From a virus, in the IMG/VR virus record IMGVR_UViG_3300021088_000020, positions 1 through 44,705 of that record: DNA of 44,705 nucleotides; one strand, given 5' to 3'. Within the stretch, counting starts at the first letter, position 1; every line of letters begins with the position of its first letter. The notes under the pieces are model-generated. The model had not been told where the DNA came from and did no database searches. It worked only from the letters and a program-made list of their open reading frames with translations. A program made the translations under genes and the position numbers. Positions 1 through 44,705 of the stretch are shown here, in pieces.

Positions 1-282
1 GGCGGGTACCTGTACATCTACTCGCAGGCCACGCTCCCGAAGCTGGAGACGGTCGGCGGGTACCTGTCCATCTACTCGCAGGCCACGCTCGATGCTCCGA
101 AGCTGGAGACGGTCGGCGGGGACCTGTCCATCTACTCGCAGGCCACGCTCCCGAAGCTGGAGACGGTCGGCGGGTACCTGTACATCTACTCGCAGGCCAC
201 GCTCGATGCTCCGAAGCTGGAGACGGTCGGCGGGGACCTGTCCATCAACTCGCAGGCCACGCTCGATGCTCCGAAGCTGGTC
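1..282 (+). repeat. Tandem 54/60-bp coding repeats (five units)
   Basis: Units begin at 1, 55, 115, 169 and 229. Three or so base differences separate most copies, and a 6-bp insertion (codons Asp-Ala) makes some units 60 bp and others 54 bp. The array keeps the reading frame. Changes fall mainly in the same three or four codons of each unit. It matches the array at 44566-44705. Confidence 0.95.
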
Positions 283-753
283 AATAAAAACGATAAGACC
301 GCAAAGGCGACTTGCGCGGCTGCTCTGGCGGTGTCCTTCAAAAAGAAGGGGTTGATCAAAGTCGATGGAATCTTGTCTTGGCTCATCTCGAAAAAGAGAG
401 CCGCACAGCTCATCGTCTTCAAAGTCCGAATCGTCGGGAAACTGAACGTCTCATTCGTGGTTCAGCGCGGAGAAATATTTTCCCACGGCAAGACCGTGAA
501 ACAGGCGACCGAATCACTGCGCTACAAGCTTTCAGATCGGGACACTTCGCGATTCAAGAAATGGACGCTCGCGACCAAAGTGAAAGCCGAGGATGCAATC
601 CAGGCATACCGAGCGATCACAGGAGCGTGTGAAGAAGGCACGCGGTTATTCTGCGAAGGGATCAAGGTTCCAACGGCGCTGACCATTGCCGAGGCGATCA
701 CGCTGACCAAAGGAAAATATGAAAGCGAGAAGTTCGCGGCGTTCTTTCAGTAA
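1..753 (+). CDS. Solenoid repeat protein, C-terminal part (continues from 44443)
   Basis: The frame is open from base 1 to the stop at 753, so this is the back half of the gene that starts at 44443. Residues 1-94 or so are tandem 18- or 20-residue units of the pattern VGG(Y/D)L(Y/S)I(Y/N)SQATL(DA)PKLET, likely a beta-solenoid or leucine-rich-like stack. A non-repeated C-terminal domain of about 155 residues follows, with short motifs such as LRYKLSDRDTS and YRAITGACEEGTR. I have the impression that this domain recurs in phage proteins with such repeats, but no function is known to me. The protein may bind a surface or a partner through the solenoid. An in-frame GTG at 331 could give the C-terminal domain alone. 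Real, but function unknown. Confidence 0.8.
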   Translation, partial: GGYLYIYSQATLPKLETVGGYLSIYSQATLDAPKLETVGGDLSIYSQATLPKLETVGGYLYIYSQATLDAPKLETVGGDLSINSQATLDAPKLVNKNDKTAKATCAAALAVSFKKKGLIKVDGILSWLISKKRAAQLIVFKVRIVGKLNVSFVVQRGEIFSHGKTVKQATESLRYKLSDRDTSRFKKWTLATKVKAEDAIQAYRAITGACEEGTRLFCEGIKVPTALTIAEAITLTKGKYESEKFAAFFQ

Positions 754-813
754 CGTTTGCGGTGAATGCAAATGTTTCTAAGACCCCGAAGATACTAGGC
801 ATTAGGTAAATAT

Positions 814-1329
814 ATGGGATTTCATCAAGGCAACGCGAAAGACGGAAAGCACTACTGGCTCACCCCATCGGAGATGATGGCTGGGATCCGCGCCGAGTTC
901 GGCACTGATTTCGATCCGTGCCCTTACCCTAAGCCCGACGACTTCGACGGTTTGACGTGTGAGTGGGGAAAGTCCAGCTACGTCAACCCGCCCTTCGGAT
1001 CCATCATGCACGAAGGAAAGAAGAAGGGCCCGACCGCATGGGCGCGGAAAGCGATCATCGAGGCCAACAAGGGCAAGGACGTGGTGTTCGTCTATCCGCT
1101 CGATAAGTGGGTGCTCATGCTGATCGAAAGAGCGTCGGAGATTCGGAACCTTCGGGATGTGCGATGGGTCGCCACCGAAGACGGAACCCCTGTGAAAGAT
1201 ACGGGCAGGCATATCGCCATGTTCGTTTTGAAAGGAAGTACCAATGGAATTGAAAAATCACGAACTGGCACAGATTCAAGAGGCCATACCGCGACTATCG
1301 AAAAATCTGGCTTGGCTGACTGGCGATGA
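814..1329 (+). CDS. Phage DNA N6-adenine methyltransferase (Dam-like)
   Basis: This 171-residue protein resembles the small phage DNA N-6-adenine methyltransferase family (PF05869 type). Near the N-terminus it has YWLTPSE and FDPCPYP, then SYVNPPFG at about residues 56-63; NPPF is the catalytic motif IV of amino-methyltransferases. The substrate would be adenine in phage DNA, giving protection from restriction or a regulatory mark. The recognisable domain ends near residue 142. The last 29 residues overlap the next gene in another frame and look unlike the family, so the tail may be a late extension. No strong ribosome site is visible before the ATG. Family call fairly sure; target site unknown. 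Confidence 0.8.
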   Translation: MGFHQGNAKDGKHYWLTPSEMMAGIRAEFGTDFDPCPYPKPDDFDGLTCEWGKSSYVNPPFGSIMHEGKKKGPTAWARKAIIEANKGKDVVFVYPLDKWVLMLIERASEIRNLRDVRWVATEDGTPVKDTGRHIAMFVLKGSTNGIEKSRTGTDSRGHTATIEKSGLADWR

Positions 1330-1459
1330 TTACACGGTCGATCAAATGCTCGCGGACCTTCGAAAGCATGAAGGCGTTCACGATTCTACGGGATGTAAAT
1401 TCTGCGAGATCGACAAAGACGCCGGAACAATGGCCGCGAACATAATGGCATCCCGCTAA
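1244..1459 (+). CDS. Small hypothetical protein with CxxC-like pair
   Basis: This 71-residue product starts inside the end of the adenine methyltransferase gene (86-base overlap, different frame). A clear ribosome site AAGGAAG stands before the ATG, which favours it as real. The C-terminal half has GCKFCEID, a possible metal or thiol motif, but only one pair of cysteines. Function not recognised. Confidence 0.65.
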   Translation: MELKNHELAQIQEAIPRLSKNLAWLTGDDYTVDQMLADLRKHEGVHDSTGCKFCEIDKDAGTMAANIMASR

Positions 1460-1493
1460 CGGGTGCCCACAACACATAAGTAAGGATGATTTT

Positions 1494-1889
1494 ATGAGTC
1501 AAGATATCCAGCGTTTCAAATGGAAGTACGACCTATGCGAGAACGAGATTCAGTGCGAAGGCAGAACTATCGCCTATTCTGACAACTCTGTTTTCGGCAT
1601 CCAAGAGAAAAATAAGTTCAATGAAGCCATTCGCTCGCTCGGGATGAAGTTGGGTTGGCTCATCGAAAGGGCCAACGCCACGGCAGGGATCAATCCGAAG
1701 GCCATTCAGTCGCTCTACTCATGGGCGCATGCGAATGTCGGAGAACTCGAATGTCGCGGCGACGCGGATTGCGATCATTGTCATCTCAGGCAAATCCTTA
1801 CCGTTGCAGATGGAGAGCTTTTGGATTTCCCAGACGACGAAGACAAACCGACTATTACGTCCGCGTACAAGGCAACCGTTAGAAATTAA
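1494..1889 (+). CDS. Hypothetical protein, Cys/His cluster
   Basis: The product has 131 residues. AAGGA lies properly spaced before the ATG. Near residues 87-97 it has a dense group of Cys, Asp and His (CRGDADCDHCHLRQ), which could bind a metal. The rest is acidic at the C-terminus and helical in appearance. It lies between two small genes of the same operon. I do not recognise the family. Confidence 0.75.
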   Translation: MSQDIQRFKWKYDLCENEIQCEGRTIAYSDNSVFGIQEKNKFNEAIRSLGMKLGWLIERANATAGINPKAIQSLYSWAHANVGELECRGDADCDHCHLRQILTVADGELLDFPDDEDKPTITSAYKATVRN

Positions 1890-1901
1890 AGGAGTTTAGG
1901 T

Positions 1902-2108
1902 ATGAAAAATTTAAGTGAGCGGGTTAAGCGGATTATCGAGCTCAAGCCAAAAGAATCTAGCGACGTATACGACCATCTTTGCGTGGAGTTTGAATCACTC
2001 GCCAAAGAGATTCACAACGAGGCATTGGAAGAAGCGATTGATGCGTGCCGTGGTGATTGTGATGATCACGACAGGCACTTGCATGAAATCAGAGCTTTGA
2101 AAAAATGA
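1902..2108 (+). CDS. Small acidic helical protein
   Basis: This 68-residue product has a strong ribosome site (AAAGGAG). It is charged and mostly helical, with a Cys/Asp/His-rich stretch near the end. Its stop overlaps the start of the cytosine methyltransferase gene as ATGA at 2105, so the two are probably translated together. Function unknown. Confidence 0.75.
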   Translation: MKNLSERVKRIIELKPKESSDVYDHLCVEFESLAKEIHNEALEEAIDACRGDCDDHDRHLHEIRALKK

Positions 2109-2880
2109 AAGTAGTCGGACTTTTCAGCGGCATAGGTGGTTTGGAACTCGGCTTCGAGCGAGAAGGATTTGAGGTTGCAGCGGTATGCGAAATGGATACG
2201 TTTTGTCAAAACATCCTGGGAAGGCATTTCCCATCAGCGATTCAGCTCGGAGACGCGCGCTTGTTCTCGTTGGAGGATTTCCTTGCCAAGGTCTTAGTGT
2301 CGCCGGACCAACTCGTAAGCTCGTCGGGGCCAGTGAGCTCTGGTACGAGTTCCGACGGATCATCTACGAATCAGCGCCGGGATGGGTCGTCGTCGAAAAC
2401 GTCGGCCACACGTGGCGAAAATGGGTGCCCGAAGTGCGGCGTGACTTGTGGCTTCTGGGATACGCTAGTGTGCCTCTTCGAGTCCGAGCCTCTGACCTGG
2501 GAGCGTGCCACGAAAGGTCGCGGGTCTTCATTGTTGCCAACCCCGACCGCAAGTTCATACGGGAATTCGCGCGGTGGTGGAGCGGGCAGGGTCGGCAAGG
2601 TGCGGAAGAGTTTAAACAATCTTGGGATTCAACACCCCGAAGATTGGGAACGGATGATGGGGTTCCCGATTGGGTGGACCGAAGGCACGCGCTCGGAAAC
2701 GCAGCCGTTCCCCATATTGCTTCCCTCATCGCTAGAGGAATTAAAGCTGTGAGCACGGCTCAATGTGCTTATTGCGGCGAGACTTTAGTTATAGGGGGAT
2801 GGTCCGCATCACACATCAAAGAATGCGAATCAGAAAACAGGTCCGAGCATTACCGCCTGGGTGGACCAGGCGAATTATAG
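2105..2880 (+). pseudogene. C5-cytosine DNA methyltransferase split over two frames
   Basis: The ATG-start frame holds motif I (FSGIGGLELGF, residues 7-17), motif II (VCEMD) and LGDAR near 2258. The catalytic motif IV (GGFPCQG, Cys codon 2284-2286), motif VI (VVENV, near 2390), RVFIVANPD and the C-terminal HALGNAAVPH (motif X) lie in the other frame, which runs to the stop at 2880. About ten residues that usually separate LGDAR from motif IV are missing, so a small deletion with a frameshift is the simplest reading. I see no slippery heptamer at the join (2255-2275). The first frame nevertheless stays open to 2752 and contains LLPTPTASSYG and RMMGFPIGWT, which are also seen in phage methyltransferases. 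Programmed shifting, an assembly error or true inactivation all remain possible. Confidence 0.75.
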
Positions 2881-2953
2881 ACCCCGTTGCATCGAGGACT
2901 TACTTGGGCTGCTGGGGCCGTAGTGAACAGTAATTTAATTAAGGAGTAGAAGT

Positions 2954-3127
2954 ATGGACAGTTTTGAAAAGAAAGCGCTTTGCGTGTTTTTGGTTGTCGT
3001 CGCCATGATCGGCACGATGGTCGTTGTCTGCTATCAAGCCGAAAGTCAGGCGTGTGAGCGGCACTTCCCCAACGATCCTAAGCTGGCTTGTATTTTCAGC
3101 GATAAGTACCGAGTAATTGCACATTGA
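2954..3127 (+). CDS. Small single-pass membrane protein
   Basis: This 57-residue product begins at ATG after AAGGAG. Residues 8-27 are a hydrophobic segment (CVFLVVVAMIGTMVVVC), followed by an exported-looking tail with three more Cys residues. It has the size and shape of small phage inner-membrane proteins. The function could be superinfection exclusion or nothing known; the sequence does not say. The leader (AATTTAATTAAGGAGTA) resembles the one before the gene at 3723. Confidence 0.65.
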   Translation: MDSFEKKALCVFLVVVAMIGTMVVVCYQAESQACERHFPNDPKLACIFSDKYRVIAH

Positions 3128-3160
3128 TGCTCTTGCGGCAAGCGTGTCTGAGGAGAAAAA

Positions 3161-3409
3161 ATGAGAGAGCACAAAATGACCAAGTGGGATGAGGGGCAGG
3201 TTTTAATCAAGGCCAGCGATACTTTGTTTGAATGCGCTTCTGAGCTGCGAGCGACACAGCCGGGTTTTGCAGACATGCTCCATCATATGGGCTGTCAGAT
3301 CGGGACCGAATTTGAGAGATTCGAGTCACACGCTTTCGGACTGCGGACGCTTCAAGATTGCACCTGCGCTACCTGTAAGGTGAAGAAGGAGAGCCATGCA
3401 AGTCGCTGA
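3161..3409 (+). CDS. Small hypothetical protein, CTCATC motif
   Basis: The product has 82 residues, with GAGGAG close before the ATG. It is mainly helical, and near the C-terminus has CTCATCK, a tight group of three cysteines that may bind zinc. The end overlaps the next start by 14 bases, with the next ribosome site inside this gene. Function unknown. Confidence 0.75.
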   Translation: MREHKMTKWDEGQVLIKASDTLFECASELRATQPGFADMLHHMGCQIGTEFERFESHAFGLRTLQDCTCATCKVKKESHASR

Positions 3410-3719
3410 GTGTTTTTCAAAGGTAGCCGATCTAGCTCACGCGCTGGGCGTTAAACATATCAATGAGTTGCCAGGTCTTTGGGAACACCAGGTGAATGAC
3501 GAATGGAAAGTGTCGGCCAACGGTCACGACAATACCATTGAGTGCTGCCCTCCCGGTTCAATCAAGATAGAGAACCTGAAATACTTTTGCGTCGGAGTTG
3601 TGAGCGCACGAGGCGGTTGCATCATGGGTGGCCAGGAGGCAGAAGATTCTTTCATCGCAGCGGTCGATAAAGCGATTGCTTGCGTGGCATCGGTGAACAC
3701 AGATTTAGTTAAGGAGTAA
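3396..3719 (+). CDS. Hypothetical phage protein
   Basis: This 107-residue product has a very good ribosome site (GAAGGAG). It looks globular: an N-terminal helix, then strands around NDEWKVSANGH and IKIENLKYFCVGVV, and a final helix. It fits the small phage proteins that are often found beside nucleotide-modification genes, but I cannot name a family. It ends four bases before the PAPS-reductase-like gene. Confidence 0.75.
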   Translation: MQVAECFSKVADLAHALGVKHINELPGLWEHQVNDEWKVSANGHDNTIECCPPGSIKIENLKYFCVGVVSARGGCIMGGQEAEDSFIAAVDKAIACVASVNTDLVKE

Positions 3720-3722
3720 CTA

Positions 3723-4457
3723 ATGAGAAGAGTAGTTTGGTTTTCATGCGGAGCCGCCAGTGCGGTTGCGGCTAAGTCAGCAATCATAAAATACGGGGAC
3801 AACGTTGAAGTGGTTTATTGCGACACCATGAGCACCGAACACCCAGACAATGCCAGATTCTTTCGAGATGTCGAGGATTGGATTGGGCAGCCCATACTCC
3901 AACTGAAATCAAAAGAGTACGCTGATATTGATGACGTTTTTCAGCGGGTCCGATACATGGCAGGAATCAAGGGCGCACGATGCACAGTTGAGATGAAGAA
4001 GCGTCCCCGCGAAGCCTGGCAGCGGCCCGATGACATTCATATCTTTGGCTATACCGCCGACGAGCAGCGGCGTGCCGATCAGTTTGAGGAAAATAATCCC
4101 ACTCTGAATACGGAATGGATTTTGATTGATGAGGGAAAAACCAAGGCAGACTGTCTCAGTATTTTACACCACCACAAGATCAACCTCCCCAAAATGTACT
4201 CGCTAGGCTTTGACCACAACAACTGCCTGGGTTGCGTGAAGGCCACAAGCCCCGGCTACTGGAATAAAATCCGCAAGCACTTCCCAGAGGTATTTCAACG
4301 GAGAGCGAGACAGAGCAGGCTTCTCGGTGTGCGCCTAGTACGGGTTAAGGGTGTGCGAATATATCTGGATGAACTGCCGTCCGACGCCGATGCGCCAGAC
4401 GATGACATTGAGTGTGGTCCTGTATGCCAAACCCCGGAGGTTGTTGATGTGGGCTAA
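3723..4457 (+). CDS. PAPS-reductase-like adenine nucleotide alpha hydrolase
   Basis: The 244-residue product opens with VVWFSCGAASAVAAK, the PP-loop position of the PAPS reductase/ATP-sulfurylase-like fold (normally SGGxDS, here SCGAAS). YCDTMSTEHPDN follows. Residues around 85 carry GARCTVEMKKRP and residues around 168 NNCLGCVK, the cysteine sites seen in many phage members. Such enzymes activate a substrate with ATP or act on adenylated compounds; in phages the substrate is usually unknown and DNA, RNA or sulfur modification are all suggested. AAGGAG precedes the ATG. The last 40 residues are acidic and less conserved in look. Family call good, reaction unknown. Confidence 0.8.
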   Translation: MRRVVWFSCGAASAVAAKSAIIKYGDNVEVVYCDTMSTEHPDNARFFRDVEDWIGQPILQLKSKEYADIDDVFQRVRYMAGIKGARCTVEMKKRPREAWQRPDDIHIFGYTADEQRRADQFEENNPTLNTEWILIDEGKTKADCLSILHHHKINLPKMYSLGFDHNNCLGCVKATSPGYWNKIRKHFPEVFQRRARQSRLLGVRLVRVKGVRIYLDELPSDADAPDDDIECGPVCQTPEVVDVG

Positions 4458-4560
4458 GTTAAAAGAGTGGTGGTTTGACTGGCGAAAATTCAGCGCCGAG
4501 TATGAGCGCCAGCAAGACGAAGAACGAAAACTGTACGACGACATGAATTACCGATGGTAA
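4447..4560 (+). CDS. Small Trp/Tyr-rich basic-acidic peptide
   Basis: A 37-residue product is read from the ATG at 4447, which follows GGAGG and overlaps the end of the previous gene by 11 bases. A longer reading from 4351 would sit wholly inside that gene and is not preferred. The sequence is rich in Trp, Lys and Glu (KLKEWWFDWRKF) and may be an amphipathic helix. Function unknown. Confidence 0.6.
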   Translation: MWAKLKEWWFDWRKFSAEYERQQDEERKLYDDMNYRW

Positions 4561-4600
4561 ACACCACTGCCCAGCAGGCCCAAGTAAGTGGGGAGGATAA

Positions 4601-4855
4601 ATGAACGTCATAGAGAAAGCCGCAGAGACCGCAGCCAAGGGGCTTCGCAATAAGGAGCACTTCAATCTGTACGCGAATGGTTTTGAAGCTGGAGCAAAAT
4701 GGGCGATTGAGATGGCCGCAAGTCTTTTTGAAATTGAACCAGGAAAACCGCTCAGCCCTTTGTCGGCTGGCTGCGCGGAGCGAATTCGTGGGATCAAAAC
4801 TGTTCCCGCCGCCGAGCGTGAGATCCAGCAGGAGAAAGGATCAGAGTCAAAATGA
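4601..4855 (+). CDS. Small helical hypothetical protein
   Basis: This 84-residue product has GGGAGG before the ATG. It is Ala/Glu-rich and helical (EKAAETAAKGL, GFEAGAKWAIEMAASLF). The end overlaps the next start as ATGA at 4852, so coupled translation is likely. Family not recognised. Confidence 0.75.
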   Translation: MNVIEKAAETAAKGLRNKEHFNLYANGFEAGAKWAIEMAASLFEIEPGKPLSPLSAGCAERIRGIKTVPAAEREIQQEKGSESK

Positions 4856-5199
4856 GCGAAGAAATCAGACACGCAGCCGTTAAATCGAAATGCGGAATGA
4901 TTCTTCTCGGTAAGAGTCACTCCTGCTGTTTCAGGCAGGGAGCGGGTATCGGGTTGAAAATGTCGAGTAGCGCCGCTGACCAGGGCTTCATGACGAGCGA
5001 GGGACGCTTTGTCGAACGTCCTGAAGCCGCCAAGATTGCGGTCTCCGCCGGACAGATCCCCGGAGAGCCGAGCATTTTGTTCTCAGAGGATTTCTGGTCC
5101 GAGCAATACGGCGGCAGATTCAAGTACGACTACATCAAGGGGTACTACAAAGACCCCGACGCCGAGCGTGCAAACGATTCTGGAGGTAAGAATGGCTAA
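4852..5199 (+). CDS. Hypothetical phage protein with 'GFMTSEGRFV' motif
   Basis: The product has 115 residues. The central part reads DQGFMTSEGRFVERPEAAKI, then ILFSEDFWSEQYG. I have seen this layout (a 'GF.T..GRFV.R.EA..IA...GQ' stretch, then 'L.SEDLW') in many small phage proteins without known function. It starts by ATGA overlap and its last eight bases overlap the next gene. Confidence 0.75.
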   Translation: MSEEIRHAAVKSKCGMILLGKSHSCCFRQGAGIGLKMSSSAADQGFMTSEGRFVERPEAAKIAVSAGQIPGEPSILFSEDFWSEQYGGRFKYDYIKGYYKDPDAERANDSGGKNG

Positions 5200-5563
5200 A
5201 CAAAAACATCTTTGGGAGATTGACCACCCGTACTATCGCACCGAGGGGTGCTATTTCAGCAATGAGTGTCACCAAGAACATGAGTCTTTTGACTCCTTTC
5301 TGGAAGAATGGAAGGACTCCGACCTTGATTACAACTGGCTCATTCGTTGGGATTGGATCGACAAGTCCAAGTCTGAGAATAGGAGCGATGACGACGACAC
5401 TCAGGATGTCCTTGAGATTCAGTTCTTCATTCAGCGCAAAGCCTATCCGCTATCCGTCGATGTGAAGGTTGACCGCAAGGACGAGGACCGCGTGAGAGCG
5501 TGGCTTCAGAAGTATGTCAAATACATGGTTAAAATGTGGCAACCTTTTCTGGAAGCGAAGTGA
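5192..5563 (+). CDS. Acidic Trp-rich hypothetical protein
   Basis: The start at 5192 is chosen because GGAGGTAAG lies just before it; the frame is open further upstream but that part overlaps the previous gene. The 123-residue product is rich in Trp, Asp and Glu (WLIRWDWIDKSK, NRSDDDDTQD), then has a beta region and a C-terminal helix. Acidic small phage proteins sometimes mimic DNA to block host nucleases, but nothing here proves that. Function unknown. Confidence 0.7.
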   Translation: MAKQKHLWEIDHPYYRTEGCYFSNECHQEHESFDSFLEEWKDSDLDYNWLIRWDWIDKSKSENRSDDDDTQDVLEIQFFIQRKAYPLSVDVKVDRKDEDRVRAWLQKYVKYMVKMWQPFLEAK

Positions 5564-5611
5564 GCCGTTTGCGCAGCGGGCATCCGTCCCAATTTGTGAT
5601 AAGGAGTAAAA

Positions 5612-6793
5612 ATGCAAAGAGTAATTAGCGAAACGAAGCGCCCGGTGAAGATTTGGGCATCCGACCTCGAAGCTGAAGCAGAGAAGCAGGTTCGGAACAT
5701 GGCTGAGATGCCCTTCATATTCTCGCACGTTGCCGTGATGCCGGACGCTCACGCCGGGAAGGGTTCGACCGTTGGAACCGTCATTGCCACGCGCGGAGCT
5801 ATCATCCCGGCTGCTGTGGGTGTCGATATCGGTTGCGGGATGTGCGCGGTCAGGTTGCCGTTCAAAGTAGACCGATTTGGCGACGATCTGGCAAAGCTGC
5901 GTCACTCCATCGAGCGGTCAGTGCCTACAGGTTTCAATTCCCACAAGGAAGTCACGAAACGGATGAGCGACTCTCTGAACGCCATCACAGGCGGACTTTC
6001 GACCATGAAGGGGCTCAATCTCGACAAGGTCGCACATCAGATGGGAACTCTTGGAGGCGGGAATCACTTCATTGAGATTTGCCAGGACACCGAGAACAAC
6101 GCATGGGTGATGCTGCATTCTGGCTCTCGTAACCTAGGTAAAACACTGGCGGAAGTCCACATCAACAAGGCCAAGGACTTAATGAAGCAGTACTTCATCG
6201 AACTGCCAGACCCGGACCTAGCCTTCCTCGCGCAAGGCACCGTCGAGTTCAAAGAGTACATCAGCGACCTTCTCTGGGCGCAGACCTATGCCAAGGCGAA
6301 CCGTAACGAGATGATGCTGCGGGTTCTGTCCGCCGTTTCGTTCGAGGTATACGGCGAGGACAAGGGACCGGAGGCGATGACTGCGGAGCGGGTTGACTGC
6401 CACCATAATTACACCGCGATGGAGAATCACGGCGGTCACAATATTTGGGTGACTCGCAAGGGTGCGGTATCCGCTCGCGAGGGTGAGCTTGGGATCATAC
6501 CTGGATCTATGGGTGCCAAGTCCTTCATCGTTAAAGGAAAAGGGAACGCAGATTCGTTCTGCTCCTGTTCCCACGGTGCGGGCCGGAAAATGTCCCGCAC
6601 GAAAGCACGCCAAGTTTTCACAACCGACGACTTGGAAAAGCAGACGGCGGGCGTAGAGTGCCGAAAGGACATAGACGTGCTCGATGAAATTCCAGGTTCC
6701 TACAAGGACATTGATTTGGTCATGCGGAATCAGGCGGATTTGGTCGAGCCGATCTACACGCTAAAACAATTAATCTGTGTCAAAGGCGCATGA
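5612..6793 (+). CDS. rtcB: RtcB-type RNA ligase
   Basis: The 393-residue product matches RtcB along its length. It joins RNA ends bearing 2',3'-cyclic phosphate (or 3'-phosphate) to 5'-OH ends, using GTP and manganese. Motifs in order: PDAHAGKG (44-51), VDIGCGM (71-77, metal Cys), GGGNHF (148-153), HSGSRN (169-174), CHHNY (near 264), PGSMG (near 299) and CSHGAGRKMSR (319-329), whose His is the guanylylated residue. All key residues seem present, so it should be active. TAAGGAGTA precedes the ATG. It is the last large gene of the plus-strand operon. Phage RtcB can repair tRNAs cut in the anticodon loop by host defence nucleases, and two tRNA or tRNA-like genes lie elsewhere in the window. Confidence 0.95.
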   Translation: MQRVISETKRPVKIWASDLEAEAEKQVRNMAEMPFIFSHVAVMPDAHAGKGSTVGTVIATRGAIIPAAVGVDIGCGMCAVRLPFKVDRFGDDLAKLRHSIERSVPTGFNSHKEVTKRMSDSLNAITGGLSTMKGLNLDKVAHQMGTLGGGNHFIEICQDTENNAWVMLHSGSRNLGKTLAEVHINKAKDLMKQYFIELPDPDLAFLAQGTVEFKEYISDLLWAQTYAKANRNEMMLRVLSAVSFEVYGEDKGPEAMTAERVDCHHNYTAMENHGGHNIWVTRKGAVSAREGELGIIPGSMGAKSFIVKGKGNADSFCSCSHGAGRKMSRTKARQVFTTDDLEKQTAGVECRKDIDVLDEIPGSYKDIDLVMRNQADLVEPIYTLKQLICVKGA

Positions 6794-6818
6794 CACTACT
6801 GCGTGAGAGGCAATCGCT

Positions 6819-6986
6819 ATGAAGTGGCTGTATAGAATATTTCGACTGTTCCGGTGCCCGCACAAATTCAAGGCTATCGAATGGTTCAAGATGAATCACA
6901 ACGCGACCGGAAACCAGATCGGGCAAGTGACAATACTGAAGTGCCTCCGCTGCGGAAGACAGACAGAACAGCGTATAACTATATAA
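6819..6986 (+). CDS. Small zinc-ribbon-like protein
   Basis: A 55-residue product is read from the ATG at 6819. Near the N-terminus is FRCPHKFKAIEWF and near the C-terminus KCLRCGRQTE; the Cys/His near residue 12 and the CxxC form a possible zinc site. Small phage proteins of this 'HKW...CxxCG' form are common and of unknown use. The ribosome site (GAGAGGCAA) is fair. It is the last gene of the operon, before the convergent minus-strand block. Confidence 0.65.
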   Translation: MKWLYRIFRLFRCPHKFKAIEWFKMNHNATGNQIGQVTILKCLRCGRQTEQRITI

Positions 6987-6989
6987 CAA

Positions 6990-7004
6990 TTGCTACGGGA
7001 GCAA
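6990..7004 (-). terminator. Hairpin at the convergent operon boundary
   Basis: TTGCT and AGCAA form a perfect 5-bp stem around ACGGG. Read on the minus strand it is followed by TTGTTATAT, so it could end the minus-strand transcript just after the stop at 7008. The stem is short, so efficiency is uncertain. Confidence 0.4.
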
Positions 7005-7007
7005 CGG

Positions 7008-7214
7008 CTATCGATGCCCCGCCCACCAGCCCATAACGACTGAAACTAGACCCGAAAGTGCGATTACTGCTCCCGCGAATTTTCCGCGCCTAAAAGCAGA
7101 GTTCTCGCGGCGCTTCTGTTCTTCCACAATGAATGCATCGAACTTACCCTCAAGAATCGGGATTCTTTTGGTCTGTTCTTCAACTCTCGCTAGGCGCTCG
7201 TTTTCATTGCTCAT
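7008..7214 (-). CDS. XhlA/holin-accessory-like membrane protein
   Basis: This 68-residue product is read from the ATG at 7214, which overlaps the stop of the preceding gene by 11 bases; the frame is open further upstream but inside that gene. A charged coiled-coil-like N-terminal part (ENERLARVEEQTKRI) leads to one C-terminal membrane segment (GAVIALSGLVSVVMGWWAG). That layout is like XhlA-type holin partners or small membrane anchors. It is the last gene of the minus-strand block. A role in lysis is an inference. Confidence 0.65.
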   Translation of the reverse strand: MSNENERLARVEEQTKRIPILEGKFDAFIVEEQKRRENSAFRRGKFAGAVIALSGLVSVVMGWWAGHR

Positions 7215-7716
7215 GTCCGATAACCAAGAAATCGGCATTCGCCCCAGACCCCGGCGGGAGCATGGACAGATACTTACCTGCATTAACGGGGAAGCCGGTA
7301 TTCACAGAAAAACTGCCTGCCACGGTATTGGCTCCGATAAAGCCGTCTCCGCTAGCGTTTCCCAAAAAATAGATTGGGTTGGTGGGTGATGTGGAGGCGG
7401 TGCCGAAACCTAAATCGTTATCACTCTGGAGAAGAATGATGGTAGGTGCTGTCGAAATAACATTGATTACCTGAAGGTAGTCCACATAAAACGTTTTCCC
7501 GCCTGTGACTGCGTAACCGGATGTAGCCCCCCATTTTCTAAAGGTACAGCCATTCGCTGTCCCAGAGCTATTGCAGTTGAGATAAATGGGTGCCGATACT
7601 GATGGAGTAACGAAGGTCTGCCCACCGGCCGTAAGAGCCGGACCATTTGGAAACACTGCTGATAGCGCCGTCGTTGAAATGAGTAGAGTGAAAAGAAAAA
7701 GAAATTTAAAACGCAT
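7204..7716 (-). CDS. Exported structural-like protein
   Basis: The start at 7716 overlaps the end of the previous gene by 11 bases, and a signal peptide begins right there (MRFKFLFLFTLLISTTALSA). The mature part, about 150 residues, is rich in Gly, Ser, Thr and Asn, has two close cysteines (NCNSSGTANGC), and looks like beta-rich virion or surface protein. The tandem gene 7706-8626 has the same character. A secreted adhesin or virion decoration are both possible. Confidence 0.75.
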   Translation of the reverse strand: MRFKFLFLFTLLISTTALSAVFPNGPALTAGGQTFVTPSVSAPIYLNCNSSGTANGCTFRKWGATSGYAVTGGKTFYVDYLQVINVISTAPTIILLQSDNDLGFGTASTSPTNPIYFLGNASGDGFIGANTVAGSFSVNTGFPVNAGKYLSMLPPGSGANADFLVIGHEQ

Positions 7717-8626
7717 TGTAGTTTGTGCTCCCATCTGAAACAAGAATAACGCTAGCCCCCGTGGAAAGCGTCTGGGAGGTAGAAGGCCCCCCGTTAAAAA
7801 TTGAATCCGATCCATTCGGAGTCAAAGTCACCGCATAGCTACTGTTATTGGTGATAAAATAAAGATGACCAGAAACAGTCGATGCCGCAGGCATTGTAAG
7901 AGTAAAAGGTGCGGACGTAGCGGTTCCACAGATGATCCCAGAATCAGAACTGAGAACGGTATAGTTTGCAGTTTTTGTAATCCACGTAACGGTGAAAGCC
8001 CCACCGCCCGAGTATTGCGGGATATTCAGCGTGTTACCTATAAAAGTCGCTGCACCGCTTGATCCGGTTGTGGTGAGAGTTATCGGAGCCTGATAGTCTG
8101 TTCCCGCTACTGCGGCTGATACTGATGTGGAATTACCTAGGAGAATACCGTTTACTGTCGTCTTAATCGTGATGGCTGGAGTTGTGGTAGCGGTCGCAAC
8201 TGTTCCTGCAAATCCATTGGCGGTTACGACTGATGTACTGGTAACCGATCCAGACCCCTTATTGTTGAACGTCGTCCAATCAGCCGATGCAAGACAGCCC
8301 GCCTGAGACCCGCTCGCGGTTTGGCAGCCAAACGCTCCGGCAGCAAACGTAAGTGGTGAGCTTACAGACCCCGATGCCAGATTTTTGCTTCCATCGGATA
8401 CGACGGGCTGATTGATGCTAAGACCACCCAGATTAAGCCCGTTGAAAGTGGCGTTCGTCGTGGTCGGGATGGTCAGGGAAGGACCAGAGTGAGTTCCCGT
8501 GAACGCGGGCAAGTTGAAATTAAACGTCGTTACTGGATTGGCATCGCCAGAAATTTTAGAGGTAGTCGGAGGAAGACCCGCCCAAGCGGACTGAGTTAAA
8601 ATCAACAGAACGATCAGGCTTTTCAT
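7706..8626 (-). CDS. Exported Ser/Thr-rich tail-fibre-like protein
   Basis: The 306-residue product has a clear signal peptide (MKSLIVLLILTQSAWA) and a strong ribosome site (AAAGGAG). The mature part starts GLPPTTSKISGDAN and is a long run of short beta repeats rich in Ser, Thr, Gly and Ala, with two Cys in GCQTASGSQAGC. The middle (GTDYQAP, GNTLNIPQYSG) is typical of phage tail-fibre or collar proteins. Near the end is YFITNNSSYAVTLTPNGSD, also fibre-like. The combination of fibre-like sequence and an export signal is odd. I recall similar mature N-termini in Bdellovibrio-like genomes, but cannot check. Confidence 0.8.
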   Translation of the reverse strand: MKSLIVLLILTQSAWAGLPPTTSKISGDANPVTTFNFNLPAFTGTHSGPSLTIPTTTNATFNGLNLGGLSINQPVVSDGSKNLASGSVSSPLTFAAGAFGCQTASGSQAGCLASADWTTFNNKGSGSVTSTSVVTANGFAGTVATATTTPAITIKTTVNGILLGNSTSVSAAVAGTDYQAPITLTTTGSSGAATFIGNTLNIPQYSGGGAFTVTWITKTANYTVLSSDSGIICGTATSAPFTLTMPAASTVSGHLYFITNNSSYAVTLTPNGSDSIFNGGPSTSQTLSTGASVILVSDGSTNYNAF

Positions 8627-8756
8627 GGGGGACTCCTTTGGGGATCAGCTCATAGAAATAATATCACCCAAGGAAACGACAGTGAACATCAGGGGGCAGG
8701 CTAAAATGAAGGGGAAACCAGGGCGAAAAGGTAAGGAAACTTCGTGAATAGGGATG

Positions 8757-8791
8757 CTACTTTTTCCAGAACTTCCAAGACTTCTTTTTGG
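8757..8791 (-). repeat. 35-bp repeat, gene-internal copy
   Basis: The last 35 bases of gene 8757-9089 (codons for the KKKSWKFWKK tail and the stop) match 13822-13856 exactly on the opposite strand, with the next four bases matching at three positions. The second copy directly follows tRNA-Leu. Confidence 0.95.
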
Positions 8792-9089
8792 CGGGGGGAT
8801 GGAATTCGCCCAGATGACCCCGACTCTGAGCCAGGCGAGTAATTGTTTCCTGAGCCTTTGCCAGAGAGTGGACTTGATTCGTGAAATCCTTAGACTCCAA
8901 CTCACGGTTCATTTGCACGGTCTGGAGCTGAAGCTTTAGCGTTTCGATCTCGTCATCTTTCACCTTGATGCAAGTCATCAAGTGCTCGATCCTGGCCGAC
9001 ATGCTCGCTTCACCCCGGACAGGAGCGTGAATAGCCTCCTGCCCTGGATTTTTGATGCCGGCGAATCCGTGAATTGCTACCTCGCTCAC
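8757..9089 (-). CDS. Coiled-coil hypothetical protein
   Basis: This 110-residue product has a central coiled coil (KVKDDEIETLKLQLQTVQ) and a basic aromatic tail KKKSWKFWKK. The final 35 bases of this gene recur as an inverted copy at 13822-13856. It overlaps the previous gene's stop by 4 bases (ATGA). Function unknown; a small structural or chaperone role is possible. Confidence 0.75.
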   Translation of the reverse strand: MSEVAIHGFAGIKNPGQEAIHAPVRGEASMSARIEHLMTCIKVKDDEIETLKLQLQTVQMNRELESKDFTNQVHSLAKAQETITRLAQSRGHLGEFHPPAKKKSWKFWKK

Positions 9090-9541
9090 TTCTTGGATCC
9101 GGAGATGCTGAGGACTTCCGCAGTCTCGGGATCCTGAATAATCGGATCCAAAACCGAGAGATGAACAGCGGACAATTCGATGCTGCCGAGCGATCCTAGA
9201 TCAAGCTTGGAACGGGTGATTTCAATGGTTCTATTGCCGAACTCTTCAAGCTTCTTAGAGCACTCCTCTTTGCGGTTTTCATCCTGTTCGAATTGGTCTT
9301 CGAGTTCTTTGCCATCGTCACCCTTGGGATGAACGATCTTTCCTTCCGCATCCTTCTTGGAGAAAACGAGGGTGATTTCGTCATGATATTCCTGAGAGAT
9401 GGTCTTTTTGTGCTTCTGCAATTCATCCGTGATTTTCTTGAGGTTGTAGGCGGTTTTGACCGGGAGGTTCTGCTGGGTCAAGAACTGCATAGCGTGGGTG
9501 AAGTGGGGCGCTGTTACTTCGCTATATTTGATTTGGAACAT
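9086..9541 (-). CDS. Hypothetical phage protein (DUF1617-like in look)
   Basis: The 151-residue product has a helical N-terminal half (FLTQQNLPVKTAYNLKKI) and a charged middle with FSKKDAEGKIVHPKGDDGK. The order resembles the small phage proteins of the DUF1617 type, which act in an unknown late step. It shares four bases with the next gene. The family guess is weak. Confidence 0.7.
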   Translation of the reverse strand: MFQIKYSEVTAPHFTHAMQFLTQQNLPVKTAYNLKKITDELQKHKKTISQEYHDEITLVFSKKDAEGKIVHPKGDDGKELEDQFEQDENRKEECSKKLEEFGNRTIEITRSKLDLGSLGSIELSAVHLSVLDPIIQDPETAEVLSISGSKK

Positions 9542-9549
9542 GGAATCTC

Positions 9550-9726
9550 CTACTTGATAATTTTGACCTTACCCATTTTGAAGGGCTTGGTCGGTTGTTC
9601 GATGTGATCTGGAAGCTTCCTGTTCCCAGTTTCTTTTTCATGCTTGTCATAGGTCGACTGAAGCATCTTTCCTTCTTTGACAAGCTCCTGACATTTTTTC
9701 CTGTGCGCTTCGCTGGAAAATGACAT
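9550..9726 (-). CDS. Small basic protein
   Basis: The 58-residue product begins at ATG 9726, within TAATG shared with the stop of the upstream gene, so coupled translation is likely. It is Lys/Glu-rich with one Cys (HRKKCQELVKEGK) and ends MGKVKIIK. Function unknown. Confidence 0.65.
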   Translation of the reverse strand: MSFSSEAHRKKCQELVKEGKMLQSTYDKHEKETGNRKLPDHIEQPTKPFKMGKVKIIK

Positions 9727-9926
9727 TATTTGACCCGGTAAAGCGACTTTCCGCTCTTTTTGCTGACTCCGAACTTTTTCGCCTTGGTCTGTCGGGTCAA
9801 TTGCTTCGGCGCATCTCTCGTGAGTCCTAAGAGTTCGTTCACAAGTTTTTCCTTCGCGGAGTCTACGTTCGCAGCTACCGCAGCTCTGGAAACCTTTCGG
9901 TTCCTGAAGTCCTCGTCATAGTTCAT
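9726..9926 (-). CDS. Small basic protein
   Basis: The 66-residue product is strongly basic toward the C-terminus (RQTKAKKFGVSKKSGKSLYRVK) and could bind nucleic acid. It abuts its neighbours with one-base overlaps, as part of a tightly packed minus-strand operon. Function unknown. Confidence 0.7.
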   Translation of the reverse strand: MNYDEDFRNRKVSRAAVAANVDSAKEKLVNELLGLTRDAPKQLTRQTKAKKFGVSKKSGKSLYRVK

Positions 9927-10228
9927 TAGTGAACTCTATCGGCGATCCTCTTCTTGGCAATATCATCGCGACGAAATTTCTGAGCCTCAATCCATGCGTG
10001 TGTGGCGGCTTGATCTAACGCCGAAGCGAAGGCTTGCATTGATGGCGGCATATGATGACCACCAGTGCCCTCAACCGGAATAAACCAGGGGCTTGTACCA
10101 ACGAGTCTAAATCCTTTGTCTGAAGCCTCTATTGTGAACTCAGAGCCCTCAAGGGAGAGTTTGTGCTCGTGACATCTGCGTCCTTCCAAAAGGTCAACTT
10201 TGTCAGTTTTCGTGTAGATGAATTTCAA
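9926..10228 (-). CDS. Hypothetical protein
   Basis: This 100-residue product has a beta-rich first half (HKLSLEGSEFTIEASDKGFRLV) and a helical second half. It overlaps the RusA gene's end by four bases. I do not recognise a family. It is likely a real gene because of the coupling and the open frame. Confidence 0.7.
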   Translation of the reverse strand: MKFIYTKTDKVDLLEGRRCHEHKLSLEGSEFTIEASDKGFRLVGTSPWFIPVEGTGGHHMPPSMQAFASALDQAATHAWIEAQKFRRDDIAKKRIADRVH

Positions 10229-10599
10229 ATTTCCTCCAGTAGAAGTGTAATGCGTGGTCCGGCGCCGGTTGGGTCGTCGTACATTTTCTTGGCCGTCAGT
10301 TCTACAATCTGAGAATCATCAACAAAGACGACGCCGTTGAGCGCATCCTGAATTCCTTTGGCGTAATTATCGATATCTCCGCGAGGATACAGGTTCGTCG
10401 GTTTCTTTGGTCGGGCCATGAAAAAATGGAGTGTAAGCTTGATTGGACCTGTTATCGGAGCCTTGACGTATTTCGACGCCCAAAGCGCCACATCTGCTTT
10501 ATAGCTCCTTGTTCTTTTTGGAACGTAGATGGTGCCGCGTCTATCTCTTTGGACTCTCTGCCAGGCTACAGGAGCGAATGGGAAGGTGAGGGTGATCAT
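10225..10599 (-). CDS. rusA: RusA-family Holliday junction resolvase
   Basis: The 124-residue product has the length and layout of RusA: an N-terminal strand and proline segment (LTFPFAPVAWQRV), then RGDIDNYAKGIQDALNG, whose Asp residues bind the metal, and FVDDSQIVELTAKK. RusA cuts four-way DNA junctions by paired nicks as a homodimer. In phages without their own polymerase it resolves recombination intermediates before packaging. It sits among HNH and small genes in the minus-strand operon. Confident call. Confidence 0.92.
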   Translation of the reverse strand: MITLTFPFAPVAWQRVQRDRRGTIYVPKRTRSYKADVALWASKYVKAPITGPIKLTLHFFMARPKKPTNLYPRGDIDNYAKGIQDALNGVVFVDDSQIVELTAKKMYDDPTGAGPRITLLLEEI

Positions 10600-10602
10600 A
10601 AA

Positions 10603-10803
10603 TTACTCCGCTCCCGTCTGTTGATCCAATAACACTTGTCGTCGCTCCATCCGGCGCTTTAAAATCTCGCGGCAATTCTTCTGACTGACTCGGCGGCAGG
10701 GCTTGCACACCAGGACATTCTTGCGCTTATCGAAGTGTCCGGTCGTTCCTTCGATTACCGCATGGCCATTCCTGCATATTCTTTCTCTCTTCACTTCGGT
10801 CAT
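10603..10803 (-). CDS. Small zinc-finger-like protein
   Basis: The 66-residue product has ICRNGH near the start and VLVCKPCRRVS in the middle, giving Cys/His pairs 24 residues apart that could bind zinc. The C-terminus is a basic helix. It overlaps the HNH gene by four bases, so it may act with it. Function unknown. Confidence 0.75.
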   Translation of the reverse strand: MTEVKRERICRNGHAVIEGTTGHFDKRKNVLVCKPCRRVSQKNCREILKRRMERRQVLLDQQTGAE

Positions 10804-11090
10804 TGGGTCTTCTCCAGTTTTGGGTGGACCAATCTAAAAACTCCCTCGTATTCAAATCCATGCCAGCCCCGCGCAATTAGTTCCGCTCCGACGTGGGGAT
10901 ACTTCGCGATGAAGGCTTTCCAACCGCGATCGTGCTGAAGTCGATGGTCCTTGAAGCACAGCGGAAGCAGATTAAATTCCTCATCAGGTCCACCGGCGCC
11001 ACGGCTGCGAATATGAGCTGGATCTACTTTAGAATTTCCGCATGCCAGGCATGGTTGAGACTTTATTTTTTTATGAAGGGCCGAGTTCAT
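10800..11090 (-). CDS. HNH-type nuclease-like protein
   Basis: The 96-residue product has CLACG near the start, then DPAHIRSRGAGG, EEFNLLPLCFKDHRLQHD. The Cys pair, the DPAH motif and the distal C..H..H pattern fit small HNH/Ref-like phage nucleases, which cut or nick DNA in recombination or packaging. The C-terminal 40 residues look like a separate helix and strand. It is coupled by ATGA overlaps to both neighbours. Activity is inferred. Confidence 0.75.
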   Translation of the reverse strand: MNSALHKKIKSQPCLACGNSKVDPAHIRSRGAGGPDEEFNLLPLCFKDHRLQHDRGWKAFIAKYPHVGAELIARGWHGFEYEGVFRLVHPKLEKTQ

Positions 11091-11572
11091 TTGCCCTCCG
11101 ATTCTCTGAGTCTGCGGAGTTGATCTTGCTTGCGGCGCTCTAATTCTTGCGGACTTACTTCTTCTGCGGGCTTCGGGCCGAAGGCTTTACCGAGCAGTTC
11201 TTTGATTCTGGCAGGATCGGTTGTGTAATTTTCTTCAGGAATAACGGGCTTAACTTGAACACTAGGAATGGGCCGTCTTTTCTGAGATCCGAGGTTAGCG
11301 AAACGATCAATCAAGTCGTGACCTTGCTTATCTTTTCCAAAGATTCGTCGCAGCGAGACAAAGTTTCTAGGATCGAAATGTTCTGTTTTCGGCTCATGTC
11401 TCGCTCCAAATAATGCGAGTTCGACAAACTCAGCGCCCCATTTTTGAACAGCTCGACCTATTTCCATTTCTTCTCGAATATTGATGCTTCGCCTAATTCC
11501 CAGCGTTTCCAGCGTTTTTTTCCATGAATCCACACATTCTTGAATCTCAGTAGTTCCCATCAATACCCCCAT
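11087..11572 (-). CDS. Hypothetical protein, possible replication accessory
   Basis: The 161-residue product has a helical N-terminal domain (CVDSWKKTLETLGIRR, MEIGRAVQKWGAEFVELA), a linker rich in Pro and Val, and a charged C-terminal helix. The fold resembles small primosome or helicase-loader partners, but I see no decisive motif. A second ATG lies five codons in, at 11557, with GGGGGT before it. The 320-base structured leader lies upstream. Function uncertain. Confidence 0.7.
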   Translation of the reverse strand: MGVLMGTTEIQECVDSWKKTLETLGIRRSINIREEMEIGRAVQKWGAEFVELALFGARHEPKTEHFDPRNFVSLRRIFGKDKQGHDLIDRFANLGSQKRRPIPSVQVKPVIPEENYTTDPARIKELLGKAFGPKPAEEVSPQELERRKQDQLRRLRESEGK

Positions 11573-11893
11573 ATTGATCTCTCTCTGAATCCTCTGTTCC
11601 TTCGGTTCAGATCCGAGCTAGAGACACGTTCCCTTAACCGGGATTTCCCAGCTAAGAACGGTCGCTGCTCGAATCACTCTGTTCCTTTCGGACGAGTCCT
11701 CGCCAGAGACAGCACCCACGCCAGAGCAAGTGCTTCGGGACAGACTTTGGGTTTCTGACACCCAACCATTCAGCGCTCTATCCCGGACCAATGTCCGTTC
11801 CCCACGCTCGCCCTTCTGAATACCGATAAGGGCACAATCTCGAATCAATCGCCTCGTTGGTTAATCTCCAACGACTGATCCGTACTTCTGAAA
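11573..11893 (-). ncRNA. Highly structured leader / RNA candidate with tandem hairpin units
   Basis: Eight stem-loops can be drawn in 300 bases: 11855-11860/11868-11873, 11810-11815/11828-11833, 11784-11788/11793-11797, 11747-11752/11760-11765, 11711-11715/11730-11734, 11677-11681/11704-11708, 11627-11631/11656-11660 and 11592-11595/11620-11623. Two or three units of about 85-98 bases share a GAATC..CTCTGTTCCTT.CGG pattern. The strand is inferred from the operon: it lies between the Fis-type gene and 11087-11572. I cannot match it to a known RNA class. The stretch also has an open minus-strand frame (11618-11848), but with no ribosome site and no protein-like sequence, so I read it as RNA. 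Confidence 0.5.
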
Positions 11894-12142
11894 CTACATA
11901 AGTCCGTAAGCTTTGCGTTTCCGCCAAAGGGTCGAAAGATTAATGCCTAGAGTCCTGGCCGCATCCTCGAGAGTTTTAGACTGAGATAGAACCCATTTGA
12001 TGTGAGTCGTTTCGACTTCCTCAAGGCTCTGAGCGGGATTTGTTGTGGGCTTTTCGTCAATGACAGGAGTAAGAACAATCGCCGCGCTTCCGTTTGCTAA
12101 AACGCGAAATCGGGCAATTCTACCCTCGAATAAAGTCTGCAT
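11894..12142 (-). CDS. Fis-type HTH regulator
   Basis: The 82-residue product has a short N-terminal beta region and, from about residue 40, the C-terminal HTH_8 domain of Fis and NtrC-type activators (VETTHIKWVLSQSK, then AARTLGINLSTLWRKRKAYG). It has no ATPase domain, so it would act as a small DNA-binding or bending protein. GAGAGG precedes the ATG. It is the first gene of the minus-strand block that runs to 7008, and may control it. The gene faces the integrase across a 480-base control region. Confidence 0.85.
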   Translation of the reverse strand: MQTLFEGRIARFRVLANGSAAIVLTPVIDEKPTTNPAQSLEEVETTHIKWVLSQSKTLEDAARTLGINLSTLWRKRKAYGLM

Positions 12143-12324
12143 ATTTTCCTCTCTCGCCCAGCAAATCTTTCGCCGGGCACTCTACGCGGCCTTTTCTTTA
12201 GAGCCCCCGGAGACTTTGCAATCTCCGAGGGAGTTTCGAGGTACGCGTGAGAACAAACTCCATCGGAGCGGAGCGTTTCTCAACGCGCTTGAAAATTGAT
12301 TCAGTGCTTTCAGCGTGTATGAAT

Positions 12325-12342
12325 GTGATCACCCGTGATCAC
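12325..12342. promoter_or_regulatory. Paired GTGATCAC palindromes
   Basis: Two identical 8-bp palindromes have centres 10 bp apart, so they lie on the same DNA face. GGTGAC follows directly. This is typical of an operator for a small dimeric repressor or activator. Confidence 0.55.
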
Positions 12343-12560
12343 GGTGACAATTCACGCAACGCGGGGCTGCAATTCATCTCTCATGATTAGGTGATTTCCG
12401 GTGACCGCATCTAGTCGGCTCACGGGGATCTGAAATCTCAGATTTTCAAAAACTCTCATCAAAACAGCGATTTATCTCATTAGTGTTCTGGTTACTACAC
12501 AGGTCTTAAAAACCCTTGTTTAAAACTATAACTATTTGATTTAACATGATAAAAACGATT

Positions 12561-12605
12561 ATTGGTAACTGGATCTTGCGCCGATTGGTAACTTTGGTTA
12601 CCAAT
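12561..12605. promoter_or_regulatory. ATTGGTAAC repeats before the integrase start
   Basis: ATTGGTAAC stands at 12561-12569 and 12584-12592, and its inverse GTTACCAAT at 12597-12605, four bases from the second copy. The cluster ends 17 bases before the GTG start at 12623. It could be an operator for autoregulation or integrase arm sites. Confidence 0.6.
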
Positions 12606-12622
12606 ACGCCCACGGGGTATGT

Positions 12623-13729
12623 GTGGGAAAAGTAGTCTGGGGCGATAGGCCGCGAGTCAATTTCATTCTCAAAAAGCCGAACGAAGACGAAGGTCGCAAG
12701 ACTTTTCAGATTCTAAAGCGCGTCGTGAAGTCCGGGCAAAAGCCGACTCATGAGAAATTTACGAATGAGCGACTGAAAGCCATCAACTCTTCTCTCGTTG
12801 CCGGCGTCCAATCCGAGAACGCGTGTTTGTTCCAGGTCCGAGAAGTCATTTCCGATCTGATGAAGATCGAACGCCGGAAACTTCCGGCCATCGTTCACAA
12901 CGAAGAGAATCACCGAATCCTGCAAATGTACTGGGACAAGGAGTACAGCATTCGCGACCTGACCGCCCCTGAGGCTGCCTACGATCGCCTTAAACGTGCG
13001 ATCTCCGCTGTCGGAAGCCTGTCCCTCTATTCCGCTTCCAGGGAGGCGCTACAGAAGGCCGTCAATCTCAAATACAAAGACAACCGTCAGCGGGACATCG
13101 TCGCTGCAATCAACCAACTCCTATCTTTCATCGGGCGCGGGATTGAACTCAACCGTCGAGCCGAAGTAGTCGAAGACGTTTTCTATCTGACACCCGAAGA
13201 ATTTCAGAAAGCGCAACGATTCGTTGAAGATCCGATGGATAGACTGCTTCAGAAAGTCGCCTTTCACTCTGGATTGAGGACGGGAGAGAATTTTGCTCTC
13301 AATCCAGAAAGTGCGGCCGGGGCTCAATTCTTCTCGCAATATCAGATCGACCGATGGCTGACGAAACGCCACACCAAGAGGAAAACGAGCAAACGCCGGC
13401 GCATCTACATTCTTCCCGGGGGAGAGGACGCTTTCAGACAGTGGTCCGCAATTCCTCAAAAAGTAAAAAACGCAATGAGACTCCGCCGCCACGCGGACAT
13501 TTTGAAAGAGGCGTGTCGTAAAGCGTTCCCCGAGCGCGAAGACAAGCACATCGTTTTCCATGATTTGCGACATTCCTACGCCATTTACCTCGTCAGCAGG
13601 GGAGTCAACTTAACGCAGGTCGCGCAGTGCCTAAATAATAGCTATGCCGTGTGTGAGCGTTACTATTCAGGTTTCGTTTTGAAGGACGAAACAGTAGACT
13701 CAATAGCTAGAATTATCGGGAATTCGTAG
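12623..13729 (+). CDS. int: Tyrosine recombinase (integrase) 1
   Basis: The 368-residue product starts at a GTG after GGGG. The catalytic domain is from about residue 185: SGLRTGE (216-222) has the first Arg, HDLRHSY (313-319) the His-x-x-Arg box, and ERYYSGF near 345-351 the nucleophilic Tyr. The second His of the usual 'LGH' box is replaced (CLNNS), which is tolerated in some integrases. It would integrate or excise the phage at a short core site. The gene ends three bases before a complete tRNA-Leu, a common attachment target, which supports an integrase role. Confidence 0.88.
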   Translation: MGKVVWGDRPRVNFILKKPNEDEGRKTFQILKRVVKSGQKPTHEKFTNERLKAINSSLVAGVQSENACLFQVREVISDLMKIERRKLPAIVHNEENHRILQMYWDKEYSIRDLTAPEAAYDRLKRAISAVGSLSLYSASREALQKAVNLKYKDNRQRDIVAAINQLLSFIGRGIELNRRAEVVEDVFYLTPEEFQKAQRFVEDPMDRLLQKVAFHSGLRTGENFALNPESAAGAQFFSQYQIDRWLTKRHTKRKTSKRRRIYILPGGEDAFRQWSAIPQKVKNAMRLRRHADILKEACRKAFPEREDKHIVFHDLRHSYAIYLVSRGVNLTQVAQCLNNSYAVCERYYSGFVLKDETVDSIARIIGNS

Positions 13730-13732
13730 CCC

Positions 13733-13824
13733 GCCTCGGTGGCGAAATTGGTAGACGCATGCGACTTAAAATCGCAAGCTTCGGTAAAACGGGCGTGCCG
13801 GTTCGATTCCGGCCCGAGGCACCA
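13733..13824 (+). tRNA. tRNA-Leu (anticodon UAA)
   Basis: A full 92-base tRNA with encoded CCA. The acceptor stem GCCTCGG pairs with CCGAGGC, the anticodon stem TGCGA/TCGCA encloses CTTAAAA (anticodon TAA), the long variable arm is that of a class II tRNA, and the T-arm is GCCGG-TTCGATT-CCGGC. It reads UUA and UUG codons. It starts three bases after the integrase stop, and its CCA is the first part of the 35-bp repeat. Complete and probably functional. Confidence 0.95.
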
Positions 13825-13856
13825 AAAAGAAGTCTTGGAAGTTCTGGAAAAAGTAG
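13822..13856 (+). repeat. 35-bp repeat, copy following tRNA-Leu
   Basis: Starts with the last three bases (CCA) of tRNA-Leu and reproduces the 3' end of gene 8757-9089, including its stop codon, in the opposite orientation. It encodes the last ten codons of that protein but no start, so it is a gene fragment. Confidence 0.95.
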
Positions 13857-13868
13857 TATCTAAGATGA

Positions 13869-14156
13869 ATGACTGAGTACTCGGTAATCAAAGCCGATGG
13901 TATTAAACTTGATGAGACCGAAGGTGTTCGCGACACTCACGGGGGCGTCAGGCCGAGGACTCCATTCATCGATAGACCCAAAAGAAAACGCGCTTTTCAC
14001 AGGGCGTTGAAGCGCGGAGAGCTTTGGGCCGTTTATGAAGATGGATGGATAATAATGCTCGATACTCTTTACAAAGAGAGTATTAGGCAGGACTTTATCA
14101 GTACTCAGGCGGCACTTGAATATCTCTCTTTTTCCGTCAAATCGGACGCTAAATGA
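13869..14156 (+). CDS. Hypothetical protein
   Basis: A 95-residue product, basic at its centre (RPKRKRAFHRALKRGELW), with a beta hairpin (AVYEDGWIIML) and a C-terminal helix. No good ribosome site is visible before the ATG, and a second ATG four bases earlier is followed by an immediate stop. It overlaps the next gene by ATGA at 14153. Unknown function. Confidence 0.6.
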   Translation: MTEYSVIKADGIKLDETEGVRDTHGGVRPRTPFIDRPKRKRAFHRALKRGELWAVYEDGWIIMLDTLYKESIRQDFISTQAALEYLSFSVKSDAK

Positions 14157-14563
14157 ATCCGGTCTTTCTGTTGCGAATGCTCAAGCGAATGAGGGAACGC
14201 GCACGAGGTAATGCGCCTCTCTCATCTTCTGAAGAATCGTCTATAAAGAAATCTCCATTCAAGCATGAGGTTACCAAGCGGTCCGAGATCGCCATAGAAC
14301 CGGCAACAGAACATCACGATAGCGCCGATGACCTCAACTCAAGAATGGAATGGTCTCGGGAGATTACGAGGCAACGTAAGATCGCTGCGAATAACTTCCA
14401 GGCTTCGATAGATCCGCTAATCAAAAGGGCCAGAGGCCCGCATAGACAGTTCCTATTCATGCTCAGAAAGTCTCAGCACGAATTAGCTAGGCAACAAAAA
14501 TTCTTGAGAGAAGCCGAAGAGTTTTTGATGAAGCTGGAAGATGAATTCGATAAGAACAAATAA
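14153..14563 (+). CDS. Charged helical hypothetical protein
   Basis: The 136-residue product is nearly all charged helix: a basic N-terminus (LKRMRERARGN), a Ser-rich linker and a long C-terminal helix (KSQHELARQQKFLREAEEFL). It is coupled to the previous gene. The stop codon touches the CCA of the tRNA-like sequence on the other strand. It is the last gene of the plus-strand island. Function unknown. Confidence 0.65.
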   Translation: MNPVFLLRMLKRMRERARGNAPLSSSEESSIKKSPFKHEVTKRSEIAIEPATEHHDSADDLNSRMEWSREITRQRKIAANNFQASIDPLIKRARGPHRQFLFMLRKSQHELARQQKFLREAEEFLMKLEDEFDKNK

Positions 14564-14646
14564 TGGCGGGAACTACAGGACTCGAACCTGTGACAAAGAT
14601 GGGACCGCGCATCGCATCTCTACTCTAGCCCCTGAGTTAAGTTCCC
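14564..14646 (-). tRNA. tRNA-like gene with 15-nt anticodon loop
   Basis: Read on the minus strand, acceptor GGGAACT/AGTTCCC (7 bp), D-stem ACTC/GAGT, anticodon stem GAGAT/ATCTT (one G-U), T-arm ACAGG-TTCGAGT-CCTGT and an encoded CCA are all present. Only the anticodon loop is abnormal: 15 bases (GCGATGCGCGGTCCC) instead of seven. The anticodon cannot be assigned. Its first ten bases overlap the end of the gene at 14637-14900, and its CCA touches the stop of 14153-14563. It may be a dead or altered tRNA, an attachment-site remnant, or a specialised RNA. Confidence 0.65.
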
Positions 14647-14900
14647 TTTGAATCCTCGTACCAAATCCTATCGCGCACGAAATGCTGGTTCCCACTCGGG
14701 AGTTTTTCCCAGTGACCTTCAAAACGCATGGTCTTGCCGCGAATTTCTGGATCGCCGGAAGGGGAGCGGACTTGCGTGGAATCTGGAATTCCGGCCCATA
14801 GGTTCACCTTTGAGGACTGATCCCGATCGATGCCTTGACCCGCTTGGACTTCTTCAGGCGAAGGAGCCCCGTGTTGCATGAGTGCTTCCCAAGGATTCAT
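14637..14900 (-). CDS. Small hypothetical protein at the end of the virion block
   Basis: The 87-residue product starts by ATGA overlap with the previous gene (14897-14900). It is Pro/Gly-rich in the first half (HGAPSPEEVQAGQGID) and has an aromatic, beta-like second half (RFEGHWEKLPSGNQHFVRDR). It is the last gene of the long virion operon. Ten bases of its end overlap the tRNA-like gene. Function unknown. Confidence 0.7.
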   Translation of the reverse strand: MNPWEALMQHGAPSPEEVQAGQGIDRDQSSKVNLWAGIPDSTQVRSPSGDPEIRGKTMRFEGHWEKLPSGNQHFVRDRIWYEDSKGT

Positions 14901-15187
14901 GCGTCATCTGCGTCCGGCTCAGAAGGTTCAACCGCTGCGGACATTGGAGCCTTTTTCTTGGGTCCGTATTTCTGTTGATAGGTGTCCTTCAAATCCTTGA
15001 TGGACGTAATCGCTTTATCGTGACGACCGACAAGCGCATGGACCTTGGCCATTTTGTCCGGGTCCATCTTGACCATCTCGGCATCCATGAGCGTTTTCAA
15101 GTGCCCTTGGGCTTCGTAATCATCTACGACTTTTTCAGGATCGACCGGCTTCGCTAAATCACTCTTATTTTGTTGCTTCGTTCTCAC
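14897..15187 (-). CDS. Small charged virion-block protein
   Basis: The GTG at 15187 is preferred as the start: AAAGGAG lies just upstream and the GTG overlaps the stop of the upstream gene as GTGA. An ATG at 15217 would extend it inside that gene. The 96-residue product is helical and charged (KVVDDYEAQGHLKTLMDAEM, MAKVHALVGRHDKAI), Pro- and Glu-rich at its end. It may accompany the internal proteins. Function unknown. Confidence 0.7.
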   Translation of the reverse strand: MRTKQQNKSDLAKPVDPEKVVDDYEAQGHLKTLMDAEMVKMDPDKMAKVHALVGRHDKAITSIKDLKDTYQQKYGPKKKAPMSAAVEPSEPDADDA

Positions 15188-16692
15188 GGGAGTCTCCTTT
15201 GCTGGACTGCGGTCCAAGGGTTTGAATTCGGATCTTGTTGAGTTTGGTCATAAAGTAGATCGCTCGCGTATGGAGCTGCTTGCCCCATGTAATGGGCGCC
15301 TAAGCCAAGCGATGTTCTTCCGAGAGGGGTATTTGCGAAGTCGTATGCTTTCTTGGCAGCATACATAGTCGCAGCGACCTCAGGAACTCCCGCAACATGC
15401 CCCATCGCTCCGATTCCTCCGGCTCCTGCGATTGCCGCGTCGACCGGATCGACGGGATGGAAATAGCTCTTGTTCGCGTCGATGGCGTCTTTTGCAGAAA
15501 TGGCCGTACTCATTTCGTTGTTCACGTCATTGAGCTTATCGCCAAGACCTGGACTTGCTTCGTTGAAGGCATTTTCGATCCCTTGCTGACGACCGTTGTA
15601 CGCCTTGCGCAGAATTAACTGTTCTGGATCTGTCAGAGTACTCTCTCCGCGAGGATAGGCCGAATCGTGAAGCATATTTTGCTGATCGAGAACTGTTTGA
15701 AAATCACTCTGTGGCATATTATGTAATTCTCGAAGCTTATTCTCCGAGCCAGTCCAGCCAGTTAGAGGTTCAAGCTCCCCCGGGGCTGCGGCCCTTTGTC
15801 GTTGTAGAACCGAGTATGCATCATCAAGGGAAAGATCCGGCCTGAACTTATTCGCAGCTCCTGCGTTCAATCCTTGATTCAGGATCTCTTGCTTTTCAGA
15901 TTTTAGCGGATCGATGATTCCTTGAACCTGTTTCATCTGTCCGCCCTTAGTGCCCCAAACTCGATTATTCCAAAGCCAATCAAGAACTTCCTGCGGGTCT
16001 TTTCCTTGTTTCTCTGCAATGGTTTTCATGGCGTCTTTGTAAGCGCCATTGTAGAAACCGCGTCCTGCCGTAGTTGCCGCCTTGCCGATCGGGTTTGCGG
16101 CAGTTTCAGCGATCGTTTTCCAGATTCCTGGCGACATCCCCTCAATGGGAACACCCGACCAGCTTGCTGGATCGCTCGCCATGTCGGTGGTCATCCCAAT
16201 GCCTTTGTTGACGTAGTGACCGATCTTAGAAGAGGTGGATGGATCCGCACCGAGAAGCTGCGCCGCTGCGCTTGCCGCGTCAGGGACGCCCATACTTGCG
16301 CCAAATTGCTCTCCGGTCTTAGCGTGACCCTCGAGCGCGTTTTCCATATCCTGTCCGGAAACGATAGAGCCTTCTTGGTAGGGAAGTTTGCCCGTCAAAA
16401 GATATTGAGCCGCCATAACGGGAGGCATCGCTTGGATTCCTGAAAATCCGGCGGTTCGGGCGAGACCTCCGCCATAGGACAAGGCACCTCCGATTTTATG
16501 AAGTGCTCCCGCAAGTCCATTTTGCGGATCAGGTACTTCATAATGATCGGCAAGCTTGTCTCTGACCTTGGATAAAGCGTCTCGCTCTTCCTTGGACAGT
16601 TGATCCTTAGTGGCCCAAAGGTTCTGCATTTCCGTCGCGTATTGCTCGGGAAGCGGAGGCTTCTTAGGCGGCTGCATCGAAACTACGCTCAT
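15184..16692 (-). CDS. Large internal or ejection-type virion protein
   Basis: The 502-residue product is helical and Ala/Gly-rich, with hydrophobic stretches near residues 65-100 (GALHKIGGALSYGGGLARTAG) and 415-440 (AAIAGAGGIGAMGHVAG). That mix of amphipathic helices and Gly-rich hydrophobic segments is seen in ejection proteins of P22-like phages, which leave the head and form a channel across the host envelope. It starts four bases before the stop of its neighbour at 16689. No enzyme motif was seen. Confidence 0.65.
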   Translation of the reverse strand: MSVVSMQPPKKPPLPEQYATEMQNLWATKDQLSKEERDALSKVRDKLADHYEVPDPQNGLAGALHKIGGALSYGGGLARTAGFSGIQAMPPVMAAQYLLTGKLPYQEGSIVSGQDMENALEGHAKTGEQFGASMGVPDAASAAAQLLGADPSTSSKIGHYVNKGIGMTTDMASDPASWSGVPIEGMSPGIWKTIAETAANPIGKAATTAGRGFYNGAYKDAMKTIAEKQGKDPQEVLDWLWNNRVWGTKGGQMKQVQGIIDPLKSEKQEILNQGLNAGAANKFRPDLSLDDAYSVLQRQRAAAPGELEPLTGWTGSENKLRELHNMPQSDFQTVLDQQNMLHDSAYPRGESTLTDPEQLILRKAYNGRQQGIENAFNEASPGLGDKLNDVNNEMSTAISAKDAIDANKSYFHPVDPVDAAIAGAGGIGAMGHVAGVPEVAATMYAAKKAYDFANTPLGRTSLGLGAHYMGQAAPYASDLLYDQTQQDPNSNPWTAVQQRRLP

Positions 16693-18143
16693 TTTTTATT
16701 CTCTTGGAGCGTTTGGCGAATCATATCCATGATGCTCGGAGCGCCCGCTGGAGCACCGGCAGGAGGAGTTGGGGGATTGATATTTTTCGCATTTGGTAAC
16801 TGATCAAGTGCCGGACCCTGATTTCCGTGGGGATGAGTATATGGGCTCAAAAGACTCCCTAGAGAGGCGTTATCCAGCGGTTGCGGAAGATGTTGATTCA
16901 TCGTCGAAGCTCGAGCCTGGAAAGCACGAACGTTTTGGTCGTGGGCCTTCAGGAAAGCTTGGAGTTCAGCCTTGTACTGGCCTACTTGTTCATCTGTGAG
17001 CTGGCCATTCACCATGGATTCCCCACGATTTAGAATTCTTTGGATGATGGACGGATCGCCGCCCTCTTGTCCGATGACCGCGAGCTGAGGTCTCACGGTT
17101 CCCTCGATGAAACGCGCAAGAGAGGTTTTGAGAGTCGGGTTGGCAGATGGGTTTCCTTGTCCAATCAACTGAATCATGTTGTTGAGGATGTTTCCCTCAG
17201 AGACGAGATGTTGACCTTCGGTATTCGTCTGACGGAAGAACTGGCCCTGCGCCTGGTAAGGATTGACGGGACGACCCATTCCCATTCCAGACATTTGGCT
17301 CTGAAGCATTTGCATAGTGAGAGCCTGATTTTGCTGGCCGGCACGCATGTTGTTCGCGCCGCTTTGCGCTTCTTTCGCGAGATCGACCTGGCGCTTCTGA
17401 AGTTCATCCATGTATTGCATCGCGGATTGCGCTGCTTGATCGTAAGTGTGGGGATGATAGGCCGCCTCAAGGTTCGACTTATCTCCTTTAGGTGACCATG
17501 CGTCAGCTAGAGCCATCAGCGGAGAAAGATCCGTCTGATTAGGGGCGTACATCATCTTTTGGCGTAAGAGTTCTCGAGCCGAATTTACTGCCGCCATTCC
17601 CTGCTGATAGGGATGGGTCGGGTCAGCCTGAGTGTTGTTCGGATCGTAAACAATGTTTCCGTCTGAATCTTTTACGATTTTCCCGGATTCATCGCGGACA
17701 GGTTGCGCATAGAGACCCTGCGCCTGCTTCATGTTGAGTCTGGCACGTTCGGGAGATTGAAAGAGGACATGCTGAAAGTCTTGCTTCTGACCTTCAGTGA
17801 GCTGGTTCTTGTCTTGAAGCTGGTTACCCATTCCTGGGGTCCAGCCAATGTCTTGCTTCATCGCAGCCATTCCAAGCGGAAATGGAGATTGTCCTTGCGG
17901 TTGAGCTTGTGGACCGGCTTGCATTGCTACCGGATTGGGCTGCTGTTTAGCCTGCGGAGCGGAAACCAAATTAGACGAAGCGCTGTAATTCTTACGTCCC
18001 TTCGGAGTGAGCATTAGAGGCATACTGGCAGGAGAACGCCCAGAGTTTTCCGAGTCGGATGCGGCATCGTATTGAGCGCCGCCCGATGGAAAGATAGGGT
18101 TTCCGTTTTCGTCATACTGCAAAATCTGCCAAGGACTAGCCAT
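16689..18143 (-). CDS. Gln/Met-rich internal virion protein
   Basis: The start at 18143 has AGAGGG close upstream; the frame opens earlier (18191) but without a ribosome site and over the previous gene. The 484-residue product is rich in Gln, Met, Ala and Pro, with repeated short QAQ/QPQ stretches and helical parts (FQHVLFQSPERARLNMKQAQ). It ends with a Pro/Gly-rich tail. Its place, between the two other ejection-type genes, suggests an internal or ejection protein. The call is by context and composition. Confidence 0.6.
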   Translation of the reverse strand: MASPWQILQYDENGNPIFPSGGAQYDAASDSENSGRSPASMPLMLTPKGRKNYSASSNLVSAPQAKQQPNPVAMQAGPQAQPQGQSPFPLGMAAMKQDIGWTPGMGNQLQDKNQLTEGQKQDFQHVLFQSPERARLNMKQAQGLYAQPVRDESGKIVKDSDGNIVYDPNNTQADPTHPYQQGMAAVNSARELLRQKMMYAPNQTDLSPLMALADAWSPKGDKSNLEAAYHPHTYDQAAQSAMQYMDELQKRQVDLAKEAQSGANNMRAGQQNQALTMQMLQSQMSGMGMGRPVNPYQAQGQFFRQTNTEGQHLVSEGNILNNMIQLIGQGNPSANPTLKTSLARFIEGTVRPQLAVIGQEGGDPSIIQRILNRGESMVNGQLTDEQVGQYKAELQAFLKAHDQNVRAFQARASTMNQHLPQPLDNASLGSLLSPYTHPHGNQGPALDQLPNAKNINPPTPPAGAPAGAPSIMDMIRQTLQENKK

Positions 18144-18154
18144 TTGTAACCCTC

Positions 18155-18598
18155 TTAATATCCGTATTGCTGCATTCGGTACTGGGACCAAGGATTTTGA
18201 GCATCGGCCGAATATGGCTGCATCTGTTGTTGAACCATGGGAGCGCCAGGACTCGACGGAACACCACTTTGGCCATTCAGATAGTTAATCTGAGCCTTTT
18301 GGAGAGCTTGATTACCTTGCGCGGCCTGCATGTTCTGGCCCATCGCCGCTCCACTAGCGGCTCCTTGCATCAATCCAGACATCGGATTGATCTGATCTGG
18401 TGCTTCAGCACTCAATCCGGTCCAAGGTGAATATTTTTGTGTAGCAGCCGCGAGAGCACGCTTTCTGTCATTCGCAGGCTTATCGAAGGCAAAATATTTA
18501 ACTAAGCCGGCGCCCGCGCCAATGCCGGCACCCCATGGGCCGAATGCTGCTCCAGCACCGGCACCACTTAAAGCATCTGAACCTGGATCAGTAGGCAT
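18155..18598 (-). CDS. Gly/Ala-rich internal virion protein
   Basis: Start at 18598 after AAGGAG (an upstream in-frame ATG at 18769 would lie inside the neighbouring gene). The 147-residue product opens with a Gly/Ala-rich hydrophobic segment (ALSGAGAGAAFGPWGAGIGA), then a Gln-rich helical part and a Tyr/Gln-rich end. This is like P22-type ejection proteins (small member). Function inferred. Confidence 0.65.
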   Translation of the reverse strand: MPTDPGSDALSGAGAGAAFGPWGAGIGAGAGLVKYFAFDKPANDRKRALAAATQKYSPWTGLSAEAPDQINPMSGLMQGAASGAAMGQNMQAAQGNQALQKAQINYLNGQSGVPSSPGAPMVQQQMQPYSADAQNPWSQYRMQQYGY

Positions 18599-18609
18599 AA
18601 AAAGTCTCC

Positions 18610-19584
18610 TTAATTTGCGTAAGCAGTGAAAACCGGATGATCGCAATCCGGCCAGTATTTTAGGCACAGAGAACGAACAACCCGGAAGTAAAGTTTGTAG
18701 GCTTGTTCCAATTTGCCCCGTTTGACCAAATCGATGATTCTTGAAACGAAACGTTTGTTGGATTCCCAATTAGCGCCCGATTCTTTCATTCGATCGACGA
18801 GCGTATTGCAGTCGTAAATATAGAACGCCGTGACTTCCATATCCTTCCTAGCGGCATAGCGCCGGAGTTTCAGGAGGTATTTCCATTCATCGCGTCCAAA
18901 GTCTTTCAGAGCTTCAGTGCAGAGCCAAGATCCGCCGGAATTAGCGGTAGCATTCGCCTGCTGTCCTGCTGCATAGCCCTTCATCTGGGTGTTATAGATT
19001 CCGTACTTATAAGCGTTCGCAGCGTTGCCTTCGTTGATCGCATTACCGATATTGAACTCAGCGGCCTGGTTCTGTGTGTTTTGCATTCCAGGAACCTGTG
19101 AGAGCTGAGAAATTCTGTTTTGCTCATCATTCATCCCAATCTGCATCTTGTTGTTGGCCGACGTTTGGTTGATCTTTTGGTTCATATCCAAAAGATTCTT
19201 GTTTCCTTGCGTGGCGATTCGCTCACGGGCTCCAGAATCAATACCACCCCTCATCGCAAGTGCGGATTCAGCGGTAGCCTGATTTCCTTGATTCTGATTA
19301 GCGGCACTTGATCTAGCTTGCTGAGAAAGCGTGTCTTGCTGAGTGTTGGCTAGATTTGCATAGGCAGATGGTCCAGTTCGCTCTGCTTGCGTTCTGAACA
19401 TATTAAGAGCAGTCGGATCGCTATCAACGCCCATGGTATTTGGGTTATAAGCGCCGGTATAAGTCGGAGGAGCGCCTGGGAATGACCATGGATTATATGC
19501 CCCCGGGGCATTGGGGTCGCTTTGCTGAGCGAACTGAATTCCGGGATTATTTTGATAGCCTAAACTAAAGCCTGCTCCAGCCAT
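18610..19584 (-). CDS. Virion protein with Asn/Gln-rich body and helical C-terminal domain
   Basis: The start at 19584 is shared with the previous stop as TAATG. Residues 1-215 of 324 are rich in Asn, Gln, Ala and Gly. The last 100 residues are a compact helical domain that begins GGSWLCTEALKDFG and contains YAARKDMEVTAFYIYDCN and SLCLKYWPDC; four Cys could form a metal or disulfide site. I have the impression that such C-terminal domains are reused in phage virion proteins, but cannot name one. Likely an internal or tail-associated protein. Confidence 0.65.
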   Translation of the reverse strand: MAGAGFSLGYQNNPGIQFAQQSDPNAPGAYNPWSFPGAPPTYTGAYNPNTMGVDSDPTALNMFRTQAERTGPSAYANLANTQQDTLSQQARSSAANQNQGNQATAESALAMRGGIDSGARERIATQGNKNLLDMNQKINQTSANNKMQIGMNDEQNRISQLSQVPGMQNTQNQAAEFNIGNAINEGNAANAYKYGIYNTQMKGYAAGQQANATANSGGSWLCTEALKDFGRDEWKYLLKLRRYAARKDMEVTAFYIYDCNTLVDRMKESGANWESNKRFVSRIIDLVKRGKLEQAYKLYFRVVRSLCLKYWPDCDHPVFTAYAN

Positions 19585-19802
19585 TATTGACCCCCGCTGT
19601 AATACATTTGTGTCCAAGGATTTTTAGGAGGCTGAGGTGCGCCCATCGCCTGTCCATTTTGTTGCTGTGATGGGTCCATTGACATTGGGTTGCTGTCTCC
19701 CCATCCCGGCATAGGTTTTCCGTCATAGCCCATAGGGGCGCCGTTATCCGTCACCGGAATATTAAATCCGCCGCCGCCGATAGGTCCGCCCATTTTAGCC
19801 AT
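19584..19802 (-). CDS. Small Gly/Pro-rich protein
   Basis: The 72-residue product is almost all Gly, Pro, Met, Asn and Gln (MGGPIGGGGFNIPV, GYDGKPMPGWGD), likely unfolded. It is packed between the adaptor gene and the Asn/Gln-rich protein. It may be a linker or assembly peptide of the tail region. Function unknown. Confidence 0.65.
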   Translation of the reverse strand: MAKMGGPIGGGGFNIPVTDNGAPMGYDGKPMPGWGDSNPMSMDPSQQQNGQAMGAPQPPKNPWTQMYYSGGQ

Positions 19803-20525
19803 TTACTCATGCTCCCAATAGAAAGATTGGTCAGGTACGACAGTGTCATCATCGTCCGGGACCATTTGTGTAAGAGTATCGACCATCATTTGTCGCTGAT
19901 GCTGAAGCGCAACGACAGCGGTCTCAAGACGAAGATCACCTTCTTTTTCAAGACATTTGCACTTCATGTACTGAAGGATGAACGTGTAGAACTCTGGAAT
20001 ATCCAGAATCACAGCATCGCTTGCGGCCTGAGATCCAGTAGAGACGAGTGGAACCAAGTTCACTCCGCGCAAATACCAAATCGTTAATAGTTGTCCGTTT
20101 TCAACTGCCGGAGGATGGATCTGTATTTGATATCCAACTGCAGAACTCGTGTTGATGATGAAGTACCGATAACGATAATACTGAGCTGCGCCGAAATAGT
20201 CGGTAACAGTCGCGTCGTAAAATTTTGTCTCTCCGCGAATTCTGCGTAGAGGATAAACGATGGCACCGTTCTGATAGATAATAGCCCTAATTTTGTTCGC
20301 GAAAATGTCTGCGGGCAAAGAGTAAAGCTGAGTCCCTGTCACAAGTGTAACGGGTGCCGTTTTTAGAAAGTAATCCTCGCTGATTTTGTGAATTTCGCTC
20401 TCGGCCTCGGTCATGGCTTCGTTGCAAAAACCCACCATCTCGTCCGGTGAGATCATGGTTTCGTTTTGCAAATCAAGCTCATTAGTGACACGAGTACGGA
20501 CTTCTCCATAAGTCCATTGCTTCAT
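19803..20525 (-). CDS. Head-to-tail adaptor-like protein (P22 gp4-like)
   Basis: The 240-residue product has a helical N-terminus (ISPDEMVGFCNEAMTEAESEIHK), then beta segments around LYSLPADIFANKIRAII and a helical C-terminus, a layout seen in gp4-like head-to-tail adaptors and connectors. The gene lies downstream of the large tail protein, as in several podoviruses. The order of helical start, two-beta-sheet core and helical end supports the call, but sequence similarity to gp4 is only distant. Confidence 0.65.
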   Translation of the reverse strand: MKQWTYGEVRTRVTNELDLQNETMISPDEMVGFCNEAMTEAESEIHKISEDYFLKTAPVTLVTGTQLYSLPADIFANKIRAIIYQNGAIVYPLRRIRGETKFYDATVTDYFGAAQYYRYRYFIINTSSAVGYQIQIHPPAVENGQLLTIWYLRGVNLVPLVSTGSQAASDAVILDIPEFYTFILQYMKCKCLEKEGDLRLETAVVALQHQRQMMVDTLTQMVPDDDDTVVPDQSFYWEHE

Positions 20526-20881
20526 AACGCTCCTTGGTAGGTTCCAACAAAAAACCTGACCACAAGCGGGCCTGCCGTGGTGGATGTTCCGGTGACAGCT
20601 AGGTAAAGATTCGTGCCATCCGTGAGATTCTGATTAAATGATACCTGACCAACCCCCGTTTGAGAAGAGATGACGATATCTTGCGGAAGGAAGCCTAAAT
20701 TATGGGCAAATACGAAGGAATTGGCTTTCGTAGTACCAGAGAAATTCTGGTTCAGAGAAACTGTTAGTAGTTTGAATCCGGCAAGGGGGGAATTTCCTCG
20801 GAGGAAATCCCTTATAATCACAAAACACTTTTGAATATTATAATCCGAAATGTTCTCGATCGGTAAGTTCGGAAACTTCAT
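20522..20881 (-). CDS. Small beta-rich virion protein
   Basis: The 119-residue product overlaps the large tail gene by four bases and the adaptor by four. After a helical start (NISDYNIQKCFVIIRDFLRG) it is nearly all beta (TKANSFVFAHNLGFLPQD, FNQNLTDGTNLYLAV). Small phage tail-associated proteins often have this 'helix then H(N)LG..P' sequence. Likely a tail component. Function inferred from place. Confidence 0.65.
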   Translation of the reverse strand: MKFPNLPIENISDYNIQKCFVIIRDFLRGNSPLAGFKLLTVSLNQNFSGTTKANSFVFAHNLGFLPQDIVISSQTGVGQVSFNQNLTDGTNLYLAVTGTSTTAGPLVVRFFVGTYQGAL

Positions 20882-23800
20882 GCGTTAGCCCCGGTAGAAG
20901 CGCCGATAACAGGCTGATTCTTTCCAAGCGTCGCCACATGAAGCGCATAGGAAATAAGTTGAAACTTCTCATCCTTTGGATAGCCCCTTACTTCCCATTT
21001 CAGAGCACCCGAGGCAGGTAAGGTGCCACCCGGATCTAGGAGGGTAAGAACTGTCCCGGATTGTGCCGAAACGGCCCACTCTGCAGTGTAGTTGTCATTC
21101 ACGAAAGTGACGACTTGATCGACCAAGTCGTACGGCCACGCTGAGCCCAATGTCAGAGTTTTTGCGGCTTGATTCAGGGTTGCCAACCCAAAAGAATCCG
21201 AACCGATAATTACGACCTTCGCATTGGTGAGCTGGAGTGACCGATTCCTGCACCGAAGGTATCCGGCCGGAGTATGCCCGCGCTGTTCGATGATGTCCGA
21301 TCCGCCACGATACCTGAGAGGAGTTAGATTAGATGACGCGCCAGCATTGTCGTCGGTGAAAAGGCTTACCTGCAGAGAGAGGTTTCCAAGGTTCTTTGCC
21401 TTCACGTTTACGCGAGGATTCCATTTCCTCATCATCAGCGTTCCGAAGTCATAGAAAGGGCTCTGATGAGTGTATGGGATCCAGCGCGTCGTCCAGGTGG
21501 TCGGAGATGCGCCAGTGTTCACCTTTGGGTCATTGGTATAAGTAGGGTCATGCTTGAAGACATAACCGCGAGAGTCGCCGCGAATGATTTGACCTTTAAA
21601 ATATCCGACAGCCGTTGGAGCAAAATCTACGCCGTTAGAAGCCGTTGAAAATCTGGAGTTCTGGGTTACCGGAAAATTCACATCGAGAACGAAGAACGAA
21701 TCGTTGTCGGCAGAATTCTGATTTGCCACCCACCAAAGGCGTTTTTGGTTTCTCTCAAAGACACCCAAAATTGAACTTTGCGTCGTGCTAGTTCGTAGAA
21801 GATTGAGATAGGTCGTTCTCCAGTTCTTGCTAATTTTTTGGACCCGGTAACCATCCGTCAGGTAGAACCCATCCTGTGCAGCGAACACGATCCCTTCGTC
21901 AAATACAACCGGACTAAAGCTTGAAGAGAGGCCGATATTCGATGCAATTGGGATTGCAGTAATACTTCCGTTGCCGTTTAGGTCGAACTGTCCTTCGAGT
22001 CTAAAAGTCTGATTGGAGGTCCAAGCGACAGGAATTCCCCTGAAGGAGCTGATACCCTGAACGTCAAAAGGAAGATCGACATTGTTACTGCCGAAGGCGC
22101 CATCGATCGCGCCCGGGGTGCTCTGAACAATTCTCTGAGCAGATCCAGGGAAGTTTCCATAGAGGGCCGCGCCATTCACTATGTGACAGAACTTGGCAGC
22201 AGGCGGTTGGGTTGTGGGATTCACACCAGAATTCGTATACAGGCGTTGACGAGAGATGAGATCTGCGTCTCGCACACCGTCGGTATAAGTGGTGGCACCG
22301 TTAGCGACTGTTCCGCTCAAATAGTAGGTCGTACCATTGTTGATGGTCCGATAAATCTCAACCGTTATATTCGCGGTATCGTAGTTAGTCGAACCTGTGT
22401 TTGCGAGCGATACCAGCCCTTGCACGAGCGCAGCTTCGTAATCGGTCGAAATGACATTCGCCGCCGAGAAATAGAAGGGTTCTGAACGAGTCTGAAAGGT
22501 TAGCCCGTTTATTACATAGGTGTAGGCATAAACGATGGCATAGTTATAATTAGCCAGGGTTATTGGGCCATTTTGGACGGCGTAAGAGACGTAGAATCCG
22601 CCTGCGGAGTTCGTAGTATAGTTTGTAGTTCCAGCGATATGTGCATTTGTCGTTTCCCCGGCGCCAGTAGCGGCATCGAGAATATGAGCAAGAAATTTTG
22701 TTTGAAGTTCGTTCAAAAGAGTCGCAGCTTTGGGCCAATTTCCACCAGCCCAACCGTAAAATTCATCCTCATTGCCAGAGGCGATAACCCAAAATCCAGT
22801 GACAAAAGGATTCAATTTATGGGACGCGGCCTCTGTGTGGGGATGAAAAACAGGCGTTGCCAATGCAGCATCCAGCTCATGATTTCCATAATCACCACGC
22901 AAAACCAAAAGAAGGTGGGCTAAAGTTTCAGGAGTAGTTGCATTCGCGGCGGCGGTAACATCGTTAAAGTTATTTGAATCTACGGCTTTGTGGGCTTTTG
23001 AGCTTTGCCCGCCTACCGTGCTAAAGTCTTGAATGTGGTTCAATAGCGCAGTTTTTAAATTATTTGCGGTCGTATAGAAAACATTTCTGTCAAGATCGAC
23101 CCACGGGCCTGACGTCACGCCATATAAAAAAGGCGAGCTGACATTATTAGCATCGGTGTTTGCTTTATGAATATCTAGCTTGCCCCAATGGGCATTGTAT
23201 TTTGTCTTTAAATCGTTCAACAAAACCACGCTGTCTTCGAGCGCCAGCGAGGACAAAGAAGAGGCCAAAGTTTGATCAGAAACCGTTGTCCAAGTCGTTC
23301 CCACTTCGGCCGTGTGATAAAGACTGGCGCCCTGGTAGTCATTGAAATGATTCTGGTACGCCCGAATCATCTGATTGGTGAGTGTAACCAGCGTTGGCAA
23401 GTCAACGCATGCGCCCGAAGACAAAATAGCGGCTGAAACTGTATCAGCGACCTTGTGGGTAAAGGTGCTCGCGAAATGGGCCAGAAGCGCGGTACGAATG
23501 GCATTCGCCAAAGTGATTGCAGAAGCTAGAGCCGTAGCCGGAACATAATTTGTAACAGCGGCCATTTTAGGAAGGCCCGCAGTAACCGCCATCCATCCAC
23601 GGTTGTCATCTCGGAAAACCTTTACGGGCTGAATCTGAGCGTCAGATGAAAGCAGGCCCTGACGTTTATACTCGGAATACTGATAGTGAGAGGCTGTACT
23701 TGAACCCGCTAGCGCCGCATTTCCTCCGGCCCCCACAACTTCGGTCCATGCTCCGGCATTGTCTCGATAAAGACGCGTGTTGGAGATTGCCAAGAGAGTG

Positions 23801-24021
23801 TCATCATTGGCGTAGTTTATCAGCGCCGAAACGCGCTGATTTCCAGATGGGAGCTGTGCGTTGTTATAGACAACGGACCCGTAACGAGAGAATGGAAGAC
23901 CCTCTGGAGTAAACAGAAGGTTATCCATTTTCGTGTACTGATTGGGAATGATTGTGTTGTGTTCGTCCGTTAGGCCACCGGAAAAGTCCCGGACCTCAAA
24001 CGGCTGCGTAACTAGCGGCAT
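20878..24021 (-). CDS. Very large tail protein (P22 gp10-like hub candidate)
   Basis: The 1047-residue product starts with QPFEVRDFSGGLTDEHNTI, a beginning common in large podovirus tail proteins of the gp10 (DNA stabilisation) kind. Residues 164-468 hold about six degenerate repeats of the form LLNxLKTxYNAHxxxxxxHKAxDxxN (R1 164-196, R2 207-240, R3 263-293, R4 317-351, R5 364-403, R6 430-468), with conserved His. The rest is beta-rich: ITVEIYRTINNGTTYYL, GIPVAWTSNQTFRLEGQ, GIVFAAQDGFYL, as in beta-propellers. AGGGG precedes the ATG. It likely forms the tail hub or plug. The repeat insertion is unusual. Confidence 0.7.
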   Translation of the reverse strand: MPLVTQPFEVRDFSGGLTDEHNTIIPNQYTKMDNLLFTPEGLPFSRYGSVVYNNAQLPSGNQRVSALINYANDDTLLAISNTRLYRDNAGAWTEVVGAGGNAALAGSSTASHYQYSEYKRQGLLSSDAQIQPVKVFRDDNRGWMAVTAGLPKMAAVTNYVPATALASAITLANAIRTALLAHFASTFTHKVADTVSAAILSSGACVDLPTLVTLTNQMIRAYQNHFNDYQGASLYHTAEVGTTWTTVSDQTLASSLSSLALEDSVVLLNDLKTKYNAHWGKLDIHKANTDANNVSSPFLYGVTSGPWVDLDRNVFYTTANNLKTALLNHIQDFSTVGGQSSKAHKAVDSNNFNDVTAAANATTPETLAHLLLVLRGDYGNHELDAALATPVFHPHTEAASHKLNPFVTGFWVIASGNEDEFYGWAGGNWPKAATLLNELQTKFLAHILDAATGAGETTNAHIAGTTNYTTNSAGGFYVSYAVQNGPITLANYNYAIVYAYTYVINGLTFQTRSEPFYFSAANVISTDYEAALVQGLVSLANTGSTNYDTANITVEIYRTINNGTTYYLSGTVANGATTYTDGVRDADLISRQRLYTNSGVNPTTQPPAAKFCHIVNGAALYGNFPGSAQRIVQSTPGAIDGAFGSNNVDLPFDVQGISSFRGIPVAWTSNQTFRLEGQFDLNGNGSITAIPIASNIGLSSSFSPVVFDEGIVFAAQDGFYLTDGYRVQKISKNWRTTYLNLLRTSTTQSSILGVFERNQKRLWWVANQNSADNDSFFVLDVNFPVTQNSRFSTASNGVDFAPTAVGYFKGQIIRGDSRGYVFKHDPTYTNDPKVNTGASPTTWTTRWIPYTHQSPFYDFGTLMMRKWNPRVNVKAKNLGNLSLQVSLFTDDNAGASSNLTPLRYRGGSDIIEQRGHTPAGYLRCRNRSLQLTNAKVVIIGSDSFGLATLNQAAKTLTLGSAWPYDLVDQVVTFVNDNYTAEWAVSAQSGTVLTLLDPGGTLPASGALKWEVRGYPKDEKFQLISYALHVATLGKNQPVIGASTGANA

Positions 24022-24118
24022 CCGTACCCCTAATTTTAAGGTTTGAGATCAGCGAACTGGCCTGTCCGTGATTTTTTCTATTTTAACAAGGAATTGAGCG
24101 AGTGAACATATCCCGAGA

Positions 24119-24553
24119 TCATGGCGCTACTACTCCAATGGTCCCGTAATCCGGCATGACTACCTTCAGAAAGTCGCGACGAAATTTAATTGGACGAACG
24201 CGGACACAGGCGTTGTGAAGAGCCGCAGTTTGAACATCAAGGCAAAGATGATCGCCACCTCCAGCCTCAACCATGCGGTATTGATCCAGGCAAAACGCCA
24301 CATGATCAATATGGTTCACATCGCTTCCATAAAAGGCGAGGGCACCCAGGCCCCACCGGTCCGGCCGCCCATTTTTAATAATTTCATCGTGAATTCCTTG
24401 CGCGTTGATTTCGGCGTTCCACGGGAGGATAGCGACCCCTTTTAGGAGCTCAGAAACGAATCCCGAACAGTCGATTCCGCCGACGGGTGACTTTCCGCCG
24501 AAGTGGTACGGAGTTCCAAGATATGCGAGAGCAGTTTGCATGAGGATGTTCAT
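24119..24553 (-). CDS. NlpC/P60-family peptidase (endolysin candidate)
   Basis: Start at 24553, overlapping the upstream stop as TAATG. In the 144-residue product, YLGTPYHFGG and GGIDCSGFVSELL (Cys29) are the classic NlpC/P60 start, with HIDHVAF (His84) and AGGGDH as the other catalytic parts. These enzymes cut peptide bonds in cell-wall stems. There is no signal peptide or wall-binding domain. With the lipoprotein and membrane proteins just upstream, it fits an endolysin in a lysis cassette. It could instead be a virion-bound wall hydrolase, as the large tail gene comes next. Confidence 0.85.
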   Translation of the reverse strand: MNILMQTALAYLGTPYHFGGKSPVGGIDCSGFVSELLKGVAILPWNAEINAQGIHDEIIKNGRPDRWGLGALAFYGSDVNHIDHVAFCLDQYRMVEAGGGDHLCLDVQTAALHNACVRVRPIKFRRDFLKVVMPDYGTIGVVAP

Positions 24554-24834
24554 TAATGCCCCTGCTGACACGCTTCGAGCCGGTTCTCGAGGTCGGTGAT
24601 TCGCTTCAGTAGCGCATCGTAATCAGCGTAGAAATGGACCACGCATTTGTATGATTTTCCACCTGTCGGAACGTCGGAAGGTGCGCAGTTAGACAAGGGT
24701 AGGTCATGCTCCGGCTTGTCCCCACGTAGCTCTTTTCCCTGCACGTTGTCGAGCTGATAGTACTTATCGGTGAAGGCGACGCTGGAGCACGCCGCGACCA
24801 TGCAGAGGATAGTGGCAGAAAAGTAAAGTTTCAT
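24553..24834 (-). CDS. Small lipoprotein (outer spanin-like)
   Basis: The start at 24834 is shared with the upstream stop as ATGA, and GGGGA precedes it. The signal peptide ends in the lipobox VAAC (residue 18 Cys). The mature 76 residues have two more Cys (SNCAPSD, YKCVVHF) and a coiled-coil end (LLKRITDLENRLEACQ). Size, lipobox and place beside the peptidase match outer-membrane spanins (Rz1-like), but the Cys pattern is not typical. A lysis role is likely. Confidence 0.75.
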   Translation of the reverse strand: MKLYFSATILCMVAACSSVAFTDKYYQLDNVQGKELRGDKPEHDLPLSNCAPSDVPTGGKSYKCVVHFYADYDALLKRITDLENRLEACQQGH

Positions 24835-25007
24835 TTTCCCCATGTCGGCCTATCTCCGTCTTGTTCTTTTTGAAGGCGCCCGTCCACCTGTTGCTGACTC
24901 TCTTCCGTCTTCTGCTCTTCGGTCTTAGGAGGGTTGTATTTGCCCCAGAGATTGAAGGCATCCAGCAAACTCTTTAGAAGCGACCCGATTGCAGTAATCC
25001 ACCCCAT
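24831..25007 (-). CDS. Small amphipathic-helix protein
   Basis: This 58-residue product starts at ATG 25007 after GGAGG. The N-terminal 22 residues form a hydrophobic or amphipathic helix (WITAIGSLLKSLLDAFNLWG), followed by a charged Gln/Glu-rich tail (EEQKTEESQQQVDGRLQKEQ). It ends at the start of the lipoprotein. It could be an inner-membrane spanin or small holin-like partner. Role inferred from neighbours. Confidence 0.65.
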   Translation of the reverse strand: MGWITAIGSLLKSLLDAFNLWGKYNPPKTEEQKTEESQQQVDGRLQKEQDGDRPTWGK

Positions 25008-25106
25008 CAGAGACCTCCATTTCTAGGAATTTCGCAGGCTCGAACGGACCTCTTCCGCATCAAGCCTTGTTGCAGCGGAAGAGGACCGACATAAAGATAA
25101 TCGCGG

Positions 25107-25484
25107 TCAGACCTTTGGGGCCGACTTCTGAACGTTGAAGATCGAAAGATATTGCAACCAAGGAACGATTTTCGCTTCAAATGCGAGAACTGCGTTCGCC
25201 TTAGTGCTCAGTCCGCCGACATTTAAAATTCCAGCGAGAGCGGTAAGAACTGCTTGAGCGCATACCGCTACCGCGGTCATTACGCCTGCGACTGCGCCCG
25301 AGTAGCTAATCACTTTCAGTAGAACCGGGCCGATATAAGGCAAGCCCGAAAGGACTTGGATCACAGAACCAACCCATGGCAACGAACTCGGATCAGGAAT
25401 TGCGGAAGCATCTGCGAAAGCGAAAGCGCTCATCACGAGGGACAGAACGAAAAAGGAAAACACAATTTTAAGGAAGCTTTTCAT
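25107..25484 (-). CDS. Exported membrane protein (holin candidate)
   Basis: The 125-residue product has GCAGGAG before the ATG. A signal peptide or first membrane segment (FLKIVFSFFVLSLVMSAFAF) is followed by two more hydrophobic stretches around GPVLLKVISYSGAVAGVMTAV and CAQAVLTALAGIL. A layout of two to three membrane segments fits a holin, or a TrbC/VirB2-like small membrane protein. It is near the peptidase and lipoprotein, which favours lysis. Not certain. Confidence 0.6.
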   Translation of the reverse strand: MKSFLKIVFSFFVLSLVMSAFAFADASAIPDPSSLPWVGSVIQVLSGLPYIGPVLLKVISYSGAVAGVMTAVAVCAQAVLTALAGILNVGGLSTKANAVLAFEAKIVPWLQYLSIFNVQKSAPKV

Positions 25485-25554
25485 GATTTTTCTCCTGCGA
25501 AAAATGTAATTCTAAATTAACAATATGTCTATTTATTAATATAACGCACAGAAT

Positions 25555-25800
25555 CTAGTATTGCCTTCGCATTTCCTCAAGGATTCCCTCCATGTGGGAA
25601 AGGCGGCGGTTGGTTTCAATCCAGTGCTCGTCGTCTTGCTTCTCGCGAGTTTCTTGTTTCGATTCAACTTTCGCGATCCGTTCTGCATTCGCTTCGTCGA
25701 TGAACTTGGTCTTGTAAATCCAGGTTCCGACACGCCAAAAAACTCCGATGAGAGCAATCGTCGCGAGAACCCAGTTAATGTGCCTAAGCTTGATAGTCAT
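25555..25800 (-). CDS. Single-membrane-segment coiled-coil protein
   Basis: Read from ATG 25800, overlapping the previous stop as ATGA. The 81-residue product has one N-terminal membrane segment (INWVLATIALIGVFWRVGTWIY), then a charged coiled-coil-like tail (AERIAKVESKQETREKQDDE). It resembles XhlA-type or holin-accessory proteins in reverse order. Beside the holin candidate, it could be an inner spanin. Role inferred. Confidence 0.65.
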   Translation of the reverse strand: MTIKLRHINWVLATIALIGVFWRVGTWIYKTKFIDEANAERIAKVESKQETREKQDDEHWIETNRRLSHMEGILEEMRRQY

Positions 25801-26768
25801 TGAGTCACCCATTGGATGTCATAGGTTTGAGTCCCGCTGACCGCCACGAGACTCACGTTTGCCCCACACGGAACGAAACCTGTGTCTTGGCCGGGTTGAA
25901 GCTCTTGGCCGAGAGTAGTGGTCGCTGTACGACCAATCGCCCACCGAATTGCCGCCGTACTTGTTCCGGTTCCATCGTTTTGAAGAAAAAAACCTACCGC
26001 ATTTGCCGGGGCCGAAAGAGTAATGACCGTGCTGACTGTGGCCGCCGCCGCAGAGCCAGAACCCCCTGAGTTTGGATAGGTCTTAGGAGCTGTGGAGTTC
26101 GGAGAAATTGCAACGACAACGGCCGTATCAGTGGCAACTGCCGCAGTACTTGCAGCTTTTACGGTCGCCGTATTCGTAGCATCCCAAATTTGAACCTTGG
26201 AGTCATTCGCTACCGTCACACGGGGAACGCCGACACCGGATATGCCAGTACCCGTCGCAACAGCGTTACCTCCGAACTGCGTAATGTTCTCGCTCCATGG
26301 CGCACCGCTTTGAGTAACGCTGAGTGCGCTTTGGTTTGATGCAATTGTGACTGGCAGTGATGCGGACATCAAAGCTTGTCCGAGGGTAAGTCCGAGAAGA
26401 TTTCCGCCCGAGTCCTTGACGCCCATGAAGGTTGCGCTAGAAGGAACAGCGGCGCCAGTAGAACCGACGCTTCCGTTGACAGAGGTCATTTGAAGGCGTC
26501 CAGATGCATCGACAAGTAAAGGGTGCGCGAGATTTCCACCATCAACGCCACCAACAATCTTATCGACCGCTGGAGCTGCCGCACCAGGAGCGGCCGTTGC
26601 GACTTCGGTCAAAGAAGCATTGACATTGAGATAGTACTGGCCAGCGTTGAATGTAGACCCGATCGGATTGCCTTGATAATCGTAAAGGGCCATCGGCTGA
26701 GCTGCCAGAGCAACACTAGGAAGAGAGGCGAGTAAAAATGTCAGTAAAAATACTGCGATAGTTTTCAT
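25797..26768 (-). CDS. Exported phage structural-like protein
   Basis: ATG 26768 (after GGGGTGAG) begins a clear signal peptide (MKTIAVFLLTFLLASLPSVALA), while a GTG two codons earlier is also in frame. The 323-residue product continues with ALYDYQGNPIG. From about residue 120 it has short motifs known in phage virion and tail proteins: SLPVTIASNQSALSVTQSG, then GVPRVTVANDS. It ends with a beta domain (RWAIGRTATTTLGQELQPGQ). A virion-type sequence with an export signal is notable. Decoration, or host-surface protein, are both possible. Confidence 0.75.
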   Translation of the reverse strand: MKTIAVFLLTFLLASLPSVALAAQPMALYDYQGNPIGSTFNAGQYYLNVNASLTEVATAAPGAAAPAVDKIVGGVDGGNLAHPLLVDASGRLQMTSVNGSVGSTGAAVPSSATFMGVKDSGGNLLGLTLGQALMSASLPVTIASNQSALSVTQSGAPWSENITQFGGNAVATGTGISGVGVPRVTVANDSKVQIWDATNTATVKAASTAAVATDTAVVVAISPNSTAPKTYPNSGGSGSAAAATVSTVITLSAPANAVGFFLQNDGTGTSTAAIRWAIGRTATTTLGQELQPGQDTGFVPCGANVSLVAVSGTQTYDIQWVTQ

Positions 26769-26770
26769 AC

Positions 26771-27094
26771 TCACCCCAAAAGATTCAAAGCTAAATAATC
26801 GACATTAGCGATCGTAGCCGTGGCGGCTTTTGCTGAGATTCTTTTTCCCTTAGATACTTCGAATGGAATTACGACAGATCGACCGGGCAAAACTGTATAA
26901 GGAATTGCAACCTCAAAACCTGCCGCTCCGATGGCTATCTGTAAGAGAGCGTTTGATCCGTTATATACTTCGGCAGAAGAACAAGGTTGCTTAGAAGCCG
27001 CATAAACCGTAACCCACGCCGTATTGTCAATGGGTGTCGTGGCGAGGCTTAGAATTTTAGTATCAACCAGGTGGTAGGAAAGTAATCTGCTCAT
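26771..27094 (-). CDS. Small beta-rich structural-like protein
   Basis: The 107-residue product starts just past the stop of 27096-27578. It is beta-rich and hydrophobic (NTAWVTVYAASKQP, FEVAIPYTVLPGRSVVIPFEV), like virion accessory or decoration proteins. It has no signal peptide, in contrast to its neighbours. Function inferred from place. Confidence 0.7.
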   Translation of the reverse strand: MSRLLSYHLVDTKILSLATTPIDNTAWVTVYAASKQPCSSAEVYNGSNALLQIAIGAAGFEVAIPYTVLPGRSVVIPFEVSKGKRISAKAATATIANVDYLALNLLG

Positions 27095-27095
27095 T

Positions 27096-27578
27096 TCAGT
27101 CCTTATCCAATCCCAAAACTATCGTGAGATTGTTTGCCGCCCCATAAGCGGGTGTCCCGCGAGAAACGACCACGGCCCAAACGGAAGTGTTGCTTTGAGA
27201 AGCCGACGCTTTCGAGGGTTTTAATTTCAACCGAATGTTTGGAGCCGTTGCTACGGAGTTTGCGCTGAAAGCGGAGTAATTGGCTGCGAGTATGCTTGCA
27301 GAGCCAAGGCAGTTTGCTAAATCCGAAGCTGAAGGATTAAATGCCACCCCATCACCGCTTGAAGCAGGCTTTTGACTGAAAAAAATTACATCCAGAGGTT
27401 GGTTCTGCTTGGCAGGGTCGAGAACGACAAAAGACTGAAGTGTCGAACAGGCCCCACTATCTTCAGCGGCGTTTTTGATCTCGACAGGGATACCGACCTG
27501 TTGTCCGGCTGCATATGCACCGGCTTTATTGGCGATGCCAAGAGTCGCGACCAATGCGAGATTTCGTCCAAGAGCCAT
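27096..27578 (-). CDS. Virion accessory protein
   Basis: The 160-residue product has GGGGG before the ATG. It is rich in Ala, Ser, Asn and Val with beta strands (FVVLDPAKQNQPLDVIFFSQ, NIRLKLKPSKAS). Two Cys lie at about 44 and 88. It sits between the decoration-like paralogues and 26771-27094. The N-terminus (NLALVATLGIANKAGAYA) is hydrophobic, but not a convincing signal. Probably a capsid or neck accessory protein. Confidence 0.7.
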   Translation of the reverse strand: MALGRNLALVATLGIANKAGAYAAGQQVGIPVEIKNAAEDSGACSTLQSFVVLDPAKQNQPLDVIFFSQKPASSGDGVAFNPSASDLANCLGSASILAANYSAFSANSVATAPNIRLKLKPSKASASQSNTSVWAVVVSRGTPAYGAANNLTIVLGLDKD

Positions 27579-27621
27579 GAAACCCCCGAAAATAGGGCGG
27601 GGACCGAAGCCCCCACCCAGA

Positions 27622-28134
27622 TTAAGTCACACTCGAACGAACGAACTCGACATGCAGGTAAGCTTTACCCGCAGTGAGAGTAGCCGCAGCGATTACAGCT
27701 TGGATCGGCTGAGCTGCAACGCTGACCTGACCTTTGCGGACAAGGTTTTGCGATCCAGTTGCCACCTTTATCGAGGTTGCAGCCGTATTCACAGGCTTAC
27801 AGTCAACAAGACCAGCAGCCAAACTAGCCACGGCGGTGGCTGCCAATAAGTCGGCAGCGACCATGCATTGAAGGGCTACAGTCGCAGCACCACCCGAGGT
27901 AAATGACGTCACAACATCGAGGAATGCGCGACGAATTACACTTCCAACCGGAAGTACTGCCGGTAATCCCTGATCATCAAGAAGCTGAATGGTACTGATC
28001 GCACCACCAAGGACAGCAAAGTCGAACGTGAATCGCTTGGAACAAACTAATTCGTTAACTTCGTCTCCCAAACCTTCAAATGGAGCGCCCGCTTGGAGTT
28101 CGGCATAAATCTTAGAACTTAACATTGGAGCCAT
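27622..28134 (-). CDS. Decoration-like protein, paralogue without signal peptide
   Basis: The 170-residue product shares its core with the next gene upstream (28158-28694): FDFAVLGGAISTIQLLDDQG here, YDFSKQGGAIGTLNLLDEVG there, then TSGGAATVAL and AADLLAATA. The two look like a tandem duplication. This copy has no signal and starts with MLSSKIYAELQ. Position right after the major capsid gene fits a capsid decoration or minor head protein. AAGAAGAG is close before the ATG. Function inferred. Confidence 0.75.
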   Translation of the reverse strand: MAPMLSSKIYAELQAGAPFEGLGDEVNELVCSKRFTFDFAVLGGAISTIQLLDDQGLPAVLPVGSVIRRAFLDVVTSFTSGGAATVALQCMVAADLLAATAVASLAAGLVDCKPVNTAATSIKVATGSQNLVRKGQVSVAAQPIQAVIAAATLTAGKAYLHVEFVRSSVT

Positions 28135-28157
28135 TTTTGATCTCTTCTTTCTCAGCC

Positions 28158-28694
28158 TTATTCGCTGATTTGGTAAATGATTTGGACGTTCAATTTTCCA
28201 GCAGTGAGAGCGGCGGTCGCAATAGTGAGCGTCGGCTTTTGATCTGCAGTGAGCTTGAACGCAGTCGCGGCGTTTCCAACTGGAATACCGGCCACTAGGC
28301 CAGAATAGGATCCAAAAGCGGTCGCCGCTTTAATATCTGCTGCAACCTGACCGGAACTAATCGCGATGGTAGCTCCGCCGCCAGATGTTGGTGCAGTAAC
28401 GGTGTCGATATAGACGTTCCAAACCACAGCCTTATTTGGAAGAACGCAGGGTTTACCTACTTCATCAAGAAGGTTGAGGGTACCGATGGCACCTCCCTGC
28501 TTACTGAAGTCATAAACGCATTTCTTTGCGCTTTCACGTTCTTTTATCAGAACAGTACCGGCTTGGCGTCGGTAAAAATTACTGATGTCGCCGTGATTTA
28601 GCTCGAACTGAAAAATATTGTTGTCCGCCAACGATGCAGCGTTTGCGGTAGCTGCACTGAGAGCAGCCAGGATGGAAATCAGAAAATATTTCAT
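28158..28694 (-). CDS. Decoration-like protein, paralogue with signal peptide
   Basis: Start at 28694 is fixed by GGGAGGG before it; upstream in-frame codons give no sensible protein. The 178-residue product has a signal peptide (MKYFLISILAALSAATANAA) and then the same core as its neighbour (GGAIGTLNLLDEVGKPCVLP, TSGGGATIAI, GQVAADIKAATAF). It lies directly after the major capsid gene. Why a capsid-type protein should be exported is unclear; it may be secreted, act at the envelope, or have lost a virion role. Confidence 0.8.
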   Translation of the reverse strand: MKYFLISILAALSAATANAASLADNNIFQFELNHGDISNFYRRQAGTVLIKERESAKKCVYDFSKQGGAIGTLNLLDEVGKPCVLPNKAVVWNVYIDTVTAPTSGGGATIAISSGQVAADIKAATAFGSYSGLVAGIPVGNAATAFKLTADQKPTLTIATAALTAGKLNVQIIYQISE

Positions 28695-28715
28695 GTGCCC
28701 TCCCAGGCAAAAGCA

Positions 28716-28749
28716 GGGGATGGGGTCCAAAAATGGATCACCCATCCCC
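28716..28749 (-). terminator. Hairpin after the major capsid gene
   Basis: GGGGATGGG (28716-28724) and CCCATCCCC (28741-28749) form a perfect 9-bp stem just past the capsid stop. Read on the minus strand it is followed by TGCTTTTGCC, so it may act as a partial terminator or mRNA stabiliser and give extra capsid mRNA. Its stem sequence recurs at 36245-36284. Confidence 0.55.
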
Positions 28750-28755
28750 AAATGC

Positions 28756-30021
28756 TTAGTAACTGATGTTCACCAGGACGCCGCAGTAACTTGGGCGAAT
28801 GACGACCATTTCACCGAACAAGCAAACGTCGATGATGTACTGGTAACCAGTCGTGTTACGAATCTCGAAGTATTCCTTGCCGTCTGGAGCAATCCGCTTG
28901 CGGAAGAAACCATTCGAATGGAACTTGAGTGCTCTCCAATCCAGGAAGATGATGATGTCGTCATCAGCCTCTTGAATCGCGACGAGCTTCAAGCCGCCTT
29001 TTGCGACAGATCCGACCTCGAGTTCGGTCCAACCATACTGAGAAGCTTTTTGGCTCGACTGTACGTTGAACGCGCCCTTAGATCCCTCGATGACCTTCAA
29101 GCAAGAACCGAAGTTCTTGTAAGACATCAGGACGTCAGTCGGATTACCTTTACCGAACTGGCGAATCGTGGTGAGAGCATCAAACATCTTCTCCATGATG
29201 TTCGCAGCCGTGATACCAGAACCGTCTACGTTGATACCTTGCAGGTACGGGTAGAGGGTCTTGGTAACACCATAAAGCTGGGTATCGCCACCGTTCGCGC
29301 TCGAAAGCAATGCACCGCGAAGGGATGCGAAGGTGTTGCCGGCAGTTTGAGCACCGTCGTTGTATACCTTCGGCACGTTGGCCGCGATCATTTGGTTTGC
29401 GCCCTGCGAGAAGTCAACCACCGTAGCGCCACCACGAGCCGTCACCACGTTCACCACTTTGGAGTTCATATCGATGGTCTTCACGTAGGCCGTAACGGAG
29501 TTGGTAGATACTGGGTCAACCAAGATGACCTTTTGACCGATCACGAACTTGTCGGGACGACCAACAGTAATGTTTCCGTTATTTGCAGTGGCATCTGCGG
29601 TGATGATTGCAAACCAAGCACCATTCAGAAGGTTCATCGAAACGACGTTCTTCATGTAGTCCATGAAGTCCTCAACGGTTCCAGGCAGAATCTTCAAGAA
29701 GTTCTGCTCAGAAACCATGTCGTGCTCGAACAAGTCGCGCTGATTGAAGATCATCGATCCCCAAACCTCTTTTTGACCGCTCACGCCACCACGGACATAC
29801 AGGTCTTCCGCGATATCGTTAGAAGCAGAAAGAGAACCGAAAGCTACAGAGCTTGCGCCTGCGGCTTTGAACGGTACGACCAAGTTTCCACCTTTCCAGG
29901 TGTCATCTTTTTCGATGTTGGTCAGAAGGTAATCGCGTTTAATGAACTCTTCTTTGAGAAGTTCATTCGGCAGATACTCATTGAGCATCGTGCTAAAGGA
30001 ACGAGCGGTTGAATTCGACAT
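28756..30021 (-). CDS. Major capsid protein
   Basis: The 421-residue product is the most likely major capsid protein: it follows the scaffold gene, has a strong ribosome site (GGAGG) and a capsid-like layout. It begins STARSFSTMLNEYLPNELLKE, then YLTNIEKDDTWKGGNLVVPF and GSMIFNQRDLFEHD, as in HK97-fold coat proteins of N4/P22-like phages. FVIGQKVILVDP is a beta-rich insert. The C-terminal part has ALKFHSNGFFRKRIAPDGKE. The molecule would form the head shell. Confident by order and sequence style. Confidence 0.85.
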   Translation of the reverse strand: MSNSTARSFSTMLNEYLPNELLKEEFIKRDYLLTNIEKDDTWKGGNLVVPFKAAGASSVAFGSLSASNDIAEDLYVRGGVSGQKEVWGSMIFNQRDLFEHDMVSEQNFLKILPGTVEDFMDYMKNVVSMNLLNGAWFAIITADATANNGNITVGRPDKFVIGQKVILVDPVSTNSVTAYVKTIDMNSKVVNVVTARGGATVVDFSQGANQMIAANVPKVYNDGAQTAGNTFASLRGALLSSANGGDTQLYGVTKTLYPYLQGINVDGSGITAANIMEKMFDALTTIRQFGKGNPTDVLMSYKNFGSCLKVIEGSKGAFNVQSSQKASQYGWTELEVGSVAKGGLKLVAIQEADDDIIIFLDWRALKFHSNGFFRKRIAPDGKEYFEIRNTTGYQYIIDVCLFGEMVVIRPSYCGVLVNISY

Positions 30022-30053
30022 TTTTTTAGGGCCTCCGTGCCCTGAAATCGTTT

Positions 30054-31106
30054 TTAGTTAGCGCCCATTTTGGCCGCGTGCTTTTTTAAGGCGTCGAGTG
30101 ACGTGAACTTCGTCTTTCCGCTCACCGCTGAAGAAGATCCCCGGCCTGCCAGGTTAGGGATAGATGGTTCAGATCGGCGTGGTGCCGGGGTTTGAGTCCC
30201 TCGCGTTTGCATGGGCTGCGCTTGCGGCGCCGCTTGGCTTTGCTGGGATACGAAACTCCCGTATCTCGCCATGACCTGCTGAATCGCCTGTTCGGGCGTC
30301 AGATCCGTTCTTCCTTGGGACGCGTACCAAACGTATTCGCCATGCTTGATGACTTCACGCATGAATTCTCCGGGCTTTCCGGCCCGTTCATCAAAGCTTT
30401 GTGCGAATGTTTTTGTTTCGGGCTTTTCGAGCGCGAATTGAAGCCCCTGAGACTTGGCTTGTGTCTGTTGGGCTTCGAGCTGCTGCCGGTATGTTTCGGT
30501 CTGCTTTTCGAGCGAGACCGCCTTCATTTCGGCGGAACGTTTCTCATCCAGAACTTGTCGTTGCTCTGGTGGTAGTTGGTTATATTGTGCCTTTTTAATT
30601 ACCCATTGCAATATCTGCTGTTCTGGAATTTGGAGGCGTTGAAAAAACGTATCGAAATCGCCGCGCTGATAATGCTCGCGGAGTTCCTGAATTCCGTTCA
30701 TGACGGAAGTGTGCGCGGTGTTTACTTCCTGATATTTTTTCTGAGTGTCTTGAAAACGAGTTTTTACGTGATCAAGACCGAGGGCCTTTTCAAAAACTTC
30801 TTTGAAGGCTTTCTCGGATGGAGCATCAATAATGGCCTTCCTGAAAACTTCAGGAATTTCATGCTCCTTGTCCATGACCTTAACTTTCCATTGCGGCTCC
30901 CACGGAGGAGTTTCGACTGCCTGAGTTGGATCTGCGGATTGGGTTGAAGTTTGAGTCGGAGTCTGGGTATGAGTTTCAGTTGTTTGCGGAGCGGAATGCG
31001 TCGAGGTCGCGCTGGTTTCATGAACTGGCGGAGCCGAACTAGTAGCACCGACATCAGAAGCACCAGACGCAGAACCACCGGACGAGGCGAAGGCTTCAAA
31101 ACTCAT
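30054..31106 (-). CDS. Scaffold protein
   Basis: The 350-residue product has a Ser/Thr/Pro-rich unfolded N-terminus, then the MDKEHEIPEVFRKAIID segment typical of phage scaffold proteins, a long coiled-coil middle (EKRSAEMKAVSLEKQTETYR) and a basic C-terminal helix (FTSLDALKKHAAKMGAN), the usual coat-binding end. It lies between portal and capsid genes, as in P22-like phages. It guides head assembly and leaves afterwards. Confident call. Confidence 0.85.
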   Translation of the reverse strand: MSFEAFASSGGSASGASDVGATSSAPPVHETSATSTHSAPQTTETHTQTPTQTSTQSADPTQAVETPPWEPQWKVKVMDKEHEIPEVFRKAIIDAPSEKAFKEVFEKALGLDHVKTRFQDTQKKYQEVNTAHTSVMNGIQELREHYQRGDFDTFFQRLQIPEQQILQWVIKKAQYNQLPPEQRQVLDEKRSAEMKAVSLEKQTETYRQQLEAQQTQAKSQGLQFALEKPETKTFAQSFDERAGKPGEFMREVIKHGEYVWYASQGRTDLTPEQAIQQVMARYGSFVSQQSQAAPQAQPMQTRGTQTPAPRRSEPSIPNLAGRGSSSAVSGKTKFTSLDALKKHAAKMGAN

Positions 31107-31124
31107 ACAATCTCCTTGGGCATT

Positions 31125-33251
31125 TCATCGCCCCATTGCTTGAGGTCTAGCCATTCCGTTAGCTGGAGCCTGTTGCATTTGTTGGGGTTGCATTTGTGCT
31201 CCCCCTTGTTGCATGAGCATTTGAGCCATTTGGGCCATCGACCCTTGGTTCATATTCTCAAGTTCCTGAAGGCTCTGTCCTTGAGTCTCCAGTTTTTCGA
31301 TTAACCATTTGAGTGCTTCGTAGGGGAGTCGCGCCAAGCGCGTCTTCGCTGGGTCTTGCGGATCCGCCACATAAACCTGACAGGTAACTAGATATCCGCC
31401 GGTAGGGATGAACCCGCTTTCAGCCATTTGAATCGCTTTTTGATTCGCGACTTCGGACTGCTGATGACCCATGACGTAGTTCTGATAATTCTGCTGAATC
31501 TCGGGATGAAGGAATCTAAAGTCGGGCGACCTCATCCTTGAGACCGCCCGCTTGATACAGTACACATGGTTGTCGTACTGATTCATCTGAGGCATTTCTC
31601 CGCGATCCATCGCGAGAAGATCATTATTCGCGAGATCGAAATCCTGAGTCAGATCCTCAAGACCCTCCTCCATATTGGCGTAGGGCATGAGGCGGATAAT
31701 TTTTCCGAGTTCTTCTTTTCCGAGATTCGCGCCCGTGTACTGAACCAGATGATTCAGAACGAGTTGCTTTCCCATTTTCGTTTCAATGTCGTCGGATTGT
31801 GGCTCAACGACGATCTGGTACGAAATGTCGTCCATATTTCTAAACTCAGAAATATTGACCATCTCTTTTCTACCCACGGCATAGATCACTTCGTCATCAG
31901 GAAGGTGGATCTTGGCCAAGCGGAGATAGAGCTTAGAGACATCGACTAAAAACCGCTCAAAACGACGGATATAGCGTTGAAACTTCTTCTTTTGAGATGC
32001 AGCTCTGAAAAGCATCGCATAGGGGTCGAGTTGACCATTTACTTCAACATCGTCCTCGGCAACCATCATGACGCTGTAGAGTTCTTCGATCTGCGACTGC
32101 ATGTAGGCTGTGTACTGAGATCCGTCACGACCCTGGAGAATGGTCGATTGACCTCCGGTCGTAGAAATGTGCCTGATTCCGGGCATAGCTATGCCTGCGG
32201 AAACTTTTGAACCATTCTGGGTGATAATCTTGTCGTCACCCAGGGTAATTTGGTGTTCTGCGATCTTAGATGCGGCCCGATTGATCTCGGCCTGATATGG
32301 GCGCATGTGGTGAACGGAAGAACGACCGCGAGGCGTGGTCTGAATCTTGTCCCATTGCTGAACAATGATCGGAAATACGCCGCCGGGAAGTTCGCCTTGG
32401 GTCAAAATAAGGTCTGTAGTCGTGAAGTAGAAATAACCCTTCGGGTATTCTTCGCAGGGACGGAAAAAATACTCTTTTACGAGGACTTCTTCGTCAGATT
32501 TTCGATATCCACCACGAGAAGGGTCAAAAACGACCATCGTAGTATCGGCAGATGAATTGATCTGGTTGGCGATGTCGGGAAACTTGGCTTTCAGATCTTT
32601 TTTGTTCATCATCTTGCGGATGATGAGATAGCGAGACTTTGAAAGTTCCTTGGCGGCCGGATCGCGGAGTAAATTGAACCCATAAAGGGTCTCAAAAACG
32701 AATTCGCCTCGGAATTGTGGGCTTTGCTTTAAATTTCCATCGTCATCCGTAAGCGGTTGACCGTCGTCGTCTGTTTGTGGCTGGTAACCTGAGATTGGAC
32801 CGGCTGTCGCGTCCCAAAATAGTTTTAGAGCGACTTCACCTACGCCAATGAAGTCATCAACCCAGTCATCAATCTTCTCGTTGATGTTGTATCGTTCTAC
32901 CGCATCTTGCCAAACCGAGTGATGGAGTTCTGCGGACTTTTGGTCCTGCATCTCGGTTTCGTTCTTGGGAGAGAAACCGACTCCGGGGCACATCGAAACG
33001 ATGTTATTCGCGTAGGTTTTGGTGATTCTTTGGACGTGATTCTTGGTAAGGCGGATTTTCTGTTGGTCGGTTAGGTCTTTTGAGTCGCGAATACGACGTA
33101 GGAAGTCATGGCGGCGTTTATTGTAGTGATCGCCAGAAATGAGAAGGATGTTTGATCGCATTTCTGCGAAAACTTCCTGGTCAACCGTCATGCTCTCGCT
33201 ATAGAGCTTTTCGAGATCTGCGATTTTACTCGGTGTCGCCGTCGGCGCCAT
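31125..33251 (-). CDS. Portal protein (P22-like)
   Basis: The ATG at 33251 is preceded by GGGGAG; an in-frame GTG at 33284 is less likely. At 708 residues it is close to P22-type portals (about 725). It has the early motif QKIRLTKNHVQRITKTYANNI, a Pro-rich beta region around ISGYQPQTDDDGQPLTDDDG, and a helical C-terminal barrel ending in a Gln/Met-rich tail (QMAQMLMQQGGAQMQPQQ). It makes the 12-subunit ring for packaging and DNA exit. It sits between terminase and scaffold. Confidence 0.88.
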   Translation of the reverse strand: MAPTATPSKIADLEKLYSESMTVDQEVFAEMRSNILLISGDHYNKRRHDFLRRIRDSKDLTDQQKIRLTKNHVQRITKTYANNIVSMCPGVGFSPKNETEMQDQKSAELHHSVWQDAVERYNINEKIDDWVDDFIGVGEVALKLFWDATAGPISGYQPQTDDDGQPLTDDDGNLKQSPQFRGEFVFETLYGFNLLRDPAAKELSKSRYLIIRKMMNKKDLKAKFPDIANQINSSADTTMVVFDPSRGGYRKSDEEVLVKEYFFRPCEEYPKGYFYFTTTDLILTQGELPGGVFPIIVQQWDKIQTTPRGRSSVHHMRPYQAEINRAASKIAEHQITLGDDKIITQNGSKVSAGIAMPGIRHISTTGGQSTILQGRDGSQYTAYMQSQIEELYSVMMVAEDDVEVNGQLDPYAMLFRAASQKKKFQRYIRRFERFLVDVSKLYLRLAKIHLPDDEVIYAVGRKEMVNISEFRNMDDISYQIVVEPQSDDIETKMGKQLVLNHLVQYTGANLGKEELGKIIRLMPYANMEEGLEDLTQDFDLANNDLLAMDRGEMPQMNQYDNHVYCIKRAVSRMRSPDFRFLHPEIQQNYQNYVMGHQQSEVANQKAIQMAESGFIPTGGYLVTCQVYVADPQDPAKTRLARLPYEALKWLIEKLETQGQSLQELENMNQGSMAQMAQMLMQQGGAQMQPQQMQQAPANGMARPQAMGR

Positions 33252-33690
33252 CTTCAATCTCCCCGTTTTCGCCTTGAAGCTCACTTGTGATGAGTTCTTC
33301 TGCCAGAGTCGGATCTTCGATGACCGCTAATGAGATTTGTTCATCGCGAAGAGTGATCTCTTCGCGGCGTAAATTCTCTTTAATGATCTTCTTGTCTTCT
33401 TCCGTTATTGCGGGAACGGGGCCTTGAGGACTGCCAACTGGGATTTGATCCAGCGGAATTTGGTAATCGGGCTCGGGAGTGGATGTATTTTGGAACTCCA
33501 CATGGAGGTATCCGAATTTCAGTACGGATACTCCTGCCTCTGCACAAGTACGAATAATATCACAGACGTTTTCGCTTCCAAGATCACGGCTAGAAGTCGT
33601 TGCCGTACTGGGTGTTCCACTCTTCGATCTCGGTTTCTGGACTCCAGACGTTTTTATTTTCTTCGGAGGCTGCGAGTGGTCCGGCAACAT
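33226..33690 (-). CDS. Small acidic protein between terminase and portal
   Basis: The frame is open from 33690, but the first 100 bases overlap the terminase gene. A start near 33522 (CTG, after AGGAG) would remove that overlap; the exact start is uncertain. The C-terminal half is acidic (IKENLRREEITLRDEQISLA, GENGEIEDGADGDTE), with a beta-rich part around LKFGYLHVEFQN. Its end overlaps the portal start by 26 bases. Function unknown. Confidence 0.65.
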   Translation of the reverse strand: MLPDHSQPPKKIKTSGVQKPRSKSGTPSTATTSSRDLGSENVCDIIRTCAEAGVSVLKFGYLHVEFQNTSTPEPDYQIPLDQIPVGSPQGPVPAITEEDKKIIKENLRREEITLRDEQISLAVIEDPTLAEELITSELQGENGEIEDGADGDTE

Positions 33691-35158
33691 ATTCTCTTCT
33701 TTCCATGATTTGCTGCTGCATTGGGGTCAGCGGTTCTTCGGGAGGTTTTTCAAGGGGGGAGTCTGGATCTTGAATTTCGTCACTCGAGATCGAGGAGAAA
33801 TCCCATGGGATGAGGGTCACGGCGTAGCGCATGGCATCCGCAAAGTCGTCTTTAGCTTTGTTCTTTGGAGTATCTTTGCGAAGTCCGATTAATTCGGAGG
33901 CAAGCTTATGAAGTTCTTCGTCTTCTTCGATAATGAGCATGTCATTTTTGAAGAGGACGTTAATGATCTGTTCACCGCGCTCATGGGATTTATCGGCGGG
34001 TTGAAAGGGCTCATCCGAACGACCGGCCAGGATAGAAAAGTCCTTGGAACCCCAGTCATAGAAGGCTTCAGTGACTAGGAGATTTTTAGCGTTTCTTAGT
34101 TCCTGATATTTTTGGAGTACGTCACCAGCGGTGGTTTCGATACCGTCGCCACGCCAGCCTAGAAATACGCGACCCCGTTTATAGTCTGGAGACACAGCCA
34201 CAAAGCACACAGCACCAGGATGATTTTTGGTCCCCCCGGATCCGGGGTCAACACCGCCGTAAATGAGCCAGTCTTTAGGAATCTGAGCTTTTGGCCGAAT
34301 ATGGCGTTTAACATCGAACTGCTCATATTTTCTCCCCGAGTCATCACGAATGAATTTCCCGTAAACGCGCTTCAGAATCTCTTTGTGATTTCGGCAGCGA
34401 TTTTTTACGATGTTGATCTTTTGGTCGGTCCAGTGGGACGGGGTTCCGTCTTCGTAGAATTGGGCATCGTAAAGACTGACTGTTAGTTTAAGTGCTTCGG
34501 GTAAATTCTCTTCCTCGAACGCCTCAGGATCTAAAGCCTTTCTCCAGAAGTCCTGACCGATGGTCGCGGTGAAGACCATGTGGAAGTATCCGTCTGACGC
34601 GGAAATACGGAACATCAACTCTTCGTAGAGTTCTACCGGCAATTCCTCGTCACAGAAGAGAGCGTCAACAGTACCCGTTTGCAGGGAGTTGACGTTTTGG
34701 GAATAGGTCTTGAAGTAGACTGAAACCCCGGAATTGAAGTGAAGTTCCGCTACTTCCTTGTTTTTGTAGACGACTTTCCAGCCATAGACTGGATCGTCTT
34801 TGAACTTTCCTTTGGGGAGGAACTGAACCCACTTCTTTTCAAACTCGATTGTTGCCTGTGGGGACGTGGGGTAGAGGTACCAAAATTGAGTGGGTTTATG
34901 CAGCCAGAGCTTCGGCCATTTTTTTTGGTTTGTCGCCCAGTCGATGCATTTTCTAATTTGGGTAGAAGATTTGGAGACTTGGTTTGCGGCGCAGAGAAGG
35001 TTGATCTTGTTGACGGAATCGAAAAACTCTTTCGCCCACTTGTACCACTTCCAGCCATAGAGAAAGGGCAGACCTTCCCGGAGTTCGAGCTGCTTCTCCT
35101 TGAGCCTGATCTGCTCTTGAAGCTTACGAATCCGAAGTGATTCTTCAGGTGTCGTCAC
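33590..35158 (-). CDS. terL: Terminase large subunit
   Basis: The 522-residue product has the ATPase Walker A-like AANQVSKSS (57-65) and Walker B ALFCDEE (166-172), then the RNase H-like nuclease with GGVDPGS (301-307) and DDFADAMRYAV (about 438-448). It pumps DNA into the prohead and cuts it. The A-box form (AANQVGKS-like) resembles T7/N4-type terminases. It is downstream of a probable small-subunit gene and upstream of the portal. Confident call. Confidence 0.95.
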   Translation of the reverse strand: MTTPEESLRIRKLQEQIRLKEKQLELREGLPFLYGWKWYKWAKEFFDSVNKINLLCAANQVSKSSTQIRKCIDWATNQKKWPKLWLHKPTQFWYLYPTSPQATIEFEKKWVQFLPKGKFKDDPVYGWKVVYKNKEVAELHFNSGVSVYFKTYSQNVNSLQTGTVDALFCDEELPVELYEELMFRISASDGYFHMVFTATIGQDFWRKALDPEAFEEENLPEALKLTVSLYDAQFYEDGTPSHWTDQKINIVKNRCRNHKEILKRVYGKFIRDDSGRKYEQFDVKRHIRPKAQIPKDWLIYGGVDPGSGGTKNHPGAVCFVAVSPDYKRGRVFLGWRGDGIETTAGDVLQKYQELRNAKNLLVTEAFYDWGSKDFSILAGRSDEPFQPADKSHERGEQIINVLFKNDMLIIEEDEELHKLASELIGLRKDTPKNKAKDDFADAMRYAVTLIPWDFSSISSDEIQDPDSPLEKPPEEPLTPMQQQIMERREYVAGPLAASEENKNVWSPETEIEEWNTQYGNDF

Positions 35159-35391
35159 TTCTTGTCCCGGGTTAAATATCGGTAGAAACGATGGGCTTCC
35201 CGGTAGTTAGGAAAGGCCCCGCAAGCACAGGGGCGAGAATCCCCGCGCAGGAACATATGGCCGTGGAATCCTGAGTAGCATCGGTTCATGCAGATTTCGC
35301 AATTGAGAGCGTTTTTGCAGAGGTGGTGCTTTTTCTGCGTCCTAGGTTCCCCAACCGAAAATTTTTTGGTTTCGTTACCCCTCAGAGACAA
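35155..35391 (-). CDS. Small Cys/His-rich protein
   Basis: The 78-residue product has HLCKNALNCEICMNRCYSGFHGH and CACG, i.e. seven Cys and several His, an obvious zinc or disulfide candidate. It overlaps the small-terminase gene by 17 bases and terminase by four, so is translated in between. It may assist packaging or be an HNH-like relic, but I see no nuclease motif. Confidence 0.7.
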   Translation of the reverse strand: MSLRGNETKKFSVGEPRTQKKHHLCKNALNCEICMNRCYSGFHGHMFLRGDSRPCACGAFPNYREAHRFYRYLTRDKK

Positions 35392-36163
35392 TTTCAGCCT
35401 CCACGTCTTTCACCCCATCACTACCCGGGGTGTGTTCGGCGGCTTTTTCTCTCTTCTCGAGTTCTAAGAGCTGCTGTTGGAGCCCGTCCATAGTCAGGGC
35501 TTCTGTCTGTTTATTGACCTGACCCAAAGAGGCGTGAACCGTGAGTTGCTTAGAAGCGACCGCGCCCTTTAAGCGAACGTGGATCATTTCCGTGATCTTC
35601 GCCTTCATCTCCAGGAGCTTCATGTTGAAGCCGATGATGGTGGGTTCGCCGTCCTCGTCCTTGAGGACCTTTCCGTCCGCGTCCGTGAGGTAGACATTCG
35701 CGTCCAAGGCGAGCACGTCCCGTAATTGCTCAAGACCGAACTGAAGCCCTTCCTCCAAGACCGTTTCGTAGGAGGACGGCATACAAAGCATCCAAGCGAC
35801 ATTCTCTGGACGCTTCAGATAGTGGTCGTACAGGAACTGCCTGGAACAGATTCCCGCAACAATTGCTGAAAAGTTCATCTCCTGGGCATTCCGAGCCTGG
35901 GTCTGGTCATACTGATTCCAGAAGTTCAGACGTAGGCGATTGTCCGTGATCGTTGGTGTACTCTTCTTGGCACGAAGCGTCTTAAGCAGGGTCCGCTCGT
36001 CCATTCCAAAGAGCAGGGGTTCTTTCTCGAATGCGGACTGAATGGCTCTACGCACAGTGTCTGAAACGAGGTTAATTAGGGACCGAGGGTCCTCTGAATC
36101 GAATAGGGATACCGAATTTCGGCCTATTTGTGCGGGTGTCAAGGACGCTTGGTTATCCACCAT
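35375..36163 (-). CDS. Terminase small-subunit-like packaging protein
   Basis: The 262-residue product is the first gene of the virion operon. It is helical, with HTH-like stretches in the first 120 residues (LTPAQIGRNSVSLFDSEDPR, RRAIQSAFEKEPLLFG), a central part with YLTDADGKVLKDEDGEP and a coiled-coil C-terminus (LQQQLLELEKREKAAEH). Small terminases bind DNA and oligomerise. Position directly upstream of the large subunit supports the call; sequence alone does not. Confidence 0.65.
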   Translation of the reverse strand: MVDNQASLTPAQIGRNSVSLFDSEDPRSLINLVSDTVRRAIQSAFEKEPLLFGMDERTLLKTLRAKKSTPTITDNRLRLNFWNQYDQTQARNAQEMNFSAIVAGICSRQFLYDHYLKRPENVAWMLCMPSSYETVLEEGLQFGLEQLRDVLALDANVYLTDADGKVLKDEDGEPTIIGFNMKLLEMKAKITEMIHVRLKGAVASKQLTVHASLGQVNKQTEALTMDGLQQQLLELEKREKAAEHTPGSDGVKDVEAEIVSEG

Positions 36164-36177
36164 GCGGCCATGTAATA

Positions 36178-36183
36178 ATTATA
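36178..36183 (-). promoter_or_regulatory. -10 box for the virion operon
   Basis: TATAAT on the minus strand, with a downstream start of the small-terminase gene at 36163. No good -35 box is at the usual distance; the palindrome at 36197-36213 is there instead, so an activator or repressor probably acts at this place. Confidence 0.5.
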
Positions 36184-36196
36184 CTGACGATCTGTC

Positions 36197-36213
36197 TAGG
36201 TAAATTTTACCTA
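36197..36213. promoter_or_regulatory. Palindrome TAGGTAAA-T-TTTACCTA
   Basis: A perfect 8-bp inverted repeat with one central T, placed where the -35 region of the virion promoter should be. Likely operator. Confidence 0.6.
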
Positions 36214-36354
36214 TTTTATTTTTCGTCGATTTTTTTACAGGGGTGGGGATGGTCCGGTCCCAGCCACGAGCGACCCCCATCCCCCCGGGTCGGGCAGGTT
36301 CTTCTAGGTATGGCGTGGTTAATTTATATAATGAATTCATATGGTTAATTAACA

Positions 36355-36371
36355 GTGACAATTATTGTCAC
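36355..36371. promoter_or_regulatory. Palindrome GTGACAAT-T-ATTGTCAC
   Basis: A perfect 8-bp inverted repeat with one central T. GTGACAATT also occurs at 12343-12352 beside the paired GTGATCAC sites. Likely operator for a dimeric repressor. Confidence 0.6.
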
Positions 36372-36416
36372 ACCAATACAGCTGGTAAGGGTAGCTTCAG
36401 TCCTAGGCTTTGGCCC

Positions 36417-36471
36417 GGTGCCGGGATTGGTCACCGATCTCGTAGCGTGCACGGTGACGGATATGGGCACC
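36417..36471 (+). ncRNA. Nested hairpin (possible small RNA or cis element)
   Basis: GGTGCC (36417-36422) pairs with GGCACC (36466-36471), and GTCACCG (36430-36436) with CGGTGAC (36452-36458), with balanced 7-base internal loops and a 15-base end loop. The strand is unknown. I see no promoter or gene linked to it, so this is a structure only. Confidence 0.4.
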
Positions 36472-36623
36472 TAATTGTTAAGTTATAGCGGCGCCGCGGA
36501 ATCTATAAACCCCGTGTTTTGAGACATAAAGCTAATGACATCAATGGGTGTGAATAGTTAAGATTGCCTTGATTAATGGCGGTGACCAAAAACGGCACGG
36601 GAGAGGAGAATAAGCATAGACTA

Positions 36624-36638
36624 GTTACTTTAAGTAAC
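36624..36638. promoter_or_regulatory. Palindrome GTTACTT-T-AAGTAAC
   Basis: A perfect 7-bp inverted repeat with one central T, the third of that style in this region. Likely operator. Confidence 0.55.
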
Positions 36639-36851
36639 AATTAGCCAGACGCTCCACGATGCCTCAGGTTCAACGATGACCTTTTATGACACTTATCCCT
36701 TATCTGCGCGCCGAACGCCTCTTATATCCAATAGTCGCCTGGTTTGGGGATATATCCGAGATGATGACAGCTAGGCAGCAGGGTGGGGACACGGGGGAGG
36801 GGGAGAGGCGGGGCGATCATAACACGTTACGTCTTGCACAATATGAGAGAT

Positions 36852-37235
36852 TCAAAGCCCTAATTCGTCAGCAAGTTCTTTCCAACCGTGAAAGTCAGTG
36901 ACAGAAATTGGCCCATTGACTATTCCATCTGGACCCATAAAGCGTAACCCATCTCTCTCTGCGAAGCGTTTAACGACCTTGGATGCAATCTGATAGAAAT
37001 GACTGCGGGTAAGTTCAATGCTCTTCTCCTGAACCTCCCAATCGTCAGCTAATACGTCCTCAAGCGACAAATGCGGGACGGGACACTTAACACCATATGC
37101 GGCCGAGATAGCGGCGGAATGACAACCTAAGAAGCACCAGGGATCAACCCATCCGGTTCCGCTCGATCCAACGTGGCTTGGCTTACCTTTACGTCTTAGG
37201 GGTTTCTCGGTGCGTATCGCTTCAATGAAGTTCAT
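36852..37235 (-). CDS. Small phage protein, weakly DUF2829-like
   Basis: The 127-residue product starts MNFIEAIRTEKPLRRKGKPS, like the 'MNF.EAI......RR' start of DUF2829-type phage proteins, and has LSLEDVLADDWEVQEKSIEL, close to their 'EDLLADDWEV' motif. DUF2829 includes Tad2, a phage inhibitor of Thoeris defence that binds its signal molecule, but this protein is longer and lacks some usual parts, so an anti-defence role is only a suggestion. It is alone on its strand in a gene-poor part. Confidence 0.6.
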   Translation of the reverse strand: MNFIEAIRTEKPLRRKGKPSHVGSSGTGWVDPWCFLGCHSAAISAAYGVKCPVPHLSLEDVLADDWEVQEKSIELTRSHFYQIASKVVKRFAERDGLRFMGPDGIVNGPISVTDFHGWKELADELGL

Positions 37236-37403
37236 GTGTCATCGCTACCGTATAAATATTACTCGGTCGAGTGAATTAGCATGACACTTTCCGTCAATTC
37301 AATGCCGCCAGTTAGTCCGTATCAATGCTGACTCTATGGCACGGCGCATGCTTAGACGCTATGCATAACGCGGTGGATTGCCGCATAACGAATAAGGGGA
37401 CAT
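37236..37403. promoter_or_regulatory. Divergent promoter region
   Basis: About 170 bases between divergent genes at 37235 (minus) and 37404 (plus). GTGTCAT (37236-37242) and ATGACAC (37281-37287) form a 7-bp inverted repeat around TATAAATATTAC, and GCATAACG occurs twice near 37360-37390. AAGGGG stands before the plus gene. Likely promoters with an operator; exact boxes not clear. Confidence 0.45.
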
Positions 37404-37640
37404 ATGAGACTGAAACCAGGAAAAATCCTGACCAAGCGAGAGCTGCAGGATATCGAAGACGAGATAGACGCCATTAACCTAACCGCTGACCGGGAGAATG
37501 AACTCTCCGAAGAGGCAGAGATACGACTGGAATACCTGCGATCATTAGTTGAGTCGTCGCTAAAAGCTAAACAGATGCGAGAGCGCCGCAAGCGGATTGA
37601 ACAATCTGGACTTCGCCTCATCATCGGAGGTGCAGCTTGA
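37404..37640 (+). CDS. Charged helical protein
   Basis: The 78-residue product is nearly all charged helix (LQDIEDEIDAINLTADREN, AKQMRERRKRIEQS) and may be coiled coil. It leads an operon of small genes that overlap by four bases each (37637, 37960, 38097, 38192, 38413). Function unknown. Confidence 0.7.
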   Translation: MRLKPGKILTKRELQDIEDEIDAINLTADRENELSEEAEIRLEYLRSLVESSLKAKQMRERRKRIEQSGLRLIIGGAA

Positions 37641-37963
37641 AAACAGCAATCCAGCTTTCCCAATGGGGTTCGGTGAAGTCCTTCACGTCTAATCGAAAGG
37701 CACATTGTAACAACTGCTCGCAGCTCGTTGGGAGCGAGATGGTTCAGACGCCCATTCTGCCAGGGGAAAAACGAATCACGCTAACCATGGGTTTCAATCG
37801 AACGCTTTACCTCTGCGCTGAGTGCGCGGAATTCCAGGTCGAGTGCCTTGAGAGTCTTGTATCGGACCTAAAGAGAGCTATTTCTGGCTGGATCGATACT
37901 GAAGCTGAATGGTACACCCGCCGCGACGCTTCGATTGCTTCTGAGAATGCGAGGTCCGCATGA
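37637..37963 (+). CDS. Small protein with two CxxC pairs
   Basis: The 108-residue product uses a TTG start that overlaps the previous stop, with GGAGG well placed. It has AHCNNCSQL near residue 25 and LYLCAECAEF near 60: two CxxC pairs, i.e. a likely zinc ribbon. A helical C-terminus follows. Function unknown. Confidence 0.75.
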   Translation: MKTAIQLSQWGSVKSFTSNRKAHCNNCSQLVGSEMVQTPILPGEKRITLTMGFNRTLYLCAECAEFQVECLESLVSDLKRAISGWIDTEAEWYTRRDASIASENARSA

Positions 37964-38100
37964 GCACCACTAGGATTAACGGAGGTTGGTGCATCGCTGA
38001 TATGATTGGCGGCTATCGAGTTAAGCGCCTCTATTTCGGGTACTCCAAACGAGAAGCGATGCGAGAGTTTCGCGCTGAATTTAAGCGAGGTGACCAATGA
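37960..38100 (+). CDS. Very small basic protein
   Basis: 46 residues, started by ATGA overlap. Basic with aromatic residues (GGYRVKRLYFGYSKREAMREF), looking like a small beta-helix nucleic-acid-binding unit. It ends in ATGA for the next gene. Function unknown. Confidence 0.6.
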   Translation: MSTTRINGGWCIADMIGGYRVKRLYFGYSKREAMREFRAEFKRGDQ

Positions 38101-38195
38101 CTGACCTTATCGGCCTAGCAATCCTCTTCGGGTTTCCTGCGGTTACAGCGGCAGCTATGCTTGTGGTCTACCGTCTGGTGCGAGGTGCGTCGTGA
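38097..38195 (+). CDS. Tiny membrane protein
   Basis: 32 residues, almost entirely one hydrophobic segment (IGLAILFGFPAVTAAAMLVV) with a basic end. Coupled by ATGA and GTGA overlaps to both neighbours. Tiny phage membrane proteins can act in exclusion or lysis timing; no evidence for either here. Confidence 0.55.
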   Translation: MTDLIGLAILFGFPAVTAAAMLVVYRLVRGAS

Positions 38196-38416
38196 CCTAT
38201 TCAATCCAAGATGGCGTCCGAAAACTAACGTGCGACGGCTTGTGGCCGGGTTGTGATCTCAAAGTGACTCATATCGACGAGAAGGGTTACACCTACTGCA
38301 AGCCGTGCGGAATAAGCCGCAAGCAGTACATGCGATGCCGCCAACTTAAGCCCAAGGAGCTTAAACAGCTCGAATCCGGTCAGCCGTTGCAGTCGTATTC
38401 GCGGAGTGGAACATGA
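38192..38416 (+). CDS. Small zinc-binding-like protein
   Basis: The 74-residue product uses a GTG start overlapping the previous stop. Motifs: KLTCDGLWPGCDLKVTHID, YTYCKPCGISRK and RCRQL. Several Cys and one His suggest a metal site, a little like a small HNH or zinc finger. Function unknown. Confidence 0.65.
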   Translation: MTYSIQDGVRKLTCDGLWPGCDLKVTHIDEKGYTYCKPCGISRKQYMRCRQLKPKELKQLESGQPLQSYSRSGT

Positions 38417-38652
38417 GCCTAAAAGACGGATGGGTGAAGTGCCAGAAATGTAAGCAGATGTGCCAGTCAGATTGCCCATGCTGGGACAAGCCAAAATGCG
38501 CTGCATGCAATGACGAAGACCGCGACGTAGACGACCAATGCCAGGAATGCTGTCCCCACGACGAGCGCGACCACGGCATATGCCTCATGTGCGGCCACGA
38601 GAAAGAAGATTGGTTTCAATCCCGGTTTCGCGAAACGAGAGAAGGTTACTAA
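38413..38652 (+). CDS. Cys-rich protein with many CxxC motifs
   Basis: The 79-residue product has 14 or so Cys: VKCQKCKQMC, DCPCW, KCAAC, QCQECC and CLMCGH. It is likely to hold two or three zinc ions or be redox active. It starts by ATGA overlap. It is followed by one more Cys-rich gene. Function unknown, but a cluster of Cys-rich small genes in a row is unusual. Confidence 0.7.
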   Translation: MSLKDGWVKCQKCKQMCQSDCPCWDKPKCAACNDEDRDVDDQCQECCPHDERDHGICLMCGHEKEDWFQSRFRETREGY

Positions 38653-38702
38653 TTGTCCCCCCAAGCGCCACGGATGGCGTTTTTTATGATATTGGAAGGG
38701 CC

Positions 38703-38906
38703 ATGCACGATTGCGAGCGGTGCCGTCAGTTTAAGGAATTCTATGGGCACGACAAATGCCCGTATCATTGCTTACTTTGCGACTCTATTTTGGATTTATG
38801 TGAAGCTCATGAGCCTCGCTCACTGAAACTGCTCATCGACTCCGCTGATATCGACAATCAAGCTATTCCCGTCGCGATGATAGGCAAAACTTCCGGCCTG
38901 GATTAG
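38703..38906 (+). CDS. Small Cys/His-rich protein overlapping a convergent gene
   Basis: ATG 38703 has GGAAGGG before it. The 67-residue product begins with CERCRQFKEFYGHDKCPYHC and LLCDSI, so a zinc site is likely. Its last 87 bases overlap the end of the lipoprotein gene on the other strand. The Cys-rich half outside the overlap looks real; the overlapping end may be non-essential. Confidence 0.6.
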   Translation: MHDCERCRQFKEFYGHDKCPYHCLLCDSILDLCEAHEPRSLKLLIDSADIDNQAIPVAMIGKTSGLD

Positions 38907-39314
38907 CATGGCATCGCATTGCTGGGATAAACTCGCGCAGTATCCGCTTCCGTTATTCAATGAATCGCCGCAATTATTTGGTGATTCCGTCGTGAATGAA
39001 TGAGAGGGTGCCGAAATATTGATCACTTCGGGTTGTCCGATTTGAAGAGTCTGCGAACAAATCACGGTCTGCGGAATATTTATGAGATTATCGCACTGAT
39101 GGGCGCCGTCAGGTCTAATCGAAGTAGCAGTACAGATCCCGACGTTGCCGGTAACCGATTTTGCGTTCGATCCTCTTGCCAGATCCAGAGTCATCGAAGA
39201 ATTCGACCAGGATGAGGCCAAGGGTTTTTGTGTGGTCGTTTCCGCTGAACTAGATCCTACCTGCGAAGAATCACAACCTGCGACCAAAAATGCGAGAATC
39301 AAATACTTCCACAT
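38820..39314 (-). CDS. Exported lipoprotein
   Basis: The 164-residue product has a lipoprotein signal (MWKYLILAFLVAGCDSSQ; lipobox LVAGC at 10-14). The mature part is Ser/Thr/Asn-rich with six further Cys in beta-like segments (GICTATSIRPDGAHQC, QTVICSQTLQ, NNCGDSLNNGSGYC), probably making disulfide pairs. It is next to the repressor genes, so it may be expressed in the lysogen and alter the host surface, as in superinfection exclusion. Function inferred only. Confidence 0.8.
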   Translation of the reverse strand: MWKYLILAFLVAGCDSSQVGSSSAETTTQKPLASSWSNSSMTLDLARGSNAKSVTGNVGICTATSIRPDGAHQCDNLINIPQTVICSQTLQIGQPEVINISAPSHSFTTESPNNCGDSLNNGSGYCASLSQQCDAMLIQAGSFAYHRDGNSLIVDISGVDEQFQ

Positions 39315-39392
39315 ACCCGTGATAGAGCAAAGCGTGGGCCAACGTATTCTGTAATGAATTCAGGATGTGTCCGAATCGACACGCCTGGGAAG

Positions 39393-39677
39393 TTATTCGA
39401 CTGACTTACATTTAGACAGGTGATCCGCGAGAGTATTTAGAGCCTCAATAGGAGTGATTTTGCCCGGAAGAGAGGAAAATAGAGCGGAAGCGGAGACGCC
39501 CAAGACATTGGCTATTTTGTCCACGTTCGCTAGCCTTGGTTCACGCGTGCCCTTTTCGATTCGCTGAATAGCACTTAAAGACATTTCGGCGCCCTTTGCG
39601 AGTTCGGATTGAGAAAGTCCCAATCGCTCCCTGCGGCTTCTAATATTGGCGCGAAGAATATCCTGAATTTTCGGCAC
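39393..39677 (-). CDS. XRE-family repressor
   Basis: The 94-residue product has a complete XRE/Cro-CI type HTH: LSQSELAKGAEMSLSAIQRIEKGTREPRL, with spacing as in lambda repressor-type helices, followed by a short C-terminal helix. There is no cleavage or protease domain. It is next to an operator-like inverted repeat at 39722-39743. It likely controls its own gene and the lysogeny genes here. Confidence 0.9.
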   Translation of the reverse strand: MPKIQDILRANIRSRRERLGLSQSELAKGAEMSLSAIQRIEKGTREPRLANVDKIANVLGVSASALFSSLPGKITPIEALNTLADHLSKCKSVE

Positions 39678-39721
39678 GCCAGCTTATCGGATGTTTTCCG
39701 GCGACAATCAAGCGGCATTCC

Positions 39722-39743
39722 TTAGTTACTTATTCTTAACTAA
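39722..39743. promoter_or_regulatory. Operator-like inverted repeat TTAGTTA/TAACTAA
   Basis: TTAGTTA (39722-39728) and TAACTAA (39737-39743) are perfect inverses with eight bases between. It lies 45 bases upstream of the repressor start, inside the promoter region. Confidence 0.6.
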
Positions 39744-39828
39744 ATAAATACTCCACGATTCCGATAGAACTTAAAATCAGCTCGCACCTTACCCAAATGG
39801 CCCATGTTCAGATGGTGACTAGTCTAAG

Positions 39829-40104
39829 ATGCGAGCCGGCAAGCGTCCACGACTTAGCGCGGACTCCTACGAAGTCTTAACGGATTTGTATGGAGACAAC
39901 ATGAGAAATTCAGACAAGAAACGGCTATTTCAGGCTGTATTTCAAGCGCAGGATAGTTTAGCCAACGTCTTTGTTCTTCTTGATCGCCTCGGACTCCGAC
40001 CGGCTTTGGACAAATCTCCTGACCTGAATCAGAAGAGCGTCAACTTGGTAGTCATCGAGGGTGGGGATTGCGGAGAAGAGTTCGAGTCTGTGGAGGAGAG
40101 CTGA
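39829..40104 (+). CDS. Small helical protein, convergent overlap with repressor
   Basis: The 91-residue product from ATG 39829 is helical (KKRLFQAVFQAQDSLANVFVLLDRLG) and ends acidic. An alternative ATG at 39901 follows GGAGACAAC. Its last 147 bases overlap the end of the HTH repressor on the opposite strand, so one end is probably not essential. Moderate confidence that it is a true gene. Confidence 0.5.
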   Translation: MRAGKRPRLSADSYEVLTDLYGDNMRNSDKKRLFQAVFQAQDSLANVFVLLDRLGLRPALDKSPDLNQKSVNLVVIEGGDCGEEFESVEES

Positions 40105-40374
40105 CGGAATTTCGTGCGCCAATTTCTCTGTTTTCTGTGATTTTTTTTTGAGCAAGGCATCTGGGTCGGTTTTCAGCGCGTCCGCAATCTTCTTGAGAAC
40201 GTCCGTATTCGGGACGCCCCTCTTCAATATTTTGTGGACATACTGCGGGGTAAAGTCGATCTCACGCGCAAGGCGCGAGACATTCCAGCCGGCCTTCTCA
40301 AGAAGGTCGTTCACATTCCTGATGAAATCTTCATCAATCTTATTCACAAGTTGACCTAGATCGCAGTCTAACAC
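39958..40374 (-). CDS. HTH repressor (CI-like)
   Basis: The 138-residue product has an HTH domain at residues 25-75 (WNVSRLAREIDFTPQYVHKI, then LKKIADALKTDPDALLKKK), as in the CI/Cro superfamily. The C-terminal half is helical and may form dimers; there is no peptidase-like part. It faces the Cro-like gene across an operator at 40404-40430. Likely the main lysogeny repressor. Confidence 0.85.
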   Translation of the reverse strand: MLDCDLGQLVNKIDEDFIRNVNDLLEKAGWNVSRLAREIDFTPQYVHKILKRGVPNTDVLKKIADALKTDPDALLKKKSQKTEKLAHEIPSALLHRLELFSAIPTLDDYQVDALLIQVRRFVQSRSESEAIKKNKDVG

Positions 40375-40403
40375 GGTCGCTCCCTGAAAAAGTTCTCCAT
40401 TTA

Positions 40404-40430
40404 GTTGAAAAAGGTATTTACTTTTTCAAC
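40404..40430. promoter_or_regulatory. Operator GTTGAAAAAG-n7-CTTTTTCAAC
   Basis: A perfect 10-bp inverted repeat with seven bases between, in the 77-base divergent gap between the repressor and the Cro-like gene. Half of it recurs (GAAAAAGTT) at 40385-40393. The obvious switch operator. Confidence 0.75.
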
Positions 40431-40451
40431 CGAACGGTTTAAAACAAGTGC

Positions 40452-40673
40452 ATGAGTCGGACGGAACTTGAAGTAAACGAAGTATTGCTGACGAGATGGA
40501 TGCGCAGCCTGCCGAACCCAACCGAGAAATTGGCGGCAGATGCGCGGATCAGTACGAAGACCGCGAAGGCAATTTTGTTCGAGGGCTATGTCCCCAGTGG
40601 AAAGATACGTTGGAGCGTGTCTCTCGCGCTTGGGATCCCCGAGTCTGAACTCTGGAGGCCGAAAGCGGCCTGA
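40452..40673 (+). CDS. Cro-like HTH protein
   Basis: The 73-residue product has an HTH-like stretch (EKLAADARISTKTAKAILFEG) and a short end (SLALGIPESELW). Divergent from the CI-like gene with one shared operator, it is placed as Cro would be. The GTTTAAAACAAGTGC region before the ATG lacks a strong ribosome site. Function by analogy. Confidence 0.75.
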   Translation: MSRTELEVNEVLLTRWMRSLPNPTEKLAADARISTKTAKAILFEGYVPSGKIRWSVSLALGIPESELWRPKAA

Positions 40674-40712
40674 AAAGAACAGCAAGCGGCTAAATATACG
40701 TTTTTGAATAGT

Positions 40713-40731
40713 GCGTCAAGTTTTTTGACGC
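40713..40731. promoter_or_regulatory. Inverted repeat GCGTCAA-n5-TTGACGC
   Basis: A perfect 7-bp inverted repeat around GTTTT, downstream of the Cro-like gene and before 40763. It is either an operator or a terminator-type hairpin; the T-run lies in the loop, so I favour an operator. TTGAC in one arm resembles a -35 box. Confidence 0.5.
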
Positions 40732-40762
40732 GAATGCACAGTTACGTCTTAAGGGAGTGAAA

Positions 40763-41005
40763 ATGTCAGTTGAAAGAAATATCGCTCGCCCGATCTCGAA
40801 TGAACCGGATCCGCGCCAGGTCCGAATCGACGACATTTGCGATCTCGTTAACGATGATCCGGAACTGACTGAGGCTGTGAACCTTCTCGTGCGTGGCACT
40901 GAATACGCCGAAACCATCGCGTTTGAAACGCTTGTCTGGGAAAATTTCACAGATCGCGTCAAGTATCTCATTAGTCGCGCCAAAACCAATCTGGAGCGAG
41001 CATGA
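40763..41005 (+). CDS. Small acidic helical protein
   Basis: ATG 40763 has GGGAG before it, so a GTG two codons earlier is not preferred. The 80-residue product is acidic and helical (ICDLVNDDPELTEAVNLLV, ENFTDRVKYLISRA). It precedes the RecE-like nuclease, overlapping by four bases. It may belong to the recombination module. Unknown family. Confidence 0.7.
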   Translation: MSVERNIARPISNEPDPRQVRIDDICDLVNDDPELTEAVNLLVRGTEYAETIAFETLVWENFTDRVKYLISRAKTNLERA

Positions 41006-41898
41006 CTGCTTTATCTCTTAATCCAAGAACAACCGAAGACTTCAATCTGCTTGCCGAAGCTGGATTGCTCACGGGAATTTTCCCTGGGATCGATGGCGAT
41101 GATTATCACCGAAAACTTCCTGGCATCTCAAAGACCAGCATCGAACTTGCCGCACTGACTCCGGCCAACATGATTGCTCGTCGTGCTCGCGGCGCAGACG
41201 AGGACAGCGAGGCGCTGTTATTGGGAAAAATGCTTCACTCTCGAATCGAGCATCATAAGAATATTGAGAAGTACAAGTCTCTATTCGTTCTGATGCCGAC
41301 TTTCTCTGGCGAAGGAATGCGAAAGGCCAAGGCCGATTGGCTTGAGGCGAATAAAGACAGCACGATTATCAACGCTGCACAGGCCGAAGAGATCGAAGAA
41401 ATGTTCGCCGGATTAATGGCGAATCCTCAAAGCAAGGCGATCATCGAAGCAGACGGTCACTACGAAGATACGATTTTCTGGATTGACCCCGAGAGCGGGG
41501 TGCTCTGCAAGTGTAGACCCGATAAAAGAATTCCGCTTTTCCTTGGCGGTCCCATGACCGATGACTGGAAAAGTATTCGCGGCGATCACTTCTCGAAAAA
41601 AGGAATCTCCGACGCGATCTATGAGCATAGCTATCACGTTTCAGCGGCGTTCACGATCGACGGAATGAAGGCCGTTGATATCGATCCAGGTCCATACGTT
41701 TTCGTTTTCGTTCAGAAGAAGGCGCCGAACAAGGTTCTCTGCGTTCCGGCGAGAGAAATCGACATAGACATTGGTCGCCGTCACTACAAACGAATTTTGA
41801 TGCAAATCGCTGAGTGTCAGAAAACCGGCGTTTATCCGGGTTTTATCGACCTCGGGCTTCCCGATTGGTTCGTACAGAGAGAAATGGCCTTAGGCTAA
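41002..41898 (+). CDS. RecE-like PD-(D/E)XK exonuclease
   Basis: The 298-residue product resembles the RecE/YqaJ-type phage exonucleases: PGISKTSIELAALTPANMI (N-terminal, the 'SxS' region), ALLLGKMLHSRIEH (helix with His), then CKCRPDKRI and TDDWKSIRG, which supply the Asp and Lys of the PD-(D/E)XK site. Such nucleases chew DNA ends to single strands for annealing. It is followed by a probable annealing protein, the normal pair. ATGA overlap with the gene before. Confidence 0.85.
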   Translation: MTALSLNPRTTEDFNLLAEAGLLTGIFPGIDGDDYHRKLPGISKTSIELAALTPANMIARRARGADEDSEALLLGKMLHSRIEHHKNIEKYKSLFVLMPTFSGEGMRKAKADWLEANKDSTIINAAQAEEIEEMFAGLMANPQSKAIIEADGHYEDTIFWIDPESGVLCKCRPDKRIPLFLGGPMTDDWKSIRGDHFSKKGISDAIYEHSYHVSAAFTIDGMKAVDIDPGPYVFVFVQKKAPNKVLCVPAREIDIDIGRRHYKRILMQIAECQKTGVYPGFIDLGLPDWFVQREMALG

Positions 41899-41907
41899 GG
41901 AGAAATT

Positions 41908-42813
41908 ATGTCAGAGAATGAAATCGAAGTAGTTCAAGAAAAGGGTCTGATCGAACTCGAATCAGCGAAGGCGATTGGACAGCTCCAGAGCGCCATGGCT
42001 GTAGCGAAACGATTCCCGCGTGATGAAGTCCAAGCAATGTCTCGCATTACTGCGGCGGCCGGACGGAGGCGGCTCGCTGAGCAGGCTGAATATCAGTACG
42101 CGAAAGGCGGGACTTCTGTCGCCGGTCCTTCGATTAGGGCGGCGGAGGCGATTGGACAAGCATGGGGCAATCTCATGAGCGGAGTCACCGAAGTCAGGCG
42201 TGATCCGACAAAGAAAGAATCTGTCATGCTCGCATACGCCGGCGACCTGGAAACGAACACTTGGAAATTTTTAGAGTTCACGGTTCCACACACGATTGAT
42301 ACGCGAAACGGAGCGAAAGAACTCTCTTCAAGTCGCGACATTTACGAACGAGTTATGAATGATGGGGCTAGACGGCTGAGAAATTGTCTCTTGTCGGTCA
42401 TTCCTGGCGACGTGGTTGAAACTTTCTTGGACAAGTGCAACGAGACTCTTTCTAAAGACGAAAAGCCTTTGAAAGACCGCATCGCGGCGATGCTGAAGGC
42501 GATGGAAGAATTCAAGGTCACTAAGCCGATGATCGAGAATCAGTATCAGTGCAAGTCTGACGCGATCAGTGAACGCCAACTGGCATCTTTGCGACGGATC
42601 TACCAAAGCCTCAAAGACGGTTTTGGCAAGATCGAGGACTACTTTAAAGTTCCGCAGGGCGAGGCCACAACCGGAAAGGCCGCCGACTTGAATGCGAAGG
42701 TGAAACAGACGGCGGGTCCGACGATCAAAGCCAATCCCGTTGCAGGTTCCGAGGCGCGACAGAATGCACCTGAAGAACCAAGTTTCGACAACTTTGAAGG
42801 CACGAAGGTTTGA
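41908..42813 (+). CDS. Probable single-strand annealing protein
   Basis: AAGGAGAAA precedes the ATG. The 301-residue product is mainly helical in the first two thirds (QAMSRITAAAGRRRLAEQAE, GTSVAGPSIRAAEAIGQAWG), has SSSRDIYERVMNDGARRLRN, and ends in a disordered Lys/Ala/Pro-rich tail. The 'GGTSVAGPSIRAAEA' part is shared by phage recombination proteins next to RecE-like genes. I call it an annealing protein by neighbour and length, not by a decisive motif. It would anneal complementary single strands, with RecE and RusA. Confidence 0.7.
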   Translation: MSENEIEVVQEKGLIELESAKAIGQLQSAMAVAKRFPRDEVQAMSRITAAAGRRRLAEQAEYQYAKGGTSVAGPSIRAAEAIGQAWGNLMSGVTEVRRDPTKKESVMLAYAGDLETNTWKFLEFTVPHTIDTRNGAKELSSSRDIYERVMNDGARRLRNCLLSVIPGDVVETFLDKCNETLSKDEKPLKDRIAAMLKAMEEFKVTKPMIENQYQCKSDAISERQLASLRRIYQSLKDGFGKIEDYFKVPQGEATTGKAADLNAKVKQTAGPTIKANPVAGSEARQNAPEEPSFDNFEGTKV

Positions 42814-42961
42814 CTCCGGTTCTTGCGATCTGGAGTTAGAAAAGCGGCGCGTATCGACCAGGATATGCGGTCAACGGGGTAAAACTCGTGAAACGTCCGG
42901 AGGGACGCGCCGCTCAGGTTTAATTCAATTCTGGATGAAGTGATGAATTTGAGGGGGACAT
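42813..42961 (+). ncRNA. Structured RNA candidate with competing stems
   Basis: Right after the annealing gene lies a hairpin (42813-42819/42830-42836), then a 9-bp perfect stem GCGGCGCGT (42844-42852)/ACGCGCCGC (42905-42913) that closes 52 bases. Inside are GACC/GGTC (42856-42859/42869-42872), ACGGG/CTCGT (42874-42878/42885-42889, one G-U), and CGTCC/GGACG (42894-42898/42903-42907), whose last bases are also used by the closing stem, so the two cannot form fully together. GAGGGGG and the GTG of the next gene follow. This looks like a riboswitch or a ribozyme, but I cannot match a class. Confidence 0.55.
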
Positions 42962-43165
42962 GTGGAGAGAATTGAACCGCTTAAGAAGCGGTATCTGAAT
43001 TTGATTGAGACATGCAACTACACGGGACTGACTCCGGACCAGATCGACTATGCCGGAAGGCGCGGACTTCTTAAGCCATCGATCAATAAGAGCGGCGGTA
43101 AATCATGGGAAGTTTCTGAGCTGGACAGCTACATGACGGCCGGGAAGTCGAAGAAGGTCGGATGA
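42962..43165 (+). CDS. xis: Excisionase-like HTH protein
   Basis: A GTG start with GAGGGGG before it. The 67-residue product has a MerR/excisionase type winged-helix stretch (LIETCNYTGLTPDQIDYAG, RRGLLKPSINKS, SWEVSELDSYM). Excisionases bind near attachment sites and turn integrase toward excision. It lies directly before the second integrase, with one small gene between. Family call good, function by place. Confidence 0.75.
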   Translation: MERIEPLKKRYLNLIETCNYTGLTPDQIDYAGRRGLLKPSINKSGGKSWEVSELDSYMTAGKSKKVG

Positions 43166-43272
43166 TTATGAACTGGATTTGTCATCCGTGCGGCCAGTCT
43201 CACGCCATCTTCCTTGAGCAATCTGATTGCTATGAAATTTGGCTCCGCGAAAACCAATGGTCGGGGATTTAA
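43162..43272 (+). CDS. Small CxxC protein between excisionase and integrase
   Basis: 36 residues, started by ATGA overlap. It has WICHPCGQSH near the start and LEQSDCYEIWL, so a possible small metal site. It ends two bases before the integrase start. Function unknown. Confidence 0.55.
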   Translation: MIMNWICHPCGQSHAIFLEQSDCYEIWLRENQWSGI

Positions 43273-43273
43273 T

Positions 43274-44278
43274 ATGGAAACTCAACGTAGAACTTTATCC
43301 GATGCCTTTGACCTTCTTTTGAAAATTCAAAGCTCGCAGGCAAGAAACACTTTCGCTCAAACGCGATGCTCTGTTCAGCACTTACGTCCGTGGTTTACTG
43401 AAAACGCGCCATATCTCGATACATTCGAGACTGACTTTGAAGAAATCTGGGCTATGTACCGGGCCGCTAGCGCCGGCAAGATGACGTGGAAGGGTAAGCC
43501 CAGAAAGCTAGAACACGACCGTCGCTATTTAGTAATGGGTTTGAAACGCGCCCAAACGAAGGGCTGGATCAAGCGCAGCTTCACTAAAAAGGACTTCGTT
43601 CTGAATGAAGTTCACGAGGAGATCGGCCGCGCTCTCTCGGATGACGAATCGAATCGTCTTTTAAAGTCGGCTGAGTTCCATCCTAGGACGCGCATTCAGA
43701 TCATGATGGCTTTGACCATGGGAATGCGACACGGGGAGATTCTGAAGCTCAGAGTCGAGGAAGTGAACCTCGAGAAGCGCATTATCAATCTAGACGCAGC
43801 TAGGGTGAAGACTCGCAAGCCGCGCAAAGTTCCTATCCCGATTTCAAACCCGGTGCTCTCTGAACTCACCCAGCGCGTTCGGGATGCCAAAGGCACCTGT
43901 GTTTTCCCGATGGAGTCCGATGCGAATCGTCCACAGGTCGAGAACCGGCACCAGTGGAACAAGGTTCGCCGCGATTCCGGCGTGAAGTGCCGCTTCCACG
44001 ATCTCAGACATACCTGGGCGTCGAACATGATCTCGATGGGAGCACCTCAAGATCACATCGTGAAGGTCGGCGGTTTCACCGCGCAAGTCATGAGTCGCGT
44101 CTACTCGCACATGCAGGAAGACGCTCAAAACAAATTCAGGAGTGCATTCGATGAAAGATTTGGGAACGGAAATTCTGAACAAAGAGCCGTACGCACCGGC
44201 AATCGTATTCTGCTTAGCGATTGGCGGGATCGCATTCGCGGTGGCTTACACCGCGTGGTGAGCAAACTCGCGGCTTAA
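43274..44278 (+). CDS. int: Tyrosine recombinase (integrase) 2
   Basis: ATG 43274 is preferred: GGGG precedes it and the preceding open frame lies in the small gene before. In the 334-residue product, MGMRHGE (149-155) has the first Arg, KTRKPRKVPI the Lys region, FHDLRHTWAS (241-250) the His-x-x-Arg, and MSRVYSHM the Tyr near 277. The usual 'GH' before it is 'GG'. The N-terminal part is a core-binding domain (FAQTRCSVQHLRPWF). Paired with an excisionase-like gene, it is a plausible phage integrase. A different type from the one at 12623-13729. Confidence 0.9.
   Translation: METQRRTLSDAFDLLLKIQSSQARNTFAQTRCSVQHLRPWFTENAPYLDTFETDFEEIWAMYRAASAGKMTWKGKPRKLEHDRRYLVMGLKRAQTKGWIKRSFTKKDFVLNEVHEEIGRALSDDESNRLLKSAEFHPRTRIQIMMALTMGMRHGEILKLRVEEVNLEKRIINLDAARVKTRKPRKVPIPISNPVLSELTQRVRDAKGTCVFPMESDANRPQVENRHQWNKVRRDSGVKCRFHDLRHTWASNMISMGAPQDHIVKVGGFTAQVMSRVYSHMQEDAQNKFRSAFDERFGNGNSEQRAVRTGNRILLSDWRDRIRGGLHRVVSKLAA
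44151..44261 (+). CDS. Small membrane protein nested in the integrase gene
   Basis: ATG 44151, with AGGAG nine bases upstream, gives 36 residues in another frame than the integrase that contains it. It has a polar start (KDLGTEILNKEPYAP) and one membrane segment (AIVFCLAIGGIAFAVAYTAW). The integrase tail over this part is not needed for the catalytic residues. Real expression is uncertain. Confidence 0.5.
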   Translation: MKDLGTEILNKEPYAPAIVFCLAIGGIAFAVAYTAW

Positions 44279-44291
44279 AGGGGAATCAAAA

Positions 44292-44390
44292 ATGAGAATA
44301 GTCACATACTTCGGCCTGATGGTCTTCGTCATAGGATTCTGGATCACAGCCTACATTTGTTACGCGTGGCTGATGTGGCCGCATAAGTGA
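44292..44390 (+). CDS. Tiny membrane protein
   Basis: 32 residues from ATG 44292 (after AGGGGAATC). One membrane segment (FGLMVFVIGFWITAYICYAW) with a short polar end. It resembles the nested membrane protein just before it in size and type. Function unknown. Confidence 0.6.
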   Translation: MRIVTYFGLMVFVIGFWITAYICYAWLMWPHK

Positions 44391-44442
44391 CCCCGTTGCT
44401 TTAGTAGCAGCGCGGCAAATATTTATTAACAAAGGAGAAGGT

Positions 44443-44705
44443 ATGAAAAAGCATGATGGGGATTTGGTTGTTACGCGGGACATGGAAGTTGATTTTGAAG
44501 AGATCACCGGACTTTTAAGAATTGAAGAGGGCGTGAAGTTCGCCGCGAACAAACTCAAAAAGGTCGGCGGGTACCTGTACATCTACTCGCAGGCCACGCT
44601 CGATGCTCCGAAGCTGGAGACGGTCGGCGGGGACCTGTACATCTGCTCGCAGGCCACGCTCCCGAAGCTGGAGACGGTCGGCGGGTACCTGTCCATCAAT
44701 TCGCA
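44443..44705 (+). CDS. Solenoid repeat protein, N-terminal part (continues at 1)
   Basis: AAAGGAGAAGGT before ATG 44443 gives a strong start. The first 41 residues are an acidic, helix-strand cap (DGDLVVTRDMEVDFEEITGL) ending in KFAANKLKK. Then two and a half repeat units follow, up to the window end. The frame and units fit the coding sequence at 1-753, so both are parts of one gene. Joining the two ends directly would not keep the repeat frame, so some units are lost or the real join differs. Confidence 0.85.
   Translation, partial: MKKHDGDLVVTRDMEVDFEEITGLLRIEEGVKFAANKLKKVGGYLYIYSQATLDAPKLETVGGDLYICSQATLPKLETVGGYLSINS
44566..44705 (+). repeat. Tandem 54/60-bp coding repeats (two and a half units)
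   Basis: Units start at 44566, 44626 and 44680 (60, 54 and an unfinished one), the same family as 1-282. The window ends inside a unit. Confidence 0.95.

Follow-up and report, generated by a model that had tools for sequence, protein, structure and literature searches.

A temperate phage carries the motifs of a cytosine-5 DNA methyltransferase in two overlapping frames of one gene, which probably encodes a two-chain enzyme

The gene at positions 2105-2880 of a 44,705-base IMG/VR virus record (the window, i.e., the whole stretch of DNA analysed), assigned to a temperate tailed phage with integrase, portal, and terminase genes, carries the motifs of a cytosine-5 (C5) DNA methyltransferase split over two overlapping ORFs, called here frame A and frame B (Table 1). 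All C5 motifs (I FxGxG, IV PCQ, VI ENV, VIII RxR, IX, and X GNxxxP) are present across both frames, and the complete set is found in neither. Sequence comparison makes it quite probable that the gene specifies a two-protein (alpha/beta) C5-methyltransferase, the chains of which come from overlapping frames of one gene, like M.EcoHK31I. An earlier note on this DNA had read motif I in frame A and motifs IV, VI, and X in frame B, which profile searches confirmed, and had left three options: a deletion-frameshift, a shift-coded gene, or a two-protein gene. The last one is best supported, because conserved and functionally different segments share bases and no single ribosome pass delivers both.

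The match to the PF00145 profile is divided between the frames. Residues 1-60 of frame A match profile positions 1-59 (E 1.6e-8) and residues 27-119 of frame B match positions 64-161 (E 1.1e-15); the break at 59/64 therefore places the split of the gene between motifs I and IV. Frame A residues 1-57 match phrog_363 and residues 52-159 match phrog_1008, and because of the latter match frame A past residue 52 is, by its sequence, not noise; relatives of frame A are 57-62% identical over its full length. Frame B matches phrog_363 positions 113-317 (E 3.6e-30) over the whole catalytic part. Frame A also contains TPTASSYG and the end of this frame reads ..DWERMMGFPIGWTEGTRSETQPFP.., while motif X of frame B, at 2692, is read as DDGVPDWVDRRHALGNAAVP. 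Beyond motif X the alpha frame continues at 2749-2880 with CAYC..HIKEC. This segment, which may be a small zinc-binding tail, has no overlap with frame A.

Table 1. Features of the methyltransferase gene in the window
Feature	Position	Strand	Frame and remarks
ATGA	2105-2108	+	frame A start overlapping the stop of an upstream 68-aa ORF (1902-2108)
Frame A, 215 aa	2105-2752	+	beta-type ORF; its N-terminus, with motif I, is of alpha type and is joined in frame to the beta chain
Beta chain content of frame A			CxxC segment, target-recognition region, motif IX
Motif I, FSGIGGL	2123-2143	+	beta frame; AdoMet site
Candidate alpha-frame start	2171-2187	+	GAGG, 10-nt spacer, ATG at 2185
Frame B, 231 aa	2185-2880	+	alpha-type ORF; motifs IV, VI, VIII, X, without motif I
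TTTCCCA heptamer	2227-2233	+	phase right for a -1 shift out of frame A into frame B; 0.23 expected by chance, hence weak
Motif IV, GGFPCQ	2272-2289	+	catalytic Cys; alpha frame in the window, beta frame in 10/10 relatives
Motif VI, VVVENV	2386-2403	+	alpha frame; catalytic Glu
GCPKCG	2423-2440	+	Cys pair in a conserved Cys-rich beta-frame segment
Motif VIII region, HERSR	2509-2523	+	alpha frame
Target-recognition region, TPTASSYGNSRGGGAGRVGKVRKSLNNLGIQHPE	2540-2641	+	beta frame; near-invariant in relatives, the variable position being the third beta codon position
Motif IX, MMGFPIGW	2654-2677	+	beta frame
Motif X, LGNAAVP	2692-2712	+	alpha frame; begins 38 nt past the motif IX start

Several other features of the window were recorded. 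A second methyltransferase-like ORF (814-1329; phrog_111, E 3e-13) lies ~0.8 kb upstream of the split gene. Two tyrosine-recombinase-like integrases are found at 12623-13824 and 43214-44278, and the tRNA-Leu (TAA) gene that begins 3 nt past the first of them is a likely attachment site. Both contig ends (1-280 and 44562-44705) consist of the same 54/60-nt tandem repeat, which reads GGYLSIYSQATLDAPKLETV in frame 1 at the contig start; either a circular genome or a break of the assembly within the repeat may account for this.

The earlier note had also suggested that two named C-terminal types of methyltransferase are frame-shifted views of one another. This proved correct, as PHROG 363 is alpha and PHROG 1008 is the +1 frame of the same DNA, and the pairing was seen in the window and in loci of unrelated phages. 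The library holds PHROG 363 and PHROG 1008 (“DNA methyltransferase”) as separate families, whereas here they are two frames of one gene, and at the DNA level, where a failure to align had been named as the observation against this idea, the two families are the same DNA. The two methyltransferase-like ends described in the note are both real and are read from the same DNA, but they do not represent one motif twice: the RMMGFPIGW end is motif IX and the LGNAAVP end motif X, with starts 38 nt apart in different frames.

Neither a DNA-level match nor a match to the frame A protein was found in 50,697 phage records, and relatives were therefore taken from IMG/VR; scans of genome contigs returned no relative. 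The ten loci used (L001-L006, L010, L017, L020, and L037) are ~57-65% identical. Both frames are open through the overlap in all ten, the spacing from motif VI to motif X is exactly 306 nt, without indels, in the window and the nine measured relatives, and motif IX of the relatives lies 38 nt ahead of motif X. The distribution of motifs differs from that in the window. In 10/10 relatives motif I is in the alpha frame together with VI, VIII, and X, and the beta frame has motif IV (GFPCQDLSVAGKR, with PCQ), GCPSCG, the recognition region, and motif IX. Motifs IV and VI are 114 nt apart in the window vs 89 nt in the measured relatives, with a 3-nt insertion in L006.

Constraint was tested on the indel-free 306-nt overlap of ten measured sequences. 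Synonymous-codon shuffling of either frame destroys the other one: shuffling of alpha gives 16.5 expected beta stops vs 2 observed, both past motif IX in L002, and shuffling of beta gives 25.6 expected alpha stops vs 0 observed. The third frame has 33 stops, matching expectation. A pairwise test that preserves shared ancestry was also made, in which only differing codons were re-drawn and the observed similarity had to exceed at least 95% of randomisations. With the alpha codon differences fixed, beta identity was 0.67 vs 0.57 expected, with 0 stops, and 90/90 ordered pairs passed; the reverse test of the alpha frame gave 0.66 vs 0.53 expected, again in 90/90 ordered pairs. The third frame passed in 58/90 pairs with about 3 stops per sequence, so a residue of the pairwise signal is independent of the frame, yet the two coding frames stand out clearly.

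The constrained frame alternates along the gene of the relatives, being alpha at motif I, beta at motif IV, alpha at VI-VIII, and beta in the recognition region. Variability at alpha codon positions 1, 2, and 3 (equal to beta positions 3, 1, and 2) is 0.32, 0.28, and 0.55 at motif I (alpha-type), 0.51, 0.27, and 0.16 at motif IV (beta-type), 0.32, 0.20, and 0.41 at VI-VIII (alpha-type), and 0.34, 0.14, and 0.15 in the recognition region (beta-type). The catalytic Cys of the relatives is therefore under selection in beta, where identity at motif IV is 0.75 vs 0.43, and the alpha frame over the same bases is an open, poorly conserved linker. Lost constraint and random stops, the signs of a pseudogene or an assembly error, are contradicted in the ten relatives by strong constraint without stops; their arrangement cannot be decay or error, which the I/IV break of the window could be.

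For this break alone, decay or a sequence error in an ordinary nested alpha/beta gene is a possible, although rather unlikely, explanation. Motif I in beta combined with motif IV in alpha occurs only in the window contig, and the rest of the gene fits the ordinary nested plan, motif VI following motif IV in frame. However, the distance from motif I to motif IV, 149 nt in the window and 145 or 118 nt in the measured relatives, compared with 180 and 177 nt in the outgroups L049 and L050, indicates a frame-changing shortening throughout the lineage; neither frame of the window contains a stop, and a concatenated tree places the window as the sister of the ten relatives (SH-aLRT 92, bootstrap 88). 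The deletion-frameshift option of the earlier note thus holds for the N-terminal break, where a deletion or frameshift between motifs I and IV occurred in the lineage, but it is not the whole explanation. Both outgroups have a GCPSCG-type beta consisting of the recognition region and motif IX, and all alpha motifs (I-IV-VI-VIII-X) in one frame. By these spacings, a shortened I-IV stretch, not a multiple of three, is common to the lineage. A window-like state that lost 4 nt before motif IV and 25 nt after it would have motif I back in alpha and motif IV left in beta; in this order of deletions the window-like state would have come first.

Structure prediction gave a C5-methyltransferase domain for alpha of the relatives (AlphaFold; mean pLDDT 68, pTM 0.70, with 70-85 over much of the domain), and Foldseek matched the model to 3g7u, M.HaeIII, HhaI, and DNMT1 with E about 1e-6 and modest TM-scores of 0.42-0.46. 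Confidence is low at residues 56-82, exactly at the site of the missing motif IV. The beta profile of the relatives matches HhaI 74-107, which contains motif IV (E 7e-8), and the C-terminal region of DNMT3A at motif IX (E 0.002). As a single chain in AlphaFold, beta did not fold (pLDDT 34).

A further issue is how both chains would be translated. Frame A of the window is likely translated by coupling to the upstream 68-aa ORF, and frame B possibly starts at ATG 2185 behind GAGG, a weak Shine-Dalgarno match. The start signals of the second frame are weak and unconserved in the window and the relatives inspected, and no conserved internal start or Shine-Dalgarno sequence for beta was found in the relatives. 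GGAGG followed by TTG, which occurs within the motif I codons of several relatives, was rejected as a beta start since it is forced by the motif itself. Synthesis of a single polypeptide by programmed frameshifting is improbable, although for the window taken by itself a shift-coded gene is possible; the shift would lie near 2227-2262 in the window (frame A to B) and near motif IV in the relatives (alpha to beta). The TTTCCCA heptamer lies in the right phase for it, but given the number expected by chance (Table 1) it is a weak indication, and the layout of the relatives differs from that around the heptamer. Moreover, one shift cannot put the recognition domain and motif IX (beta) before motif X (alpha), and motif IX and the pre-X segment DDGVP..VDR share bases, so that both cannot come from a single pass. 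The relatives would need two opposite shifts, and their segments RSSLLYDLIG (beta) and RPDWIVIENV (alpha) overlap.

Returning to the two-chain enzyme, the small chain of M.EcoHK31I is reportedly encoded within the gene of the large chain, in another frame. In the general plan proposed here, alpha would be the catalytic Rossmann domain (motifs I, IV, VI, VIII, and X) without a target-recognition domain, and beta, nested in the +1 frame, would comprise the recognition domain and motif IX. Alpha would bind AdoMet and supply most of the catalytic core, beta would recognise the target, and the two would associate into one enzyme, on the model of M.EcoHK31I and M.AquI. Deletions between motifs I and VI may have moved pieces between the chains in this lineage: in the relatives motif IV would be contributed by beta, with I, VI, VIII, and X remaining in alpha, and in the window motif I would be fused to beta, with alpha beginning at or before motif IV (ATG 2185). 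In each layout the two frames together carry every motif once. Both chains are presumably translated and assembled into an active methyltransferase, the probable role of which is to mark the DNA of the phage against restriction by the host. We are inclined to accept, with less assurance, a broader reading, in which one active site is built by two chains off the same bases (the beta-frame Cys of motif IV and the alpha-frame Glu of motif VI ~90 nt downstream), small deletions moved motifs between frames with the enzyme staying functional, and heterodimers encoded in two frames are the rule in a large class of phage C5-methyltransferases annotated as single-chain.

M.EcoHK31I and M.AquI are known two-chain C5 enzymes (PMC3404938). 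In M.EcoHK31I (and M.EaeI), motif IX is located on the small chain and the other motifs on the large one (PMC3404938). Compared by description (PMC3404938), the window gene resembles M.EcoHK31I in having two chains with motif IX apart from motif X (frame A vs frame B). However, the predicted recognition domain of M.EcoHK31I is on the large subunit (PMC3404938), whereas here it is in beta, and the large chain of M.EcoHK31I carries I-VIII and X, whereas motif I of the window and motif IV of the relatives are on the chain with motif IX; canonical nested phages such as L035 and L049 do have the large-chain layout of M.EcoHK31I. M.AquI likewise makes one C5 enzyme from two chains, but its beta contains IX and X, and here X is in alpha. 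In L129 and L132, alpha ends soon after motif VIII and the +1 frame holds a PTP-type recognition repeat array with IX and X, an M.AquI-like overlapping split. In phage Lily (g62/g63), a beta ORF nested in the +1 frame of alpha is annotated as “g62 internal gene”, but the layout is the ordinary one with I, IV, VI, VIII, and X all in alpha. A precedent for the split in the window is M.MpeI divided into chains 62-279 and 280-61, which puts motif I on the recognition-domain chain and retains partial activity (PMC5944983); the split or circularly permuted M.MpeI and M.SssI constructs differ in being engineered and in sharing no bases. M.MpeI split at motif VI showed no complementation (PMC5944983), which, by analogy, cautions against the IV/VI split of the relatives. 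The literature searched yielded no precedent for the latter; on phage methyltransferase overlap it yielded reviews of M.EcoHK31I/AquI and the case of an HNH insertion lying out of frame, which is unrelated.

The ordinary C5-methyltransferases of phages of Paenibacillus, Lactobacillus, Porphyromonas, Mycobacterium, Klebsiella, Sulfitobacter, and Pseudomonas, and likewise those of two plasmids, all have alpha in one frame and a beta ORF (recognition region and motif IX) nested in the +1 frame; the 38-nt IX-X offset was found in most annotated phages. The frame chosen in annotation varies, being alpha in L029 and L031, beta in L033 and L034, and both in Lily. For a survey, 80 viral loci were chosen on alpha alone, from the top of a ranking by similarity to one nested-type alpha; 74/80 have a canonical alpha by the script rule, 68 of them with motif X in alpha, and the six outside the rule, L129 and L132 among them, also have a nested beta. 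In 65 of the 68, motif IX lies in the beta frame, a fraction that describes the subfamily with short alphas lacking a recognition domain, as the sample is ranked by similarity; it is in the alpha frame in 0 and in the third frame in 0, with 0.6 expected. The +1 frame of these loci contains 10 stops vs 240 expected, the third frame 869, and the 38-nt offset was found in 50/68 scored pairs within 200 nt.

These numbers bear on the view that the second frame is a functionless by-product, in which a conserved alpha forces an open and similar-looking +1 frame. The +1 frame is indeed open for ~145 codons past PCQ even in C5 methyltransferases of other layout, and openness was for this reason discarded as evidence of coding. 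However, synonymous shuffling of alpha yields ~240 stops and 0.6 motif IX signatures against the 10 and 65 observed, the recognition region varies most at third codon positions of beta and not of alpha, and the alpha chain is without motif IX altogether; a by-product is thus scarcely conceivable.

Layouts differ elsewhere, e.g., in the LQGFPDxW..MGNAV type. In L051-L126 (LQGFPDxW..GNAV type), 42/58 motif IX-X blocks are in the +1 frame relative to motif IV, and the downstream open frame usually begins 10-107 nt ahead of the upstream stop, a sequence pattern suggestive of a conserved overlapping split or a +1 frameshift in the recognition region. The long alphas of L026 (1299-2789) and L013 (2001-3100) have several repeated recognition units (WPTPxASD..) in the +1 frame, which looks like overprinting of multi-specific target recognition. 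E. coli plasmid records of ~92-110 kb gave an alpha tblastn match to a gene annotated as a Dam family adenine methyltransferase, and they may contain a hidden C5-methyltransferase segment.

Double-frame reading appears to be common in phages, and the layout of this lineage appears to extend a known but rare enzyme plan. If the two-chain reading is correct, then the annotation of many phage “DNA methyltransferase” genes covers half of the enzyme, since gene callers choose one frame, and cloned alphas would be expected to be inactive alone, without the recognition domain and motif IX. Recognition domains could then be searched for in the +1 frame, and DNA phages would be a source of numerous clean pairs of overlapping genes, each pair coding for the parts of a single enzyme. 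The lineage with swapped motifs would be a natural experiment on how finely a C5-methyltransferase can be divided without losing function.
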